From an uncultured bacterium (GTDB lineage: Bacteria; Verrucomicrobiota; Kiritimatiellia; RFP12; CAIWXQ01), in NCBI GenBank assembly GCA_903916675.1, contig CAIWXQ010000041.1:1-64000 (forward strand): 64,000 nt of DNA, written 5' to 3'. Of this stretch, positions 1-64,000 are shown piece by piece. Below the pieces are notes generated by a model. That model did not search any database. It saw nothing but the letters and a program-made list of their open reading frames with translations, and was not told the DNA's origin. Both the position numbers and the translations under genes were made by a program. Each line of letters opens with the position of its first letter. Position 1 is the first letter of the stretch.

Positions 1-3
1 CCA

Positions 4-264
4 ATGGGTGGCAATGCACGCAAGGCGGCATGCCGCCGGAATATTTACGGGCTCATCAAGGGCAAGGACATCCTGACCGTCCACGAACGCGGCATCAGCG
101 AGATCGATTCGAACGTGTTGGAAGTGTGCCTCATCGCTACGAAAAGCCCGTCGCTCCTGACCGAAAGACAAAAGAGCATGATCTGGGCCGTGTGGCAACA
201 ACTGGCAGAGGCGAACAAACTGCGCGGCATTCGCAACCCGGCGAAATCTGATCCCAAAGGATAA
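4..264 (+). CDS. hypothetical protein, probably 5'-truncated by the window edge
   Basis: An 86-codon open frame begins almost at the window edge and stays open to base 1, so the true start may lie outside. I recognise no family. The product is mostly polar and probably helical, with a basic C-terminal tail and no signal peptide or membrane segment. A reverse-strand frame also crosses this stretch but has no recognisable content. The coding call rests only on the open frame and its position. Confidence 0.35.
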   Translation: MGGNARKAACRRNIYGLIKGKDILTVHERGISEIDSNVLEVCLIATKSPSLLTERQKSMIWAVWQQLAEANKLRGIRNPAKSDPKG

Positions 265-372
265 GGGGCACCCGCGGCGCGCATTTCGCTTCCGCAAATC
301 CGCAGGACCGTCTCAATTCCACGACTCATCACCCCCAGAAACCATCTTCCTTCCCAACGCAGAAGGGGCCCC

Positions 373-533
373 GCGTGGCGCGGATCGGCGTTCCCGGCGC
401 GGGGGAAGGCGGCAGAGTGGTCCAGCCGCAAGGCTTTGATGGGGGCGGCTGGATACGTATCCGCCGCCCCCGGAAAAACGCCGCGGATGGGCCACTATCA
501 CGCCTGATCTCCGCGCCCCGATCCGCGCCGCGC
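373..533. other. self-complementary intergenic element (long stem with internal palindrome)
   Basis: This fills most of the gene-free stretch 265-574. Positions 373-388 pair with 518-533 over 16 bp with one G-U, read as plus-strand RNA. Inside, 441-449 pairs with 463-471 and 451-455 with 458-462 around one bulged T, giving a near-perfect 31-nt palindrome. A smaller hairpin is possible at 391-407. No U-run follows on either strand, so it is not a standard terminator. It could be a structured RNA or a palindromic mobile-element remnant. Confidence 0.5.
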
Positions 534-574
534 ACGCGCGTCAGCCACCCCCCGATTCGCCGCACTGCCCACGC

Positions 575-1873
575 CTACACCCCATTCCCCAGCGTCAGCC
601 GCGGGATCGCCAGCCGCCTCAGCGCACTCTCCCCCCGTACCAGCGCCCCATGCCTCTCCGGTGCCGCATCCCGCGCATGCACCGGCTTGTCCCGCAGCGC
701 CATCATCGCCGCTGGAGACACCACGTTCTGCCCATACCGATCCCGTAACCCATCCACCGCCGCGTCCAACTTCCCGTACCCCTGCCGGGCAGGCGTCTCC
801 TCGAAGAAATCCAACTGCCGTTTCCCCTCTGCCAGGAGCCCTCCCAGCCAGACCAGGGTAGACCGGTAAATCTCCCCCGGCTGATAGATCGCATCAAAAA
901 GCAGCCGTACCACGGGCACAACCTCGCAGTCATGGCAGGTCGGGCAGGGGAGTGCCGCACAGTTTGCCCGACTGCTGTAGTCCTTCTGCCGCAGGCAGAG
1001 CCCGATCTCCCGCGCCAGGTGCTGGTGGCGGCGTAGTTTGGCCAGCGCCGCCCCCAGGTTGCGCATGGCTTCGGCAAAGACGAGCCTCCCATCTTCACTG
1101 GGCGGGGAGAACGTGTGCCCCTTCATCATGCTGGCATAACTCTGCTTGGCGTCCAGTTCGAGCGGGATCATGCGCCGCCCCTGCAACTCGCACCAGGTCG
1201 CATGGCCGGGTTTGTGGAGCAGGCGATGCACCTCCACTTCCGGCATCCGGGTGAAGTCGTACGCCGTCACAATCCCCCGGGCCTGCAGTTTCTCGGCACT
1301 CGCCGGCCCGATCCCCCAGACCTTGGCAATGGGCGTGTGCTGCAACAGCACCGGGACATGTTCCCGCCGCACAATGGTCTGACCGTTGGGCTTCCGGAAC
1401 TTGGAGCAGAGTTTGGCCAGGGTCTTGGTCAGACTGATCCCGACCGACACCGTGAGCCCCATTTCCGTTGCCACCGCCGTGCGGATCCCTTCCGCCACAG
1501 CTTCCAGGGACCGGTCGAGAATCTGACCGCACCCGGTCAGGTCGGCGAACGCCTCGTCGATCGAGTACTCCTCTACCAACGGCGAAAAGCGCCGCAGGAT
1601 GGCAAACAACCGCTGGGAATACAGGCTGTAGACTTCGTAGTCCGACGGCACCACCACCAACCCCGGGCAGAGCCGCCGGGCCTCGTGCAACTGCACCCCG
1701 CGCTTGATCCCGCACGCCTTGGCCTCATAACTCGCCGCCGCAATGATCCCCCGCTCCGCGCCCGTCACCACCGGCCGCCCCCGCAACGCAGGGTTCAGCG
1801 CCTGCTCCACCGACGCAAAAAAGCCGTCCGCGTCCACGTGCAGCAACGTGCAGTCTTGAAACCGGGAATCCAT
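575..1873 (-). CDS. Y-family DNA polymerase (DinB/UmuC-type, translesion)
   Basis: A 432-aa error-prone polymerase. The DxD metal site (Asp14, Asp16 in HVDADGFF) and the catalytic SIDE motif (104-107, in EEYSIDEAF) are intact. A helix-hairpin-helix thumb follows. Near the C-terminus QLDFF matches a beta-clamp binding motif. The start at 1873 is chosen because the product then begins a few residues before the palm, as in DinB; a longer frame from 1939 would run over the shared promoter. A cysteine cluster (C-x5-C-x2-C-x2-C, about residues 310-325) is unusual for DinB. The gene is divergent from a LexA/UmuD-type repressor gene, so damage induction is likely. DinB versus UmuC subgroup is not resolved. 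Confidence 0.9.
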   Translation of the reverse strand: MDSRFQDCTLLHVDADGFFASVEQALNPALRGRPVVTGAERGIIAAASYEAKACGIKRGVQLHEARRLCPGLVVVPSDYEVYSLYSQRLFAILRRFSPLVEEYSIDEAFADLTGCGQILDRSLEAVAEGIRTAVATEMGLTVSVGISLTKTLAKLCSKFRKPNGQTIVRREHVPVLLQHTPIAKVWGIGPASAEKLQARGIVTAYDFTRMPEVEVHRLLHKPGHATWCELQGRRMIPLELDAKQSYASMMKGHTFSPPSEDGRLVFAEAMRNLGAALAKLRRHQHLAREIGLCLRQKDYSSRANCAALPCPTCHDCEVVPVVRLLFDAIYQPGEIYRSTLVWLGGLLAEGKRQLDFFEETPARQGYGKLDAAVDGLRDRYGQNVVSPAAMMALRDKPVHARDAAPERHGALVRGESALRRLAIPRLTLGNGV

Positions 1874-1896
1874 GCCAGCACGGTAATGGATTTCGT

Positions 1897-1926
1897 TTGC
1901 CCGATACAGAGTAAAAACTCTATTAT
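1897..1926 (+). promoter_or_regulatory. promoter of the LexA-like gene, probably giving a leaderless mRNA
   Basis: A TTGCCC -35 (1897-1902) and TATTAT -10 (1921-1926) are separated by 18 bp. The -10 ends six bases before the ATG at 1933 and no Shine-Dalgarno sequence is present, so transcription probably begins at or next to the start codon. The operator palindrome lies between the two boxes. Confidence 0.5.
1908..1921. promoter_or_regulatory. 14-bp operator palindrome between divergent SOS-type genes
   Basis: AGAGTAAAAACTCT is a perfect inverted repeat (AGAGT, four A, ACTCT). It sits between the -35 and -10 of the repressor gene and 35 bp upstream of the polymerase start. The position suits autoregulation and co-regulation by the adjacent LexA-type protein. 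That this protein binds it is inference. The motif differs from the E. coli CTGT-N8-ACAG box. Confidence 0.55.
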
Positions 1927-1932
1927 CTCCCC

Positions 1933-2523
1933 ATGGCACCCAAATCCAAACTCAGCGAGCGCATTCCGGTCCTCAATGAGTACATCCGGCAGCATGGCCG
2001 GGCACCCACGCAAGAGGAACTGCGCCGGTTGTTTCGGGTGAAATCCCGGAATACCGCCTTCGTGCTGGCCAAGGGGTTCGTGCGCGCAGGCGTCCTGATC
2101 CGCACCGCCACCGGACGGCTGGTCGCCCCGCCGCAGCGCGCAGCCAGCACCGTGCGCCTGCTCGGGAGCGTGGCCGCCGGCTTCCCGTCGCCAGCCGAGG
2201 AATCCCTGCTCAACACCATGACCCTGGACGAGTACCTGATCACCAAACCCACCGCCACCTTCATGCTGCGGGTGGAAGGGGACAGCATGATCGACGCCGG
2301 CATCCTGCCGGACGACGTGGTTTTGGTGGAGCGCGGCCGGACCGTCCGCAACGGCGACATCGTGATTGCCTGCATCGACGGACAATGGACCATGAAATAT
2401 TTTTACAAGGACGCCACCGGCGTGCGCCTCGAAGCCGCCAACAAGAAATACCCAACCATCCGCCCCATCCACAAACTGGCCGTGGAAGGCGTCGTCAGCA
2501 GCGTCATCCGGAAACTGCTCTGA
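1933..2523 (+). CDS. LexA/UmuD-type self-cleaving repressor (S24 peptidase)
   Basis: A 196-aa protein with a LexA-like winged-helix DNA-binding region (about 5-65) and an S24 serine protease domain. The nucleophile is Ser118 in GDSMIDAG and the general base Lys155 in WTMKYF. The predicted cleavage bond is Ala82-Gly83 in VAAGFPSPAEE, which is closer to UmuD (QAGFPSPA) than to LexA. It is therefore a full repressor with a UmuD-like protease half. On RecA-stimulated cleavage it should derepress itself and the divergent polymerase. It could be the sole LexA or a dedicated repressor for this pair; the window does not decide. Confidence 0.9.
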   Translation: MAPKSKLSERIPVLNEYIRQHGRAPTQEELRRLFRVKSRNTAFVLAKGFVRAGVLIRTATGRLVAPPQRAASTVRLLGSVAAGFPSPAEESLLNTMTLDEYLITKPTATFMLRVEGDSMIDAGILPDDVVLVERGRTVRNGDIVIACIDGQWTMKYFYKDATGVRLEAANKKYPTIRPIHKLAVEGVVSSVIRKLL

Positions 2524-2908
2524 CCATGGCTATCTGGAGCGTTGACAGCACACAGAAATGCACTACGATCTCAGTTACGTGATTGGGCTGCCCAGTTGGA
2601 ACGAGACTAGACCATGAGTTTCTACGAAGGAACACCCCAAGAGACCGCCCCAGTGGTGATCAAGGACGAGCTTCAGATCGCCTCCAAAACCCAATGGGAA
2701 AGTTGGTTTCTGCCCGGAACTAGGCGCAAGGACGTCCATCCCGTCGAAAATTTCGGAAGCCCCGGCAGGAGTTTGTATACGGCCTGTATACGTTCTGGCA
2801 GGTATTTAGTGGGTACAGCAAGGATCGGCAAGGAACACAAGTGGCACACGCAGACAACAGGAAACGCTGTTTTATTGGCGATTATGCGTATTTATTGGGC
2901 ATTAGGGA
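2524..2908. other. gene-poor stretch before tRNA-His
   Basis: No convincing gene. A 114-codon frame (2614-2958, plus) runs into the tRNA and matches nothing I recognise. An 11-bp-period tandem of TGTATACG occurs at 2774-2781 and 2785-2792. The composition is more AT-rich than the flanks. An old insertion next to the tRNA is possible but not shown. Confidence 0.3.
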
Positions 2909-2986
2909 TGGGGCGAAAGACGGGGCTCGAACCCGCGACCATCAGATCCACAATCTGACGCTCTAACCAACTGAGCTACTTTCGCC
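2909..2986 (-). tRNA. tRNA-His (GTG)
   Basis: The cloverleaf folds on the minus strand. The anticodon loop is TTGTGGA with anticodon GTG on a TCAGA/TCTGA stem. The acceptor is GCGAAAG/CTTTCGC. The extra 5' G at 2986 (position -1) faces discriminator C73, the identity hallmark of tRNA-His. CCA is encoded (2911-2909). Confidence 0.95.
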
Positions 2987-3001
2987 ACGGAACGGTGTTG
3001 C

Positions 3002-3031
3002 ACTATAGCAGACCATGCGATCCAGGCGCAA
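3002..3031 (-). promoter_or_regulatory. sigma-70-like promoter of tRNA-His
   Basis: Read on the minus strand, TTGCGC (-35, 3031-3026) and TATAGT (-10, 3007-3002) are 18 bp apart, 16 bp upstream of the mature tRNA 5' end. Confidence 0.6.
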
Positions 3032-3173
3032 GGCGATCTCAGCGTCCCTGACGTGCGTGAATGTTGTGTGCGCGTCAAGCTGCCTTGTTTCAATTCCGCC
3101 ACCACCTGTTTGGTGGCAACGAAGACATTGGCACGTAGCGTGCGGGGGATGTCTTGTGCAGGACGCGGCAGAC

Positions 3174-4331
3174 ATGAAGAATAAGCCGTCGGTTGTGGTG
3201 TTTCTTAACTCGTTCTGGGCTGGTCAAGCCGGCATCAGCGGCGGCGACCAGATCGTCGTACAACTGCTCAAACAGCAGCGCGACCGGTTTGACCGCGTGG
3301 TGGTGGTAACTTCGGCGGCCGGGCAACACTTGCTGGAAGGCGTGGCATCGGATCTGACGTTCGTGCGCACTGACAGTGACGGCGATTGCCTGGGACTGTT
3401 TCCCAGTTATGTCCTGCGGACGTGGCGCGCGCTGTTGCGTCTGCGCACCCTGCGGCAGGTCGACGTCCTGTTCACGGCGTCTGATTTTTTCCCGGATGTC
3501 GTGCCGTCGCGGGTGCTGCAGGCGCTGCGTGGCGGGCCGCGATGGCTGCAATGCGTCTTTCACGTCTATCCGGACTGGCGTACGCGCCCTGGGTCGAAAC
3601 TGCGCAGTTTCGTTGCCCAGTGGCTGCAGCGGTTGTCGTTCCGCCTGATCCGGCGGGCTGACGGCGTGCTGGTAATCAACACGCAGGTGGGCGACCATCT
3701 GGCCGGGTTGGGCATTCGGCAAGACCGCATCGGCCTGCAATATCTGGGTATCAATCTGGACGAGATCGCCTCCGCCCGATCGGACGACCCGCGCGGCTAC
3801 GACGGAGTTTTCCTGGCCCGGCTGGCGCCCAGCAAGGGGATTTTCGATCTGCCCCGGATCTGGGCGAAGGTTGTGGCGCGGCAACCCGGGTTGCGGCTGG
3901 GGATCATCGGCGGCGGCGGCGAGCCGATCCGCGAAGAGTTGCGGCAAGCTTGCCGGCAGGCGGGCGTGGCAGACACGGTCGAGCTGCTCGGTTTCCTGCC
4001 GAACGAGGCGGCCTTCGCGATCCTGAAGCGGAGCCGGGTGTTTTTGTTTCCCAGCCACGAGGAGGGGTTCGGTCTGGCGATCGCCGAGGCGATGGCGTGC
4101 GGGTTGCCGGCCGTCGCGTGGGATCTTTCCGTTTACCGGGAGATTTTTGGAGAGACCATCCGGACGGCGCGGGAAGGGGACATCAACGTATTTTCCGACC
4201 ACGTCGGCGGCGCATTAAACGCATCTGCATCCGAGCGAGAAGCGGGACGGGAGTTTGTCCGGCGGTATTCCTGGCCGGAGTCCACGCGCCGCATCGCGAA
4301 CCAGATTGCGGCTAGCGCCGCACGAGGCTGA
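3174..4331 (+). CDS. glycosyltransferase family 4 (GT-B fold)
   Basis: A 385-aa cytoplasmic glycosyltransferase. The C-terminal half has the GT4 E-x7-E signature in SHEEGFGLAIAEAMACG, preceded by the donor-binding stretch LGIIGGGGEPIREEL. The start at 3174 (MKNKPSVVVFLN) opens the first Rossmann strand; an upstream in-frame extension to 3015 is unlike a GT N-terminus. The last 20 bp overlap the 3' end of the convergent dehydratase gene. The heptose genes nearby suggest a role in surface polysaccharide assembly. Donor and acceptor cannot be read from sequence. Confidence 0.85.
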   Translation: MKNKPSVVVFLNSFWAGQAGISGGDQIVVQLLKQQRDRFDRVVVVTSAAGQHLLEGVASDLTFVRTDSDGDCLGLFPSYVLRTWRALLRLRTLRQVDVLFTASDFFPDVVPSRVLQALRGGPRWLQCVFHVYPDWRTRPGSKLRSFVAQWLQRLSFRLIRRADGVLVINTQVGDHLAGLGIRQDRIGLQYLGINLDEIASARSDDPRGYDGVFLARLAPSKGIFDLPRIWAKVVARQPGLRLGIIGGGGEPIREELRQACRQAGVADTVELLGFLPNEAAFAILKRSRVFLFPSHEEGFGLAIAEAMACGLPAVAWDLSVYREIFGETIRTAREGDINVFSDHVGGALNASASEREAGREFVRRYSWPESTRRIANQIAASAARG

Positions 4332-5280
4332 GATCGTGCTCGACCATCTCGGCGGCGATCTCCGCCAGCGGCTTGCACGGATGCCAATCCAAGAGGCGCA
4401 CCGCCTTGGCGGTGTTGCCGCAGAGGACGACCTTCTCGGGGGGGCGGAAGAACCGCGGGTCGAACCGCACGTGGTCTTCGTAGCGCAACCCCACATGGCC
4501 AAAGGCGTGCGTGAGGAAAGTCCGCACCGTGTGGGTGGCGCCAGTGGCGATCACATAGTCGCCCGGCCGGTCCTGCTGGAGCATACGCCAGGCGGCCTGA
4601 ACGTACTCGGGGGCGTAGCCCCAGTCGCGTTCCGCGTCCAGTGCGCCCAACGTGAGCGTCTTTTCCAGCCCCAGTTTGATGCGCGCGACCGTGGATGTGA
4701 TCTTGCGGGTGACAAACTCGGGCCTCCGCCGGGGCGACTCGTGGTTGTAGAGGAAGCCTGTGGCGACAAAAAATCCCTGGTTGTCGCGATAATTACGGAC
4801 GAGATGGTACCCCGCCACCTTGGCGATGCCGTAGATAGAGCGCGGGTTGAGGGGCGTGTCCTCGTTCTGCGGCGAGGCGACCGTCTGCCCGAACATCTCG
4901 CTGGATCCTGCGTAGTAGAGCCGGCAGCCGGGCGTGCATTCGGACAGGGCCGAGACCAGCGCGTGCGTTGCGCAAAAGCTCTCGTTGAACGTGGAGATCT
5001 CGTCGTCCAACGAGTAATTAACGAAGCTTGGCGAGGCGAAGTGATAGCACTCCGTGGGGCCGGCCTGCTCGATGGTCTTGCGCAGGAATTGGTAATTGTC
5101 CAGGCTTCCGACATGGAGGTCGACGCGCTCTTTGCAGGCGGCCAGATTGGCCATTTTGGCGGCGTCCTCTGTTGTCGCGCGGCGTACGATGCCATGGACG
5201 GCATATCCCCGGGTCAGCAGAAATTCGGCTAGGTAGGAACCGTCCTGGCCTGTGATTCCGGTGATGAGTGCCGTTTTCAT
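4312..5280 (-). CDS. gmd: GDP-mannose 4,6-dehydratase-like short-chain dehydrogenase
   Basis: A 322-aa extended SDR. The N-terminal NAD(P)-binding motif is TGITGQDGSYLAEFLL, the active site has YGIAK (YxxxK) and SSEMFG at the catalytic Ser/Thr-Glu region, and NHESPRRR matches the Gmd nucleotide-sugar-binding loop. Gmd converts GDP-mannose to GDP-4-keto-6-deoxymannose, the precursor of GDP-fucose, rhamnose and perosamine. It is shorter than typical Gmd (about 345-370) and lies beside GDP-heptose genes, so GDP-heptose could be the substrate. No GDP-fucose synthase or other second-step enzyme is nearby. Confidence 0.8.
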   Translation of the reverse strand: MKTALITGITGQDGSYLAEFLLTRGYAVHGIVRRATTEDAAKMANLAACKERVDLHVGSLDNYQFLRKTIEQAGPTECYHFASPSFVNYSLDDEISTFNESFCATHALVSALSECTPGCRLYYAGSSEMFGQTVASPQNEDTPLNPRSIYGIAKVAGYHLVRNYRDNQGFFVATGFLYNHESPRRRPEFVTRKITSTVARIKLGLEKTLTLGALDAERDWGYAPEYVQAAWRMLQQDRPGDYVIATGATHTVRTFLTHAFGHVGLRYEDHVRFDPRFFRPPEKVVLCGNTAKAVRLLDWHPCKPLAEIAAEMVEHDLSLVRR

Positions 5281-5612
5281 AAGGGTGTCCGAAGCATCCG
5301 CCAGTAGAGCCAGTTGTTCGAAAAAGTACGGGTATCAAACCGGAACGTGCGCAACTTGACAAGCACAGAAAACGAGGCATGACGCAATTCAATGTGCGCA
5401 AAAGCTATGTTTAACACGCCCGTGCTGCGCGTGAAGATGTCAATTCTTGATGCATTACGCAAATAGACAACTGCGCGCCCGAATCTAGTGCCATCCGCGA
5501 CGTTACGGAACACGATGCCTGCCACCATTTCTTTTCCCCACAATCTTCCCGTCCGCGCCGACCACGAGGCGGTTGCTGCCATGTTACAACGCGAACGTAC
5601 TGCTTGACCCAC
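5277..5612 (-). CDS. doubtful short ORF upstream of gmd
   Basis: A 111-codon frame whose TGA overlaps the gmd start (ATGA). The overlap is weak evidence because gmd begins ATGA in any case. The C-terminus (WLYWRMLRTPL) looks protein-like but I recognise no family. It could be a remnant of a truncated polysaccharide gene. Confidence 0.2.
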   Translation of the reverse strand: MGQAVRSRCNMAATASWSARTGRLWGKEMVAGIVFRNVADGTRFGRAVVYLRNASRIDIFTRSTGVLNIAFAHIELRHASFSVLVKLRTFRFDTRTFSNNWLYWRMLRTPL

Positions 5613-5878
5613 GAACGCGCCGGTTGTCAGATTGTACGCAACGCGCCGAGGGTGCGCCAGACATCGGCCTTTGCATCTCGCATGCTTTTTGCCATCATAA
5701 TACGACTAGCAGGTTTCAGCAGGCACGTGTCCATCGCAGCCATGGGGCTATTTTCATCTCAATCCATGGTTAACGGCGGTAAATTCAGGAAGACGACAAA
5801 GTGTGAAGGGGCGGCTCCACTGCTGGAGCGCCCGAGTCTAACTCGGCCGCAAATTCCTCGCCTGTCAAGGAGGTCCCG
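5281..5878. other. lower-GC intergenic stretch between gmd and hddA
   Basis: About 600 bp, visibly less GC-rich than its neighbours, with only short doubtful frames. It must hold the divergent promoters of gmd and hddA, but I see no clear -35/-10 pair. A strong ribosome-binding site, AAGGAGGT at 5867-5874, precedes hddA by four bases. Confidence 0.4.
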
Positions 5879-6904
5879 ATGAATGCATGCGCAAGAGCCC
5901 CGCTTCGCTTAGGTCTGGCCGGCGGAGGGACCGATGTCTCTCCTTACTGTGACCTTTATGGCGGATATGTCCTCAATGCCACGATCGACCGCTATGCGTA
6001 CGCGGTGATCAAGCCATTGGACGATCCTGAAATCCGGCTCATCGCGACAGATCAGCAGAAAATCAAAATCACACCACTCGGCCAGCCGCTTCAATTCAAC
6101 GGGACGCTCGACCTTCATCAGGCTGTCTACAACGAGATAATCAACACGTTCAACGGCGGCTCACCAATTGCAATGGAAATGTCTACATTCTGCGACGCCC
6201 CTACGGGCTCGGGGCTGGGATCATCATCAACGCTCGTCGTGGCGATGATCAGAGCCTTCACCGAGCTCCTCAATATTCCCATGGATGATTACGCCTGTGC
6301 GCGGCTTGCCTACAAGATCGAGCGGTTGGACTGCGGATTGCAGGGGGGGCGGCAGGATCAGTATTCGGCGACCTTTGGCGGCTTTAATTTCATGGAATTT
6401 TATTCTGACGAACGCGCCATCATCAACTCGCTTAGGGTAAAAAACGGGGTTATTTGCGAATTAGAGGCATCCCTTTTGCTTTTCTACACCGGGGTCTCGA
6501 GAGAGTCGGCAAAGATCATCGCGGACCAGAGTTCTGGCGTCAAGAATGGGGTGCCGGAGGCTATTAAGGCCATGCATGCGATGAAGAACGAAGCCCTTTG
6601 CATGAAAGAATTCCTCTTAAAGGGAGATTTTGGCGGGATTGTAACCGCCATGCGCTCGGGGTGGGCGAGTAAGAAGAACTCTGCTCGAACAGTGACGACA
6701 CCGGTCATCGAGGAAATCTACGAGGTGGTTATGAAGGCGGGCGCCTTGGCCGGAAAAGTATCAGGAGCGGGAGGTGGCGGCTTCATGATCTTCTTTGTCC
6801 CGCTCAACAAACGGATGGACGTCATCCGTGCTCTTGGCCGTTTCAACGGGCAGGTCAGCAATTGTCATTTCACGAAGCACGGCACCCAAACCTGGAGAGT
6901 ATGA
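5879..6904 (+). CDS. hddA: D-glycero-alpha-D-manno-heptose-7-phosphate kinase
   Basis: A 341-aa GHMP kinase. Motif 1 is APLRLGLAGGGTDV, motif 2 (phosphate loop) is PTGSGLGSSST, and motif 3 is KVSGAGGGGFMIF near the C-terminus. This pattern and length match HddA, which phosphorylates heptose-7-phosphate at C1 to the 1,7-bisphosphate in the GDP-D-glycero-alpha-D-manno-heptose pathway. Its stop overlaps the start of a gene carrying the next two activities of that pathway, which firms up the call. Galactokinase-like or fucokinase relatives are less likely given the partner. Confidence 0.85.
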   Translation: MNACARAPLRLGLAGGGTDVSPYCDLYGGYVLNATIDRYAYAVIKPLDDPEIRLIATDQQKIKITPLGQPLQFNGTLDLHQAVYNEIINTFNGGSPIAMEMSTFCDAPTGSGLGSSSTLVVAMIRAFTELLNIPMDDYACARLAYKIERLDCGLQGGRQDQYSATFGGFNFMEFYSDERAIINSLRVKNGVICELEASLLLFYTGVSRESAKIIADQSSGVKNGVPEAIKAMHAMKNEALCMKEFLLKGDFGGIVTAMRSGWASKKNSARTVTTPVIEEIYEVVMKAGALAGKVSGAGGGGFMIFFVPLNKRMDVIRALGRFNGQVSNCHFTKHGTQTWRV

Positions 6905-8133
6905 TGGGGACGGGCGCGACGGTTTTTGTCCTAGCCGGTGGTTTGGGCACCCGACTTGCCCATGCGATTGGCGACGTGCCGAAGCCGATGGCCGATATTG
7001 CCGGCCATCCCTTTCTGGAATGGCAGCTGAAATATTTCATAAAACATAACTTTCGTGATTTCGTCCTGATGGTTGGCCACAAAAAGGAGGCCATCATGGA
7101 TTTTTTTCATGACGGCGCATCCCTGGGATCTCGGATCCGGTACTCGGCCGAGGAGGAACTGCTCGGAACAGGAGGCGCGTTTCTTCAGGCATTGGAGCGA
7201 TTTCCCTGCGAGTCATTTGTGCTTGCCAATGGCGACACCTATTTCGCAATTCCGATCCGCGTTCTGCTCAACCATGCGCGAGAAAGGGTGGGGGTGTCCG
7301 TCGGCCTCAAGCTGATGGACCGCCCGCAGCGGTACGGATGCGTGCGACTGGGAGCCGGACACGAAATTCTGGCGGTTGAGGAGAAGCGACTGGATGTGGC
7401 CGAGGGTTATATCAACGGAGGAATTTATGCCGGCGAGACCGCGGTCCTGCGTTCGTTCCGCGTTGAAAAGTGTTCATTGGAGAACGATCTTTTTCCCCGG
7501 CTGATGAAAAAACACGCATTGTTGGGGATTCCCTTTGGCGGCGGTTTTTTGGACATCGGAATACCGGAGGATTATTACCGGGGGCAAAGCCTGATTCCGT
7601 CGTGGTGCAGTCAGGAAGAAACACCGGCGCTTTTTTTGGACCGCGACGGAATCCTGATTGAGGACCGGAAATACGAAGCCGACCCGGAAAGACTGGTGTT
7701 CAAGGAGGAAGGGGTTGGCTTATTCCGGCGTTGCCTGCGGAAGGGGTGGAAACTAATTATTGTCTCGAACCAGGCCGGCGTTGCCAAGGGGATTCTTCCC
7801 CGGTCTGCGGTTGAAGACGTGAACGCCCGTATCAGGAGCCATTTTGCTGACTGGGGGGTCGAGTTCACGGATTTTTACCACTGCCCCTTTCATGCCGATG
7901 GAAAGCTTCCGGAATTTACAAGAGAAAGCCTGCGAAGAAAGCCCGCTCCGGGAATGCTGCTGGACGCCGCAGAACGTTGGCGAATCGACATGACACGGTC
8001 AATCATGATCGGCGACAAAGATTCCGACATGATCAATCTTCCCTATCTGCGCTCCTTTATCATTCCCGGCAGATATGCGATCAAAAACACCTCCCTGATT
8101 AGAAGTTACAGCGAAATCGAGTCTCTCGTCTGA
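6901..8133 (+). CDS. bifunctional heptose-1-P guanylyltransferase / heptose-1,7-bisphosphatase (HddC-GmhB fusion)
   Basis: A 410-aa two-domain enzyme. Residues about 1-235 are a nucleotidyltransferase (FVLAGGLGTRL, KPM, then ANGDTYF and FLDIGIPEDY) as in HddC. About 240-410 is a HAD phosphatase as in GmhB (LFLDRDGILIED, SNQAGVAKG, RRKPAPGM, IGDKDSDM). Together they dephosphorylate heptose-1,7-bisphosphate and load heptose-1-phosphate onto GDP. Start ATGATG overlaps the hddA stop (ATGA), so translation is coupled. The GmhB half keeps one Cys (HCPFH) but lacks the other three zinc ligands of E. coli GmhB (the His, and the CDC pair replaced by SLR), so it is probably zinc-free. Confidence 0.85.
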   Translation: MMGTGATVFVLAGGLGTRLAHAIGDVPKPMADIAGHPFLEWQLKYFIKHNFRDFVLMVGHKKEAIMDFFHDGASLGSRIRYSAEEELLGTGGAFLQALERFPCESFVLANGDTYFAIPIRVLLNHARERVGVSVGLKLMDRPQRYGCVRLGAGHEILAVEEKRLDVAEGYINGGIYAGETAVLRSFRVEKCSLENDLFPRLMKKHALLGIPFGGGFLDIGIPEDYYRGQSLIPSWCSQEETPALFLDRDGILIEDRKYEADPERLVFKEEGVGLFRRCLRKGWKLIIVSNQAGVAKGILPRSAVEDVNARIRSHFADWGVEFTDFYHCPFHADGKLPEFTRESLRRKPAPGMLLDAAERWRIDMTRSIMIGDKDSDMINLPYLRSFIIPGRYAIKNTSLIRSYSEIESLV

Positions 8134-8160
8134 ATGCGCAATGCGCAAGGATCCGTCCAC

Positions 8161-9285
8161 ATGCGAATCGCCATCATCTGCGACGAACTTGATCATGGGC
8201 GCCAGACCACGGGGATCAGCGTCTTTGTCCAAGAACTGCTCGCTGGATTGCGGCAGGTGTCGACCGAAGAAGAATTTCTGCTCATCCACGCCGACGCAAG
8301 GGTGCAACTTGGCGATGGCGGCCGTTTTCGAGATGTCATTCTCCCCCATGCCGGTGGCGAACTGATGCGCAACCTCAAACACCTGCCACGGCTGCTGCGC
8401 GAACTTGCGGTGGAAGTGGTGCATGAGCCGCGGCATTTCCCGCCGCGGCTTCCCGCAGGCATCAAGGGTGTGATCACAATCCATGATCTAGCCTCGATCA
8501 GCCACGCGCCACCCGGCTGGCAGTCGTTGGTGGTGTGTTTGCGCCAATGGGTTGGTTTGATGGTCCTGCTACGGCACTATACATGCGTGGCGGCGATTTC
8601 GCAATGGACGGCGGACGAGATCCACCGCTGGCTTGGCATCCGGCGTGACAAGATCCAAACAATCCTGCAGGCCATCACGCCCAATTTTCGGCCGGCGTCC
8701 ACGGCGGCAGTTGCGGCGCTCCGGTGCAAATACAAACTTGCCGGTTCTTACTGGCTGAACGTGGGGACAATTGGCTGGCGCAAGAATCAGACGGAACTGG
8801 TACGTGCCTTTGAACAGGTGGCCAGCCGCTTTCCGGAGGTCACACTGGTCATATCCGGGAGACCTTCCGATGCGTGGAGCCAGCTTAGCGCGGCGGTTGC
8901 CGTGGCAAAGCTTGGGGGGCGAATCCGCCTGCTTACGGATGTGCCGGATGAGGAGATGCCGGCCCTTTATACGGCTGCCGACTGGCTCATCTTTCCCAGC
9001 ATCTGCGAAGGGTTCGGGCTGCCTCTGCTGGAGGCGCAGGTATGCGGCACGCCCGTGATTTGCTCGCGCAACAGTTCACTGCGGGAGATCGGGGGCGACA
9101 GCATAGCGCCCATTGAGAACCCGCCACTGGCCAGTGCCATCGCGGCCGCAATTGTGGACGCGCAGCCCAGACGCGAGGCGTTGGTCGCGGCGGGGTTTTG
9201 CAACGCACAACGATTCTCGCGGGAGAAACGCGCCCGTGCCTACCTGCAAATTTACAGGGAGCTAGCGATTCGGCGTCGCGCCTAG
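8161..9285 (+). CDS. glycosyltransferase family 4
   Basis: A 374-aa GT-B glycosyltransferase. It begins MRIAIICDELDHGRQTTGIS, has a linker around NVGTIGWRKNQTELVRA, and a donor site SICEGFGLPLLEAQVCG carrying the E-x7-E pair. The start at 8161 has AAGGA nine bases upstream; an ATG at 8134 directly after the previous stop would add nine residues. It lies 27 bp behind the HddC-GmhB gene on the same strand, probably in one operon. A heptosyl- or mannosyltransferase role is inference. Confidence 0.85.
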   Translation: MRIAIICDELDHGRQTTGISVFVQELLAGLRQVSTEEEFLLIHADARVQLGDGGRFRDVILPHAGGELMRNLKHLPRLLRELAVEVVHEPRHFPPRLPAGIKGVITIHDLASISHAPPGWQSLVVCLRQWVGLMVLLRHYTCVAAISQWTADEIHRWLGIRRDKIQTILQAITPNFRPASTAAVAALRCKYKLAGSYWLNVGTIGWRKNQTELVRAFEQVASRFPEVTLVISGRPSDAWSQLSAAVAVAKLGGRIRLLTDVPDEEMPALYTAADWLIFPSICEGFGLPLLEAQVCGTPVICSRNSSLREIGGDSIAPIENPPLASAIAAAIVDAQPRREALVAAGFCNAQRFSREKRARAYLQIYRELAIRRRA

Positions 9286-9291
9286 CGTAGT

Positions 9292-10266
9292 TCAGAGAAT
9301 CTTCCGTCCAAAAGGGCGCAGGCAGACGTTTAGCGGGCGGATCAGAAGAAGAGCCCACCAGACAGCGATCATTCGCGGCAACCACACCCCGTTTGCCTTG
9401 CGAAGGATTTGGTCGGCTGCGTCCGGGTAGGGGAGCAGGAACGAGGGATGCCGGATCGCGGCGATCTGACCGACGTGACGCCGGCCATGATAACTCCAGG
9501 GGTTTGCCGCAAAAGTTGAGTCAGCACCGAATCCGAGATTTTGCACAAGATTTATGCAGGGATTGACGCAGAGCCCATGCTGTGAGAACACCAGATAGGC
9601 CCATTGGTGGTCCCAGTTGCTGCTGAGTCCGCGATAGTAGCGTCGCAACGCGCGCAGCCAGTAGCGCTGCTGGAGGCGTCTACGGAAGATGCCGCGGATC
9701 AATCCGTCCTGTTCGAACTGTGAAAAATTCTTGATGCGATAATCGTATTGATCGGCCACGCGTTTCCACGTGGCCCACCCCCAACAGTGCATGATCGGGG
9801 AGAAATAATAGCTGCCGTCGCCGAAGCCATGATCCAGCGGATTATATCCGGCGATGTGCATCACGCGGGTGTCATGCCGGTAGTGTGCCAGCAGTTCGGC
9901 GCAATAAGGGAAGAACGAGGGATCGGGTAGGCAGTCGTCCTCCAGAATGATCCCCTCTTCCACATGCTCAAAGAACCAGTGGATCGCTCCGCTGATGGCG
10001 GGGCCGCACCCCAGGTTCTGGTCGCGAAAAAGGGTCTGCACTTCGCAAGGCCAGTCCACCATTGTCGCCAGCTTGCGCGTTTCCTCGCAGCGCGCCGCTT
10101 CGCCCGGGTGGTCCGGGCGCGGGCCATCGGCGGCCACGAACAGGTGGCTGGGACGCGCGAGACGAATCGCCGCGAAGACACGGGCAGTGAGGGCCGGTCG
10201 GCGAAATACGAGAAATAGGATTGGCGGCGTCTCGTGGTGGTTAACAGAAGAGGATGGGTTAGTCAT
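9292..10266 (-). CDS. GT2/GT-A-like glycosyltransferase
   Basis: A 324-aa protein with a GT-A nucleotide-sugar fold. It has PPILFLVFRRP, AADGPRPDHP, and the metal-binding acidic stretch GIILEDDCLPDP, then HCWGWATWKRV, typical of the HlpA-like branch of this superfamily. The start at 10266 (MTNPSS) is preferred over a longer frame from 10305. The C-terminus has a hydrophobic WWALLLI patch that may associate with the membrane. It is convergent with the GT4 gene, with only six bases between stops. Substrate unknown. Confidence 0.75.
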   Translation of the reverse strand: MTNPSSSVNHHETPPILFLVFRRPALTARVFAAIRLARPSHLFVAADGPRPDHPGEAARCEETRKLATMVDWPCEVQTLFRDQNLGCGPAISGAIHWFFEHVEEGIILEDDCLPDPSFFPYCAELLAHYRHDTRVMHIAGYNPLDHGFGDGSYYFSPIMHCWGWATWKRVADQYDYRIKNFSQFEQDGLIRGIFRRRLQQRYWLRALRRYYRGLSSNWDHQWAYLVFSQHGLCVNPCINLVQNLGFGADSTFAANPWSYHGRRHVGQIAAIRHPSFLLPYPDAADQILRKANGVWLPRMIAVWWALLLIRPLNVCLRPFGRKIL

Positions 10267-10366
10267 GACAGGCCACTCTGAAACGTATAAACTGCACCGT
10301 AACAAATTGCCGAACTTGGGTCAAAGAATCTGACAACAAAACAATTTCCAGAACATCTCCTTTTGC

Positions 10367-12907
10367 ATGTCTGAGCCACGCATCAAGAACTTTGAACCGG
10401 GATTAGCCATGCCTGATCTTCCCGTGCGCGACGTGCTGCCGGAGATAGCGCGGGAGCTGGCCACGAACCGGCCGGTCGTGCTGCAGGCGCCGCCGGGCTC
10501 GGGCAAGACCACGCTGGTGGCGCCGTCGCTGCTGGACGCCCCCTGGCTACAGGGGCGGCGCATCGTGCTGCTCGAGCCGCGCCGTCTGGCGGCCCGCGCT
10601 GCGGCCCGCTACATGGCCCGCCTGCTCGGCGAGGAGGTCGGCCGGCGTGTCGGCTACCACATCCGTCTCGAACGCCGCGTGGGACCCGAGACGCGCATCG
10701 AGGTCCTGACGGAAGGGTTGCTTACCCAGCGCCTGTTGCACGACCCCGAGCTGCCGGACGTGGGCCTGGTGATCTTCGACGAATTTCACGAGCGCAGTCT
10801 GGCGGCGGACGCTGGGCTGGCGCTGGCGCTCGACGTCCGCCGCCACCTGCGGCCGGATCTGCGGCTTCTGGCCATGTCCGCCACACTCGACGCGCAGCCC
10901 GTAGCCGAGCACTTGGGCAATGGTGCGGTCGTCGCCGCGGAAGGACGCGCCTGGCCGGTGGAGACGCGCCTCGCGGCGCGGGCCAGCACAGCGCCGGTTC
11001 CGTGGCAGGTGGCGGACGCCGTGGCGCGGGTTGTGACCGAGGAGCCGGGGAGCGTTCTGGCTTTCCTGCCGGGCGAAGGGGAGATTCGTCGCGTTGTCGA
11101 GCGTCTGCGCGCGGCGCGTCTGCCGTCGGACGTCTCGGTACATCCACTCTTCGCGGCATTGCCGCGCGCCGCGCAGGACTCGGCCATCGAGCCGCCGGCA
11201 CCGGGCCGCCGTAAGATCGTGCTGGCGACCTCCATCGCGGAGTCGAGTCTGACCATCCTGGGTGTGCGCGTGGTGGTGGACTGCGGCTGGATGCGCGTGT
11301 CGCGCTTCTCGCCGCGCAACGGCATGTCGCGGCTGGAGACCTTGCGCATCACGCGCGACCGCGCCGACCAGCGTCGCGGACGCGCCGGCCGGACCGGGCC
11401 GGGCATCTGCTACCGGCTTTGGGACGAGGCCACGGAGCGTGCACTGGCGCCCGCGGCGTTGCCCGAGATTCTGGATGCCGACCTTGCGCCACTGGCCTTG
11501 CAGGCCGCAGCCTGGGGCGCTCCTGGACGCACGGAGCTGCCGTGGTTTACGCTGCCGCCAGACGCAGCCTGGCGCCGGGCCGTGGATCTGCTGCGCGAAC
11601 TGGAGGCCGTGGACGATGCCGGGCGGATCACGACGCGCGGCCGGCGCATGGCCGAACTGCCGGTGCATCCGCGCCTGGCGCACATGATCCTGTTGGCGGC
11701 GGAACAGGGTGGCGCGCGGCGCGCCTGCCTGCTGGCTGCGGCCGTTACGGAGCGTGCCGGCGAAACCTCCCTGCGCGGCGAAACCGACGCCCGGCGTCTG
11801 CTGGACCGGTTGGGATCAAGGGAGCTGTCTGATCAGGTGAATCCGCCTGATCAGACGGATCCCTCTGACTGGGCCCACCGCACGCGTCGCCTCGCCACAC
11901 AGTGGGCGCGCGGGTTTCCGGCGGACCGCGCCGTGTTGGACACCGGCCGCTTGCTGGCGTGGGCGTTCCCGGACCGCATTGCGCAGCGGCGCGATGCGCC
12001 CGGCCGTTTTCGCCTCGCCAACGGCGCTGGCGCGACGCTGGAGAGCATGGACGCCCTGGCAGCCGGCGAATGGCTGGTGGCGGTGGAGTTGCAGGACGAC
12101 GGGCCGGATGCGCGTATCCGGCTGGCCGCGCCTGTGGCGATCGAGGAGATGGCAGAGGATTTCAAGTCGCTGCTGCGGCGCGAGGACGAGATCATCTGGG
12201 ATCGCCGCAGCGAGGCGGTGAGCGCTGTGCGGCGGCTGAAGCTCGGCGCGTTGGTTCTTCGCGAGGGCGCGCTGGCCAATCCGGACCCTGCGGCAGTGCG
12301 GCAGGCGTTGTTCGACGGCATTCGGCAGAAGGGGCTCGCGCAGCTTCCCTGGTCGACCGCGGCGCGCGGCGTGCAGGCACGGATCCGGTTCCTTCGGCGC
12401 GTCTGCGGCGAAGCGAACTGGCCGGATGTCTCCGACGAGGCGCTGGTGGCGCGCCTGGAGGAGTGGCTGGGGGCGTGTGTGGGCGGCGTCACACGCTGGG
12501 AGCAGTTGCGGCGCGTGGACCTGGCAACGGCGCTGCTGGCGCAACTGGACGGCAATCGACACCGCGAACTGGATGCTCTGGCTCCGACGCACTTGACAGT
12601 GCCGAGCGGCTCGCATGTGTCGATCCAATACGACCAAGGCGAAACGCCGGTGCTGGCCGTGCGCGTGCAGGAGGTCTTCGGCCTGGCGGATTCCCCGCGC
12701 GTGGCAGGCGGTCGTGTGGTGGTCTGTCTGCATCTGCTCTCGCCGGCGCAGCGGCCCGTGCAGGTAACCACCGACCTGCGCAGTTTCTGGCAGAACGGCT
12801 ATCCGCTGGTTCGCAAGGAGCTGCGCGGACGGTATCCGCGCCACGCCTGGCCGGACGATCCATGGAGCGCCACACCCACCAGTCGCGTCAAGCCGCGGCG
12901 GAGATAG
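10367..12907 (+). CDS. hrpB: ATP-dependent helicase HrpB
   Basis: An 846-aa DExH-box helicase. Walker A is APPGSGKTT (41-49), motif II FDEFHERS, motif III MSATLD, and motif VI QRRGRAGRTGPG. The HrpB C-terminal domain follows and ends near HAWPDDPW. E. coli HrpB is about 810-820 aa. A second in-frame ATG at 10409 (MPDLPVRDVLPEI) aligns with its N-terminus and may be the true start. Near residues 485-500 a low-complexity stretch (SDQVNPPDQTDPSD) is encoded by an 11-bp inverted repeat and looks inserted. The biological role of HrpB is poorly defined. Confidence 0.9.
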   Translation: MSEPRIKNFEPGLAMPDLPVRDVLPEIARELATNRPVVLQAPPGSGKTTLVAPSLLDAPWLQGRRIVLLEPRRLAARAAARYMARLLGEEVGRRVGYHIRLERRVGPETRIEVLTEGLLTQRLLHDPELPDVGLVIFDEFHERSLAADAGLALALDVRRHLRPDLRLLAMSATLDAQPVAEHLGNGAVVAAEGRAWPVETRLAARASTAPVPWQVADAVARVVTEEPGSVLAFLPGEGEIRRVVERLRAARLPSDVSVHPLFAALPRAAQDSAIEPPAPGRRKIVLATSIAESSLTILGVRVVVDCGWMRVSRFSPRNGMSRLETLRITRDRADQRRGRAGRTGPGICYRLWDEATERALAPAALPEILDADLAPLALQAAAWGAPGRTELPWFTLPPDAAWRRAVDLLRELEAVDDAGRITTRGRRMAELPVHPRLAHMILLAAEQGGARRACLLAAAVTERAGETSLRGETDARRLLDRLGSRELSDQVNPPDQTDPSDWAHRTRRLATQWARGFPADRAVLDTGRLLAWAFPDRIAQRRDAPGRFRLANGAGATLESMDALAAGEWLVAVELQDDGPDARIRLAAPVAIEEMAEDFKSLLRREDEIIWDRRSEAVSAVRRLKLGALVLREGALANPDPAAVRQALFDGIRQKGLAQLPWSTAARGVQARIRFLRRVCGEANWPDVSDEALVARLEEWLGACVGGVTRWEQLRRVDLATALLAQLDGNRHRELDALAPTHLTVPSGSHVSIQYDQGETPVLAVRVQEVFGLADSPRVAGGRVVVCLHLLSPAQRPVQVTTDLRSFWQNGYPLVRKELRGRYPRHAWPDDPWSATPTSRVKPRRR
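11827..11856. repeat. inverted repeat embedded in hrpB
   Basis: GTCTGATCAGG at 11827-11837 and its exact complement at 11846-11856 enclose an 8-nt loop within the coding frame. It resembles intergenic TGATCAG-type repeats rather than conserved helicase sequence. Confidence 0.6.
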
Positions 12908-13091
12908 CGCGTGCGGAACGATGCCCCCTTCTTTCGTCCTACGCCTCCCGCATCCTGAACCTCGAACTCCGTGCCCTGAATCCTGCCCCCCCGAACATCC
13001 GCTGGATTCCCCGCCGATCAGCGACTATACTGACCGGCAGTTCAGCAGGACGCGTTGCGATCTTTGTGGTCGTAAACGCGGAGGGCGGGCC

Positions 13092-15017
13092 ATGGCGAAA
13101 AGCAGATCGATTACCCGGGCAGCGAAGATACGCCGGGCGACTGTCTCTGTCGCACGCGGCCAACGCCGGGCGCGGCCGACCAAGCTGGCGCCGACAGATG
13201 CGCTGCTGCAGTCGCACAAGGAACTGCTGGCGCTGTTCGAGGCTTCGCCGCTGGCGATTCATGCGATGAATGCCGATGGAATCGTCATACAATGGAACCC
13301 GACGGCAGAGCGGATATTCGGCTGGTCCGCGCGCGAGGCAATCGGGCAGCCGCTTCCCTTTGTCCCTCCCGAGAAGCGGGATGAGTTTCTCGCCCTGTTT
13401 CAGCGCACGCTGCGGGGCGAGGTGTGCAGCAACGTCGAAGTCAGCCGCCGGCGCAAAGACGGCACCCCCATCGAGATCAGCGTCTCGGTCGCGCCGTTGC
13501 GCGACACGCAGGGTCGCATTGTCGGTGCCGTCAGCCTGAATGCCGACATCACCGAGCGCAAGCGGCTCGAGGCGCGCGCGAAGGCGATGACGCACCGGTT
13601 GCAGACGATCCTTGCCGGGCAGCACTTCGGCATCCTGGTGGTGGATGGCGAAGGCCGGGTGGAGTATGTGAACGACACCCTAGTGGCGCAGTTCGGTCTT
13701 TCGCAGACGCTGGAGGAGTTGCGCGGGTGCCCGTCGGATAAATTTATCGCGCTGGTCGCGCCGGCGTATGCCGATCCGGTCGCGCTGGTGAAGCTGATCC
13801 AGGAGACAGTTGCACGGAACGTCACCTGCCATGGCGTCGAGATTAAGATGCGCGATGGGCAGGTCCTGATGGCTGACTTCATCCCGCTTTTTTATGAAGG
13901 ACGGCCCGCGGGGCGGATGTGGGTTCATCGCGACATTACGTCGCACAAACAGGCGGAAGCCGAGCTGCGGCGCATGACCCGGCTGTATGCGACCCTAAGC
14001 CGGGTGAACTATGCGATTGTGCACGTACGGACAGAGGCGGAGCTGCTGCAGGAGGCCTGCCGGGCGGCGGTGGATCAAGGAGGATTCAAACTGGCATGGG
14101 TGGGGCAGTACGAACCGAAGACGCATGCCATCGTGCCAGTCATACGATACGGATCACCCGGGCAGTACGTCGACACTCTCCGAATCTCGGCCGATAACGG
14201 CCCCCTGGGACAGGGGCCCACCGGACGGGCGTTTCGCGAGGGCAAGCTGGTTTTCTGCAACGACCTCGCGAACGAGCCGCGCGTGGAGCCGTGGCGGGAG
14301 TCCCAGCAGGTGGCGGAACTGTTGTCGTCGGCCGGCGTGCCGATCCACGTTGGCGGGCAGTTGTGGGGTGTCCTGACGGTCTATTCCGGCGAGAAAAATT
14401 TCTTCCGGAAAGAAGAGACCTCGCTGCTGGAGGAGATGGCGCAGGAAGTCTCTTTTGCGATGGATTACCTGACCAAGGAGGGGGCGTTGCGGAAGGCGGA
14501 AGAGATGTACCGGCAACTGGTGGAAGAGGCGCCGAATGGCATCTTCCGGCTGGACGAGCAGGGCAATTTTATCTTTGTGAATTCCACGATCTGCCAGATG
14601 CTTGGCTACACCCGCGAGGAATTGCTGCAACGCAACATTCTCGACACCTATCCGGCTGCGGAACAGAAACGCGGTCGACAGCGGCTGGCGGCCATTCGGA
14701 AGGGCGTGATCAAAAGCTTCGAGCGCCTGATGGTGCGCCAAGACGGCAGCACGTTCGCTGTTCATGTGAACACCTGGCAGCTGGAACAAGGGCACATACA
14801 AGCAATTGTGCAGGATATCACCGAGCGCCGGCAGGCGGAGGAGCGGATGTCCGCACAACTTGCGGAACTGCGCCGGTGGCAGGATGTGATTCTGGACCAC
14901 GAGGAGCGGGTGCAGGAGCTAAAGCAGGAAGTGAATGCACTTTGCCGCCGACTGGGCGAACCGGTACGATATGCCAGTCAGGAATCTGTGACACAGCCGG
15001 GAGATGGGGGGACATGA
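13092..15017 (+). CDS. PAS-PAS-GAF-PAS sensory protein without kinase domain
   Basis: A 641-aa soluble sensor. PAS 1 covers about 45-160, PAS 2 about 165-290 (GILVVDGEGRVEYVND), a GAF domain about 300-465, and PAS 3 about 470-595 (GIFRLDEQGNFIFVNS). The tail is a coiled coil (LRRWQDVILDHEERVQELK) found on PAS proteins that lack a transmitter. No H-box or ATPase motifs are present. The start at 13092 follows a purine-rich GAGGGCGGG; upstream in-frame codons encode low-complexity sequence. Its stop overlaps the start of a hybrid kinase (ATGA), so the two probably form one signalling unit. Confidence 0.85.
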   Translation: MAKSRSITRAAKIRRATVSVARGQRRARPTKLAPTDALLQSHKELLALFEASPLAIHAMNADGIVIQWNPTAERIFGWSAREAIGQPLPFVPPEKRDEFLALFQRTLRGEVCSNVEVSRRRKDGTPIEISVSVAPLRDTQGRIVGAVSLNADITERKRLEARAKAMTHRLQTILAGQHFGILVVDGEGRVEYVNDTLVAQFGLSQTLEELRGCPSDKFIALVAPAYADPVALVKLIQETVARNVTCHGVEIKMRDGQVLMADFIPLFYEGRPAGRMWVHRDITSHKQAEAELRRMTRLYATLSRVNYAIVHVRTEAELLQEACRAAVDQGGFKLAWVGQYEPKTHAIVPVIRYGSPGQYVDTLRISADNGPLGQGPTGRAFREGKLVFCNDLANEPRVEPWRESQQVAELLSSAGVPIHVGGQLWGVLTVYSGEKNFFRKEETSLLEEMAQEVSFAMDYLTKEGALRKAEEMYRQLVEEAPNGIFRLDEQGNFIFVNSTICQMLGYTREELLQRNILDTYPAAEQKRGRQRLAAIRKGVIKSFERLMVRQDGSTFAVHVNTWQLEQGHIQAIVQDITERRQAEERMSAQLAELRRWQDVILDHEERVQELKQEVNALCRRLGEPVRYASQESVTQPGDGGT

Positions 15018-17086
15018 ACGAGAAGCAGAACATTTTGGTGGTGGATGACACGCCGAGCGATCTGGAACTCATGGTCAAGACCCTGGCGGCGTCCGGGTAT
15101 GAGGCGCAGTCGGCGACCAGCGGCGAGCAGGCGCTGAGTCTGGCGGCGGCCAGCCGTCCGGATCTGATCCTGCTCGATGTGCGGATGAACGGTATGGACG
15201 GTCTGGAAGTGCTGCGGCAGCTCAAGGCTGGCGAGGCGACGCGGGGCATTCCCGTGATCCTGATCAGCGCGTTCGCCGACACGGCGGACTGGGTGGCCGG
15301 GCTGAAGATGGGCGCTGGTGATTATGTGGGGAAGCCGTTCCGGCGTGAGGAGTTGCTGACACGTGTCCGGACGCATCTGGCGCTACGGCAGGCCCAGCAG
15401 TCGCTGGAGCAGCAGACGGTGGAGTTGCGCGAGAATCTCCAGCTGGCAGAGCGCTCGCGGTTGGCCCTGCTGAGCGTGATGGAGGACCAGAAGCGGGCGC
15501 ACGAGCGGGCCCGGGCGATGAACGAGAAGAGGGAGCAGGATCGGCAGACCATGCTGCAGATGGAGGCGGAGCGCATCCGACTGGCGCTCGCCATTGAACA
15601 GGCGGCGGAGATGGTGCTGATCACCGACACGCAGGGGAGCATCCAGTATGTCAACCCGGCGTTCACGAAGTGTACCGGGTATTCGCGGGAGGAGGCGCTG
15701 GGGCACAACCCGCGCTTTCTTGGCAGCGGAAAACAGGCCCCGGCGTTCTACCGGGAGATGTGGGCGGCCCTGACGCGCGGCGAGGTCTGGCATGGACGCT
15801 TCGTCAACCGGCGCAAGAACGGCTCGCTGTACGAGGAGGACGCTACGATTTCGCCGGTGCGCGACACAGCCGGTCAGGTCGTCAGCTACATTGCACTGAA
15901 GTTGGACGTGACGCACGAGGCGGAGCTCGAAGCACAGCTTCGGCAGTCGCAAAAGGTAGACGCCATCGGGCGTCTGGCCGGCGGCGTGGCGCACGACTTC
16001 AACAACCTGCTCAACGTGATCCTTGGCTACGGCGAAATGCTCCTGCGGCGACCCGACCTTCCGGAGTCGATCCGTCCGCAAATCGTGGCGATCCACCGGG
16101 CTGGCGAGCGCGCTGCGGACGTCACGCGGCAGCTGCTGGCTTTTAGCCGCAAGCAGATTTCCGCGCCGCAGGTGTTCGATCTTAACGAGGCCATTCCAGA
16201 CATGGTCAAGATGATTCGCCGGTTGATCGGCGAGAACATCGACCTGCACCTGAAGGCCTCCACACCGTCCTGTCATGTAATGGCTGATTTCGGACAGCTG
16301 CAGCAGGTGGTGACCAACCTCTGTCTGAACGCCCGCGACGCCATGCCGGACGGCGGGAAGATCACCATCGAGACAAAACAGCTCGTGCGCGACGGCCCGT
16401 GGTTAGGAAATGCGCCCATGCTGTCGCCGGGCAACTACGTGGTGCTGGCGATCAGCGACACCGGCGTCGGCATGACAGACGAGGTCAAGGCGCATCTGTT
16501 CGAGCCGTTCTTCACCACGAAGGAGCTGGGCAAGGGAACAGGGCTGGGGCTGGCCGTGTGCCACGGCATCGTCAAGCAGAGCAAAGGCGAGATCGCCGTG
16601 TACAGCGAGGAGGGCGTAGGCACTACGGTCAAGATCTACCTCCCCTGCGCCGATCCGGCCGCTGCCAGCGTTGCGCCGGAATCGGAGGCCACGGCACTGA
16701 ACGAGTACCGTGGCCGAGGCGAGACGATCCTGCTTGTGGAGGACGAGCCGTCAGTGCGCGAGCTGATCGCCCACGTGCTGACAGGCCTGGGATACCGCGT
16801 GCTGTCCGATCCCAACGGGCAGGCGGCTCTGGCGCGGCTGCAACAGGCGCCTGGCCAGCGGATCGACCTATTGCTGACCGATGTCGTAATGCCCGGCATC
16901 AGCGGCCGCGAAACCGCCACTCGCCTCAAGGAATTCATCCCGTGCCTGAAGACGATTTTCATTTCAGGCTACACCGACGACGCCATTGTGCACCACGGCA
17001 TTCTCGACCCCGGCGTGAATTTCATTCCCAAGCCGTTCGCCTCCGTCCTGCTGGCGCGGCGCGTTCGCGAACTGCTGGACGCATAG
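15014..17086 (+). CDS. hybrid histidine kinase (REC-PAS-HisKA-HATPase-REC)
   Basis: A 690-aa cytoplasmic kinase. An N-terminal receiver (LILLDVRMNGMDG), a coiled coil (about 120-195), a PAS domain (about 195-310), an H-box GGVAHDFNNLLNVILGY with phosphoacceptor His, the ATPase N/G boxes (LCLNARDAMPDGG, GKGTGLGLA) and a C-terminal receiver (LLLTDVVMPGISG) are visible. This H-box type is typical of NtrB-like hybrid kinases. It has no transmembrane segment, so input comes through the receiver, the PAS domain and probably the coupled upstream PAS/GAF protein. Confidence 0.9.
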   Translation: MNEKQNILVVDDTPSDLELMVKTLAASGYEAQSATSGEQALSLAAASRPDLILLDVRMNGMDGLEVLRQLKAGEATRGIPVILISAFADTADWVAGLKMGAGDYVGKPFRREELLTRVRTHLALRQAQQSLEQQTVELRENLQLAERSRLALLSVMEDQKRAHERARAMNEKREQDRQTMLQMEAERIRLALAIEQAAEMVLITDTQGSIQYVNPAFTKCTGYSREEALGHNPRFLGSGKQAPAFYREMWAALTRGEVWHGRFVNRRKNGSLYEEDATISPVRDTAGQVVSYIALKLDVTHEAELEAQLRQSQKVDAIGRLAGGVAHDFNNLLNVILGYGEMLLRRPDLPESIRPQIVAIHRAGERAADVTRQLLAFSRKQISAPQVFDLNEAIPDMVKMIRRLIGENIDLHLKASTPSCHVMADFGQLQQVVTNLCLNARDAMPDGGKITIETKQLVRDGPWLGNAPMLSPGNYVVLAISDTGVGMTDEVKAHLFEPFFTTKELGKGTGLGLAVCHGIVKQSKGEIAVYSEEGVGTTVKIYLPCADPAAASVAPESEATALNEYRGRGETILLVEDEPSVRELIAHVLTGLGYRVLSDPNGQAALARLQQAPGQRIDLLLTDVVMPGISGRETATRLKEFIPCLKTIFISGYTDDAIVHHGILDPGVNFIPKPFASVLLARRVRELLDA

Positions 17087-17128
17087 GCGGCAGGCGAGAT
17101 GCCGGGCGTTTGGGAACGGCTATTCGCC

Positions 17129-18049
17129 TCATGCCAGTAGCAGGCAGGCGACACCGCCGAGTGCGACGAGGGTGGCTAGGATGCGCCCCGGCGCCGGCCG
17201 TTCGCCGTAGCGCAACCACGACATCGGAATCAGGAAGAGCGGCGAGAGCGACGCCAGCGTGGATGCCACGCCCGTGGGCGCGCCCTGTAGCGCGATCATC
17301 GAGAGCCAGATGCCGACCACTGGGCCCGCCGTCACGCCCAGCAACAACCAGGCGAACGCAGCGCGGCTGCGGAAGACGACGCTGGCTTCGCGCGTCTTTC
17401 CGGTAAACACCATGACCCCGCTGCACCAGAGACAGGCGGCGATCACGCGGATCAACGTGGCTGAGAACGGCGGCACTGGCACCGCGGAAAAGTCGTTCAT
17501 CCCGATGCGGGAACTGAGGTAGCCGAAGGCCTGGCAGACCGCGCTGACCACGCTCAGGACGATTCCTGCACGGAACGCGGCGGGTGCGGCCGGCCAGGCT
17601 TCGCGGCCTTTTCGTTCGGCCACCACTAGCGTCACGCCGGCAATGGCCATCGCCAGGCCGCCAACCTGTAACAAGGACAGACGCTCGTGCATCGGAGGGA
17701 GCAGCGCGAACAGTGCGGCGATTGCAGGTGAGAGCGTGGTGATGGTCAGCGTCAGGCGCGGCCCGATCCGATGGATGCCGTGGATGTAAAGCGTGTCGCC
17801 GATGCCGGCGGCAACCACGCCGCTCAGGCAGAGCATGCCGACGGAAGCTGCTGGAACGTCGGCGGGCCAGAAGCTTCCGTACCACGCGAAATGCATTGCG
17901 CTTAGTGGTACGACCGCCAGCGCCAGGCGTACGGCGGCCACTGCGGTCGAATGCATGCGCCGGCTCAGTTCGCCCCAGCAGAAGGCCGCCGCTCCCCAGA
18001 GCAAGGCGGTGGCGATGCCGGCCAGTTCGCTGACGAGAGATGAGTGCAT
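17129..18049 (-). CDS. EamA-family (DMT) transporter
   Basis: A 306-aa membrane protein with about ten hydrophobic helices in two EamA repeats, as in drug/metabolite transporters. The start at 18049 (MHSSLVSELAGIATALLWG) puts the first helix near the N-terminus; the longer frame to 18163 adds an arginine-rich non-membrane lead. The substrate cannot be inferred. It stands alone, convergent with the hybrid kinase gene and separated from the upstream radical SAM gene by a repeat-rich gap. Confidence 0.85.
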   Translation of the reverse strand: MHSSLVSELAGIATALLWGAAAFCWGELSRRMHSTAVAAVRLALAVVPLSAMHFAWYGSFWPADVPAASVGMLCLSGVVAAGIGDTLYIHGIHRIGPRLTLTITTLSPAIAALFALLPPMHERLSLLQVGGLAMAIAGVTLVVAERKGREAWPAAPAAFRAGIVLSVVSAVCQAFGYLSSRIGMNDFSAVPVPPFSATLIRVIAACLWCSGVMVFTGKTREASVVFRSRAAFAWLLLGVTAGPVVGIWLSMIALQGAPTGVASTLASLSPLFLIPMSWLRYGERPAPGRILATLVALGGVACLLLA

Positions 18050-18129
18050 GACGGGTCGGAAAACGCGCAGTGTATCGGAAGGCCGCGTTCTCCGGCCATT
18101 ACAATCGGCGAAACGGATGCGCGACTGCG

Positions 18130-18241
18130 GGACACGAAGGGGAGGATGCAAGCCGAAGAGCACGAAGAATAATTACCGCGCACATGGCGCGCCGAGAGTA
18201 CCCTTCGTGCGCTTCGCATCCCCTTGCTCTTCTTCGTGTCC
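18130..18241. repeat. nested CACGAAG inverted repeats
   Basis: GGACACGAAG (18130-18139) is complementary to CTTCGTGTCC (18232-18241). Inside, GCACGAAG and CTTCGTGC form a second pair, giving four copies of a CACGAAG core in two orientations. It lies at the 3' end of the radical SAM gene and may act as its terminator or be a dispersed intergenic repeat. Confidence 0.55.
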
Positions 18242-19929
18242 TAATGAAACGTCGTTCCCAGCAGCGCTTCCGCCTCGTAGCGCCAGGAGAGATCGAATGC
18301 GCGGCCGCGTGGCAGTTGCACGAACAGGCGGCGCGCGGCGAGACGGCGCACGCCAGAGGGCGAGAGCAGACGGTCAAGCCAGTGCGACGGCAGGTGGCGG
18401 AGCGTGGCGATCAGGAAATCCAGCAGATCAAGCGGCTCCTCGCGCGTCGGCGCAAGCACGAACTGCCAGAGAATGTCTGGCTCGCGCCGCACAGCGTCAC
18501 GGATACGCGCAGCCAGTACCTGTTGCTGCGCGAAGAGATCCTCGCCGCGGAAGAAGAGCGCCTGCCGATTGCCGCTGTGGGCCGGGAATAAATCCGGCAG
18601 ATTCGTGCCGACGAACCGCCGCGTCGGCGAATCGAAGCCGCCCAGTCGTTCCTGCGCCAGGGCCTCGATGGCGGCGAGTTGGCGGCTGTTCAGGCGGTCC
18701 GTGGCCAGCACACGGTAGGGTGGCAGGGGCTGGCTGCGTAGCCGGAGTTCGCGGCAACGGTCGCGCAGCTCCGTGCCGGGGAGCAGAAGCGTTGGCAGGA
18801 ATTGCGGGTGTGCCTTCGGGAAACGGGCAAGGATGTCGAGCGATCGGGAGATGTCTTCCATGCCCTGCCGCGGCAGGCCGTACATAAAATCCATGGTAGG
18901 CCGGATACCGTGGCGCTGCAGCAAGTCGATGCCAGCCATCGTGCGCTCGAGGTTGACGGGGCGATGAATGGCGCGCAGCACGACCGGATCAGTGCTTTGC
19001 ACGCCGACTTCCGCCTCGGCCACGCCCGCCGCCGCCAGGTGCGCGGCGTCTGCCTCCATGAGCGTGTCAGCTCGCAGTTCGACGAAAAACCGTACCTTCC
19101 GATCTGGGTTGGCGTGGCGCATGGCCGCGAGAATGGCGCGAAAATCGGGGTGTGCGTTGAACGTGGGATCCACCAGCCGAATCTCGCGGGCGCCGCGTCG
19201 GCGCAGCGTGCGGATCCGTTGCGTGACCTCCGATGGCGGCAGGCTGCTCCAGCCGGCCCGGCGGATATTGTAGCAGCAGAAGGCGCAGCGCATGGGGCAT
19301 CCGCGGGTGGTTTCCAGGTAGGCCATGCCGTACGCGTCGGGACGGCAGGAGGGGTGGTCGGCAGGCGGAACGAGGTCCCGCAGCGGCCGCACCGGCGCGG
19401 AGCGCGCCCCCCAGCGCGGCTGCCTATCGCGCTGCCACGCGACGGTGCGCCAGTCGGTGGAGGCCTTGCGCCGGAACGCAGAGAGGATGGCGGGAAACAC
19501 CGCCTCGCCTTCGCCGATGACGGCGACATCCACGGCCGGGTGCATGCGTGGGCCAGGTAGGGCGGGGCTGTTCGGAAACAGCAGTGGATGCTCGCGAGCC
19601 ACCTCCGGGCCGCCCACTACGAGGTGCACACGCGGCAGGAGCTTTCGGATTGCAGCCAGCAGGCGCAGCGTGCGTTCGATGTTCCAGAGGTAGAGCGTGG
19701 CGCCAATGGCGTCCGGCCGCAGTGCCGTAATGGCGGCGAGCAGTGCGGCGTTGTCGGCCGTCTCCTGTTCCGTGGGCGTCGGCAGAAGCTCCCATCGCAC
19801 GCCTTCGGAAGAACGGTCTAGCGCGCTCTGCAGGCCGGCGGCGGCGAGCATCACGTTCTCGCCGGGCGTGGTCACGTCCGGATCAAGCCGCGGCAATTGC
19901 AGCAAGAGGAGGTTCTGGCGGGACGGCAT
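18241..19929 (-). CDS. B12-binding-type radical SAM protein
   Basis: A 562-aa protein. The N-terminal about 170 residues resemble a B12-binding Rossmann domain (LVVGGPEVAREHP, VAVIGEGE). The radical SAM domain carries CPMRCAFC (C-x3-C-x2-C) for the 4Fe-4S cluster. A C-terminal domain follows that matches the YgiQ/DUF4080-like class in layout. The start at 19929 (MPSRQNLLLLQ) begins the first beta strand; a longer frame to 20292 overlaps recN and is arginine-rich shadow. It follows recN by 31 bp on the same strand. The substrate is unknown. Confidence 0.85.
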   Translation of the reverse strand: MPSRQNLLLLQLPRLDPDVTTPGENVMLAAAGLQSALDRSSEGVRWELLPTPTEQETADNAALLAAITALRPDAIGATLYLWNIERTLRLLAAIRKLLPRVHLVVGGPEVAREHPLLFPNSPALPGPRMHPAVDVAVIGEGEAVFPAILSAFRRKASTDWRTVAWQRDRQPRWGARSAPVRPLRDLVPPADHPSCRPDAYGMAYLETTRGCPMRCAFCCYNIRRAGWSSLPPSEVTQRIRTLRRRGAREIRLVDPTFNAHPDFRAILAAMRHANPDRKVRFFVELRADTLMEADAAHLAAAGVAEAEVGVQSTDPVVLRAIHRPVNLERTMAGIDLLQRHGIRPTMDFMYGLPRQGMEDISRSLDILARFPKAHPQFLPTLLLPGTELRDRCRELRLRSQPLPPYRVLATDRLNSRQLAAIEALAQERLGGFDSPTRRFVGTNLPDLFPAHSGNRQALFFRGEDLFAQQQVLAARIRDAVRREPDILWQFVLAPTREEPLDLLDFLIATLRHLPSHWLDRLLSPSGVRRLAARRLFVQLPRGRAFDLSWRYEAEALLGTTFH

Positions 19930-19960
19930 GGCGGCAGTGTCGGGTGTCGCAAGACGGGTG

Positions 19961-21637
19961 TCAAGCGGGACAACCGGCGCAGCTCTCGAGCAGCGCCCGC
20001 GCATGGGCCAGTGTGACGGCCGTGGAGTCCTTGCCGCCGAGCATGCGCGCGATCTCCTCCGCGCGCGCCGTCTTCTCCACCGGCAGAATGCTGGCGAACG
20101 TTCGGCCCCCGCGCACTTCCTTACCGACCACGAAATGCCGCTGTCCGCAGGCCGCCACCTGCGGCAAATGGGTGATGCAAAGCACCTGATGGCTCTCGGC
20201 CACGCCGCGCAGCTTGCCGCCGACCGCGCGGCCGACCTCGCCGCCGATGTTGGCATCGATCTCGTCGAACACCAGCACCGGGATGCGGTCATGCCGCGCC
20301 AGCACGGCCTTGACCGCCAGCATCACGCGCGAGATCTCGCCGCTGGAGGCGATGGCGCGCAGCGGCCGCATGGGCTCGCCGGGGTTCGGAGCGAAGCCGA
20401 ACTGCGCCTCGTCCACGCCGCTGGCGCGGGGCGGGCAAGGGAGCAGGTCCACGCCGAAGCCGGCCTTGAGAAAGCCGAGATCGCGCAGCTCCCGGGTGAT
20501 CGCCTGGGCCAGCTTGCCGGAGGCCGCCTGCCGTGCCTGCGAAAGCACGGCGGCTTTGGCTGTCATTTGTTTCTGCGCAGCTGCGATCTCGCGGTCGAGT
20601 CTTTCCAGCCGCTCGCCGCGCGTCAGCAAGTCATCGAGCCGCGTGCGCTGGCGCTCCAGGGTGGCAAGCACGTCTGCGAGCGCGGGACCATACTTGCGTT
20701 TCAGTTTCTGTACTAGTGCCATGCGTTGCTCGAGGTCTTTGAGGCGTCCGGAATCGGTCTCGATGCGCGCGAGGCGGTCGGCGATGGTGCGGCTGAGCTC
20801 CTGGATCTGGACCGCGGCGGACTGCGCCTCCTTCTGCCACGCCGCGGCCTCGGGAAGCAGGCGCGCGAGCTCTGCCAGGCGCTGCTGGACCGCGGCCAAC
20901 GAATCGAACGCCGCGCCCTCGCCGTCGGTCAGCGCTTCGGTCAGCGCGCTGCCGGCCTTCAGGATCGCCTCGGCATTGGCAGCTGCGGCGTGCTCCTGGA
21001 CCAGATCCTCGTCGTCGGCTGGCGTGAGTTTCGCGTTGCCGATTTCGTCCACGATGAAGCGCAGGCGGTCGATCTCTTCGGCGACGTCGGCCGAGTCACC
21101 GCTCAGTTCCGCGCGCCGCTGCTCCAGCACTTGCAGGGCGCGGTAACGCTCCTGATAGGCGTCGCGCGGATTCTGGCAACGGCCGAAGGCGTCGAGCAGT
21201 TCGAGCTGGAAGGCGGGATCGAGGAGCGACTGGTGGTCGTACGGCCCGTGGATATCCACCAGCAGGTCGCCGATTTTGCGCAGGGTCTGGGCTGTGGTCG
21301 GCGCGTCGTTCAGCAGGCAGCGTCCCGCGCCGGCGGCGGAGACGGTGCGGCGCACGATGAGCGTGCCATCCTCGCAGACCGGCAGGCCAGCCTCGGATAG
21401 CACGGCGTCCACGTCAACGGGGTTGGCCAGTTCAAACGTTGCCTCCACCAGCGCCTCGCTGGCGCCGCTGCGCAGCAGCGTTTTGTCTGCGCGGCCGCCG
21501 AGGATCAGGTCCAGAGCGCCGATCAGGACGGACTTTCCGGCGCCAGTCTCGCCGGTGATGACGTTCAGCCCTTCGCCGAAGGCGACGTGCGCCTCCTCGA
21601 CGATGGCCAGATTCTGTACGCGGAAGTGGCGGAGCAT
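19961..21637 (-). CDS. recN: DNA repair protein RecN
   Basis: A 558-aa SMC-like ATPase, close to the usual 550 aa. Walker A is ITGETGAGKSVLIGAL near residue 30, a long coiled coil fills about 160-370, and the signature SGEISRVMLAVKA plus Walker B VLVFDEIDANIGG lie in the C-terminal ATPase half. RecN holds DNA ends during double-strand break repair. No obvious copy of the 14-bp operator seen near the LexA-like gene lies upstream. Confidence 0.95.
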   Translation of the reverse strand: MLRHFRVQNLAIVEEAHVAFGEGLNVITGETGAGKSVLIGALDLILGGRADKTLLRSGASEALVEATFELANPVDVDAVLSEAGLPVCEDGTLIVRRTVSAAGAGRCLLNDAPTTAQTLRKIGDLLVDIHGPYDHQSLLDPAFQLELLDAFGRCQNPRDAYQERYRALQVLEQRRAELSGDSADVAEEIDRLRFIVDEIGNAKLTPADDEDLVQEHAAAANAEAILKAGSALTEALTDGEGAAFDSLAAVQQRLAELARLLPEAAAWQKEAQSAAVQIQELSRTIADRLARIETDSGRLKDLEQRMALVQKLKRKYGPALADVLATLERQRTRLDDLLTRGERLERLDREIAAAQKQMTAKAAVLSQARQAASGKLAQAITRELRDLGFLKAGFGVDLLPCPPRASGVDEAQFGFAPNPGEPMRPLRAIASSGEISRVMLAVKAVLARHDRIPVLVFDEIDANIGGEVGRAVGGKLRGVAESHQVLCITHLPQVAACGQRHFVVGKEVRGGRTFASILPVEKTARAEEIARMLGGKDSTAVTLAHARALLESCAGCPA

Positions 21638-21652
21638 GGCGGGGGGGAGAGG

Positions 21653-21700
21653 GTCATTGGTCAGCAGTCATTGGTCATTGGAGAATATCGAATATCGAAC
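21653..21700. repeat. short direct repeats upstream of recN
   Basis: GTCATTGGTCA occurs at 21653-21663 and 21667-21677. GAATATC then repeats twice, ending in GAATATCGAAC (21690-21700). The exact reverse complement of that 11-mer occurs at 45574-45584, also intergenic. Confidence 0.5.
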
Positions 21701-21746
21701 CGGGAAAGTCGAGAGTTGATCGTGAGAATGCCATATCGGCGTGGCA

Positions 21747-22409
21747 TCAGGCGTCCATTCGGGACACATAGCGCAAAATCCAATAGTATTGCAGAAACTC
21801 GACTTTCACGTCTGTCGCCAGGCCGTCCACAGCGGCGAACAACTCCGCCTTTGTTGGAAAATTCTTGCGTACCTCATGCGTGCTGCCGTCGGCCAGTTTC
21901 CGGACCTGATACGTGTTGCCTTGTTCGTCGGTGCGCGAAACGGGCGTGCTGCTGCCCTCGACATAGGCATTGTCGATAAACGTAACTCCGGCCCCGGATG
22001 AAAGCGCGTGGTGGAATCCCTGCAGGAAACTCCGAAGTCCCGCTTTCGGAATGTGCGACCACCAGAAGCCCGAAAAGCCGCCGGTGAATCGACGTGGCAG
22101 CATGGACAACGCGTACGCATCCGCGCGTTGGAACGTGACACGCTGCCGGTTGCCGGGCTTGCTGCGGGCGATGGCCAGGGCCTCCTCATTGATGTCAATG
22201 GCAAACACCGACGCTGCCGACCTCGCCAGAACCTTCGTCCAGTATCCCGTGCCGCAGGCGATTTCCAGGACATCCGTGCCGGAGAATTCGGTTTCGACCA
22301 GATTACGCAACTGCCGCAGATCGGCCTGACGCTCCGGCTTGCGGTAAATGCGCTCGTACTCCGCTGCACGCTCGGCGTAGTAACTAACCATGGAGGAGTC
22401 GATACTCAT
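21747..22409 (-). CDS. SAM-dependent class I methyltransferase
   Basis: A 220-aa soluble protein. The SAM-binding motif I is VLEIACGTGYWT, followed by an acidic strand end AIDINEEAL and the RADAYAL region. The start at 22409 (MSIDSSMVSYYAERAAEYERIY) is typical of this family; the frame to 22715 adds unrelated sequence over the next gene. Substrate unknown. Confidence 0.85.
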   Translation of the reverse strand: MSIDSSMVSYYAERAAEYERIYRKPERQADLRQLRNLVETEFSGTDVLEIACGTGYWTKVLARSAASVFAIDINEEALAIARSKPGNRQRVTFQRADAYALSMLPRRFTGGFSGFWWSHIPKAGLRSFLQGFHHALSSGAGVTFIDNAYVEGSSTPVSRTDEQGNTYQVRKLADGSTHEVRKNFPTKAELFAAVDGLATDVKVEFLQYYWILRYVSRMDA

Positions 22410-22470
22410 GCGTGCGATTGGATGGGCAACATGGTTTTCCGGCCCAGCGCAGAATCCAGGCGCGGGGGAT

Positions 22471-23487
22471 TCAGCCACGTGGTTTCTGGAATCTGCAAAG
22501 CGGGTTTCCCTGCGCGAGGCAGGCGATGGCGGTGAGCTGTTGGCTGGCATCGCGCAGGTCGGCGGTTTCGCGCGGCGAGTGGTTGCCAATGGTGGCCAGC
22601 AGCAGTGGCAGCACGGGACAGGCCAGCCCCAGGTGCGGGAAAGCTCGTGCATCGGTGCCGCTGAAGTTGTAAACCTCGGTCTGGAGCGGCACGTGGGCGG
22701 CCGCAAGGATAACACGCACCTGGTCGCGCCGGGCCGGACTCAGCAGCACGGAGGCATCGCTGAGCGTCAGCACCGGGCCTTGGCCCAGGCGCACATTTTG
22801 GCCCGGCGCCTCGTAGGTGGCATCCACAACAATGACAAGGTCGGGCTGCACCTGCCGAGCCAGCACGGAGGCGCCGAAGCCGCCGAACTCCTCACAGGCC
22901 GTGGCGCCGAGCACGACATGGTAGCGGCTCTTCCAGCCAGCGAGACGGGGCGCCAGCTCGGCCAGGATCCAGCACCCGAGGCGGTTGTCGAGGAAAGGTG
23001 CCACGATGCGATCGCCTTCGCGCGCCGGTGCGCAGGCGAAGCAGACGCGGTCGCCATGGTCTAGGTCTGGCGGCAGCGCAGCGCCCGCGGCCGGCTCGCA
23101 GGAATAATCAAATTCACCGCGGGATTCTTTATTCCTGCGGATGACGACGGTGTATTTGCCGCTGCGCGTCTTGAGTACGCCGGCCGTGCAGCGTGCGGCA
23201 AAGGCCGCGCCGCCGAGGCGTGTGAGGCCGGCTGCGGGCTTGCGCGCGCCGGGCGCGGGGAGGCGGTCCACGGCAAAGCCGGGCGAATCCATGTGCGCGG
23301 TCACCAGCAGGATGGGTTTACGGCCGCCGCGGCGAGGGAGAGCGGCGGAGACAGCGAAGTCGCCGTGGCGCAGCACGCGCAGCCCGGCGGCGCGCCAGTG
23401 GCGTTCCAGCACGGCACGCACTTCGGCCTCATCGCCGGGGGTGCTGTGGCAGGCGAGCAGTTCCTGTAATGTGCGGGGATCAGGCAT
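22471..23487 (-). CDS. M42-family metallo-aminopeptidase
   Basis: A 338-aa dinuclear-metal peptidase. Expected metal ligands and catalytic residues are present in order: VTAHMDSPG, APFLDNRLGC, TACEEFGGFGA (Glu-Glu), VIVVDATY and ATIGNHSPRE. The family includes tetrahedral cytoplasmic aminopeptidases (FrvX/TET). The start overlaps the stop of the AI-2E-family gene by 8 bp, placing it last in the 27.3-22.5 kb operon. Confidence 0.85.
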   Translation of the reverse strand: MPDPRTLQELLACHSTPGDEAEVRAVLERHWRAAGLRVLRHGDFAVSAALPRRGGRKPILLVTAHMDSPGFAVDRLPAPGARKPAAGLTRLGGAAFAARCTAGVLKTRSGKYTVVIRRNKESRGEFDYSCEPAAGAALPPDLDHGDRVCFACAPAREGDRIVAPFLDNRLGCWILAELAPRLAGWKSRYHVVLGATACEEFGGFGASVLARQVQPDLVIVVDATYEAPGQNVRLGQGPVLTLSDASVLLSPARRDQVRVILAAAHVPLQTEVYNFSGTDARAFPHLGLACPVLPLLLATIGNHSPRETADLRDASQQLTAIACLAQGNPLCRFQKPRG

Positions 23488-24571
23488 GCGGCGGGTTGGG
23501 CGTTTCCGTCTCGGCCCCCGGCACAGGAGGTCCCCGGCGGATCAGGAACTCGTGCAGCAGCCCGTAGCCGGCGGCCAGCAGTGTGGGGCCGACAAAAATG
23601 CCGATGAACCCGAATGCCAGGACGCCGCCCATGGCGCCGAGGAAAACCAGCACAAAGGGGAGGCGGGATTCGCGGCTGATCAGATAGGGGCGCAGGAAGT
23701 GATCGATTCCGCTGACGACCAGCAGCCCCCAGACGCCCATGAAGATTGCCAGACCGATCTGCTGATGGACGGCCAGCCAGACCGTGACCGGAATCCAGAC
23801 CAGCGGCGGGCCGAACGGCAACAGTGCCAGCACGAACGTGAACAGCCCCAGCAACAGCGGCGCGGGCGCGCCGACAATCACGAACCCGACCGTGGCCAGC
23901 ACGCCCTGCACCAGCGCGGTGCCGAGGAAGCCGTACACCACACTGCGGATGGTGTTGCCGGTCACGCGCACGAGATGCTGGCTGTATTCGCCGAGCACAT
24001 GCTTGCCCATGGTGGCGACCTGCGCGACGAGGCGATCACCGTCGCGGTAGAAGAAGAACGCGACGAACACGCTGATGCCGAGGTGCACCAGCCCCACGAT
24101 AAAGCTCCGGCTCAGGTGCAGCAGATCGCCCTTGGCGTGGTCCATGACCATCTTCACGAACGAGTGGCTCTTCTCGCTGTCCGCCGCAATGGCGGCCCAG
24201 TTAGTCTGCAGCCAGTCGCCGGCCATCGGGATGCGGCCGATCCAATCCGGCGGCGGGGGGAGGCCGTTGAGGTTGGCTGTGTGGACGTAGGAGAAGAGCG
24301 CGGCGATGTTTTCGTCCAGGGTCAGGGCCGCCAGGAGAAACGGCAGCAGCATGACCACCACGATCAGCGCGGTCATGAGCGAGGCGGCCAGCGTGCGGCG
24401 GCCGCCGCAGAGGCGCTCGACGCGCACGTGCAGTGGCCAGGTGGCGAAGCAGATGATCGCCGCCCAGAGTATGGAAGAGAGGAACGGCGCCACCACGAGA
24501 AGGCACCCCGCTGCGATCAGCGCCAGCAGCGCCAGCCCGGCGCCGAGTTCCACGCGTTTGGTCAGTTCCAT
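23480..24571 (-). CDS. AI-2E family transporter / permease
   Basis: A 363-aa membrane protein with N-terminal paired helices, a middle amphipathic region and a C-terminal helix bundle (LVWIPVTVWLAV, FGFIGIFVGPTLLAAGYGL), as in the AI-2E/PerM family. The start at 24571 (MELTKRVELGAG) lies one base after the era stop; the longer frame overlaps era. Family members export AI-2 or act as ion antiporters; the role here is not determinable. Confidence 0.85.
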   Translation of the reverse strand: MELTKRVELGAGLALLALIAAGCLLVVAPFLSSILWAAIICFATWPLHVRVERLCGGRRTLAASLMTALIVVVMLLPFLLAALTLDENIAALFSYVHTANLNGLPPPPDWIGRIPMAGDWLQTNWAAIAADSEKSHSFVKMVMDHAKGDLLHLSRSFIVGLVHLGISVFVAFFFYRDGDRLVAQVATMGKHVLGEYSQHLVRVTGNTIRSVVYGFLGTALVQGVLATVGFVIVGAPAPLLLGLFTFVLALLPFGPPLVWIPVTVWLAVHQQIGLAIFMGVWGLLVVSGIDHFLRPYLISRESRLPFVLVFLGAMGGVLAFGFIGIFVGPTLLAAGYGLLHEFLIRRGPPVPGAETETPNPPHA

Positions 24572-24572
24572 G

Positions 24573-25493
24573 CTACATCCCTCCGGCGTAACCCAGATCA
24601 CGCAGGATCCAGAAGTTCTTCATCCAATTCTTCTCGACCTTCACCCAGATTTCCAAGGTGGCCTCCACGCCGAACATGGCGCTGATTTCCGGTTCCGCGC
24701 GACGGCGCACGTAGCGCAGCGTGCGCCCCTTGAGGCCGAGAACGATCCCCTTCTGGGAGGCGCGATTGATCAGCACCGTGGCGGAAACCCGCCACGTTTT
24801 CTCCTTTTCCTCGATCCCGTCCACGCGCACGCCAACCTCGTGCGGCACCTCCTGGAAGATCTTCTCGAAGAGCTTCTCGCGGATCACGTCCGCGATGGCC
24901 AGGCGACGGGGGTAGTCGGTGACGGTGTCGGCGGGGAAGAGGAGTTCCTGCGACGGCGTGGCGAGGCGGAAGAGCGCAGCAGTCAGCTCGTGGATCCCGT
25001 CGCCGGACTCGGCCGACCCGTACAGGAAGGGAACCTCGCGGGTGTGCTGCTTCTCGGTCTGGAGTTTGTTCCACAGCTCGCGGTATGCGGCGACGTGCGA
25101 GGGAGTGAGGTCGCCCTTGTTGAAGAAGAATATGCATGGTTGCTCGGCAAAGAGGGCGCGGCGCATCCAACCGTCGTCCTCGATCTCCGGTGGGTGGTTG
25201 TCGTCGAAAACCACCAGCAGGGCATCGACATTGGCCGCGGCATGGCGCGCCATGCGGTTCATGAGCGTGCCGAGCGTGCTTTCAGACTTGTGCAGGCCGG
25301 GGGTGTCTACGAATACGAGTTGGCCGCGGGCTTCGGTGTAGATGCCGCGGATCGTATTGCGGGTGGTCTGCACTACGGGCGAGACGATACTGATCTTCTC
25401 GCCAACCAGACGGTTGACCAGTGTGGATTTTCCGACGTTCGTGCGCCCGACGACGCCGATCACGGCACAGCGGCTGGAAGTTTTGTGGGGCAT
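24573..25493 (-). CDS. era: GTPase Era
   Basis: A 306-aa ribosome-assembly GTPase. G1 is GRTNVGKST, G3 DTPG, G4 NKGD; the C-terminal about 90 residues form a KH domain with KGRTLRYVRRRAEPEIS. Era binds the 3' end of 16S rRNA. The start at 25493 (MPHKTSSRC) is chosen because the longer frame to 26003 is shadow over the phosphofructokinase gene. Only 11 bp separate it from pfk. Confidence 0.9.
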   Translation of the reverse strand: MPHKTSSRCAVIGVVGRTNVGKSTLVNRLVGEKISIVSPVVQTTRNTIRGIYTEARGQLVFVDTPGLHKSESTLGTLMNRMARHAAANVDALLVVFDDNHPPEIEDDGWMRRALFAEQPCIFFFNKGDLTPSHVAAYRELWNKLQTEKQHTREVPFLYGSAESGDGIHELTAALFRLATPSQELLFPADTVTDYPRRLAIADVIREKLFEKIFQEVPHEVGVRVDGIEEKEKTWRVSATVLINRASQKGIVLGLKGRTLRYVRRRAEPEISAMFGVEATLEIWVKVEKNWMKNFWILRDLGYAGGM

Positions 25494-25504
25494 GTGGGGT
25501 GTGC

Positions 25505-26839
25505 TTATTTCCGGAGTAGCCGTTCCTGCCCGGTGGAGTCGAGCACGGCCTTCCAGAGGTCGCCATCGAGGTCCACCGCCTGCCGTTCCATGGCCGCCAG
25601 TGCAATCGGAACCAGCGTGTAGTCTGCGCCGTGCAGGTTGCCGACGACGCAATTGGTGCGGCCCGCCATGGCGGCATGCACGGCGTTGCGGGCCAGCAGG
25701 TAGCAGTGGATGGCGTCGGTTCCCTTGGCCGGCACGCTGCGGATGCTGTAGCTGGGATCGAAATACTTGATGGTGACCTCGGTGTTGCGCTTCGCGAAGT
25801 AGGCCGGAATGGCGCGGCGCAGGAGTTCGCCGACGTCTTTTTTCAGCACGTTGCCGGAGGCGTCGCGGCATTCGGGCCCGGCCGCGATGAGGTCTTGCCC
25901 CGCACCTTCCGCCACCACGATTACGGCGTGGTCCTTGCCGGCCGCGAGGCGCATTTCCAGCGCGGCGAGCAGGCCGGTGGCGCCGTCCAGCGTGAACGGA
26001 CATTCCGGAATCAGGCAGAAGTTCACCACCGGGTTGGCGAGGGCCGCGCTGGCGGCGAGAAACCCCGAGTCGCGCCCCATGAGTTTGACGATGCCGATGC
26101 CATTGACCGCGCCCTTGGCTTCCATGTGCGCGGACTGGATGATCGCCGAGGTTTCGTTCACGGCCGTGGCAAACCCGAACGAGTTGCCGACAAAATGCAG
26201 GTCGTTATCGACCGTCTTCGGGATGCCCACCACGCTGATGGCGAGTTTCCGGCGCAGGCACTCATCCGCGATGGCGTGCGCGCCGTGCAGGGTGCCGTCG
26301 CCGCCGATGCAGAAAAGCAGGTTGATGTTCATGCGGGTGAGCGTTTCCACCATTTCCGCCACGGGCTGCTCGCCGCGCGAGGCCCCCAGGATGGTTCCGC
26401 CGCGCTCGTGGATCGTGTCCACGATGTCCGCATCCAGCGTCATGGGCGCCCAGCCGTGCCGCGACGCCAGGCCGCGGTAGCCGTAGCGGATGCCGTGGAT
26501 CGTGCGGACGTTGTATTCGTTGGCAAGAATCTCCACCAGCCCTTTGATGACATGATTGAGCCCTGGGCAAAGGCCGCCGGCCGTAAGAATGGCGGCGCGG
26601 CTCCAGGCCGGGTCATGGAATATCTTGCCGTGCGGGCCGGCCTTTTCGAAGGATGGCGGGCGCCCGCCGGCGTCGGCGATGCGGGCGAGTGTCGCGGCGT
26701 CGTGGGTCAGCGCGCAGCGCTCGTTTGCGCCGAGAAACGCGCGGTTGCGCACCGGCGACTCGACCAGACAGGGGCCCAGCGTGTCGACGGCGAACCGGTA
26801 GTTCTCGGGGGCGCCGAGGACGAGCCGTAGAAGGTTCAT
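25505..26839 (-). CDS. 6-phosphofructokinase, long-type, probably ATP-dependent
   Basis: A 444-aa phosphofructokinase of the long plant/spirochaete-like subgroup. Motifs: LTAGGLCPGLN, GIRYGYRGL, FCIGGDGTLHGA, VGIPKTVDNDL and MGRDSGFLAA. A Gly in GGDGT and Asn in PKTVDND (rather than Asp and Gly) point to ATP over pyrophosphate as phosphoryl donor; this is inference from known residue rules. The start at 26839 (MNLLRLVLG) overlaps the GNAT stop (ATGA). Confidence 0.88.
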   Translation of the reverse strand: MNLLRLVLGAPENYRFAVDTLGPCLVESPVRNRAFLGANERCALTHDAATLARIADAGGRPPSFEKAGPHGKIFHDPAWSRAAILTAGGLCPGLNHVIKGLVEILANEYNVRTIHGIRYGYRGLASRHGWAPMTLDADIVDTIHERGGTILGASRGEQPVAEMVETLTRMNINLLFCIGGDGTLHGAHAIADECLRRKLAISVVGIPKTVDNDLHFVGNSFGFATAVNETSAIIQSAHMEAKGAVNGIGIVKLMGRDSGFLAASAALANPVVNFCLIPECPFTLDGATGLLAALEMRLAAGKDHAVIVVAEGAGQDLIAAGPECRDASGNVLKKDVGELLRRAIPAYFAKRNTEVTIKYFDPSYSIRSVPAKGTDAIHCYLLARNAVHAAMAGRTNCVVGNLHGADYTLVPIALAAMERQAVDLDGDLWKAVLDSTGQERLLRK

Positions 26840-27330
26840 TTCGGCAGCTCCAGCACCATGGCGATCTCGGGGCAGGTGAACGGATTGGCATGCTTTGTGC
26901 AGTTCACGCACCCCATGTAGATCTTGTGCATCAGCTGGGTCTTGGGCGTCTCGCGGAATCCGAGACGAGCGAAGAATTTTGGCGCAAAAGTCAGGGCTAC
27001 CGCCTGTGCGGGGCGCAGCGGCTGGATGCGCGCAAGGATGGCGCGCACCAGAGCGGAGCCGGCGCCGCCGTTGCGCAGGTCGGCCTGCACAGCCACGGAG
27101 CGGATCTCCACGCTGGCCCGCTCGGGCTCGCCGATCTCGGGAAGGATGTGCCAGGAGGCGCAGCCGACGATCACGCCGCGCTGTTCGGCGACAAAAAACC
27201 GGTCGATGCTTTCTACGATGTCGCTCAACGAGCGGGAGATCAGCTCCTCGGGGTGGGACTTGATCAGCTCGAAGATGCCGGTCGCATCGGCTAGCACGGC
27301 GCTCCGGATGACAGGTTTGGATGTATCCAT
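26836..27330 (-). CDS. ArgA-like GNAT N-acetyltransferase (possible N-acetylglutamate synthase)
   Basis: A 164-aa GNAT protein. Acetyl-CoA binding motif A is VQADLRNGGAGSALV. The C-terminus carries a cysteine-containing tail, GCVNCTKHANPFTCPEIAM, corresponding to the DCxxCPxFxxCDE-IAM tail of short N-acetylglutamate synthases. It heads the pfk-era-AI2E-M42 run and is translationally coupled to pfk. No other arginine gene is in the window, so the assignment rests on family pattern. Confidence 0.75.
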   Translation of the reverse strand: MDTSKPVIRSAVLADATGIFELIKSHPEELISRSLSDIVESIDRFFVAEQRGVIVGCASWHILPEIGEPERASVEIRSVAVQADLRNGGAGSALVRAILARIQPLRPAQAVALTFAPKFFARLGFRETPKTQLMHKIYMGCVNCTKHANPFTCPEIAMVLELPK

Positions 27331-27424
27331 GGCGGGAAAATAGTACCGGTTCCGACAGGTGGCAACAAGAACGAACGCGGGTGGTGGTATGGAAATGAGG
27401 ACCAGGAAGCGGTTTCAGATCGTA

Positions 27425-27454
27425 GATTTCAGGTTTCCGACGGGGGCTGAAATC
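27425..27454. repeat. GATTTCAG/CTGAAATC inverted repeat
   Basis: GATTTCAG (27425-27432) pairs with CTGAAATC (27447-27454) around a 14-nt loop in the 300-bp gap between yebC and the GNAT gene. It resembles dispersed TGAAATCTGAAATC intergenic repeats. Confidence 0.4.
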
Positions 27455-27566
27455 TGGAATCGCCGCAGGTCAAGCAGCGACGCGTGAGCCGTAAAATCGT
27501 AGCATGTCGATTTGGGAAGGGCACTTCAAAATATCTTCGGTTGAGTGTTCGTCACTCTGCGGTTCG

Positions 27567-27604
27567 TACAAAAGAAACGGCCCGCGCGGGATTCGCGCGG
27601 GCCG
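27567..27604 (-). terminator. rho-independent terminator after yebC
   Basis: An 11-bp perfect stem (27594-27604 with 27578-27588, loop of 5) is followed on the minus strand by TTTCTTTTGTA. It begins 25 bp past the yebC stop. Confidence 0.85.
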
Positions 27605-27628
27605 ACATTCCATCGCCAGTGCCGTGCC

Positions 27629-28384
27629 TTATTCCTCTTCCACCTGGCTGGCGATGCTGTCGTCGATTTCCATGTTGACGTAGACGTTCTGCACGTCTTC
27701 GTAATCCTCGAGCGCGGCGACGAACTTATTGACGGCCTTGGCCACGGACACGTCCTTGACCGGCACGGTGGTCAGCGGGAAGAGGCCGATTTCGGCGCTG
27801 ATCGGCTGGATGCCGGCTTTCTGGAGCGCGTCGCAGACGTCGGCGAAGGTCTGCACGGAGGCGGAGATGACGAAGCTCTCGCCCTCGTTGACCATGTCGT
27901 CGGCGCCGGCGTTGAGGACGATCTCCATGATCTTGTCCTCGCTCTGGCCGGCGGCCTCGACCACGATCTGGCCTTTACGCTCAAAGCCGCGCGAGACCGC
28001 GCCCAAGGCGGCGAAGTCGGAGTTGTTCTTCTTGAAAATGTTGCGGATTTCAGCTGCGGCCCGGTTCTTGTTGTCGGTCAGCGCCTTGACGATGAGGCCA
28101 ACGCCGCCGCCCGCGTACCCCTCGTAGGAGACCTCCTCGTACACTGCGCCGCCGACTTCGCCCGTGCCCTTCTTGATGGCGCGGTCGATGTTGTCGTTCG
28201 GCATGTTGACGGCCTTGGCCTTCTGGATCACATTGCGGAGCGCGGCGTTCATCGTCGGGTCGCCGCCGCCCTGCTTGGCAAGGACCATCAGTTCTTTCGC
28301 CAGCCGGCTGAAAATCTTCCCCTTCTTGGCGTCCGCCGCACCTTTGGCGTGCTTGATCTTGGCCCATTTACTATGACCGCTCAT
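27629..28384 (-). CDS. yebC: YebC/PmpR-family regulator
   Basis: A 251-aa protein matching YebC over its length: N-terminal GHSKWAKIKHAKGAADAKKGK, then NMPNDNIDRAIKKGTGE and YEGYAGGGVGLIV. The family acts as DNA-binding regulators or as translation factors easing ribosome stalling (YebC-type). GAGGG precedes the start, and a strong terminator follows the stop. Confidence 0.95.
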   Translation of the reverse strand: MSGHSKWAKIKHAKGAADAKKGKIFSRLAKELMVLAKQGGGDPTMNAALRNVIQKAKAVNMPNDNIDRAIKKGTGEVGGAVYEEVSYEGYAGGGVGLIVKALTDNKNRAAAEIRNIFKKNNSDFAALGAVSRGFERKGQIVVEAAGQSEDKIMEIVLNAGADDMVNEGESFVISASVQTFADVCDALQKAGIQPISAEIGLFPLTTVPVKDVSVAKAVNKFVAALEDYEDVQNVYVNMEIDDSIASQVEEE

Positions 28385-28434
28385 ATCCCTCGTTCCTTCC
28401 GTCCGCCGGCGCTCTCCGCCGTTTCGTTACCTTC

Positions 28435-29421
28435 TCAAGTCCGTTGTGCGTCGTCTGCGCCGGCTAAATCCCGGCCGACCGCAGCCTCGCCCGCGGGCAT
28501 GTTGCACCCCAGCAGGTCGGCGGAGGACTCGGCCTCCTCAAACTCCTGCACCCAGCCGTTGCCCAAGCCGAGGTCCTCTACAGCGGCCGCGACCCGGCCG
28601 TATTCCTCGGCCGTAACGCGGCGGTTCCAGCCGGCTTTCTGTAGCGCGCCGTACACCGGGGTGTACTGCGACATTACGCTGACATGCACGTCCGCACCCA
28701 CTGCTTCCGCGAGCCAGCGCAGGCTGGCGACCGCCTCGTCGGCGTGTCCTGGCAGCACCAGCACGCGGCAAATCGTGCCGCGCTCGGCAATGCCGTCAGC
28801 ATCAGTGCGCAGCGGGCCGAGGTTCTCCCAAAACCACCGCAAAGCCCGTCGCGAAGCGTCAACGTACGCCGGGCAATCCGACGCCTCGGCAGCCGTGTCG
28901 CTCCGGGCGTACCGGAGGTCTATCAGCGCGATGTCGGCCAGTTCCCGGAACGACGCCAAAGTATCCGGTAATTCAAAACCGCTGGAATTATAGACCATTG
29001 GCAGCCGGATGCCATCCTGAAATAACGGGTTCAAAGCAGCACGGATCTGGGGGAGCCAGGGCGTTGGGGAGACGAGGTTCCAGTTGTGGCACCCCTGTTC
29101 CGCGAGGCGGCGGAAGATGGCGGTCAGGTCGGGAATCGAAAGATCCTTGCCCTGTGCCTGCTGGCTCCAGGGGTGATTCTGGCAGTAGAGGCAGCGGAGG
29201 GTGCAGTGCGAGAAGAAGACCGTGCCGGAGCCGTGCGTGCCGCTGAGCGGCGGTTCCTCGCCGAAATGCGGGCCATGACGGAAGACGCGTGGCACGACGC
29301 CTGCACCGCAGTAGCCCCGGCGGCCCGCCAGACGGTCCACGCCACAGGCGCGCGGGCAGAGCCGGCAGGCGGCGAGTGGGTCGGAGCAGGCGGCGGGGCC
29401 GGCTGTGCGTTCGGGGGACAT
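28435..29421 (-). CDS. radical SAM protein, PflA-related
   Basis: A 328-aa protein. An N-terminal cysteine region (CRLCPRACGVDR, GYCGAG) precedes the radical SAM motif CTLRCLYCQN. It resembles the PflA/AmmeMemoRadiSam-like family of activase-type proteins with an extra N-terminal Cys motif. A LPGHADEAVASLRWLAE stretch and VMSQYTPV follow as in that family. Function and substrate are unknown. It lies 17 bp downstream of the hybrid kinase gene on the same strand. Confidence 0.8.
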   Translation of the reverse strand: MSPERTAGPAACSDPLAACRLCPRACGVDRLAGRRGYCGAGVVPRVFRHGPHFGEEPPLSGTHGSGTVFFSHCTLRCLYCQNHPWSQQAQGKDLSIPDLTAIFRRLAEQGCHNWNLVSPTPWLPQIRAALNPLFQDGIRLPMVYNSSGFELPDTLASFRELADIALIDLRYARSDTAAEASDCPAYVDASRRALRWFWENLGPLRTDADGIAERGTICRVLVLPGHADEAVASLRWLAEAVGADVHVSVMSQYTPVYGALQKAGWNRRVTAEEYGRVAAAVEDLGLGNGWVQEFEEAESSADLLGCNMPAGEAAVGRDLAGADDAQRT

Positions 29422-29438
29422 GGTGTGGAAGAGGCCGG

Positions 29439-31592
29439 CTAGGATGGCCCGCTGTCTTTCGGCGGGCAGAGGGCGCGCACACGATCGAGCGCCTGCCGCA
29501 GGTGATGGGTATGTTCGGCGAGTGTGGTCCAGGTGTCCTGCATGGCCGTGGCCTCAAAGGCGGCGCCAAGCTTCTGCAGTTCGAGCATATTCATGTTGCC
29601 GGAGGAGCCTTTGATGGTGTGCAGGCAGTTGCAGACCTCTCTGCGGTTTTTCGCGCAGATGGCGGCGTCGAGCCTTTCCAGACAGTCGTCCGTGCAGCAG
29701 AGGAAAGTCTCGACGAGTTCGCCCAGTTCGTCCTCGCGGATGTCGAGCCGATCCTGAAAGGCCTGTTTGTCGAAGATGGTGGCGGGATCCTGCGCCGGTT
29801 GCGTTGCGGCGGATGACGGCAGGTAACGCTGGAGGATCTCGGCCAGCTTGGCGGGCTCGATAGGCTTGGCGATGTAGTCATCCATGCCGGCCGCTAGGCA
29901 GCGTTCGCGGAACCCCTTGATGGCGTGGGCGGTGAGGGCAATGATTGGCGGGCGCGACGCGGCGCCGGCTGGAAGGGGCAGCTTGCGGATGCGGCGCGTG
30001 ACTTCGAGGCCGTCCATGTCCGGCATTTCGACGTCCATCAGCACAGCGTCGTAGGGGCGTTTGCGGAAGGCCTCCAGCGCGGCGACGCCGTTGCCGACGA
30101 CATCCGCGGTGACGCCCACGCGCTTGAGAATGGCCAGCGCGACCTTCTGGTTGGTGAGGTTGTCCTCTGCGAGGAGGATGTGGCCGCGCAGCGTGTTCGC
30201 CGCGATGCGCCTCGCGCCGTTACCGGAGGGAATGGCGGTGCCGGTCAGGACTGTGCGCAGGGTGTTGAGAAAGTTGTCCCGCCGCAGGGGTTTGGTCATG
30301 ACAGCGGCTAGGGAGTTGTCACGCGCCATGATCTGGTGGCTCTGGTGCCAGCGCGAGGTGATGAGCAGGAGGCGGATTTGTCCGCCGCCGGGGAGCCGGC
30401 GGATTTCACGCGCGAGTTCCAGGCCGTCCATGTCCGGCATCTCCATGTCCAGCAGCACGGCTTGAAACGGACGGTTTTCCTGCTGGGCGCGGCGGAGGTG
30501 TTTCAGTGCGTCGGGTCCGTTCGTTGCGTCTTCGTAGGAGAGGCCGGTGGCCTCAACATACTGGCGCAGCACGCGCCGGTTGGTGGCATTGTCGTCCACA
30601 CCCAGCACGTTGCATGGCGCGGGCCATGGCGGCAGCGGCTGGCTGGCGTCGGCCGGTGGACTGGCCTTGCGAAGTGGAACCGCGAACCAGAAGGTGGACC
30701 CCTGACCGAGCGTGCTGTTGACGCCGATCTGCCCGCCCAGCAGTTCCACCAGTCGCCGCGAGATCATCAGTCCGAGACCCGTGCCTCCGAACCGGCGGCT
30801 GGTGGAGGAATCGACTTGGCTGAACGGCTGAAAGAGGCGGTGGATGCGATCTGGAGGGATGCCGATGCCGGTGTCGCGAATGGAGAAATGCAGCCAGACG
30901 GCATCCGGTTCCGCGGATGCGGGGCCTTTCGCCGGATGCGGGGCGGGGGCGATCTCGAGCGCCACCTCGCCACGGCTGGTGAACTTGATCGCGTTGCTTA
31001 CTAGATTCATCAGGATCTGCCGCAGCCGGTCGGGATCAGTATGGACATGCTCCGGAACGCGGGGATCGAAAACGAAGTTGAGTTCCACGTTTTTTTCCGC
31101 GGCGCGCACAGCCATGACGTCGGCCAGATCCTCGCAGAGGGCGCGCAGGTCGAAGTCGCTGCGGTCGAATTCCAGGTGTCCGGCCTCGATCTTGGAATAG
31201 TCGAGCACATCGTTGATCAGCCCGAGCAGGGTCTCGCCCGAGGCACGGATGATTCCCGCGAACTCGCGCTGCTCAGCCGTGAGAGGCGTGTCGAGCAGCA
31301 GGGATGTGACGCCGATGACGCCGTTGAGGGGTGTGCGGATCTCGTGGCTCATGACCGCCAGGAACTCGCTCTTGGCGGTGTTGGCGGTCTCGGCCTGCAG
31401 GGCCATGAGATTGGCACGCTCGATGGCTTGCTCGAGGTGCTGGTTGGTGGCATCGGCCTCCTCGCGCGCGACCTGCAGGGCACGGTTGGCGGCCAGCAGT
31501 TCTGATTCACGCTGCGCCAGCGCCTGCGACATGTCCGTCGGCGGGATGTCCTTCGCTGTCGGCCGGGGCGGATGTTCCTTGGATTTGGACAT
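29439..31592 (-). CDS. hybrid histidine kinase (HisKA-HATPase-REC-REC-Hpt)
   Basis: A 717-aa BarA-like phosphorelay kinase without membrane segments. Order: coiled coil (about 20-75), H-box [13 protein letters not shown], ATPase boxes ([23 protein letters not shown]), receiver 1 ([11 protein letters not shown]), receiver 2 ([11 protein letters not shown]) and an Hpt domain with [13 protein letters not shown]. Both receivers keep their phosphoacceptor Asp. It is divergent from cheA with 93 bp between starts, so it may feed or be co-regulated with the chemosensory operon. Confidence 0.9.
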
Positions 31593-31601
31593 GCCCGCAA
31601 T

Positions 31602-31652
31602 GTAGCAAATTCGCTGTGTTCAGCAATCCGTTATTGTGCTACAAATTCGCTG
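31602..31652. promoter_or_regulatory. repeat-bearing divergent control region before cheA
   Basis: CAAATTCGCTG occurs as a direct repeat at 31606-31616 and 31642-31652, 36 bp apart. GTAGCA (31602-31607) and TGCTAC (31637-31642) form an inverted repeat. The arrangement between two divergent genes suggests operators; the binding protein is unknown. Confidence 0.45.
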
Positions 31653-31685
31653 AATTAACGCGGGTGCGTGGATTAAGGGCACAGC

Positions 31686-33827
31686 ATGGCCGACGCGGAA
31701 ATGGTGCGCGCCTTTGCGGGCGAATATCGGCGACTGACGGAAGGGCTGGAAGCCGTCCTGGCGGCTCTGGACGAGCGCGTGGTCTGGCCGGTCGGCGAGG
31801 AGGGCGTGCGCCTGTGCGAACTGGCGAACACGCTGCGCGACGGCGGCGCGTTTCTCGGTTTTCACCGCCTTTCGGCGCTGGCGCGTATCATGTGCGAACT
31901 GTTGCGCGGGACACACGGCGAGGCCTCGCCGGCTGCCGCGACGGCCGCCTGCCGTCGCCTGTTCGCCGCTGCCTGCCGCTTGGCCGCACAATTCATGCGC
32001 GGCATCGAGAGCCGTGGCGTCGAGCCGGTCCTGGATGCGGAGTGGGCGCACGTGGCCGACCTGGCGAAAAGCCAGGGGCTCGCGCTGCAATGGAAGGAGC
32101 CGTCTTCCGCTGCACCTGCGGAGACTTCCGACGAACAACGGTTGGCCACGCTGCTGTCAGACGACGTCTCGGCGCCGGTCACTCCGCCGGAACCCGCGCC
32201 GTTGGCCGCAGCCGATCTTGCCGGCGTCTTCGTGCAGGATGCGGTGGAGATCCTCGACCAGGCTGAGCGCGACCTGCTGCGTGCTGAGCAGGAGCCGGAC
32301 GCCATTCACGACATCTTGCGGCACTTCCACACGCTCAAGGGGAACAGCGGGCTGATGGGGTATGATCAGCTCCAGCGGCTCAATCACCGCATCGAGGGCG
32401 CATTGCAGGCCGTGCGCGACGGGCAGGGGACCCTTCCGCCCGCGTGGGTACAGTGCCTGTTGGGGCTGGTGGATGTCCAACGGCAGTCCGTGGCCGGGAT
32501 CCAGAGCCGTGGCGACAGCCGCGTGGCGAATTTCGATGCGCACATGCAGGCGGCGGAGGCGCTCTTTTCAATTGATCCGGTCGCGGCCGGCGGCGGGAGG
32601 GTGGACCCGCTGGAGCCTTCGGTGCCGGCGGGCATCGCTGCGGCGGCGCGTGGCACGGTGCGCGTCAGCGTGGAGCGGCTCGATCAGCTGAACGACCTGG
32701 TCGGAGAACTGGCAATTGCCGCGGCCGTGGTAACGCACCTGAGCGAGCCGCGTGCGGGCACCGATGCCGAACGGTTCAGCCGCTCCTTCCACCAGCTCAA
32801 TCTGATTGCCTCTGAACTGCAGAACCTGGCCATGTCCACCCGCATGGTCCCGGTGGAGACGGTGCTGCGGCGGCTGAGCCGGCTGGTGCGCGACCTGTCC
32901 GCCCGCACCGGCAAGCCGATTGACCTGCAACTGGAGGGGGTGGAGACCGAGGTGGACCGCAGCGTGGCCGAGCTGATCGCCGATCCGCTGGTGCACATGG
33001 TGCGCAACGCCGTGGACCACGGGCTGGAGGCGCCGTCGAAACGGCGTCGCACGGGCAAGCCCGAGACCGGCACGATTCGCATCGAGGCCCGGCACCGTTC
33101 CGGCGAGGTCTGGATCCGCGTGACCGACGACGGCCGCGGCCTGCCGAAGGAGAAGATCCGCGCCCGCGCCGTGGCGTGTGGGCTGCTCGCGCCGTCGGAG
33201 GAGCTGTCCGACGAGAAACTTTATCGTCTGATTTTCGAGCCCGGTTTCTCCACCGCAGAAGAGGTCACCGAGGTTTCCGGCCGCGGCGTGGGGATGGATG
33301 TGGTGCGGCGCAACGTCGAGCGCCTGCACGGCCGGGTGGACATCGAGACCGCCGTCGGCCTGGGCACGACCCTGACGTTGCGGATTCCGCTGACGCTGGC
33401 CGTGATCCAGGGGATGCTGGTGCGCCTGGGTGCCGAGCAGTTCATCCTGCCGCTGACGACCATCCGCGAGCTGATCCGTCCGGAACCGGGCGCGGTGCGC
33501 GCCCTGCCAGGCGGCGCGGAGATCATCCTGGTGCGCGGCGAGGCGCTGCCGCTCTTCCGGTTGGCGCGCTTGCTGCGCTTCGTTGCCGCAGCCGAGCGAC
33601 CGGAAGACGGCGTCGTGTGCATTGTGGAGGATGGCGACCGGCGCATGGGGCTGGTTGCGGACGAACTGCTCGGGCAGCAGCGCGTGGTAGTGAAGAATGT
33701 CGGGGATGCGCTGGGGCGGATTCCGGGCGTGGCGGGCGCCAGTATCCTGGCCGACGGCCGGGTGCGGCTGATCCTGGACGTGCCGGGGCTGCTGCGGCTG
33801 GCGCAGGGCAAGGAGGATCAACGATGA
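31686..33827 (+). CDS. cheA: chemotaxis histidine kinase CheA
   Basis: A 713-aa kinase. A degenerate N-terminal Hpt-like region (1-115) lacks HxxKG. The functional Hpt follows at about 180-290 with phosphoacceptor His215 (HFHTLKG). The dimerisation helices (MSTRMVPVETVLRRL, about 380) lead to the ATPase boxes (HMVRNAVDHGLE, GRGVGMDVV) and a CheW-like regulatory domain (about 575-710). No P2 CheY-binding domain is obvious. It opens a nine-gene plus-strand operon and its stop overlaps cheW (ATGA). Confidence 0.95.
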   Translation: MADAEMVRAFAGEYRRLTEGLEAVLAALDERVVWPVGEEGVRLCELANTLRDGGAFLGFHRLSALARIMCELLRGTHGEASPAAATAACRRLFAAACRLAAQFMRGIESRGVEPVLDAEWAHVADLAKSQGLALQWKEPSSAAPAETSDEQRLATLLSDDVSAPVTPPEPAPLAAADLAGVFVQDAVEILDQAERDLLRAEQEPDAIHDILRHFHTLKGNSGLMGYDQLQRLNHRIEGALQAVRDGQGTLPPAWVQCLLGLVDVQRQSVAGIQSRGDSRVANFDAHMQAAEALFSIDPVAAGGGRVDPLEPSVPAGIAAAARGTVRVSVERLDQLNDLVGELAIAAAVVTHLSEPRAGTDAERFSRSFHQLNLIASELQNLAMSTRMVPVETVLRRLSRLVRDLSARTGKPIDLQLEGVETEVDRSVAELIADPLVHMVRNAVDHGLEAPSKRRRTGKPETGTIRIEARHRSGEVWIRVTDDGRGLPKEKIRARAVACGLLAPSEELSDEKLYRLIFEPGFSTAEEVTEVSGRGVGMDVVRRNVERLHGRVDIETAVGLGTTLTLRIPLTLAVIQGMLVRLGAEQFILPLTTIRELIRPEPGAVRALPGGAEIILVRGEALPLFRLARLLRFVAAAERPEDGVVCIVEDGDRRMGLVADELLGQQRVVVKNVGDALGRIPGVAGASILADGRVRLILDVPGLLRLAQGKEDQR

Positions 33828-34360
33828 CCAGCAGCGGAACGGGCGGAAACGCCGGCGCAGCGGAACGGGTGGAAAAATACCTGACGTTCCGGCTGGCGGG
33901 CGAGGAGTACGGCATCGGTATCCTGGGCGTACAGGAGATCGTGTCGTGGATGGAGATCACGCGCATCCCGCGCACGCCGGAGTTCATCCGCGGGGTCATC
34001 AATCTTCGCGGCCGGGTCATTCCGGTGCTGGACCTGCGGGTGCGGTTCGGGCTGCCACCGCAGGCGCAGACGCCGCGCACGTGCATCGTCGTGCTGCAGG
34101 TGCGGCGCGAGGCCGGGCGAGTCACGGTCGGCGCGATCGTGGACGAGGTGACGGAGGTGCTCGACCTCGCGGCCTCGCAGGTCGAGCCCGTGCCGGAGCT
34201 GGGCCTGGCCGTCGACACGGCCTTCCTGTCCGGCATCGGCAAGGCCGGCAGCCGGGTGATTATCCTGCTGGACGTGGAGCGTGCCCTGGCGGCGCGCGAG
34301 TGGCTTTCGGTCGAACAAGTTGTTCATCACAACGAGACAAAGGGGACGAAACATGAATAA
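33824..34360 (+). CDS. cheW: chemotaxis coupling protein CheW
   Basis: A 178-aa CheW scaffold linking receptor and CheA. Typical strands: [39 protein letters not shown] and [19 protein letters not shown] lies upstream of the ATG at 33824, inside the cheA 3' end. Its own 3' end overlaps the receptor start by 8 bp. Confidence 0.95.
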
Positions 34361-36359
34361 GCGCACAGGCCTGTCGTTCAAGATTGGCTTTGGCTTCGCC
34401 ACGCTGATTGCTCTCATGCTGCTGCTGGGGGTTCTGGCAGTCATCGAACTGCGCGATGTCCGGACCTCTGCCCAGGATCTGACCGAGGAGTCGGTGCCGA
34501 CCGTGGTGGCTGCCAACAATATCGAGCGGCACTCGCTTCTGGCCATGTACGCCGACCAGCGGTTCCAGTTCACCGGCGATGTGCATCAGGCCGGGATGAC
34601 CCTTACCAATCTCGACCAGGCACACGTCGCGGCGGGAGAGACTGCCAGCGTGGCCACCCAGCACGGCTTGTCCAACATCGGCGACTTCGCCCGCAAGGCG
34701 GACGGCTTGATCCTGAGCTATCAGGACGTCATGCGCCGTGCCATCGTGCAAATGGAGACCATGCGCGACCTGCGCCGGCAGCTGGAGCAAAGCGAGGATC
34801 GATATCATAAATCCTGCCAAAATATCTATACGGCGGAAGCCCGCTATGCCGTGGAATACGTCAGCGCCCATCTGACGGCCAAGAGCAATGTGGCGGCGGG
34901 AGCGGAATCGCCGATCGAAGTGGTCCGCGACCACTTTCGGGAGAACGCCCTGTACCGTGACCTGATCGACGAGGGTCACGAGGTCATGATCGCCATGCAG
35001 GTGGCCGAGCAGCAGCGCGACCCTGCGGCGGCGGAGGAAGCCCTGACGCGATTTGTGATGATCCAGTCCAAGATTGCCGAGTTGCGCAAGACGCTCGACG
35101 AGGAAAACAAGGTGGCCTTTGAGGAGATGGCCAGATCGATCACCCAGTTCCAGTCGGCCTATCAGGGGATGATCCTTGGCCTGAAGACAATGAAGGCGCT
35201 GCGTGCCGAGGGCGAGAACTCCGCCACGCAGGTTCTCAACCAGGCGGAGACCACGGTCAACGCCGGAATTTCGCAGGCGCGTGCCATCTCGAAGACGACC
35301 ATCGAGACCGTGGGCCACGCCTTCCTGATCCTCGCGGGCGGTGTTGTTCTGGCGATCATTCTGGGGATCGTATTTGCGGTGATGCTGACGCGCGCCATTG
35401 CCCGCCCGCTCAGCCGCGTGATCGCCAACCTCACGGCCGGCGCGGAGCAGGTGGCCAGCGCCTCCAATCAGGTGGCCAGCGCCAGCCAGCAGATGGCGCA
35501 GGGGTCCAGCGAGCAGGCCTCCAGCCTGGAGGAGACCTCCTCCTCGCTCGAGGAGATGGCCTCCATGACCCGTCAGAACGCCGACAATGCGGTCAAGACC
35601 GACCGCCTGATGAGCGAAACCAAGACGATCGTCGCGAACGGCGTGGACTCCATGCGCAACATGTCCACGGCCATCGACAGCATCCGCCAGTCGTCGCAGC
35701 AGACCGCGCGGATCATCAAGACCATCGACGAGATCGCCTTCCAGACCAACCTGCTGGCGCTGAACGCGGCGGTCGAGGCTGCGCGCGCCGGCGAAGCTGG
35801 CAAGGGGTTTGCCGTGGTGGCCGAGGAAGTCCGCAACCTGGCGCGGCGCAGCGCCGAGGCGGCCCGCAATACGGCGGACCTGATCGAGGGGGCGCAGAAG
35901 AACGCCGAGACCGGCGTGCAGGCCACAACCCGCGTGGCCGAAGCCCTGACCAACATCCAGGGGAGCGCGCTGCAGGTGGCCACGCTGGTGGCGGAGATCA
36001 GCGCGGCCTCGCGCCAGCAGGCGCAGGGGATCGATCAGGTGAACGTGGCTGTGGGTGAAATGGACAAGGTCATCCAGCAGAATGCCGCCAATTCCGAGGA
36101 ATCCGCCAGCGCGGCGGAGGAGCTCTCCTCTCAGGCGCAGGAGCTGTACGCACTCGTGGCGGAACTAACGGCGCTGGTCAGCGGCGTTTCCGGCGCGGCG
36201 GTCCGCAGCCTGCCGACGATGCCTCGCCGCCATACCGGCGGCGGCCTTGCGGCGGAAGGTCACGGACATCGTCAACTGGTCCATCATCCGCCGGTGCGGA
36301 GAGTCGAGAAGCCCGAGAAGGTGATTCCACTGGACAGCAAGGAGCTGGAGCAGTTTTGA
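34353..36359 (+). CDS. methyl-accepting chemotaxis protein
   Basis: A 668-aa transmembrane receptor. TM1 is about residues 10-32 and TM2 about 330-350, enclosing a periplasmic helical sensor of about 290 residues (four-helix-bundle type). A short HAMP-like region follows, then the signalling hairpin with [24 protein letters not shown] spread around the tip. Two clusters of Glu/Gln/Ser/Ala heptads give methylation sites. The tail ends in ELEQF, resembling a C-terminal pentapeptide tether for CheR/CheB, though its aromatic Trp is Leu. Ligand unknown. Confidence 0.93.
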
Positions 36360-36411
36360 TAATGTCGGCGCGTTCCGTCGCACGTGATGCACCAACAGAC
36401 CCTAGGCGCAG

Positions 36412-37227
36412 ATGGATACATTGGACACCGAAATGGATCAGCAGACGTTCCGCCGCATCGCGGCGGTCGTCTACCGGCAGGCCGGGATCGCGCTGGGCGA
36501 GCGCAAGGAGGCGCTCGTAGCCGCGCGGATCGGCAAGCGCATGCGCCAGCTCGGCATCGCGAACTACGGCGACTATCTGCGCCTGGTGGAGAAGTCGACG
36601 GCGGACGGCGAGGCGGTGAACATGATCAACGCCATCGCCACGAACGTCACCAGCTTCTTCCGCGAGCAGCCGCACTTCGACCGGCTGGCCGCCTGGCTGA
36701 CGCGCTGGCGGGACGATGGCCAGAGACGCTTCCGGATCTGGTCTGCGGCGGCCGCCAGCGGCGAGGAACCCTACTCCCTGGGGATCGTGGCGCGCGAGCT
36801 GCTGCCGTCGGATGCGGACGTGCGTATCCTGGCGACGGACATCTCCACCCGCGCACTGGAGGCGGCGCTGGCGGGCGAATACGAGCGGGACGACGTCGAT
36901 CCGGTGCCTGCCGCGTGGCTGCGTCGGTATTTTCGGTCAGAGGGCGGCGGCGAGCGCTGGCGCGTGGGGCAGTCTCTTCAGTCGCTGGTGACGTTTGCGC
37001 GGCTTAATCTGGCGCAGCCGCCGTATCCGATGCACGGGCCGTTCGACGTGATCTTCTGCCGGAACGTGATGATCTATTTTGACGACGCCGTTCGCATCCG
37101 GCTGCTGGAGGAGTGTTGGCGGCTGCTGCGGTCTGGTGGATACCTGGTGGTGGGGCATTCCGAAAGCCTGACCGGCATGCTCAGCCGGTTTCGGCCGGTC
37201 GAGCCGTCGATCTATTGGAAACCGTGA
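36412..37227 (+). CDS. cheR: chemotaxis methyltransferase CheR
   Basis: A 271-aa SAM-dependent glutamate methyltransferase for the receptor. N-terminal helical domain about 1-85 (TNVTSFFREQPHF), catalytic domain with IWSAAAASGEEPYSLG, ILATDIS, and FDVIFCRNVMIYFDD. The usual CSTGEEPYS reads SAAAASGEEPYS here. An alternative start eight codons in (MDQQTF) is possible. Confidence 0.93.
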   Translation: MDTLDTEMDQQTFRRIAAVVYRQAGIALGERKEALVAARIGKRMRQLGIANYGDYLRLVEKSTADGEAVNMINAIATNVTSFFREQPHFDRLAAWLTRWRDDGQRRFRIWSAAAASGEEPYSLGIVARELLPSDADVRILATDISTRALEAALAGEYERDDVDPVPAAWLRRYFRSEGGGERWRVGQSLQSLVTFARLNLAQPPYPMHGPFDVIFCRNVMIYFDDAVRIRLLEECWRLLRSGGYLVVGHSESLTGMLSRFRPVEPSIYWKP

Positions 37228-37248
37228 TAGGAACGATGCAAAGCGGAC

Positions 37249-37731
37249 ATGTCTAAATCGGTCATAGTGGATATCGGCGGCATGGCTGTCTCGGAGTCGC
37301 CGGACGAGGTGCTGGTGACATACTCGCTGGGATCCTGTCTCGGCGTGACTTTCTATGACACGGCGCTGCGCATCGGCGGTATGGCGCACCTGATGCTGCC
37401 GCTGTCGCCCATCGATCCGCAGAAGGCCGTGGAGCGTCCGTTCATGTTCGTGGATGTCGGCGTGCCGCGCCTGCTGGCGGACCTGTTCGCCCGCGGCTGC
37501 CGCAAGCGCGACCTGGTCGTGCGCGTGGTCGGCGGTGCGCAGGTGATGAGCGACAGCAATCTTTTCCGCATCGGCGAGCGCAACGTAGCTGTGTTTCGCA
37601 AGATCATGTGGAAAAACGGCTTGCTGATCCAGGCGCAGGAGACCGGCGGGTCGATCTCGCGCACGCTGCGCCTGGAGATCGCGACGGGGCGGCTGGTGGT
37701 GCGCAGCCAGGGCGTGGAGAAGGAACTGTGA
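37249..37731 (+). CDS. cheD: chemoreceptor glutamine deamidase CheD
   Basis: A 160-aa CheD. The catalytic triad is in place: Thr24 and Cys30 in TYSLGSCLGV and His47 in GGMAHLMLP, with the same spacing as T. maritima Thr21-Cys27-His44. It deamidates receptor glutamines to create methylation sites; in many systems its activity is tuned by CheC. No CheC is present here, but a CheX-like gene lies two positions downstream. Confidence 0.93.
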   Translation: MSKSVIVDIGGMAVSESPDEVLVTYSLGSCLGVTFYDTALRIGGMAHLMLPLSPIDPQKAVERPFMFVDVGVPRLLADLFARGCRKRDLVVRVVGGAQVMSDSNLFRIGERNVAVFRKIMWKNGLLIQAQETGGSISRTLRLEIATGRLVVRSQGVEKEL

Positions 37732-37757
37732 CGCGTACGGAGCGGGGGACCCAACCG

Positions 37758-38141
37758 ATGGCCTTCAACATTCTGGTGGTGGACGATTCGCTGACGGCGC
37801 GCACCTTCGTGGCGCGCACGCTGGAACTGGCCGGCGTGCCGGTCAACCAGCTCTACCAGGCTCGCAACGGTCAGGAAGCGCTGGATGTCCTGGCGCGGGA
37901 ATGGGTCGACCTCGTCTTCGCTGACATCAATATGCCGGTGATGAACGGCGTGGAGATGATCCGCCGCATGCGCGCCGACGAGCTGCTGCGCTCCGTGCCC
38001 GTGATCGTGATTACAACGGACCGCAGCGACGGCCGCATGGCCGAGTTGCGCGCGGCGGGGATCCAGTCGTATCTGACCAAGCCGCTGACGCCGGAGGATC
38101 TCAAGCGCGCGGTGGACCAACTGCTGCCGGTGCGCGGCTGA
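37758..38141 (+). CDS. cheY: CheY-like response regulator
   Basis: A 127-aa single receiver. Acidic pocket Asp9-Asp10, phosphoacceptor Asp56 (FADINMP), Thr in ITTD and Lys in LTKPLTP are intact. The start at 37758 (MAFNILVVDDS) is chosen over an upstream frame that overlaps cheD. Operon position makes it the output or phosphate sink of CheA. Confidence 0.92.
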   Translation: MAFNILVVDDSLTARTFVARTLELAGVPVNQLYQARNGQEALDVLAREWVDLVFADINMPVMNGVEMIRRMRADELLRSVPVIVITTDRSDGRMAELRAAGIQSYLTKPLTPEDLKRAVDQLLPVRG

Positions 38142-38151
38142 AGGAGGGGTG

Positions 38152-38604
38152 ATGAACGTGGAGAACACAGACATCTTGCAGAGCGCCGCGATCGAGGCGC
38201 TGGAGCGCTTTGCCTTCCTGCTGGCCGACCCGATGGAACAGTCGGCGCTGACCGCCAGTGCAGATGGGTTCTGGCAGGCGCAGGTTGCCTTCCGCGGTCC
38301 CCGGCAGGGCGCGCTGGTGCTGATCGCCACGCCGCTTCTGGCGCGACAGCTTGCCGCCAACCTCTACGGAACCGAGGGGAGCGCCATCACGCCCGAACAG
38401 GCCGAGGATGCGCTCAAGGAACTGCTGAACGTCATCTGCGGCGACTACCTGCACCGGATGGACGGCAGTGCGTCGATTTACGACCTATCCGCCCCCGCAT
38501 TGACCACGGTCTCCGGCGAAAAGGTCCAGGCGTGGCTGGCGCGGCACGGGCATGTCTTTCTGGCCGTCGAGGGGCATCCGATGATTCTGTCAGGCGGGGA
38601 TTGA
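38152..38604 (+). CDS. CheX-like chemotaxis phosphatase family protein
   Basis: A 150-aa protein with a CheX/CheC-type pattern, notably the helix ALKELLNVICGDYLHRM in place of the ExxN phosphatase helix. AAGGAGG sits four bases before ATG 38152; a GTG at 38149 is too close to it. CheX dephosphorylates CheY-P. The Glu and Asn of the helix are present (KELLN), but homology is distant. Confidence 0.65.
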   Translation: MNVENTDILQSAAIEALERFAFLLADPMEQSALTASADGFWQAQVAFRGPRQGALVLIATPLLARQLAANLYGTEGSAITPEQAEDALKELLNVICGDYLHRMDGSASIYDLSAPALTTVSGEKVQAWLARHGHVFLAVEGHPMILSGGD

Positions 38605-38610
38605 GCTGTC

Positions 38611-39642
38611 ATGAAGCGGATACGGGTTCTGATCGTGGACGACTCGGCGGTGGTGCGCGAGGTGCTGGCTGGCGCGCTCGACGCCGACCCGCGCTTTCAG
38701 GCGGTCGGCACGGCGCCGGACGCCTACACGGCGCGCAACAAGATCCTCAAGCTCGACCCGGATGTCGTGCTGCTCGACATCGAGATGCCGCGCATGGACG
38801 GCCTGACCTTCCTGCGCAAGCTGATGCGCTACCGGCCGATCCCAGTGATCATCGTCTCATCGCTCACGCCGCCCGGCGGGCAGGTGGCGCTGGACGCCGT
38901 GAATGCCGGCGCCTTGGATGTGGTCTGTAAGCCGGGCCCCGGCCTGCCGCTGCAGGAAATGATGGAGGTGCTCAAGGAGAAGATCGCAGCTGTGGCGGCG
39001 GCCAGTTTCGTTGCCCGCCCGGCGGAGACCGGGGCTCTCTCCGACACTACGGCGCTCGCCCTGCCTTCGGCTGCGCGCCGCATCGTGGCTATTGGCGCCT
39101 CCACGGGGGGCACGCAGGCGATTGAGTTGATCCTCCGGCGCTTCCCGGCCGATTGCCCGGCCACGCTGATTGTGCAGCACATGCCCGTCCATTTCACGGC
39201 CTCCTTCGCGAATCGGCTGGACGATCTCTGTGCGGCGGAAGTCCGCGAATCGGCCGACAATGACGAGGCCCGCCCCGGCCTCGTGCTGATTGCCCCGGGC
39301 AATCGCCACATGCTCCTGCGCGTCCGGGACGGCGCGTTGCGGGTGCAGATCAAGGACGGCCCGATGATCTACCACCAGCGCCCCAGCATCGAGGTGCTGT
39401 TCCAGTCCATTGTCCGTTGCGACGGTGTGCAGGTCGTCGCGGCGATCCTGACCGGCATGGGGCGGGACGGCGCCAGCGGCCTCCTGGCGCTGCGCCGCAG
39501 CGGCGCCTACACCCTTGCGCAGGACCAGGCCAGCTCCGTGGTGTACGGCATGCCGGCCGAGGCCGTGCGGCTGGGCGCAGCGTGCGAGGTGGCTTCGCTG
39601 GACCGCATGGCCGGACTGCTCCTGACCCATGCCTGCCAATGA
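38611..39642 (+). CDS. cheB: protein-glutamate methylesterase CheB
   Basis: A 343-aa response regulator with methylesterase output. Receiver: Asp56 in LLDIEMPRMDG. Catalytic triad Ser164 (GASTGG), His190 (QHMP) and Asp286 (TGMGRDGA), identical in position to the Salmonella enzyme. With CheR and CheD it completes a methylation-adaptation set. Confidence 0.95.
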   Translation: MKRIRVLIVDDSAVVREVLAGALDADPRFQAVGTAPDAYTARNKILKLDPDVVLLDIEMPRMDGLTFLRKLMRYRPIPVIIVSSLTPPGGQVALDAVNAGALDVVCKPGPGLPLQEMMEVLKEKIAAVAAASFVARPAETGALSDTTALALPSAARRIVAIGASTGGTQAIELILRRFPADCPATLIVQHMPVHFTASFANRLDDLCAAEVRESADNDEARPGLVLIAPGNRHMLLRVRDGALRVQIKDGPMIYHQRPSIEVLFQSIVRCDGVQVVAAILTGMGRDGASGLLALRRSGAYTLAQDQASSVVYGMPAEAVRLGAACEVASLDRMAGLLLTHACQ

Positions 39643-39664
39643 TCGACGGGAAATCGGAGACGCC

Positions 39665-41620
39665 ATGGACAACCAAACAGAACGCCTGACAATCCTGGTG
39701 GCGGACGACAACCGCTTCGGCCGGCGCACCATCTGCCAGCTCCTGATAGATGCGGGATTCCAGACCGCGGAGGCGGCTTCTGGCGCGGAAGCCATCAAGA
39801 TTCTCAACGCGCGCGACGACATCCGCCTCCTGACGCTGGACGTGGAGATGCCGGAGATGGACGGTTTTGCCACGCTGGCCGAGCTTCGCGCGCCGCGGCA
39901 GGCGGGCGCGACACGGACCGGCGAACTGCCGGTGATTCTGGTGACAGCCCACGACACCTACCAGAACCGCTGCCGGGGATTTGAGCTCGGCGCCACGGAT
40001 TTTGTCACCAAGGAGAAAGTCTCCGAGCAGTTGGTGCTCACGGCCCGTGCGATCCTGACGCCCCGCACGATGTTTGGCGAGCTGACCGTGCTCGTAGCGG
40101 AGGATAGCCTCACGGCACGGCACGCCATTGTCTCCAGCGTCCGTCAGCTCGGCGTGCGCGTGTTTGCGGTCCCGGACGGACAGGAGGCCTTCGAGATCCT
40201 GCGCGCCGGCTCGCCGGCTGTGGACCTGGTCCTGACGGACATGCACATGCCGCGCATGAACGGCGCGGACCTCTGCCGGCGCGCGCGCTTCGAGCTGGGG
40301 ATGAAGGAGTTGCCGATCATCGTGCTCAGCGGCACCACCGAGCATGAGGCCAAGCTCTCCCTCTTCCAGGCTGGCGCCACCGACTATCTCGAAAAACCGT
40401 TCCTCAAGGAGGAGCTTGCTGCGCGGTTGCACGTGCACCTGCTGCGGCTGTTGCAGGGCCGGCAGATCTACGCCAACCTCCAGAAGCTCCGCGAGTTGGA
40501 CAAGCTCAAGGACCAGTTCCTGGCGGTCTGCTCACACGACCTGCGCTCGCCGCTGACCGGCATCCTCGGTTATGCCGAACTGCTTGCGGGTGATGCGAAG
40601 CTGTCCATTGAGCAACGCGACATGGCTCGCGAGATCCGCCTGTCGGGCGAATTCCTGCTCGAACTGATCAACGACCTGCTCGATCTCAGTCGCGTGCAGG
40701 CGCAGAAGGAGAGCCTCTCTCTGGAGACACTCGACCCGGCGGAAATCCTGCGGCAGATCGCCGGCAATTTTCGCCCCGTGGCCGCCGGCAAGGGGGTCGC
40801 TCTCAAACTGGCGGTAGAGACGCCTTCCGGCATACAGGTGCAGGCCAACCGCCGCGCGCTGCCGCGGATCTTCGCCAACCTGCTTTCGAATGCCATCAAG
40901 TTCACGCCCGCCGGCGGGCACGTTTCGCTGCGGATGTGTCCGGCGGCTGCTGGTCGCCAGGTGGCCATCTCCTTTGCCGACACCGGCATTGGCATCCCGG
41001 AGCGCATGATCGCACACCTCTTCTCGCGCTACTCCAAGACCTCACGCGACGGCACGGCGGGCGAGAAGGGGACCGGTATGGGGCTGATGATCACCCGCGA
41101 ACTGGTCGAGTCGCACGGTGGTCAATTAACCGTGCAGAGCCGGGAAGGAGAGGGGACCACCTTCACGGTGTTGCTGGAGGTTTGTGCCGCGTCTGCTGGC
41201 TCGGGCCAGTCCGCGCCAACCGCCAGTCGCCCGGCGGCACTGCGAATCCTGCTGGCCGAGGATCAGGCAGTGAACGCCAAGCTCATGCGCATCCTGCTCG
41301 AAAAGCGGGGGCATGTCTGCCGGGTGGCGGCCAACGGGCGCGAGGCGGTCGACCTGTGTTGCGCGCCGGGGCTGGAGAGATTCGACCTGGCGCTCATGGA
41401 CATCGAGATGCCCTTGCTGGATGGTCGCCAGGCGCTGGCGGCCATCCGTGCGCACGAAGGCCGTACAAACCGGCCGCGTCTGCCGGTCGTGGCGATCACC
41501 GCGCACGCCGGCGGGAAGGAACTGGCAGACCTGCGTGCCGCCGGCTTCGACGACGTGCTGCTCAAGCCGGTGGAGACCACCACGCTGGAGGAGATCCTGC
41601 GGCGATTCTCGGCCGGCTGA
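39665..41620 (+). CDS. hybrid histidine kinase (REC-REC-HisKA-HATPase-REC)
   Basis: A 651-aa soluble protein. Two N-terminal receivers (LLTLDVEMPEMDG; LVLTDMHMPRMNG), an H-box SHDLRSPLTGILGY, ATPase boxes (LLSNAIKF, DTGIGIP, EKGTGMGLM) and a C-terminal receiver (LALMDIEMPLLDG). Start MDNQTE at 39665; the frame is open to 39629. Last gene of the chemosensory operon, 22 bp after cheB. Three receivers on one kinase would let CheA output be integrated with another phosphorelay; that is inference. Confidence 0.88.
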   Translation: MDNQTERLTILVADDNRFGRRTICQLLIDAGFQTAEAASGAEAIKILNARDDIRLLTLDVEMPEMDGFATLAELRAPRQAGATRTGELPVILVTAHDTYQNRCRGFELGATDFVTKEKVSEQLVLTARAILTPRTMFGELTVLVAEDSLTARHAIVSSVRQLGVRVFAVPDGQEAFEILRAGSPAVDLVLTDMHMPRMNGADLCRRARFELGMKELPIIVLSGTTEHEAKLSLFQAGATDYLEKPFLKEELAARLHVHLLRLLQGRQIYANLQKLRELDKLKDQFLAVCSHDLRSPLTGILGYAELLAGDAKLSIEQRDMAREIRLSGEFLLELINDLLDLSRVQAQKESLSLETLDPAEILRQIAGNFRPVAAGKGVALKLAVETPSGIQVQANRRALPRIFANLLSNAIKFTPAGGHVSLRMCPAAAGRQVAISFADTGIGIPERMIAHLFSRYSKTSRDGTAGEKGTGMGLMITRELVESHGGQLTVQSREGEGTTFTVLLEVCAASAGSGQSAPTASRPAALRILLAEDQAVNAKLMRILLEKRGHVCRVAANGREAVDLCCAPGLERFDLALMDIEMPLLDGRQALAAIRAHEGRTNRPRLPVVAITAHAGGKELADLRAAGFDDVLLKPVETTTLEEILRRFSAG

Positions 41621-41639
41621 GACCGGCACAGGGCCGGTC
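41621..41639. terminator. hairpin between convergent genes
   Basis: GACCGGC and GCCGGTC pair around ACAGG directly after the kinase stop, reaching the stop of the convergent EF-hand gene. No T-run follows, so termination is uncertain. Confidence 0.35.
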
Positions 41640-42138
41640 AATTGGCCCGCGTGCTGCCACTGGACTGCCCAACGTCTTGCCGCTGCTGATGCCGCGCCCG
41701 GCGCGCTTCAATCATCTGTGCCAGTTCGGCCTGTGTCAGCCCCTTGCCATCGGCGGAGAATCTCTTGATCTGCCGCTGCGCCACCAGTTCGGCCGGCGGT
41801 GGCGTGCGATGGTGCGACGCGGCTGCTGCGGGGGCGCCGGCGGAGGCTGTTGCATTGCTGGAAACGCCGTCGTTGTGCCCGTGAAGACGATGAGCCCGCA
41901 GGAATTCGATCGCCTGCGTCAATTCCGCCTGATCCAGTTCGCCGTCCTTGTTCGCGTCGAATTTCTCCAGCAGCCGCTGCGCCAGTTGCGACGGATCGAG
42001 GTCGCGGTGCGGGTGCTTTGCGCCGGGAGCGCCGGTGTTGCCGACTCCGGCGGAAGAGGGCGGCTGCTGTGCGATGGCTGTCAGGCCGATGGCCAGCAGG
42101 CTGATGGTCAGGCAGGTTGCGGCTGTTCGTGCGTGCAT
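41638..42138 (-). CDS. exported EF-hand protein (copy 1)
   Basis: A 166-aa protein with a signal peptide (hydrophobic core LTISLLAIGLTAIA, cleavage near AQQ). One canonical EF-hand, FDANKDGELDQAEL (about 60-75), and a degenerate second loop, FSADGKGLTQAELAQ. The linker is rich in Ala, His and Pro. The start at 42138 (MHARTAAT) begins the signal peptide. It is paralogous to the next gene. Role unknown, presumably calcium-dependent in the envelope. Confidence 0.8.
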   Translation of the reverse strand: MHARTAATCLTISLLAIGLTAIAQQPPSSAGVGNTGAPGAKHPHRDLDPSQLAQRLLEKFDANKDGELDQAELTQAIEFLRAHRLHGHNDGVSSNATASAGAPAAAASHHRTPPPAELVAQRQIKRFSADGKGLTQAELAQMIEARRARHQQRQDVGQSSGSTRAN

Positions 42139-42221
42139 TGGTTTCCCCAGCAAAATTCGACGTGCAAGAGGCGTGCGGTTGCAGCAGAAAACGGTTGCGG
42201 CGCAGGTTAATTGTGGCAGAA

Positions 42222-42256
42222 ACAAATAAGGCGGCGGATGCCCGGCACCCGCCGCC
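42222..42256 (-). terminator. terminator after EF-hand copy 2
   Basis: On the minus strand GGCGGCGG (42256-42249) pairs with CCGCCGCC (42237-42230), followed by TTATTTGTTT. It lies 26 bp beyond the stop of EF-hand copy 2. Confidence 0.75.
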
Positions 42257-42281
42257 ACGGACGCTCTCCGCCGTGCGAAGA

Positions 42282-42803
42282 TCAGTTGGCAGGGGCGGGC
42301 GACGGCGTGCCACTGGCTGGGCCGCCTCCCTTGCGCTCCTCGTGGTTCTCGCGGCGCTCCTCGAGCGCCTTGGCCAGCTCGGCCACGGTCAGCCCCTTGC
42401 CGTCAGCGGCGCACTTCGCAATCATCTGCTGCGCGACCTGCGCAGCCGGCGGCGGTGCATGGCGCGGCGGCGCACCAGTCGCCTCGCCGGAAGACGCCCG
42501 GCCCACGGCGTTGCTGGCTACGCCACCAGCGCCACCACGCCCTTCGCGGCGATGCTCGCGCAGGAACTCGAGCGCCTGCGTCAGCTCCGCCACATCGAGC
42601 TTGCTGTCCTTGTTTGCGTCGAACTTCTCCATCAGGCGCTGCGCGTGTTGCTCGGGGTTGGCGGGTGGGTGCGGGCGCTGGGCAGCGGGCGCGCCGCCGC
42701 CGGTGTTCCCGGTGCCGGGGGCAGGGGGCTGTTGTGCATTGGCAGTTAGACCGACGGCCAGCGCGCCGATCGCCAGCCAGGCTACGGTTGTGCGTGTTTT
42801 CAT
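42282..42803 (-). CDS. exported EF-hand protein (copy 2)
   Basis: A 173-aa paralog of the downstream gene with the same architecture: signal peptide (TVAWLAIGALAVGLTANAQQ), first EF-hand FDANKDSKLDVAEL, degenerate second loop CAADGKGLTVAELAK, and a Pro/Gly-rich tail. In the first loop the usual Gly at position 6 is Ser, which may lower calcium affinity. The two genes arose by tandem duplication. Confidence 0.8.
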   Translation of the reverse strand: MKTRTTVAWLAIGALAVGLTANAQQPPAPGTGNTGGGAPAAQRPHPPANPEQHAQRLMEKFDANKDSKLDVAELTQALEFLREHRREGRGGAGGVASNAVGRASSGEATGAPPRHAPPPAAQVAQQMIAKCAADGKGLTVAELAKALEERRENHEERKGGGPASGTPSPAPAN

Positions 42804-42890
42804 GAGACAATCTCCTGTTGGCGTGCCCGGCATGGGCACGTGTGATTTCTATGTCAGAGAACGCCGGAGGCGCGGATTTATTGTGCCCGG

Positions 42891-42930
42891 AAAAGAAAAG
42901 GGGCGGTAGGCGCATGACGCCCGCCGCCCC
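42891..42930 (-). terminator. rho-independent terminator after glutamine synthetase
   Basis: On the minus strand GGGGCGG (42930-42924) pairs with CCGCCCC (42906-42900), followed by TTTTCTTTT. Confidence 0.8.
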
Positions 42931-42949
42931 GTACGGCCCATCCGTGGGG

Positions 42950-45043
42950 TTACATCAGGAACAGCATTTCGGCGTACGAGGGGAGCGGCCACAGGTTGGC
43001 TGGCACCATGTTCTCGAGACCGTCCGCCGCCGTGCGCAGCGCGAGCATGGCTGCGAGCGTGGCGTCGGAATCGTGCGCATGCAAAGCCTTTTCCAGGGTG
43101 GCGGCCGCGTCGCTCGCCGCTTCGGCCAGGGAGGCAGCCTCCTTGACAGCGGCGGGGATGCCGGCTGTCGCACCCTTGGGCAGGGCGGCTTGCGCAGTGC
43201 CAAGTTCCGCCAGGTAGCGGTAGGCAGCCGGCAGGACCATCGTGCGGGCCATGCGCAGTGCGCAGAACCCCTCGAGCGTAACGGTCTGGTGGTATGCGTG
43301 CAGGTAGACTTCGTAGCGCGACTTGGTCTCGCGGGCGCTGAACACACCGTACTTCTCGAAGAGCGCGACGGTCTTCCTGTCCTGCAGGACTGCCAGGGCA
43401 TCCGGCGTCTTGACGAGGTTCGGCAGGCCGCGCTTGGCCGCCTCGGCCTTCCACTCGTCGGTGTAGTTGTCGCCGTCGAAGAGGATGCGCTTGTGCTTGC
43501 GGATGATCCCCTGCAGCACGCCCTGCAGCACGGTGTTCATGTCTTTCTTGCCGGCGGCCATCTTGGCCTCGATCTCGGTGCAGAGCTCGTCGATGGCCCA
43601 AGCCGTAATGGTGTTGAGGACCACGTTGGCGCCGGCGCAGCTCTGGCTGGAGCCGACGGCGCGGAACTCGAACTTGTTGCCCGTGAAGGCCATGGGTGAG
43701 GTGCGGTTGCGATCCGTGGCGTCGCGCGGCAGCTTGGGCAGCGTGGATGCGCCGATCTCGATCAGTCCGGCGGCCTTGGAACTCTTGGCACCGCCCTTCT
43801 CGACCTGCTGGATGATGTCCGTGAGCTGCTCGCCCAGGAAGATCGAGATGATGGCGGGCGGAGCCTCGTTGGCGCCGAGGCGGTGGTCGTTACCGGCCGT
43901 GGCCACGGCGGCACGCAGGAGCGCGGCATGGGTGTCGACGGCTTTCATGACCACGCAGAGCATGGTCAGGAACTTGGCATTATCGTGCGGAGTGTTGCCG
44001 GGCGAGAGCCAGTTCTTGCCGTCACTGCCGGCGACGGACCAGTTGTTGTGCTTGCCCGAGCCGTTGACGCCCGCGAAGGGCTTCTCGTGCAGCAGGCAGA
44101 CCAGGCCGTAGCGCTCGGCGACTTCCTGCAGGACGTGCATGGTGACCACGTTGTGGTCCACGGCGAGGTTCTGTTCCTCGAAGATCGGGGCGATCTCGAA
44201 CTGCGCCGGACTTACCTCGTTGTGCTGCGTGCGGGCCGGCACGCCGAGCTTCCAGAGCTCGAGGTTCACCTCGTCCATGAACGCCATGATGCGGGGCTTG
44301 ATGTGCCCGAAATAGTGGTCTTCCATCTGCTGGTGGCGGGCCGGACGGCTGCCGAAGAGCGTGCGGCCGGTCTGCAGCAGGTCGAGGCGCTTCTCGTAGA
44401 ACTTGCGGTCGATCAGAAAATACTCCTGCTCGGGGCCGAGCGTGGCAAAGGGGCGGGTGGTCGCCTTGATGCCGAACAGCTTGCCCAGACGCGTGATCTG
44501 CTTGGCCAGCGCATGCTGCGAGCGGATCAGGCCGGTCTTTTTGTCCAGCGCGTCACCGTGCCAGCCGCAGAAGACTGTCGGGATGCAGAGCACCGTGCCG
44601 CCCTTTGGATTTTCACGCACGAACGCGGGGCTGGTGGGGTCCCAGGCCGTGTAGCCGCGGGCCTCAAAGGTGGCGCGCAGGCCGCCGGACGGGAAGCTGG
44701 AGGCGTCCGGTTCGCCCTGGATCAATTCCTTGCCAGAGAAGGTTGCCACAGCTCCGCCTTCGCGGTCTGGCATGAGGAACGCTTCGTGTTTCTCGGCGGT
44801 GACGCCGGTCAGCGGTTGGAACAGGTGGGTGAAGTGCGTGGCGCCCTTCTCCAGTGACCAGGTCTTCATCGCCTCCGCAACCTCGTCCGCGATCGAATGG
44901 TCCAGCGCCTCTCCCTTTACGATGGTCGAGACCAGTTTCTGGTACGCGTTTTCGGAGAGGTAATTGCGCATCGTCTTCAGGCTGAAGACGTTTTCGCCGA
45001 ATCGATCGAGCTTGGATGTGCCGCAGGTGCAGGTTTTGCTCAT
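42950..45043 (-). CDS. glnN: type III glutamine synthetase
   Basis: A 697-aa GSIII, length typical of the large family found in Bacteroidetes, PVC bacteria and cyanobacteria. Recognisable parts: KGEALDHSIADEVA, ATFEARGYTAWDPTSPAF, LGPEQEYFLIDRKFYEKR, NEVSPAQFEIAPIFE, and HEKPFAGVNGSGKHNNWS for glutamate/ATP binding. It condenses glutamate and ammonia. The start at 45043 (MSKTCTCGTSK) has AAGGAAG upstream; the longer frame to 45112 lacks support. A terminator follows, and a sigma-54-like site precedes it by 75 nt. PII and AmtB genes are nearby. Confidence 0.95.
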   Translation of the reverse strand: MSKTCTCGTSKLDRFGENVFSLKTMRNYLSENAYQKLVSTIVKGEALDHSIADEVAEAMKTWSLEKGATHFTHLFQPLTGVTAEKHEAFLMPDREGGAVATFSGKELIQGEPDASSFPSGGLRATFEARGYTAWDPTSPAFVRENPKGGTVLCIPTVFCGWHGDALDKKTGLIRSQHALAKQITRLGKLFGIKATTRPFATLGPEQEYFLIDRKFYEKRLDLLQTGRTLFGSRPARHQQMEDHYFGHIKPRIMAFMDEVNLELWKLGVPARTQHNEVSPAQFEIAPIFEEQNLAVDHNVVTMHVLQEVAERYGLVCLLHEKPFAGVNGSGKHNNWSVAGSDGKNWLSPGNTPHDNAKFLTMLCVVMKAVDTHAALLRAAVATAGNDHRLGANEAPPAIISIFLGEQLTDIIQQVEKGGAKSSKAAGLIEIGASTLPKLPRDATDRNRTSPMAFTGNKFEFRAVGSSQSCAGANVVLNTITAWAIDELCTEIEAKMAAGKKDMNTVLQGVLQGIIRKHKRILFDGDNYTDEWKAEAAKRGLPNLVKTPDALAVLQDRKTVALFEKYGVFSARETKSRYEVYLHAYHQTVTLEGFCALRMARTMVLPAAYRYLAELGTAQAALPKGATAGIPAAVKEAASLAEAASDAAATLEKALHAHDSDATLAAMLALRTAADGLENMVPANLWPLPSYAEMLFLM

Positions 45044-45117
45044 TGCTTTGCTTCCTTTATTTCCGACATGGGTAAAACAAGCTGTTCTCAATACAAAATA
45101 AACCGATGCCAAAGCAT

Positions 45118-45134
45118 AGCAGCATTTATGCCAA
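45118..45134 (-). promoter_or_regulatory. sigma-54-like promoter candidate upstream of glnN
   Basis: On the minus strand TTGGCATAAATGCTGCT has the GG and GC dinucleotides 10 bp apart and matches 11 of 14 defined positions of the -24/-12 consensus. Weaker than the amtB site. Confidence 0.45.
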
Positions 45135-45313
45135 GGTGCGATAGCAACATGTTATGGGCAAAACACGGAGGTGCTGGAAGCTTGCGAGCACATTTGTGTT
45201 GTTTGCAGCATTGTTGCGGCACAAAAATGTATTCTGTCTTCCTTGTGCGTCGCCACCGAATCGCCGTTGTTTCTGTGTCTGAATATCGGCAACCGCTGGG
45301 GTAGTTTTCGGCT

Positions 45314-45332
45314 GTATTCGATATCTGAATAC
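45314..45332. repeat. GTATTC/GAATAC hairpin in the glnN-tRNA gap
   Basis: GTATTC and GAATAC enclose GATATCT. This is the only structure I see in 45135-45438, which otherwise carries no gene. Confidence 0.35.
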
Positions 45333-45438
45333 TTGCTCATTCGCGCGTCAGGCAGTCCTGCCAGGCCAATTCCAGGCTTTTGGTTTTCCGGGACAGCCGA
45401 TACTATGGCGTCGCCAATGGCAGGTGTCCGGTCACCTT

Positions 45439-45528
45439 GCCCGAGTGGCGAAATGGCAGACGCATCGGACTTAAAATCCGTAGCCGGGTTACTCCGGCGT
45501 GTGGGTTCGACTCCCACCTCGGGCACCA
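45439..45528 (+). tRNA. tRNA-Leu (TAA)
   Basis: Class II tRNA of 90 nt including encoded CCA. Acceptor GCCCGAG pairs with CTCGGGC. The anticodon loop CTTAAAA gives TAA. A long variable arm (about 45482-45496) and T-loop GGTTCGACTCC follow. Confidence 0.95.
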
Positions 45529-45632
45529 GAAATAGCCTAAACATTTGGAGTCATCGCCATTGTACAGCTCGGCGTTCGATATTCTGTGGTCGTCGTCCAT
45601 ACGCCAATACGCCCACACAGTCCACGCTGGCC

Positions 45633-45974
45633 TCACCCGATGGCAGCATTTCCCTGCTCGTCGGTGCGGATGCGCTGCACATGGTCGAGATCCAGGACAA
45701 AAATCTTGCCGTCGCCGATCCGGCCGGTCTGCGCGCCCTGCATGATGGCATCGATCGCCGGCTGCACAAATTCTTCGTTGACCGCAATCTCCAGCTTGAT
45801 CTTCTTCAGCAGGCTGCCGGCCTCCTTGTGGCTGCGGTAGATCTCGGCGACTCCCTTCTGGCGTCCGCGTCCAAGCACCTGCGACACGGTTACGAGATGA
45901 ATCTCCTTCTCGGTCAGGCGGTCCATGACCTGGTCGAGACGATCAGGCTGGATGATGGCGATGATGTACTTCAT
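45633..45974 (-). CDS. nitrogen regulatory PII protein lacking the uridylylation tyrosine
   Basis: A 113-aa PII signal protein. The B-loop TGRIGDGKIFV and core GRGRQKG are conserved. In the T-loop Tyr46 is kept, but position 51, uridylylated in E. coli GlnB, is Glu, and the loop reads YRSHKEAGSLL. Control must therefore be by ATP/ADP and 2-oxoglutarate binding or another modification. It lies 107 bp downstream of amtB, so it most likely regulates AmtB as a GlnK. Confidence 0.92.
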   Translation of the reverse strand: MKYIIAIIQPDRLDQVMDRLTEKEIHLVTVSQVLGRGRQKGVAEIYRSHKEAGSLLKKIKLEIAVNEEFVQPAIDAIMQGAQTGRIGDGKIFVLDLDHVQRIRTDEQGNAAIG

Positions 45975-46081
45975 GGGGACTCCCGGTCAATGTGAGAGAG
46001 GGCAGGGCTCAGGAGAACACGGTTTGCCCGTCGTTGACCCGCAGTCCTTCCGAATCCGAACCCTCCCCAAAACTCTACCCA

Positions 46082-47446
46082 CTAATCGATAACAGTGTAC
46101 CCGGACTCGCGGTGCTGCGTCAGATCCAACCCCAGGTTTTCCTCGTCGGTCGTCACGCGCAGGCCGACGATATGATCCACCAGTTGGAAGAGGAGCCACG
46201 ACGCAACGAATGCAAAGACAGCCACCAGCGCGGACGCCTTGATCTGCACCAGGAACTGCGCGGCATGCCCATAAAAGAGGCCGTTGACGCCAGCGCCGGG
46301 ATTGGCCGCCTGCGTGGCCCACAGACCCACGGCCACTGACCCCCAGATGCCTCCCACGCCATGCACGCCAAAGGCGTCGAGCGAGTCGTCGTAGTTCAGC
46401 TTGGCCTTGAGCGCCGTGACCGAGAGCCAGCAGACCACGCCAGCTCCGATGCCGATCCAGATCGCGCCGGAGATCTCAACGTACCCGGACGCCGGCGTCA
46501 CAGCCGCCAGCCCCGCCACCGCGCCGGTGATCATCCCCAGCGTGGTGGGCTTGCCGAATTTCAGCCAGTCCAGCAGGCACCACACGAGCCCGGCCACGGC
46601 CCCTGCGGCATGTGTGTTCATAAACGCGGTCACAGCCAGCACGTTTGCGCCCAGCGAACTGCCGGCGTTGAAGCCATACCAGCCGAACCAGAGCAACGCC
46701 GCGCCCAGCACCGCCACCGGCAGGTTGTGCGGAGGCGAGATCTGGTGCGGAAAACCGCGGCGTTTTCCCATGACCAGCACAGCAGCAAGCGCCGCCATGC
46801 CGGCATTGATGTGCACCACGATGCCGCCCGCAAAGTCCACCGCGCCCATTCCCCCCTGCGTGCCGAGAAAGCCGCCCACGCCCCAGACCCAGTGCGCCAC
46901 AGGCGCGTACACTAGCAGCGACCAGAGCAGGCTGAACAGGCAGAAGGCCGAGAACCTCATCCGCTCGGCAAATGCGCCGCAGATCAGGGCCGGCGTGATC
47001 ACGGCAAACATCATCTGGTAGATGGCAAACAAACGGTGCGGAATGTGCGGCGCATACGGCCCTGGCGCCATGCCCACGCCCGCGAGGCCCATCCAGTCCA
47101 GATTGCCGATCACGCCGCCAATGTCAGGGCCGAAGGCCAGGCTGTAGCCGCAGAAAATCCACTGCAGGCTCACCAGGCAGAGGATCATGAAACACTGCAT
47201 CACGATCGAAAGAATGTTCTTTTTGCGCACCAGGCCGCCATAGAAGAACGCCAGGCCCGGCGTCATCAGCATCACCAGTGCGGAAGCCACCAGCATCCAG
47301 GCGATGTCACCGGAATCAAGCGCCGACGCGGGTGGACTTGTCACAGGTGCCGTAGTTTCTGCCGCGCCGGCCGGCAGCGCCAATCCAGCTGCCACCAGAA
47401 ACCCCGCCAGCAGCCAACCCCTGCCACGCGTCCTTGCGTACATCAT
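46082..47446 (-). CDS. amtB: ammonium transporter AmtB
   Basis: A 454-aa channel with a signal peptide (LLAGFLVAAGLALPAGA) and 11 membrane helices. The twin pore histidines are in GGIVVHINAGMAAL and AFGVHGVGGIWG. GGAG six bases before ATG 47446 chooses the first of two tandem ATGs. The short polar C-terminal tail suits PII binding. Followed by the PII gene on the same strand; a strong sigma-54-like promoter precedes it. Confidence 0.95.
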   Translation of the reverse strand: MMYARTRGRGWLLAGFLVAAGLALPAGAAETTAPVTSPPASALDSGDIAWMLVASALVMLMTPGLAFFYGGLVRKKNILSIVMQCFMILCLVSLQWIFCGYSLAFGPDIGGVIGNLDWMGLAGVGMAPGPYAPHIPHRLFAIYQMMFAVITPALICGAFAERMRFSAFCLFSLLWSLLVYAPVAHWVWGVGGFLGTQGGMGAVDFAGGIVVHINAGMAALAAVLVMGKRRGFPHQISPPHNLPVAVLGAALLWFGWYGFNAGSSLGANVLAVTAFMNTHAAGAVAGLVWCLLDWLKFGKPTTLGMITGAVAGLAAVTPASGYVEISGAIWIGIGAGVVCWLSVTALKAKLNYDDSLDAFGVHGVGGIWGSVAVGLWATQAANPGAGVNGLFYGHAAQFLVQIKASALVAVFAFVASWLLFQLVDHIVGLRVTTDEENLGLDLTQHRESGYTVID

Positions 47447-47520
47447 ATTTTTCTCCAGGCAATTACAATACTGTCTACCCAACTAAGCGAAAACGTCTGC
47501 GTACAGGTTTGGTATTATAC

Positions 47521-47536
47521 GCAGTTGCCGTGCCAG
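47521..47536 (-). promoter_or_regulatory. sigma-54 (RpoN) promoter of amtB-PII
   Basis: On the minus strand CTGGCACGGCAACTGC matches the -24 element YTGGCACGR fully and keeps the -12 TGC at the exact spacing. It lies 75 bp before the amtB start. Nitrogen-regulated expression via an NtrC-type activator is inferred. Confidence 0.75.
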
Positions 47537-47708
47537 ACTCGTCGTGCTTCGGCGCACTCCGACTTTAGAAGCCGGATAATCTGCATATATATGTGGAATT
47601 TGCGCTGTTATTAATTGCATGTGGGCAACCACCCCTTTGCTTTGCGTGGCAAGCCGGACATTCGCGCGCGACAAAATTGTAGTGCGGCCCGCTGTCCGAA
47701 ACAAATAA

Positions 47709-47840
47709 TCGGTTGTCGGGGAAGCAACTTTCTCCGAACCGTCCGCGGACGCCTCGGCGACCGGAACGTTTGTCCTGTCTAACGCGACAGCCACGCTCGT
47801 CATTACCAACGGTCGCATCATCTCGCTGACGCAACCCTGA
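47709..47840 (+). pseudogene. remnant of a secreted-protein C-terminus
   Basis: The frame just upstream of 47843 encodes a beta-strand-rich, coding-like sequence (TGTFVLSNATATLVITNG) ending in TGA two bases before the next ATG. It has no start codon and a TAA at 47706 blocks it upstream. It is probably a decayed fragment of an exported protein. The rest of the gap 47447-47708 holds only the amtB promoter. Confidence 0.3.
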
Positions 47841-47842
47841 TT

Positions 47843-48694
47843 ATGAAACTGATTGTCAGTCTGCTTGTTGCTGTGGCAGCCGCTGTCCACGCCGCCAATG
47901 TCAACACCATTGACGCTGGTGGTCAGCGCGCGACGAGCGCCAGTTACGTCAATGACGGCAGCGTTGGCAACATCAGCGGTATCTCCGGGACCGGGGCGCA
48001 AGTCGCCCGCCACGGGTATCCCGGCCAGCTCACCGAAGTGGTCAGTCTGACCGTAACCAGCACGCCGTCTTCCGTCAGCGAATGCAGCACCAGCCAGATC
48101 ACCGGCACGGTAACGATGGATGACGCGACAATCACTGAACTGGCAGGCAGCGACATCGCGTGGGGCGCAGTCACGTACCCGGTTCTGTCGCTCGACAGCA
48201 ACGGCGTGCTGACAGCAGCCTATGTCTATGGGGTCGCCACCGGTATGGTCAATGGTGTCTGTCTTGGCATGGCCGGCAGCACGAGCGTGCAAGTCATCGG
48301 CCCCTATGCCAGTTCCAGTATTCCCGGCGCGTGGTTCCTGCAATACTTCGGCGCTCCGCCCAATCCGCTTGCAGCCCCGACCGCCGATGCCACTGGCACC
48401 GGGCAGAATAATTTATTCAAGTACGTAACCGGTTTAAACCCGACGAATGCCGTATCGCGATTTGTGTTGAAGATCGCCAGCGTGCCGGGCCAGCCCGGAC
48501 AGCAGCGGTTGATCTTCAGTCCACGCCTGTCGGACCGGACATACACGGTGGAATACGTGACCAATCTGGTGAACGGCGCATTCGCAAACCTGACGCTCAC
48601 CAGCACGAGCGACAATGGCCTTGAGCGCACGGTCACCGATCTAAACGGAACGGCCTCGGCAAAGTTCTATCGCATGAAGATCGCGTATCCGTAG
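47843..48694 (+). CDS. exported protein with verrucomicrobial-type C-terminal module
   Basis: A 283-aa protein with a signal peptide (MKLIVSLLVAVAAAVHA). The middle (about 65-150) looks like a bacterial Ig-like domain. Then comes GTGQNNLFKYVTGLNP, a motif seen before the C-terminal beta-sandwich of many exported verrucomicrobial and kiritimatiellote proteins. Function unknown; extracellular or surface adhesion is a guess. Confidence 0.7.
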   Translation: MKLIVSLLVAVAAAVHAANVNTIDAGGQRATSASYVNDGSVGNISGISGTGAQVARHGYPGQLTEVVSLTVTSTPSSVSECSTSQITGTVTMDDATITELAGSDIAWGAVTYPVLSLDSNGVLTAAYVYGVATGMVNGVCLGMAGSTSVQVIGPYASSSIPGAWFLQYFGAPPNPLAAPTADATGTGQNNLFKYVTGLNPTNAVSRFVLKIASVPGQPGQQRLIFSPRLSDRTYTVEYVTNLVNGAFANLTLTSTSDNGLERTVTDLNGTASAKFYRMKIAYP

Positions 48695-48744
48695 CACCAA
48701 CCGCACTATAGATAGTTGTAAAAGTAGGTAACTGTCGCCGACTA

Positions 48745-48867
48745 CCGCATCGGGGTCGGCATCGGAATCGGGGTCGACAACTTGTGCGGAATCCGCGGAT
48801 CTGGCGGCGCGAACAACCGCTTTTCGATACCGATACCGACAGCGACCCCGACTTCGACGAGATGCGG
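48745..48867. repeat. hexamer-based inverted repeat
   Basis: CCGCATCGGGGTCGG-type hexamer steps (ATCGGG, GTCGGC) from 48745 are mirrored by ACCGATACCGACAGCGAC steps ending GATGCGG (48861-48867). The arms can fold into a long imperfect hairpin. Non-coding by appearance. Confidence 0.5.
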
Positions 48868-48918
48868 ACAGTGTCGGAAGACAAGAAAACCGCGTGACTC
48901 ATTTTTGCAAGGTTCATT

Positions 48919-49094
48919 AGGGGCACTCCCTAAGCATCCCCTCTGTGTCCTTACGCGGCTGTGGACACAGAGAGCACAGAGTTGGACAAAGCACACAGAG
49001 TGGTGTTGTGGAGTATGAGCCGAAATGTCACGCACCGTGTAACATCCAGAAACCGCACCAGGGAGCGCATCCCCAAGCAGCCCCCTCTGTGTGC
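48919..49094. repeat. CTCTGTG-type repeats upstream of serS
   Basis: An imperfect direct repeat pairs 48919-48950 with 49060-49094 (AGGG..GC..CCC.AAGCA then CCCCTCTGTGTS). Within it CTCTGTGTCC (48941-48950) and GGACACAGAG (48963-48972) form a 10-bp hairpin stem. More CTCTGTG copies lie at 49085-49125. Confidence 0.55.
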
Positions 49095-49217
49095 TCAGAT
49101 ATTCTCTGTGGCCTCTGTGTCCTTGGCGTGTCAGTTCCACCCCGCAGGTTGCAAGCCGGCCCCCGGATGGGTTAGCATGCCATTTCAGAACCGTGGCCCT
49201 TGAGAACGGACCCTGCC

Positions 49218-50492
49218 ATGCTCGACATCAAACGCATCCGCGAAAAGACCGACGAAGTACGCGAGGGGCTGCGCCGCCGCGGCGCCGACCTGGCGCTGCT
49301 CGACGCGGTCCTCGAACTCGACCGCCAGCGCCGCGCGCTCCTGGGCTCGGCCGAGGAGATGAAGAACCGCCGCAACGCCACCTCCAAGGAGATCGGCGCA
49401 GCGCGCAAGCGCGGCGAGGATACTGCCGCGATCCAGGCCGAGATCCGCACGCTGGGCGACCGCATCACCGCGCTCGACGAGCAGATCCGCGGCGTGGAGG
49501 CTGAGCTGCACAAGGCTGTGCTGTGCATCCCGAATGTGCCCTGCGCCACGATCCCGACCGGCTCCGACGCCTCGGCCAACCGCGTGGCGCGCGTCGAGGG
49601 GCAGTCGCGCGAGTTCGCCTTCCAGCCCAAGGACCATGTGGCCCTCGCCGAGAAGCTGGGGATCCTCGACCTGCCGCGCGCCGCGCGCATGAGCGGCTCC
49701 GGGTTTCCGCTGCTGGTCGGCGCTGGCGCCAAACTGCAGCGCGCGCTGATCCAGTACATGCTCGACCTGCACACCACTTGCCACGGCTACACCGAGCTGC
49801 TCCCGCCGTTCGTGGTCAACTCCGACGCCATGTGCGGCACCGGCCAGCTCCCCAAGATGGCGGAGGACATGTATCACTGCGAGAAGGACGATCTCTGGCT
49901 GATCCCCACGGCCGAGGTTCCGGTGACGAACTACTTTCGCGAGGAGATCATCGACCGTCCGCTCCCCATTTTTCTCACGGCCTACACGCCGTGCTTCCGG
50001 CGCGAGGCAGGCTCCGCCGGTAAGGAGACGCGCGGCATCCTGCGCGTGCACCAGTTCGACAAGGTCGAGATGGTGAAGTTTGTCGCGCCCGAGACCTCCT
50101 ACGCTGAGTTGGAGAAGCTCGTGGGGAACGCTGAAGACGTGCTCCAAGGACTGGGGCTGCACTACCGCATTCTTGAACTCTGCTCCGGCGACATCAGCTT
50201 TGCGGCAGCCAAGTGCTACGACATCGAGCTCTGGGCGCCGGGGCAGCAGGGGTGGCTGGAGGTCTCCTCCTGCAGCAATTTCGAGGATTTCCAGGCACGC
50301 CGCGCCAACATCCGCTACCGCGATGCGGAGGGGAAGACGCGCTTCGTCCACACGCTCAACGGCTCCGGCGTGGCTCTGCCGCGCCTGATGATCGCCCTGC
50401 TCGAGAACTACCAGCAGGCGGACGGCAGCGTCATCCTGCCGCCGGCCCTCGCGCCGTACATGGGTGGAATCGACCGGCTCGTGCCGAAGTAA
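49218..50492 (+). CDS. serS: seryl-tRNA synthetase
   Basis: A 424-aa class II aminoacyl-tRNA synthetase. N-terminal antiparallel coiled-coil arm (about 25-105) binds the long variable arm of tRNA-Ser. Motif 2 is FRREAGSAGKETRG with RVHQFDKVE, and motif 3 ALPRLMIALLENYQ. The start at 49218 (MLDIKRIRE) matches the family; a TTG at 49200 is less likely. Confidence 0.96.
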   Translation: MLDIKRIREKTDEVREGLRRRGADLALLDAVLELDRQRRALLGSAEEMKNRRNATSKEIGAARKRGEDTAAIQAEIRTLGDRITALDEQIRGVEAELHKAVLCIPNVPCATIPTGSDASANRVARVEGQSREFAFQPKDHVALAEKLGILDLPRAARMSGSGFPLLVGAGAKLQRALIQYMLDLHTTCHGYTELLPPFVVNSDAMCGTGQLPKMAEDMYHCEKDDLWLIPTAEVPVTNYFREEIIDRPLPIFLTAYTPCFRREAGSAGKETRGILRVHQFDKVEMVKFVAPETSYAELEKLVGNAEDVLQGLGLHYRILELCSGDISFAAAKCYDIELWAPGQQGWLEVSSCSNFEDFQARRANIRYRDAEGKTRFVHTLNGSGVALPRLMIALLENYQQADGSVILPPALAPYMGGIDRLVPK

Positions 50493-50708
50493 GGGTCGGG
50501 CCGCATAGGCCCCTGTCGCGTGCAATTGCTGCCGCCCGTGCAAACCCCGGATCTCGCCGCTCTGACAGCGCCTGTTCCGCCACTTTGCCGCATTTTTCTC
50601 CGGCTGCGAGCGGCATTTTCAGCCCTGCTGCGGGCTCCTGCGGCCGATCATCCCTGTGTGGTCGGCACAGTGAAGGGGCGTCACGTCTGGACAAGACGGC
50701 CAACCGGA

Positions 50709-52619
50709 TCAAGGAACGATCAGCACCTTGCGCGGTTCATTCTCAAGAACGACTTCTTTCTCTCTTGGAGATCCGCCCGGAAATTGCCATTTCAGCACAA
50801 CCGGACCGGCTTCGGCTTGCGCGACAAACGCATCCGCGACGCCGGGCAGTACATTCCACGCGCCAAGACAACGCCCTTTCTTTGTGTACCCGATAACCGA
50901 AACAGGCCCTTGGAAGCTGTTTCGTGCCGGCAGGATGCCGCGAACAGACCGTCCGGTGGCCTCACCGGCATCCACGGTAATCATCCAGATGGAGCCGTCG
51001 GCAAGAACAAGCGCGTTTTCCATTGTTCCGTCGCCATCAAAATCTGCCCAGCAGGCCGCTGCCGCCCCGTTCGCCGCTGCTGGAAGCGTTCCGCTCACCA
51101 CAAGATTCAATGACATGGCCACGCCGAAACTGCAGAATCCGCGATTGAAGAACAGCCGGGGCATGCCGCTGGAATAAATAAGGCTGATATCCTGTCGGCC
51201 GTCATGATTGAAATCCACTGTCGACCCGCCGGAAATATCATCGCTGCCCAGGCCGGAAGCTTCACCCGTATGCGATCTGACGTCAACAAACTGAAACTTG
51301 CCGCGATTTCTCCATAATCGGAACGTGTCGCCAATCGTTACCACGTCGAGCAGACCATCCGCATCAAAATCGCCAAGGAACGCGACGGCCTTGGCGGATC
51401 CTGCGGCAATGGGGCAGCTGACGCCCGGCTCGAACTGTCCGCCACCTTTCCCCTGATACCGGATGCTGCCTCTCTCAAAAAGCTGGATAATATCCGGATG
51501 GGAGTCTCCATCAAAGTCCGCCACCAGGCAGCGCCCCGGAATTCCCAATTCACGGAGCAGAGACCGGTCAAAAGTCAGTTGCCTCGGCGCAGCTGCAGTA
51601 GACGCCGGCTCCCAGAATACGAGCCCGTTGGTGGTGGCGATTACCAGCGCAGCTCTCCCGGCCACGCCGCAATCGACAGTCTCGAGATTCAGGCAATCCT
51701 TGATGCGATCGCCGCCGAGAGCTGCGAATTTCTGAAAGGTTCCGTCTGCTCCCTGGGCATAAATCGTTACTGACGTGCCGTTCCAACTTGCCAGATCCAT
51801 CCAGCCGTTACCCGTGAAGGCGCCCCAGGCTGCGCAGGTGGATTTCGAAGCCAGTTTGTGTTTTGCCGTCGAATCAACGAGAGCTTTCCTGTCAATTGCG
51901 TATGCAAGAAGGGCATCTCCTGCGTCGCTTGCGATGAAAAGAGCCGGTTCGCCCTCAGGCGTGATGCAAACGGGAATGGCCGCGCGAACCGTTCCCTCGA
52001 CTCTTCCGCACTGCACGGCACGTGCCCACGCGACACCGTCTTTGACAGGGATCTCCGCGTCAGGATCGGAGATGACGTAATTAATGGCCTTGATGAGCAT
52101 ATCCGTGCCGCCGTTCCACGTCGGGATCATCTTCTCGCCGCAAATGTCATTGAAATCCCAACGTCCCTCCTTCCTGCTGAGAAACGAAAGCCAGGATCCG
52201 TTGACATGCAGATACGCGCTCCGGATGGCGCCCTGCGTCGCCCCCTGTTCGTTCGAGGCTGTGCGCTCAGCCCCGGGAGCAGATCCGTCTTCGTTGAATT
52301 CGCCGACAAAAAGGATCACCGAATTGCTAGTCGATCCGTTCAGCACTGCATTCCGGACGGTTTCGAGCTTGTCCTTCATCGCCGTGGCATTGAAATCAAA
52401 TGTCAGCGTCGTGGCATCTGTCTTCCCCTTGATGACGCGTTTGACCGTTGCCGTCGCCCGGCCGTCCTTCGCCGCCCCCAAATCCAGCTCAAGGATCAGC
52501 GCGGATTGCGCGGCCAGATGCACTGGCGTGAAATTGGGATTGATCAACGCATGCGCGACGCTGCATGCGAATGCCAGCATCATGGCGGCCAGGATTGCGG
52601 CGCGACTGCGTGTCTTCAT
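50709..52619 (-). CDS. exported FG-GAP/VCBS-repeat beta-propeller protein
   Basis: A 636-aa protein with a signal peptide (AAILAAMMLAFACSVAHA). After an N-terminal domain (about 20-190) come at least four FG-GAP-type blades with calcium loops: ADFDGDSHPDI, GDFDADGLLDV, VDFNHDGRQDI and ADFDGDGTMEN. Such propellers bind ligands or sugars outside the cell. The start at 52619 begins the signal peptide. It lies 100 bp behind a larger exported protein on the same strand, probably one operon. Confidence 0.8.
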   Translation of the reverse strand: MKTRSRAAILAAMMLAFACSVAHALINPNFTPVHLAAQSALILELDLGAAKDGRATATVKRVIKGKTDATTLTFDFNATAMKDKLETVRNAVLNGSTSNSVILFVGEFNEDGSAPGAERTASNEQGATQGAIRSAYLHVNGSWLSFLSRKEGRWDFNDICGEKMIPTWNGGTDMLIKAINYVISDPDAEIPVKDGVAWARAVQCGRVEGTVRAAIPVCITPEGEPALFIASDAGDALLAYAIDRKALVDSTAKHKLASKSTCAAWGAFTGNGWMDLASWNGTSVTIYAQGADGTFQKFAALGGDRIKDCLNLETVDCGVAGRAALVIATTNGLVFWEPASTAAAPRQLTFDRSLLRELGIPGRCLVADFDGDSHPDIIQLFERGSIRYQGKGGGQFEPGVSCPIAAGSAKAVAFLGDFDADGLLDVVTIGDTFRLWRNRGKFQFVDVRSHTGEASGLGSDDISGGSTVDFNHDGRQDISLIYSSGMPRLFFNRGFCSFGVAMSLNLVVSGTLPAAANGAAAACWADFDGDGTMENALVLADGSIWMITVDAGEATGRSVRGILPARNSFQGPVSVIGYTKKGRCLGAWNVLPGVADAFVAQAEAGPVVLKWQFPGGSPREKEVVLENEPRKVLIVP

Positions 52620-52719
52620 GGATGCACCAGATTCTTTCCTTTTCCGCACGGTAAAAGACGTGGCGCCCGTCGCGACACAGGGGAATACCTGCCCGGGTCG
52701 GAAGCAGGCCGGGATTCAC

Positions 52720-55491
52720 TCATCGGCCGGGTTCTGCCTTGAGCGGAGCGGCGGGCGCAACCGTCCGCTTACCCACGATCTTTGCCACTGCAGCCGCCAT
52801 GTCATAGAGCTTCTTTGATTCATCTTCCCAGTAGCTTGGCATGATCATGTCCGGGATGGCGGTCTGATTCTGAACCAGTCCGCACGTCCAGAACTCCGAG
52901 ACGTACCGCAAGGAGCGTGTGCGGTTGTCGCACAGCAGCTTTGCCTGCCTGGCCAGATCACCGCTGATTTTGTTGTCAAGCAGGGCATTCTGCACGAAGA
53001 TCCGCGCTTCCGCTTCCTGGAGAGCTTCGCGCATCATTTCATAGCGGGCGGTGGTGCCGGCGCCATCCTTGCAGGGCCAGAGGACGTACTGGACCACGGC
53101 GTTAAAACTCAATGTACCCCAGCCGCCATACTGGTAACCGTCGCCGAATCGACCGAGAATGGTCTTCGTTTCCTGTCCGTTCTTGATCACCGGCCAGAAA
53201 TCGGCGCCGAACGGACCAAATCCGCGCAAGCCCATATACCGGTCGTACCCGTCTTCTCCGGCTATGTTTCCACGTGTCAGATTGACCGGTTTTCGCCTGC
53301 CGGACAGCAAAACGGCTTCTGCGCAGAGGCGGCTTTCGGGCATGAATGCGTCCTGCCCCAATCGCGTCCCGGCATAATCGTTATTACCCGTTCGTGGGTA
53401 AGTAATCATGATGTCGGGGTTCTTCCATCCGTAGATTGGCTTATCGGCATCCACATCCCAGAATACGCTGATAACTCCGCCCACCAGTGCGGCCCGCCCC
53501 CACTTGGGCGAATTTGCCGCGCGGTCCTGATCGCCGAACCAGTAGTGCGAAATACGCACCCATTTCACGTCCGGGCCGGCAGCCGTCTGCACGTCTTTCC
53601 ATGCCTTGGGGTTGTCGTTCATGACGCCGCTGGATCCGCCGTGGGTGTGAAATCCCACCATCATTGATTTTTCCAGGCCGCGCTTGGCGAGAATCTCTCG
53701 CATTCCCGCGAAGACCGGCTTCATGAACGCCACGCACTCCGGCGTGCCCCAGGGTGGTGCCTTGCCTTCGGTACAAGTGCCGGTCTTGGGGTCCAATGCC
53801 GTATACAGGAATTGTTTCCCGTGTTCCGGGCCGGTCTCCAGTATCTGCAGGCACACCACGGGAATCTTGCCAAAGCGCTTGATGGCCGTGTCCAGGTATT
53901 TCTCGGCAATCGAGAAATCGTACTTGTAGCTCCCGTCGGTTTGCTTGACCCAGCGCACCATTCCCTGCTCCACGCCGAAATGGGTTTTCGCGATCAGGGG
54001 AATGTTGATCTCCTTGTTGCCAAGCTCGCCCATCAACTGGAAGGATTTGTCGATCAGTTTCCAGTGCTCGTCCGACCACATCTTGACGTTATATTGCAGG
54101 GCAACTGACTCCGGCGACTGGATCAGCGCAACATGCGTGATGAAATCCTTCGGATCGGGAAGAATCCAGTCGGCGACATACAGCTGAATCGGCACGTCAG
54201 TGGGCTTCAGCCCTTCAGCCTGCACCGTCAGCTTGCCTGCATAGTTGCCGGGCTTCGCATCAGGTGGGACTTTCACGATCACCCAAATGGGAACACCGGC
54301 GAAATTCTGGCCACCCTCGGCCAGGAGAGGGACTCCGGCGGGGGGGGTTGAATCCAGCGGGTCGTATCTCACCCAGCGCCCGATGGCGTCCGGAACCCAT
54401 CCGTTCCACAGCTTGAGACAATACTTGATCTGGATACTGGCGGCCGGAATCACGCCGCCGGGACCTTTCAGGTCGGAAACGACGGCCTGGATGCCTTTGA
54501 TGGCTTCTGTCGAACTCAGAACCGCCTCACCACAATAACACCCGTTGGCCGCACCCCTCAGCCTGATCGGATAGATGGGCTCATTCGGATCCCCGTACTG
54601 GGTGTAATTATAGTCGAGCAGTGCGGGCTGGGTCCATACCTGGGGCCCCTTGGGCCTCTGGATGTTGGCAACAGCTCCATTGCCCGTCAGCTTTACTTCA
54701 TCGATCGAACAGCGGTTCCACCAGAACTGCATCCGCATCCCGAAATCATGAACCGGGCTACCTTTCGTTTTCGTGCTGGTGAACATCAGTGCGTTGGCAG
54801 GCGCCCGATGCGCTTCAATGGCCAGAACGTTCACGCCCTTGTTCAGCATCTTCGCCGGGATCGTGATGCTGGACTTGCGAAAGCGATCCTTGCCTGCGCC
54901 GTTGCTCTTGAGCAGTTGAGGTTCGTCAAACACCTTGCCGGATAATTGAGTCTGAAGGAGCAGCGCACCGTCTGCTGCGTAGCACTCCTTCGTGTATTCC
55001 TCCGCGAGTGTATCGTTCTTGATCTCACCCTTCGGCATGCTGCAGCGTCCGGCCTCCACGCCGTTCACATACACAACGACGCCGCCCTGATAGATGAGCG
55101 AAAGATTCAGGTCAGATGGCGCCTTCACCTCGAATTTCCCGCGAATGCACTGCAGGGCCAGGCTTCGATATTGCGTTCGCATGGATTGGTTTCTGTGGAG
55201 CCATCGCGAATCGTCAAAATCCGTCTTCTGCCAGCCTGCCGGGGGAAGATCGGAAGATAAGACATTCTTTGTAACGGCCAGCTTCGTGGCATCCTTGGCG
55301 CCTGTGCGCGGGTTGAGAGGGTCCACCTGCACCAGTTCTCCCGAGTCAGCTTTGACGATATCGGTTTGCCAGGTCTCGAAGTAGCGCCACATGCTCCCGG
55401 AGGTGTCGAGAATCACGTTTGCCTCTGCCGCCTGCGCAGAGGGGAGACCAATCATGCTGAGGAGCACGAGGCAGGCAATCAGGTGTCTCAT
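52720..55491 (-). CDS. large exported protein with GH2-like sugar-binding and glycosidase-like domains
   Basis: A 923-aa protein with signal peptide (LIACLVLLSMIGLPSAQA). Residues 84-250 resemble a glycoside-hydrolase-type beta-sandwich (PAGWQKTDFDDSRW, VVVYVNGVEAG). A long C-terminal part (about 430-900) looks like a DUF4091/DUF6067-like TIM barrel common in Lentisphaerota and Planctomycetes. Near the N-terminus DTSGSM looks like a von Willebrand A MIDAS, but no vWA fold follows. The substrate, presumably a polysaccharide, is not readable, and the domain names are from memory of pattern. Confidence 0.6.
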   Translation of the reverse strand: MRHLIACLVLLSMIGLPSAQAAEANVILDTSGSMWRYFETWQTDIVKADSGELVQVDPLNPRTGAKDATKLAVTKNVLSSDLPPAGWQKTDFDDSRWLHRNQSMRTQYRSLALQCIRGKFEVKAPSDLNLSLIYQGGVVVYVNGVEAGRCSMPKGEIKNDTLAEEYTKECYAADGALLLQTQLSGKVFDEPQLLKSNGAGKDRFRKSSITIPAKMLNKGVNVLAIEAHRAPANALMFTSTKTKGSPVHDFGMRMQFWWNRCSIDEVKLTGNGAVANIQRPKGPQVWTQPALLDYNYTQYGDPNEPIYPIRLRGAANGCYCGEAVLSSTEAIKGIQAVVSDLKGPGGVIPAASIQIKYCLKLWNGWVPDAIGRWVRYDPLDSTPPAGVPLLAEGGQNFAGVPIWVIVKVPPDAKPGNYAGKLTVQAEGLKPTDVPIQLYVADWILPDPKDFITHVALIQSPESVALQYNVKMWSDEHWKLIDKSFQLMGELGNKEINIPLIAKTHFGVEQGMVRWVKQTDGSYKYDFSIAEKYLDTAIKRFGKIPVVCLQILETGPEHGKQFLYTALDPKTGTCTEGKAPPWGTPECVAFMKPVFAGMREILAKRGLEKSMMVGFHTHGGSSGVMNDNPKAWKDVQTAAGPDVKWVRISHYWFGDQDRAANSPKWGRAALVGGVISVFWDVDADKPIYGWKNPDIMITYPRTGNNDYAGTRLGQDAFMPESRLCAEAVLLSGRRKPVNLTRGNIAGEDGYDRYMGLRGFGPFGADFWPVIKNGQETKTILGRFGDGYQYGGWGTLSFNAVVQYVLWPCKDGAGTTARYEMMREALQEAEARIFVQNALLDNKISGDLARQAKLLCDNRTRSLRYVSEFWTCGLVQNQTAIPDMIMPSYWEDESKKLYDMAAAVAKIVGKRTVAPAAPLKAEPGR

Positions 55492-55781
55492 GGTTTGGGC
55501 ATCCTTTCGCCAGGCCGCAAGTTCCCTTGATTCGACAGGAACGAATTGATTACGCCTGTTATGTTGGCAACTTTACCGGAATCGTGGGCTGTGTGACGAG
55601 GCAGGAATTGTCCATGGGCAGGTCACAGGGCCTTCCCAAACCCGCCGATCCGGCCGTAGCCAGCTCCATCCGTGCTGCATACTTGCGGATATCAGGTTAC
55701 CAGATGCGCTGTATGGCCGATGCTTGGTGAATTTTGCACTGGCGCAGGTTATTGAATGAGTATAAATTACATTTAAATCTG

Positions 55782-55807
55782 GGTTTTGTTGTGTTTACAC
55801 AAAAACC
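55782..55807. promoter_or_regulatory. inverted repeat before the lipoprotein gene
   Basis: GGTTT..TTGTG and CACAA..AAACC face each other around TTTA, 29 bp before the start at 55836, inside an AT-rich stretch suited to a promoter. The rest of 55492-55781 shows no gene. It could be an operator or a 5' UTR hairpin. Confidence 0.35.
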
Positions 55808-55835
55808 GGAATAACCAAACGAAAGGAAGATCGGA

Positions 55836-56636
55836 ATGAAGCACCTGGTGACATCCCTCGTCGTTCTGGCGCTGGTTGCATGCGCCTGCACACCCCAATC
55901 AGCCCCTGCACCGACGGCGCCCGCAGCCAAGCCGGCACCTGCCGCCCCTGTGGTCGCAAAACCTGCCGTCCCTGCTGTGGCAAAACCCGCCGCACCGGCT
56001 CCGGCATCGGTTCCTGCCGCCCCTGTGGCAAAACCCGCTGCACCGGTTCCAGCTCCTGTTGCCTCTGTGGCAAAAGCCGCCGCAATGGGCGACTGGAAAG
56101 TGGCCTACACCGCCGACCTGAAGGATCCCAAGACAGCCGAGCAGTTCGCCAAGGTGGGGTGCACGGTCACGGTTGCGGATGGTGTCATGACATTCAAATC
56201 GACAGACGAGGGCGAAGCCATCGCCTTTCTCAAAACGCAGAAGTTTCCGGGCGACGTCAGGGTCGAGTTGGTCGCGTCGTTGAGCGGCGAGAAGCTCAGC
56301 GACTTGAGCCTGATCCTGAACGGCAACGAGCAGAGTGGACGCGATAGTGGTTATCTGCTGCAGGTGGGTGCTAAGGGAAACAAGATGGGCCGGCTGCAAC
56401 GCCAGGGGACTGTGGCGGAAGAGTCCATTAATGGCAAGGGGGTTGTCTCTGCGGGCAAGAAGCACACCGTGGTTGCCGAAAAGAACGCCGGCACAATCAG
56501 CCTTACCCTGGATGGCAAGGAGATCTTCTCAGTCAAGGATAACAGCCCGATCAAGGGCGACGCCAATGCCCTCGTGGCGCTCTACACTTGGAGGAGCACC
56601 ATGAAGGTCGAGAAGTTTGTCATTTCGACAAAGTAA
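55836..56636 (+). CDS. lipoprotein with Ala/Pro linker and beta-sandwich domain
   Basis: A 266-aa lipoprotein. Lipobox LVAC follows a hydrophobic signal (TSLVVLALVACAC). Residues about 22-82 are an Ala/Pro/Val/Lys linker built from tandem VAKPA(A/V)P units. The C-terminal domain (about 85-266) resembles the 3-keto-disaccharide hydrolase/LamG-like jelly roll (WKVAYTADLKDP, LTLDGKEIFSV). AAAGGAAG precedes the start and a strong terminator follows. Anchored in the outer or inner membrane with an extended stalk; ligand unknown. Confidence 0.75.
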   Translation: MKHLVTSLVVLALVACACTPQSAPAPTAPAAKPAPAAPVVAKPAVPAVAKPAAPAPASVPAAPVAKPAAPVPAPVASVAKAAAMGDWKVAYTADLKDPKTAEQFAKVGCTVTVADGVMTFKSTDEGEAIAFLKTQKFPGDVRVELVASLSGEKLSDLSLILNGNEQSGRDSGYLLQVGAKGNKMGRLQRQGTVAEESINGKGVVSAGKKHTVVAEKNAGTISLTLDGKEIFSVKDNSPIKGDANALVALYTWRSTMKVEKFVISTK

Positions 56637-56654
56637 CCTGCGGGCTTCATCTGC

Positions 56655-56692
56655 ACGCCGGCCTGCGCACCTGCGCAGGGCCGGCGTTTTTC
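56655..56692 (+). terminator. rho-independent terminator after the lipoprotein gene
   Basis: ACGCCGGCC (56655-56663) pairs with GGCCGGCGT (56679-56687), followed by TTTTTCG. Confidence 0.85.
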
Positions 56693-56930
56693 GTATGCGG
56701 GGTGTAGACGGCGTGGCGCTACTGGACAACGAACCGCACCGGCTTGTTTTCCTCCACCGTGACTTCATGCGATGCGCAGGGACGGGCGCCACGTGAACGC
56801 TACTCGGCTGGCCCCTGCTTTCCAACAAAAGCTTCTGAAAATCAGGGAATCATGTTTCAGTCTTCCACGCATCGTTCACCTTTCCATCCAGTGGCGCAAT
56901 GGTGCGAACGGGGCGCCAACTGGCCCAGCA

Positions 56931-57117
56931 GGCCAGCTGCGTCCCGCGCCGCGCCCAGCATCTCGATTCTCTGCACGATAGCCCTTATGAGCGCATTGCG
57001 CGCCCCAAATGCCCTTTACGTCACAACACCTGCGTCCTACAATCCCGACATTCCAGCCGGGTTTGATCGGACCATTCAGCCTCTCACCCCGCTGGAAACG
57101 GGTTGGATGGCGACGCA
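56931..57117. repeat. dispersed repeat, copy A
   Basis: About 187 bp, clearly homologous to 61940-62145. Shared blocks include GCGCCCCAAATGCCCTTTACG-like sequence (20+ bases), CGTCCTACAATC.CGACAT and GGAAACGGGTTGGAT.G.GACGCA. It ends 27 bp before the lipoprotein start at 57145. A 127-codon frame over it (56744-57127) is not convincing. The rest of 56693-57144 holds no gene. Confidence 0.75.
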
Positions 57118-57144
57118 TAACCAATAAGTTAGTCCGGAAAACAG

Positions 57145-57837
57145 ATGAAAATAGCGCCTTCTTCTTGTCTGCTCTCGGTTGTGGCCGCAATTTGCCTCGC
57201 GGCTGGATGCGCGACACAACATGGCGGAAACACAAGAACATATGTGGCACATGCCATGATGATCGAGGGGCCAACCTCGGAATTTGAACGTATCGGGTGG
57301 AATGATGTGACAAATAATATGAAACCGAGTTTTACAGCGGCTATATCTGACTCTGTCTTCCAGTCGCTCAAGTTAAAGGTTGTGCATTTTCCTCTGCTGG
57401 CGCTCAGGCTTGGCCAGACAACAGATGCGAGCAACCAGCAGATCGTTCGATATGCGACATCCCTTGACACAAACGGCATGCCGGGTGTCTTCAAAGAACA
57501 AGGAGTGGGGCAGAAGATGCAAATTCGTCTCGTCGAGGCAACGGGCGCACGCGTCAGCGTGGACGCATGGCTCGAAAATGTGCGAGAACCGAAATGGCAA
57601 AACGTCACGGAAGGGATGAACGGCGCATCTGAATGTAAGATCCCATTCTTTGCTTCAAGGAGCTGGTTTTCCAAAATGGAATTCGCAGTCGATAGTTGGT
57701 GTGTCGTGGGCGGCAGAACAGACGACGCGAACATGACAGTTTTTGCCATCAAGATTAGCTACGACAATAACACCCAACCAAGCCGGGCACCACTACCTCG
57801 CACTCCGCAAACAGGGTGCTCAGAGGTTGCGCGCTGA
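57145..57837 (+). CDS. hypothetical lipoprotein
   Basis: A 230-aa protein with a lipobox (ICLAAGCATQ). The middle (MQIRLVEATGARVSVDAWLENV) recalls beta-strand patterns of secretin-associated domains, but I cannot assign a family. Codon use is less GC-rich than in the chemotaxis region. The last 20 codons are encoded by an attC-like palindrome, so the C-terminus may have been extended by read-through into a cassette end. It directly follows repeat copy A. Confidence 0.65.
   Translation: MKIAPSSCLLSVVAAICLAAGCATQHGGNTRTYVAHAMMIEGPTSEFERIGWNDVTNNMKPSFTAAISDSVFQSLKLKVVHFPLLALRLGQTTDASNQQIVRYATSLDTNGMPGVFKEQGVGQKMQIRLVEATGARVSVDAWLENVREPKWQNVTEGMNGASECKIPFFASRSWFSKMEFAVDSWCVVGGRTDDANMTVFAIKISYDNNTQPSRAPLPRTPQTGCSEVAR
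57772..57832 (+). mobile_element. attC-like site a
   Basis: R'' box ACCCAAC (RYYYAAC consensus) at 57772-57778 and R'-like GTTGCGC at 57826-57832. CAACC pairs with GGTTG, and an inner stem GGGCACC/GGTGCTC gives the two-part imperfect palindrome expected of an attC. The R' side departs from GTTRRRY. Confidence 0.45.
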
Positions 57838-57865
57838 CGCTGGGGCTGTCGTCACCATCCAGTCT

Positions 57866-58075
57866 TCACTTCCGCTTCCTCATCTTCGCCAAGCCAATCT
57901 CCAGATCGCTGTGGACCGCTGCTTTGATGATGCGGTAATCGCCGGGCGCGTTGTCCACGCCCTTGAGCGCCGGCTGGGAATAATCATTGACATAGAGACA
58001 GCGCAGCGGGCCCGCTTTTGAGGCGACCACGCTGTGTTCGTCCGCATATTCCGCCAACCGTTGTACTGGATTCAT
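57866..58075 (-). CDS. small hypothetical protein
   Basis: A 69-aa soluble product (begins MNPVQRLAEYADEHSVV) with no recognised family. No strong ribosome-binding site. The compositional balance looks protein-like; cassette genes of this size are often unknowns. Confidence 0.4.
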   Translation of the reverse strand: MNPVQRLAEYADEHSVVASKAGPLRCLYVNDYSQPALKGVDNAPGDYRIIKAAVHSDLEIGLAKMRKRK

Positions 58076-58242
58076 TTTGGTTCTCTCTGTTTCCCGTCAG
58101 TGGGGGGCATTATCCGATATTTTCCATTTGACCCGTTATCCTCGACCCTCGTGGGCTGTTCGTATTCGGCAGTAAGACATTTCCAGTTGTCGGACAACGC
58201 CGCAGGTCAAACGCGTGGCCAGGCATCGCCTGCACATGCCTA

Positions 58243-59275
58243 TCAAGAAGGGCGGTATTCAGAAAATGCCTCGTACATGGCGATGACGTTGTCCAGCGGG
58301 GTCTCTGGCATCACGATGTGGCTTGAGCCGCCGATATAGCCACCGTTGAACTTCCCGAACAGGGCGACACAGTTCATGTACCTCGCGCTTCACATCCTCC
58401 GGTGTGCCTCTTACCAGGGTTCCCTGTACGTCCACGCCGCCGTTGAAGCACACCTTGCCACCGAACTCCCGCGACAGCTGTCGCACGTCCATGGCCTGTG
58501 GTTGCACCGGGTTCAGGACGTTGAGCCCCATGTCGATCAGGTCGGGAAGAATCGTCGTGATATTCCCGCACAGATGCATCCAGACATGTGCGCCCCCGGA
58601 ACGCACACGTTCGAACATGCGCTGGTAGGAGGGCTTGTAGAAACGCCGCCAGTCGTCGGGGTTGATGAGCAGACTGCGCTGACACCCCCAGTCGTCGGAG
58701 AAAAACACGGCATCGACTCCGCGTTTGACCAACTGGTCGATGATCGCGAGATTGTATTCGACCACGCGGTCCCGCAGGCGGACGAAGTTTTCTTCATCCG
58801 TGTAGGGGTCCATCAGCATGTTGTCGAAGCCGCGGAGCATCCAGAGGCGTTCAAAGAGCGTAAACCAGACGACCGACTGTACGTACCGGTCGCCGCGCTC
58901 CCGCAGCCGTTCATCGGCCACGTCGAACCGGCCGGCGCGGTTGGGGTCAGGGAAGGCATATCCGTCCATCGCCTCATAGCCGCCCGCGAGCGGATGCGAC
59001 TCGGTCTTGTTTCCGTGCCCGTCATTCTCCCAGCCGGTGCCCCACTGGTCCTGCCAGCGATGCACGCCATCCCGGGTCCCGTGGTCCACTCGGAAATCCG
59101 TTGGCGCGACCCACTCCAGCATGTCGCTGGTGAAGCGCTCGGACAGCGCGCGGATGTGTTCGCGCTTGCGCTCGTCCTTGTCGTACAACGTGTCGAGATG
59201 CAGCCCGATTGCGCAGGGCAGATAGGCGGGTTTCTTGAACGCGATGGCCCGCTTGTAGTTTTCTTTTCCCGTCAT
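58243..59275 (-). pseudogene. uroporphyrinogen-decarboxylase-family (methyltransferase-type) gene with a frameshift
   Basis: The frame begins MTGKENYKRAIAFKKP and reads as a UroD-fold protein like corrinoid-dependent methyltransferases (VDAVFFSDDWGCQ, HLCGNITTILPDLIDMG, CFNGGVDVQGTLVRGTPEDV). After VKREVHEL the reading frame shifts: removing one base near 58369 (an extra A in plus-strand GGCGACACAG) restores ALFGKFNGGYIGGSSHIVMP and a natural end at 58243. Unshifted, a scrambled arginine-rich tail ends at 58259. This is either a recent mutation or a sequencing error. AGGAGGAG lies before the start, 20 nt downstream of attC-like site b. Confidence 0.85.
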
Positions 59276-59295
59276 GCGGATCTTCTCCTCCTGAT

Positions 59296-59338
59296 GCCGA
59301 ACGCTCCGGCCAGCCGCAACAGCAGCCGGTGGTCAGGC
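59296..59338 (-). mobile_element. attC-like site b
   Basis: On the minus strand the 43-nt site runs from R''-like GCCTGAC to R'-like GTTCGGC. The SnoaL gene stop codon TGA lies inside R''. Its first 26 bases match site e at 22 positions (GSCTRACCACCGGCTGC...). CCGGC and GCCGG form the inner stem. Confidence 0.55.
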
Positions 59339-59710
59339 CTTCCCTATAAATGGTGTTCCCTGATGGAATCGAAGTTGCCATCCGGAACGGGTGCGCGTCC
59401 AGATGGAACTTCTTCGGGCGTATTCCGTCACGCCATGATAGGTGACGGCACTATTGTACGTGACCTGTGCCACATCCGGGGTTAGCAGTCGCACGTTGAG
59501 ATTTGGGAGCGGCAACACAGCAGCGATCGGTTGCGGTTTGGCGTCAAGCGTGTCTTCCCGTTGATAGGAGCGTCCGGACCGTCCGAACTCGAAAAAGTCA
59601 TCGGCAAAGACCTCGTTCATTCGGTGTCGGTCGAACCGTGTTTCTTCACGCCAGAGTCCCTCTTCCAGTCGCTGAAGAAGCTCACGATCTTCTTTGCTTG
59701 GGGTTGTCAT
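59333..59710 (-). CDS. SnoaL/NTF2-like (DUF4440-type) protein
   Basis: A 125-aa cone-shaped NTF2-fold protein: helix EDRELLQRLEEGLWREETR, then FADDFFEFGRSGRSY, and closing strands VAQVTYNSAVTYHG, WQLRFHQGTP. The start at 59710 (MTTPSKEDREL) excludes an unlikely upstream extension. It sits between two attC-like sites in the same orientation, so it has the layout of a gene cassette. Ligand or activity unknown. Confidence 0.8.
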   Translation of the reverse strand: MTTPSKEDRELLQRLEEGLWREETRFDRHRMNEVFADDFFEFGRSGRSYQREDTLDAKPQPIAAVLPLPNLNVRLLTPDVAQVTYNSAVTYHGVTEYARRSSIWTRTRSGWQLRFHQGTPFIGKA

Positions 59711-59749
59711 GATGTTGCTTTCCTCACGTTCGTTTGGCCTGGCGTCAGC

Positions 59750-59798
59750 GCGCAACCGACGTTGCGCCAGCGGCTGCTGGTGCCGCGCAATGTTAGGC
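59750..59798 (-). mobile_element. attC-like site c
   Basis: On the minus strand R'' GCCTAAC (perfect consensus, containing the GNAT stop TAA) at 59798-59792, then a strong inner hairpin (TTGCG..CCAGC / GCTGG..CGCAA), ending R'-like GTTGCGC at 59756-59750. Confidence 0.55.
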
Positions 59799-60356
59799 GG
59801 TAAGTTGCGACACGCGTTTTGCGAGTATCACGCTCCGGTAATTGGTGTCCTTCCATTGCGCGTATTCAATGAAGCGAAAGCCCTTCGCCCGGTACATGGC
59901 GATCAGTTCGGTTGCACGTTCGGACGTGTCGAGCGCAAGTTCGCGCAACCCTTTTTCCGATGCTCGTGCTTCGACCAGTCCCAGCAGCCGCGTACCGATG
60001 CCCAGGCCTTGGTGGCTGGTCCGCACCGCAAATTGGCCGAAGGATGCGACGTCCGGGAGATCGTAAAAAGGCGTGCCACAAGTCGCGGCCGCCTCTGCAA
60101 GGGTTACAATGCCCACAATACGATCGCCATCGAGCGTGACGATGGTTTCACCTCTCGAGACGCGTCTTTGCGTTGCGGACTTGTCCTGATGAGAGGCGAA
60201 GAAGCGCATGCCAGCTTCTGCGAGCGGGGCGTAGGCTTCATGGAGCATCGCGGTTATTGCTTCCAAATCGTCGCCGGGTGAGAGATAACGATAAAGGATT
60301 TGCCTGCCGGTGCGATCTGGACTCTGTAGACCGTTCCGCAGATCTTGTTCGAGCAT
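59793..60356 (-). CDS. GNAT N-acetyltransferase
   Basis: A 187-aa GNAT. Motif A FAVRTSHQGLGIGTRLLGL binds acetyl-CoA; ELALDTSERATELIAMYRAKGFRF is motif B. The start at 60356 (MLEQDLRNG) follows the previous stop by 28 bp. Substrate unknown. Cassette layout with site c directly at its 3' end. Confidence 0.85.
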   Translation of the reverse strand: MLEQDLRNGLQSPDRTGRQILYRYLSPGDDLEAITAMLHEAYAPLAEAGMRFFASHQDKSATQRRVSRGETIVTLDGDRIVGIVTLAEAAATCGTPFYDLPDVASFGQFAVRTSHQGLGIGTRLLGLVEARASEKGLRELALDTSERATELIAMYRAKGFRFIEYAQWKDTNYRSVILAKRVSQLTA

Positions 60357-60384
60357 AGGGTGCTGGTCTTTTTTGCACACAACG

Positions 60385-60744
60385 TCAGCGCGCACTTTCC
60401 GGGTTCCCCGCCTGCGGGGTAGAAGGTGGCGGTGCCGCGTTTCGCTCGGCTTGTTTCTCAATTGCTCGCTGCATTGTGCTTCGTGCTTCCGCGCGCCTTC
60501 CGAAAACTAGGACGAAGACGAGCACACCCAGACAGCCAACGATAAGTAATGTGACTTTCCCCGTCTTCTGTTTCCGCCCGATGATTCCGAACAACAACGC
60601 CAGCAGGATGGCGACAACTCCAAACCCCGTGGCGATCACCTCTTTCGCAAACATGGCGATGAGGAAAGGCACAAGCAAGCCCGCCACCAGTAGGGCGAGC
60701 GCGAGATTGCCGAAGAGTTTGTCGCTTGTTTTTGGGCCTTCCAT
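60385..60744 (-). CDS. small membrane protein
   Basis: A 119-aa protein with three hydrophobic segments (LALALLVAGLLVPFLIAMF, VVAILLALLFGII, LLIVGCLGVLVFVLVFG) and a charged Pro-rich C-terminus. AGGAG precedes the start at 60744, 20 nt downstream of the R' box of attC-like site d. No family recognised. Confidence 0.7.
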   Translation of the reverse strand: MEGPKTSDKLFGNLALALLVAGLLVPFLIAMFAKEVIATGFGVVAILLALLFGIIGRKQKTGKVTLLIVGCLGVLVFVLVFGRRAEARSTMQRAIEKQAERNAAPPPSTPQAGNPESAR

Positions 60745-60763
60745 TTTCACTCCTCTTTTTGCC

Positions 60764-60826
60764 GCCCAACGCCACGGCTGTGGATTCATCGCACTAGCGG
60801 CGGAACCCGTGAGCCTCCGGTTGCGC
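60764..60826 (-). mobile_element. attC-like site d
   Basis: On the minus strand GCGCAAC (60826-60820) and GTTGGGC (60770-60764, perfect GTTRRRY) are complementary at six of seven positions. Inside, GC-T-CACGG pairs with CCGTGGC with one unpaired T, like the extrahelical bases of attC hairpins. Confidence 0.5.
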
Positions 60827-60886
60827 ATACAGCGTCAGCGCCTCGGTCAGCTTGCCGAATTCCGGCAGGGTCGGATAGCCCTTCAT
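60794..60886 (-). CDS. very short ORF coupled to the sugar kinase gene
   Basis: A 30-codon frame starts in an ATGA overlap with the kinase stop (MKGYPTLPEFGKLTEAL...) and stops inside attC-like site d. It may be the N-terminus of a gene cut off by a cassette junction. Confidence 0.25.
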   Translation of the reverse strand: MKGYPTLPEFGKLTEALTLYAQPEAHGFRR

Positions 60887-61776
60887 GCCTTCGCCTCCTG
60901 TGCGGTTAGGACTTCTTGCAGGAGCGGGATCGATTCCGCTGCGCCGGGACGGGTCACGCAGATGGCTGCTGCGCGACAACCGAGCCGCAGCGCCTGGGCA
61001 GGGTCGTTGCTTCGCATGAGTTCCGCCAGAAAGAAACCGATGAACGTATCGCCGGCAGCCGTGGTGTCAACCGGCGTCACAACAAACCCGGGTTGGCGCA
61101 GCATGCGGGCGGAATCGAAAAACACTGCGCCATCCTTTCCCATTGTCAGCACAGTCGCGGACCGCGGGAACTTGGCAATCATGGTTGTTCGGACACCTGC
61201 CGGCGTCGTGTGTCCCGTCAACCCCTCGGCCTCCGTCTCATTCAGGATGAAAAGGTCGACATCCTGCAACGGGTAGTCTTGCACGACGGGCGACATGGGC
61301 GCGGGGTTGAACACAACCCTTAACCCGTGTCGTTTCCCGCTCCGGATGGCTTCAGCCGTCGAGCTGGTCTCGTTCTGGAGCAGCAGACAATCCCCTTTTG
61401 AACAAGCCGATACCGCCTGCGTGACCAACTCGGCGCTGACAGCCAGATTCGCCCCGCCGTGAAGCACGATCGCATTTTCCCCGGAGGGCACGACTTGAAT
61501 GACGGCATGCCCCGTGGCCAGATCGGTCGTCTTGAGATGCGAGACATCGATGCCCTCGCGCGTCAAACGCTCCAGCAGCCAGGCGGCATCGCGCCCGACC
61601 ATGCCCGCATGCCGGGTCACCGCGCCGGCGCGGGCCAGTGCAATCGACTGGTTGAAGCCCTTGCCGCCGGCGAACACTGCATATCTCGCGCTCGCCAGCG
61701 TCTCGCCTGGGCGCACAAAGTGATCGACCGCATAGACATGGTCGATGTTGACTGATCCAATGTTCAATATGCGCAT
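60883..61776 (-). CDS. PfkB-family carbohydrate kinase (ribokinase-like)
   Basis: A 297-aa ribokinase-fold kinase. N-terminal NIGSVNIDHVYAVDHFVRPGET and the FAGGKGFNQSIALARAG glycine pair bind sugar; the C-terminal VDTTAAGDTFIGFF carries the catalytic Asp and anion hole. This pattern is closest to ribokinase, but substrate is not fixed by sequence. Larger than typical integron cassette genes. Confidence 0.85.
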   Translation of the reverse strand: MRILNIGSVNIDHVYAVDHFVRPGETLASARYAVFAGGKGFNQSIALARAGAVTRHAGMVGRDAAWLLERLTREGIDVSHLKTTDLATGHAVIQVVPSGENAIVLHGGANLAVSAELVTQAVSACSKGDCLLLQNETSSTAEAIRSGKRHGLRVVFNPAPMSPVVQDYPLQDVDLFILNETEAEGLTGHTTPAGVRTTMIAKFPRSATVLTMGKDGAVFFDSARMLRQPGFVVTPVDTTAAGDTFIGFFLAELMRSNDPAQALRLGCRAAAICVTRPGAAESIPLLQEVLTAQEAKA

Positions 61777-61865
61777 CGGTTGGAACGATAGAACTTCGCG
61801 CAGTATGCGTCAATCCGGGATGCAACAGCCTTGAATCCCACCCGACGAGGCGCCCGCAGTGTAGC

Positions 61866-61884
61866 GGCGGCTGTGTCAGCCGCC
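61866..61884. repeat. GGCGGCTG/CAGCCGCC hairpin
   Basis: A perfect 8-bp stem with TGT loop, adjacent to repeat copy B. No T-run. Confidence 0.45.
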
Positions 61885-61939
61885 GTCCCGCTCACAAACC
61901 CACGGTGGGGCCGACTCTCTGTTGCCGTCCGCAAAGGTG

Positions 61940-62145
61940 GGCTAGCCGCATCCCGCGCCGAGCCCAACATCTCGAACCCCCCGCGCAATATCGCGCACCA
62001 GGTGGCAGTCCTTGCACGACCGCAGTGCGCCCCAAATGCCCTTTACGGCATATCGCCCGCGTCCTACAATCGCGACATCCCTGCCGGGGAAGGCGCAGAC
62101 CATTCGGCCGCTCATTCAGCCGGAAACGGGTTGGATAGTGACGCA
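61940..62145. repeat. dispersed repeat, copy B
   Basis: About 206 bp homologous to 56931-57117 with small gaps, ending 16 bp before the GNAT start at 62162. Like copy A it sits immediately upstream of a plus-strand gene with an attC-like end. Confidence 0.75.
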
Positions 62146-62161
62146 AAGAGGATGAGAATTC

Positions 62162-62584
62162 ATGGACGTTGAAATCAGCTCCGACCAGGACAAACTCAGG
62201 ATCTCAGATGTTCATGAGATGCTCGCAATAGCTTTCTGGTCACCAGGGATCACCGAGACGGAAATTTGCAAAGGAATTCGGAATTCTGCGCTTGTTGTGG
62301 GTGCGTACTTGGCGGATAAACGACAAGTAGGCTTTCTCCGGGTGGTGTCCGACAAGGTGCGATTTGCCTATCTTTTGGATGTGATCGTGGCGGACGCATT
62401 CAGACGTAAGGGCATCGGCCAGAAAATGGTTCAATTCGCAATGTCGCATGTGGAATTGAAGGACATATATCAGTGGTTGTTGGTCACAAAAGACGCTCAT
62501 GGCGTCTATGCAAAGTGTGGGTTTCAAAAACTGCAGACCCCGGAACGGTGGATGTCGATCATGAAGCCACGTCCGGAACGATGA
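62162..62584 (+). CDS. GNAT N-acetyltransferase
   Basis: A 140-aa GNAT. Motif A is VIVADAFRRKGIGQKMVQFAM, and VYAKCGFQKL is the typical C-terminal turn. Preceded by repeat copy B and followed eight bases later by attC-like site e. Lower GC than the chromosomal core. Substrate unknown. Confidence 0.82.
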   Translation: MDVEISSDQDKLRISDVHEMLAIAFWSPGITETEICKGIRNSALVVGAYLADKRQVGFLRVVSDKVRFAYLLDVIVADAFRRKGIGQKMVQFAMSHVELKDIYQWLLVTKDAHGVYAKCGFQKLQTPERWMSIMKPRPER

Positions 62585-62592
62585 ATGTTGAA

Positions 62593-62637
62593 GGCTAACC
62601 ACCGGCTGCCGCTGCGGCAGAGTCGGAGCCTTGGAGC
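62593..62637 (+). mobile_element. attC-like site e
   Basis: GGCTAACCACCGGCTGC begins the site, nearly the same as site b. A GCTGC/GCGGC inner stem and CGGAGC then a degenerate CTTGGAG R'-like end follow. It lies directly behind the GNAT stop. Confidence 0.5.
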
Positions 62638-62661
62638 TCAGAACGGAAGGAAGCGAACGTG

Positions 62662-63447
62662 ATGAATTTCACTGATGAAGCATTGCAGAAGTACAAACAA
62701 GACCGCTTTCCCCGCTCGGCGCGCTACGATCCGGCCTGGGTCCACCAGAATGAGATGGGGCCAAACGTGCTGTGGCTGACAGAGGCCTTGACGCAAGTGA
62801 TGGAGATCAAGGCGGGCATGCGCGTGCTCGACCTGGGGTGTGGCACGGCCATGAGCTCGATATTCCTCGCCAGGGAGTTTGGCGCGCAAGTCTGGGCAAC
62901 GGACCTCTGGATCAGCGCCACGGACAACCTGAAGCGCATTCGCGATGCCGGGCTGGAGGATCGTGTCTTCCCCATCCATGCGGAAGCACATGCGTTGCCC
63001 TTTGCCGAAGAGTTCTTTGACGCCATCGTCAGTCTGGACAGCTACCATTACTTTGGGACCGATGTTCACTATCTGGAATCCTGCCTGCTGAAACTGCTGA
63101 AGCCAAGGTGCCAGATCGGCATCGTGTCGCCGGCTTCGCCGGAGAGAATTCCCGCCCCGCCGCCCACTTGCCTTGGCAAGGGCTGGTATTGGATGAACAC
63201 TGTCGATTGGTGGCGCGATCTGTGGTCGCGCACACCGGGACTCGACCTGGAACATGCGGAATTGCTGCCCCACGGCTGGGATATGTGGATGCAATGGCAC
63301 GAATTCCTCGAGGCTTCAGGTCCACGGAATCGACCGGGTGGAGTGAAGGAATTCGACCAACTGCGTGCCGACAACGCTCGCTATCTTGGGTTCGTGCGCA
63401 TGGTCGGCAACAGGTGTTCCAACCAGCCGGGCGAGCCGACGGCTTGA
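62662..63447 (+). CDS. SAM-dependent methyltransferase
   Basis: A 261-aa class I methyltransferase. Motif I is VLDLGCGTAMSS, then WATDLWIS and AEAHALPFAEEFFDAIVSLDSYHYFG. GGAAGG lies upstream; ATG 62662 is preferred to the GTG at 62659. Its C-terminal half (GWYWMNTVDWWRDLW) is rich in aromatic residues. Substrate unknown. Confidence 0.85.
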   Translation: MNFTDEALQKYKQDRFPRSARYDPAWVHQNEMGPNVLWLTEALTQVMEIKAGMRVLDLGCGTAMSSIFLAREFGAQVWATDLWISATDNLKRIRDAGLEDRVFPIHAEAHALPFAEEFFDAIVSLDSYHYFGTDVHYLESCLLKLLKPRCQIGIVSPASPERIPAPPPTCLGKGWYWMNTVDWWRDLWSRTPGLDLEHAELLPHGWDMWMQWHEFLEASGPRNRPGGVKEFDQLRADNARYLGFVRMVGNRCSNQPGEPTA

Positions 63448-63489
63448 TCGCCGCGCCGCACGGATGCCATGCGATGAATCGGCGAAACT

Positions 63490-63993
63490 ATGACCATCCA
63501 CAAAGAAACCAATGCCGACATTACAGGGATTCGCTCCGTTGAGCAGGCCGCCTTTGGGCGGTCAACCGAGGCGAGACTTGTCGATGCATTACGCGAGAAG
63601 GGGAAGCTGGTCATCTCCCTTGTCGCTGAAGAGGGCGGCAAGGTAGTTGGGCACATCGCTTTCTCCGCGATCAGCACAGAACCGGCCGCGGAAGAATGGC
63701 GCATTCTGGGCTTGGCCCCTCTTGCCGTTGCACCCGATAAACAGAAGCAAGGGATTGGATCGGCACTTGTCAAAGATGGACTGGAACTGGCAGGACGCCT
63801 TGGCTACACGCATGCCGTTCTTCTGGGCGGCGCTTACTACCACCGGTTTGGCTTTGTCCCGGCCCAACGATATGGAATCAGAAGTGCATATGATGCGGGT
63901 GATCATTTCATGATCGTGGCTTTAACGGGAACGGCAATGCCGGTCAATGTCATGATGAAGTATGCACCGGAGTTTGCAGAGGCTGCCTGTTAG
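63490..63993 (+). CDS. GNAT N-acetyltransferase (YhbS-like)
   Basis: A 167-aa GNAT: LGLAPLAVAPDKQKQGIGSALVKDGLE is spread across motif A, and YYHRFGFVPA follows. The C-terminus MPVNVMMKYAPEF resembles YhbS. The stop is seven bases from the window end, so what follows is unseen. Confidence 0.85.
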   Translation: MTIHKETNADITGIRSVEQAAFGRSTEARLVDALREKGKLVISLVAEEGGKVVGHIAFSAISTEPAAEEWRILGLAPLAVAPDKQKQGIGSALVKDGLELAGRLGYTHAVLLGGAYYHRFGFVPAQRYGIRSAYDAGDHFMIVALTGTAMPVNVMMKYAPEFAEAAC

Positions 63994-64000
63994 AAGATCA

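Follow-up and report, generated by a model that had tools for sequence, protein, structure and literature searches.

A putative HddC-GmhB fusion without three of the four zinc ligands, encoded next to hddA in an uncultured Kiritimatiellia bacterium

Can a single polypeptide carry two consecutive steps in the synthesis of GDP-heptose, the activated form of a seven-carbon sugar of cell surfaces, with a phosphatase half that does without zinc? The question is raised by a gene in the 64,000-nucleotide stretch of DNA analyzed here (hereafter the window), whose features are listed in Table 1. The gene was translated as a single open reading frame of 410 residues with no internal stops, in which Pfam placed an NTP_transferase domain at residues 10-230 and NCBIfam a histidinol-phosphatase/HAD-IIIA domain at about residues 242-378. 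HddC, histidinol-phosphatase and GmhB were the top-scoring curated NCBIfam families. The chain order, guanylyltransferase followed by phosphatase, was opposite to the order of the reactions. With an uninterrupted frame and both domains recognized, the original prediction of HddC and GmhB halves on one polypeptide was upheld. The frame was continuous through the linker and the AlphaFold model displayed both domains confidently on one chain, leaving no place for an alternative start or stop separating them. The predicted coupling to hddA was also found, as the start codon (ATG, 6901) overlapped the hddA stop codon (TGA, 6902-6904) in an ATGA lying within GTATGATG. A frameshifted C-terminus was considered and rejected, as neither of the two alternative frames across the final 57 codons encoded a GmhB-like C-terminus. 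On every point that could be checked, the earlier description of this gene proved right.

Table 1. Location of the features discussed, in window coordinates unless a locus is named
Feature	Position	Strand	Remarks
tRNA-His	2909-2985	-	adjoins the glycan cluster; about 3 kb from hddA/fused gene
GT4-type glycosyltransferase	3015..4331	+	upstream in the cluster
GDP-mannose 4,6-dehydratase-like gene	4312..5280	-	divergent from hddA, upstream
hddA, putative GHMP heptose-7-phosphate kinase	5879..6904	+	341 aa; 71% identical to B. pseudomallei WcbL
Putative fused HddC-like guanylyltransferase/GmhB-like phosphatase gene	6901..8133	+	410 aa; stop codon 8131-8133
N-terminal nucleotidyltransferase half	6922..7590	+	residues about 8-230; GGLGTR motif and EEELLGTGGA (84-93)
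C-terminal HAD-IIIA phosphatase half	7621..8031	+	residues about 241-377; D247/D249, S289, R346/K347, D372/D376
Former zinc loop	7882..7941	+	residues 328-347, CPFHADGKLPEFTRESLRRK; C328 kept; F330, S343 and R345 replace the other ligands
C-terminal tail	8032..8130	+	residues 378-410; no confident alignment to other GmhB proteins
GT4-type glycosyltransferase	8134..9285	+	directly downstream of the fused gene
AGE gene with fusion, Ensifer	L068 3705-4982
AGE gene with fusion, S. fredii	L069 6267-7460
AGE gene with fusion, Methylosinus	L060 6403-7536
AGE gene with fusion, Allorhizobium	L239 9028-10203
AGE gene with HldE, Sulfitobacter	L072 3835-4983
AGE gene with HldE, Gemmobacter	L238 7959-9131

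The closest solved sequence to the N-terminal half was HddC of Y. pseudotuberculosis (PDB 5xhw/6jq8; E 7e-31, about 30% identity), which was also the best solved fold match of the full-length model (TM 0.90 on target). PF00483 matched this half with 69 bits for a cut-off of 21, and the GXGXR motif was present as GLGTR at residues 14-18. In Y. pseudotuberculosis HddC, the guanine-contacting glutamate sits in the motif EXXPLGTGGA (PMC6981941); the equivalent motif of the fused protein kept the glutamate and displayed leucine in place of proline. Unlike the solved HddC, the domain makes up only the first half of a longer polypeptide here. The HddC equivalog (NF049965) was the best-scoring family, yet with 154.3 bits it remained under its cut-off of 300.

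The C-terminal half was closest, among solved sequences, to E. coli GmhB (PDB 2gmw/3l8e; E about 1e-23), and the model of this half alone had the same protein as its best fold match (TM 0.85 on query). It passed the cut-offs of the HAD-IIIA/histidinol-phosphatase models TIGR01662 (83.7 bits versus 44.6) and TIGR01656 (103.9 versus 84.15), while those of the GmhB families TIGR00213 (97.6 versus 149.6), NF006506 (95.4 versus 178) and NF050049 (75.2 versus 250) were not reached. Because of these scores under the NCBIfam HddC and GmhB cut-offs, the halves are referred to as HddC-like and GmhB-like. The cut-offs are strict, since the product of the neighboring hddA, close as it is to the measured kinase WcbL, also fails its own (370 of 600 bits). 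The E-values of the two halves are not explained by chance. The predicted HddC and GmhB identity of the two halves was supported by the sequence comparisons and by the structural models, and the claim that two consecutive steps of GDP-heptose synthesis lie on one chain held to the extent that HddC and GmhB are the closest solved relatives, from which we infer the putative activities.

In the alignment with E. coli GmhB, the eight catalytic and phosphate-binding positions checked were all kept, T53 as serine (D11=D247, D13=D249, T53=S289, R110=R346, K111=K347, D136=D372, K137=K373, D140=D376). The zinc site C92/H94/C107/C109 read C328/F330/S343/R345, so that three of the four ligands were missing, as had been predicted, in a loop of equal length. 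The phosphatase half, which the original prediction had described as probably zinc-free, is therefore predicted to be so at the level of its ligands. The zinc of GmhB is structural, not catalytic, and such a role is consistent with zinc-less members having kept their catalytic residues. The former zinc loop was predicted to be ordered, with pLDDT of 93-95 in the full-length model and 85-86 or more in the half alone. The full-length model, for which the input comprised 50 relatives taken from viral contigs and a single metagenome-assembled contig, consisted of two confident domains (mean pLDDT 94.3, pTM 0.90). The fused protein differs from E. coli GmhB in its three replaced ligands, its position behind a nucleotidyltransferase and its C-terminus. 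A zinc-ligand-free GmhB-like structure already exists: Mesorhizobium loti mll2559 (PDB 2o2x, 1.5 A) has a GmhB-like fold and a loop also devoid of the CxH/CxC ligands (CAYH...DHPMRKP), but it is a stand-alone protein.

The gene next to the fusion almost certainly encodes HddA, judging from its identity to WcbL of B. pseudomallei (PDB 4usk, 4usm), a protein with measured heptose-7-phosphate kinase activity (PMC4691232). Following the pathway order of PMC10680097 and PMC4691232, HddA would phosphorylate heptose 7-phosphate at C1 to give heptose 1,7-bisphosphate. The HAD half would then remove the 7-phosphate, with D247 as the nucleophile forming an aspartyl-phosphate, D249 as acid/base, and Mg2+, and the HddC half would join heptose 1-phosphate to GMP from GTP, yielding GDP-heptose. 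With the former zinc loop held by packing and not by metal, the phosphatase half should work without zinc. A channelling of heptose 1-phosphate from one half to the other is speculative. The fused gene thus likely encodes a bifunctional heptose-1,7-bisphosphate phosphatase/heptose-1-phosphate guanylyltransferase, on a horizontally acquired cassette. In Burkholderia, unlike here, the phosphatase is separate, and the published assay couples WcbL to the stand-alone WcbN (PMC4691232). Two heptose-pathway steps per chain are also found in HldE, the kinase/adenylyltransferase of ADP-heptose synthesis (PMC10948575), but the fused protein joins a different pair of steps through unrelated domains.

The source genome is a multi-contig assembly, 87% complete. 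In this assembly GmhA, the isomerase on which the pathway depends at an earlier step, was not found by TIGR00441 or PF13580, and no GmhB-like protein was found besides the HAD half. An ADP-heptose pathway was unsupported, as no HldE scored over the cut-off in the 87%-complete assembly. The second TIGR01662 (HAD-IIIA) match of the genome, considered as an alternative GmhB, was a phosphoglycolate-phosphatase-like HAD. The missing GmhA, the HddC and GmhB scores under cut-off, the long branch of the HAD half and the poorly aligning residues 378-410 are points against the heptose reading. The phosphatase and nucleotidyltransferase halves could also serve another sugar phosphate, derived from an alternative heptose or from a sugar of the mannose type, on which the HddA-like kinase would act as well. 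Such a reading would account for the absence of a detected GmhA and would agree with scores under the equivalog cut-offs and with the presence in the cluster of glycosyltransferases and of the GDP-mannose 4,6-dehydratase-like gene. It is improbable in view of the 71% identity between HddA and WcbL, a measured heptose-7-phosphate kinase (PMC4691232), and of the occurrence of the fusion with gmhA in other loci.

Three lost zinc ligands, a C-terminal tail that can hardly be aligned and a HAD half that formed a long branch without close kin in the tree could also indicate that only the nucleotidyltransferase half works, the HAD half being in decay or regulatory while another phosphatase acts on the heptose bisphosphate. 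Such a decay appears very improbable: all eight catalytic and phosphate-binding positions were kept, the GmhB fold was confidently predicted with its loop included, the assembly held no other GmhB-like protein that could be found, and zinc-less halves with intact catalytic residues recurred in many fusions. There is a negligible chance that two neighboring genes were joined artificially during sequencing or assembly: although the source assembly is incomplete and in several contigs and adjacent separate genes are known, the frame was continuous across the linker, and unrelated complete plasmids, phage contigs and other genomes contain this architecture too.

How widespread the fusion is, a check proposed with the original prediction, was addressed by searches that found it in many other bacteria, on plasmids and in phage contigs. 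Besides the window genome, three genomes of the phylum (G267, G154 and G309) gave full-length matches, as did 66 plasmid records at 80% coverage or more (a few of them being adjacent separate genes), three phage records of fecal origin and five IMG/VR contigs. On plasmids the fused protein was annotated as 'HAD-IIIA family hydrolase'. Fusions on plasmids of Azospirillum, Allorhizobium, Ensifer, Methylosinus and Niveispirillum displayed the same domain order, kept the catalytic residues and were mostly zinc-less; they were 32-36% identical to the window protein over the aligned length, several stood beside hddA, gmhA or an AGE isomerase, and two Azospirillum copies kept the full zinc site. Searches for close relatives in the genome contigs, the order, the class and the phylum, and with single proteins in viral contigs, gave none above 37% full-length identity. 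hddA adjoined the fusion in Allorhizobium, Ensifer and G267, and gmhA was found with hddA and/or the fusion in Niveispirillum, A. thermophilum, G267 and the viral contig L191. In independent loci the fused gene thus accompanied hddA and/or gmhA with no separate GmhB nearby; adjacent separate hddC and gmhB also occurred, for example in Aquabacterium. No paper describing an HddC-GmhB fusion was found in the literature search.

About 24 fusions were collected, roughly half of which lacked one or more zinc ligands (the window protein, L027, L056-L060, L068, L069, L071, L074 and L191) while the others kept all four. The zinc-less fusions kept the catalytic positions, except for D136 replaced by N in one of them and a variable K137. 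Among stand-alone HAD-IIIA proteins from cellular and plasmid loci, 6 of 17 had no zinc site. An association of zinc loss with fusion was thus rejected, since the site persisted in about half of the fusions and was missing from about a third of the stand-alone proteins. The fused architecture appeared in several separate places of the trees, and the zinc-keeping Azospirillum proteins L061 and L073 were nested in a mostly zinc-less clade; the site has therefore changed more than once. The trees did not support one zinc-less clade that would include the window protein, whose nucleotidyltransferase half branched beside that clade with weak support and whose HAD half branched elsewhere. Placing the HAD half in the zinc-less clade was not rejected by the AU test (p 0.10; 0.056 in an earlier test with zinc-less fusions alone). 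Fusion and zinc loss are both widespread, and neither is special to this genome.

Variants of this architecture were encountered along the way. The IMG/VR contig L191 (168 kb) encoded at 724-4217 the series gmhA, fused HddC-GmhB, hddA and a folE-like gene. This presumed phage thereby carries a complete GDP-heptose cassette, and the zinc loop of its fusion was largely deleted. Proteins of about 615-670 aa from Rhizobium phaseoli and Methylovirgula (L063 4932-6947 and L067 4875-6890) harbored a third domain, of the P-loop type and resembling uridine kinase, which followed the nucleotidyltransferase and HAD domains. In the same order as the window genome, GmhB-like HAD domains in frames of 440-665 aa (L008 1417-3411, L009 1261-3006, L016 763-2085 and L019 1108-3009) suggest other HAD-IIIA fusions.

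hddA and the fused gene were located between two glycosyltransferase genes and had a GC content of 0.54, versus 0.63 for the window. None of the 94 other related genomes searched, which all belong to the same order, had the full-length fusion, and in the phylum sample kinases equally close to HddA were present only in this genome and in G267, with a fused zinc-less gene directly following hddA in both and gmhA also near in G267. This distribution suggests horizontal acquisition, and the two genes probably reached the glycan cluster as a low-GC cassette. GC fell to about 0.55 over window positions 5000-8500 which, together with the tRNA-His, resembles an island boundary. The product of the divergent dehydratase-like gene scored 327 of 415, under the gmd equivalog cut-off, and is a possible consumer of a GDP-sugar. 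It might act on GDP-heptose toward 6-deoxyheptose.

Some of the fusion loci pointed to another isomerase. Four plasmid loci of alphaproteobacteria (Ensifer, S. fredii, Methylosinus and Allorhizobium; Table 1) had an AGE-family isomerase gene adjacent to the zinc-less fusion or one gene away, and gmhA was not found in the stretch read of those loci. In Sulfitobacter and Gemmobacter, HldE, AGE and a GmhB-like HAD were neighbors in varying order, again with no gmhA in the stretch read. A plasmid of Rhizobium sp. CC-CFT758 (L236 7947-10619) encoded an 890-aa protein made of AGE (residues 19-385) and a complete HldE (406-877). The gene lies near rfaD and a gene for a GmhB-like HAD whose zinc site is degenerate, and this AGE-HldE fusion ties AGE to the heptose pathway. 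The AGE genes are possible non-orthologous replacements of GmhA in those loci. Relatives of these AGE proteins were also found with mannose and sialic acid genes, so that heptose-linked AGE proteins acting as sedoheptulose 7-phosphate isomerases are only a hypothesis, and no paper on such an activity of AGE was found in the literature search. It is conceivable, if rather unlikely, that the fusion serves a GmhA-free heptose pathway in which heptose 7-phosphate would be made by an AGE-family isomerase in the alphaproteobacterial loci and by another isomerase here. The AGE reading does not explain the window genome because no convincing AGE protein was present there: the AGE family search gave 21 bits, below cut-off, and a heptose-linked AGE protein had no similarity to the proteins of this genome.

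The gene thus departs only modestly from known enzymes, which it combines in a fused, zinc-ligand-free form; this form already exists, unnamed, in many public genomes. A compact two-in-one enzyme putatively catalyzing the last two steps to GDP-heptose, probably with no structural zinc, could serve enzymatic GDP-heptose synthesis. Annotators should note that a 'HAD-IIIA family hydrolase' of about 410 aa is probably a guanylyltransferase/phosphatase fusion. For heptose biology, the more interesting consequence is the possible use, in some loci, of an AGE-type isomerase in place of GmhA.
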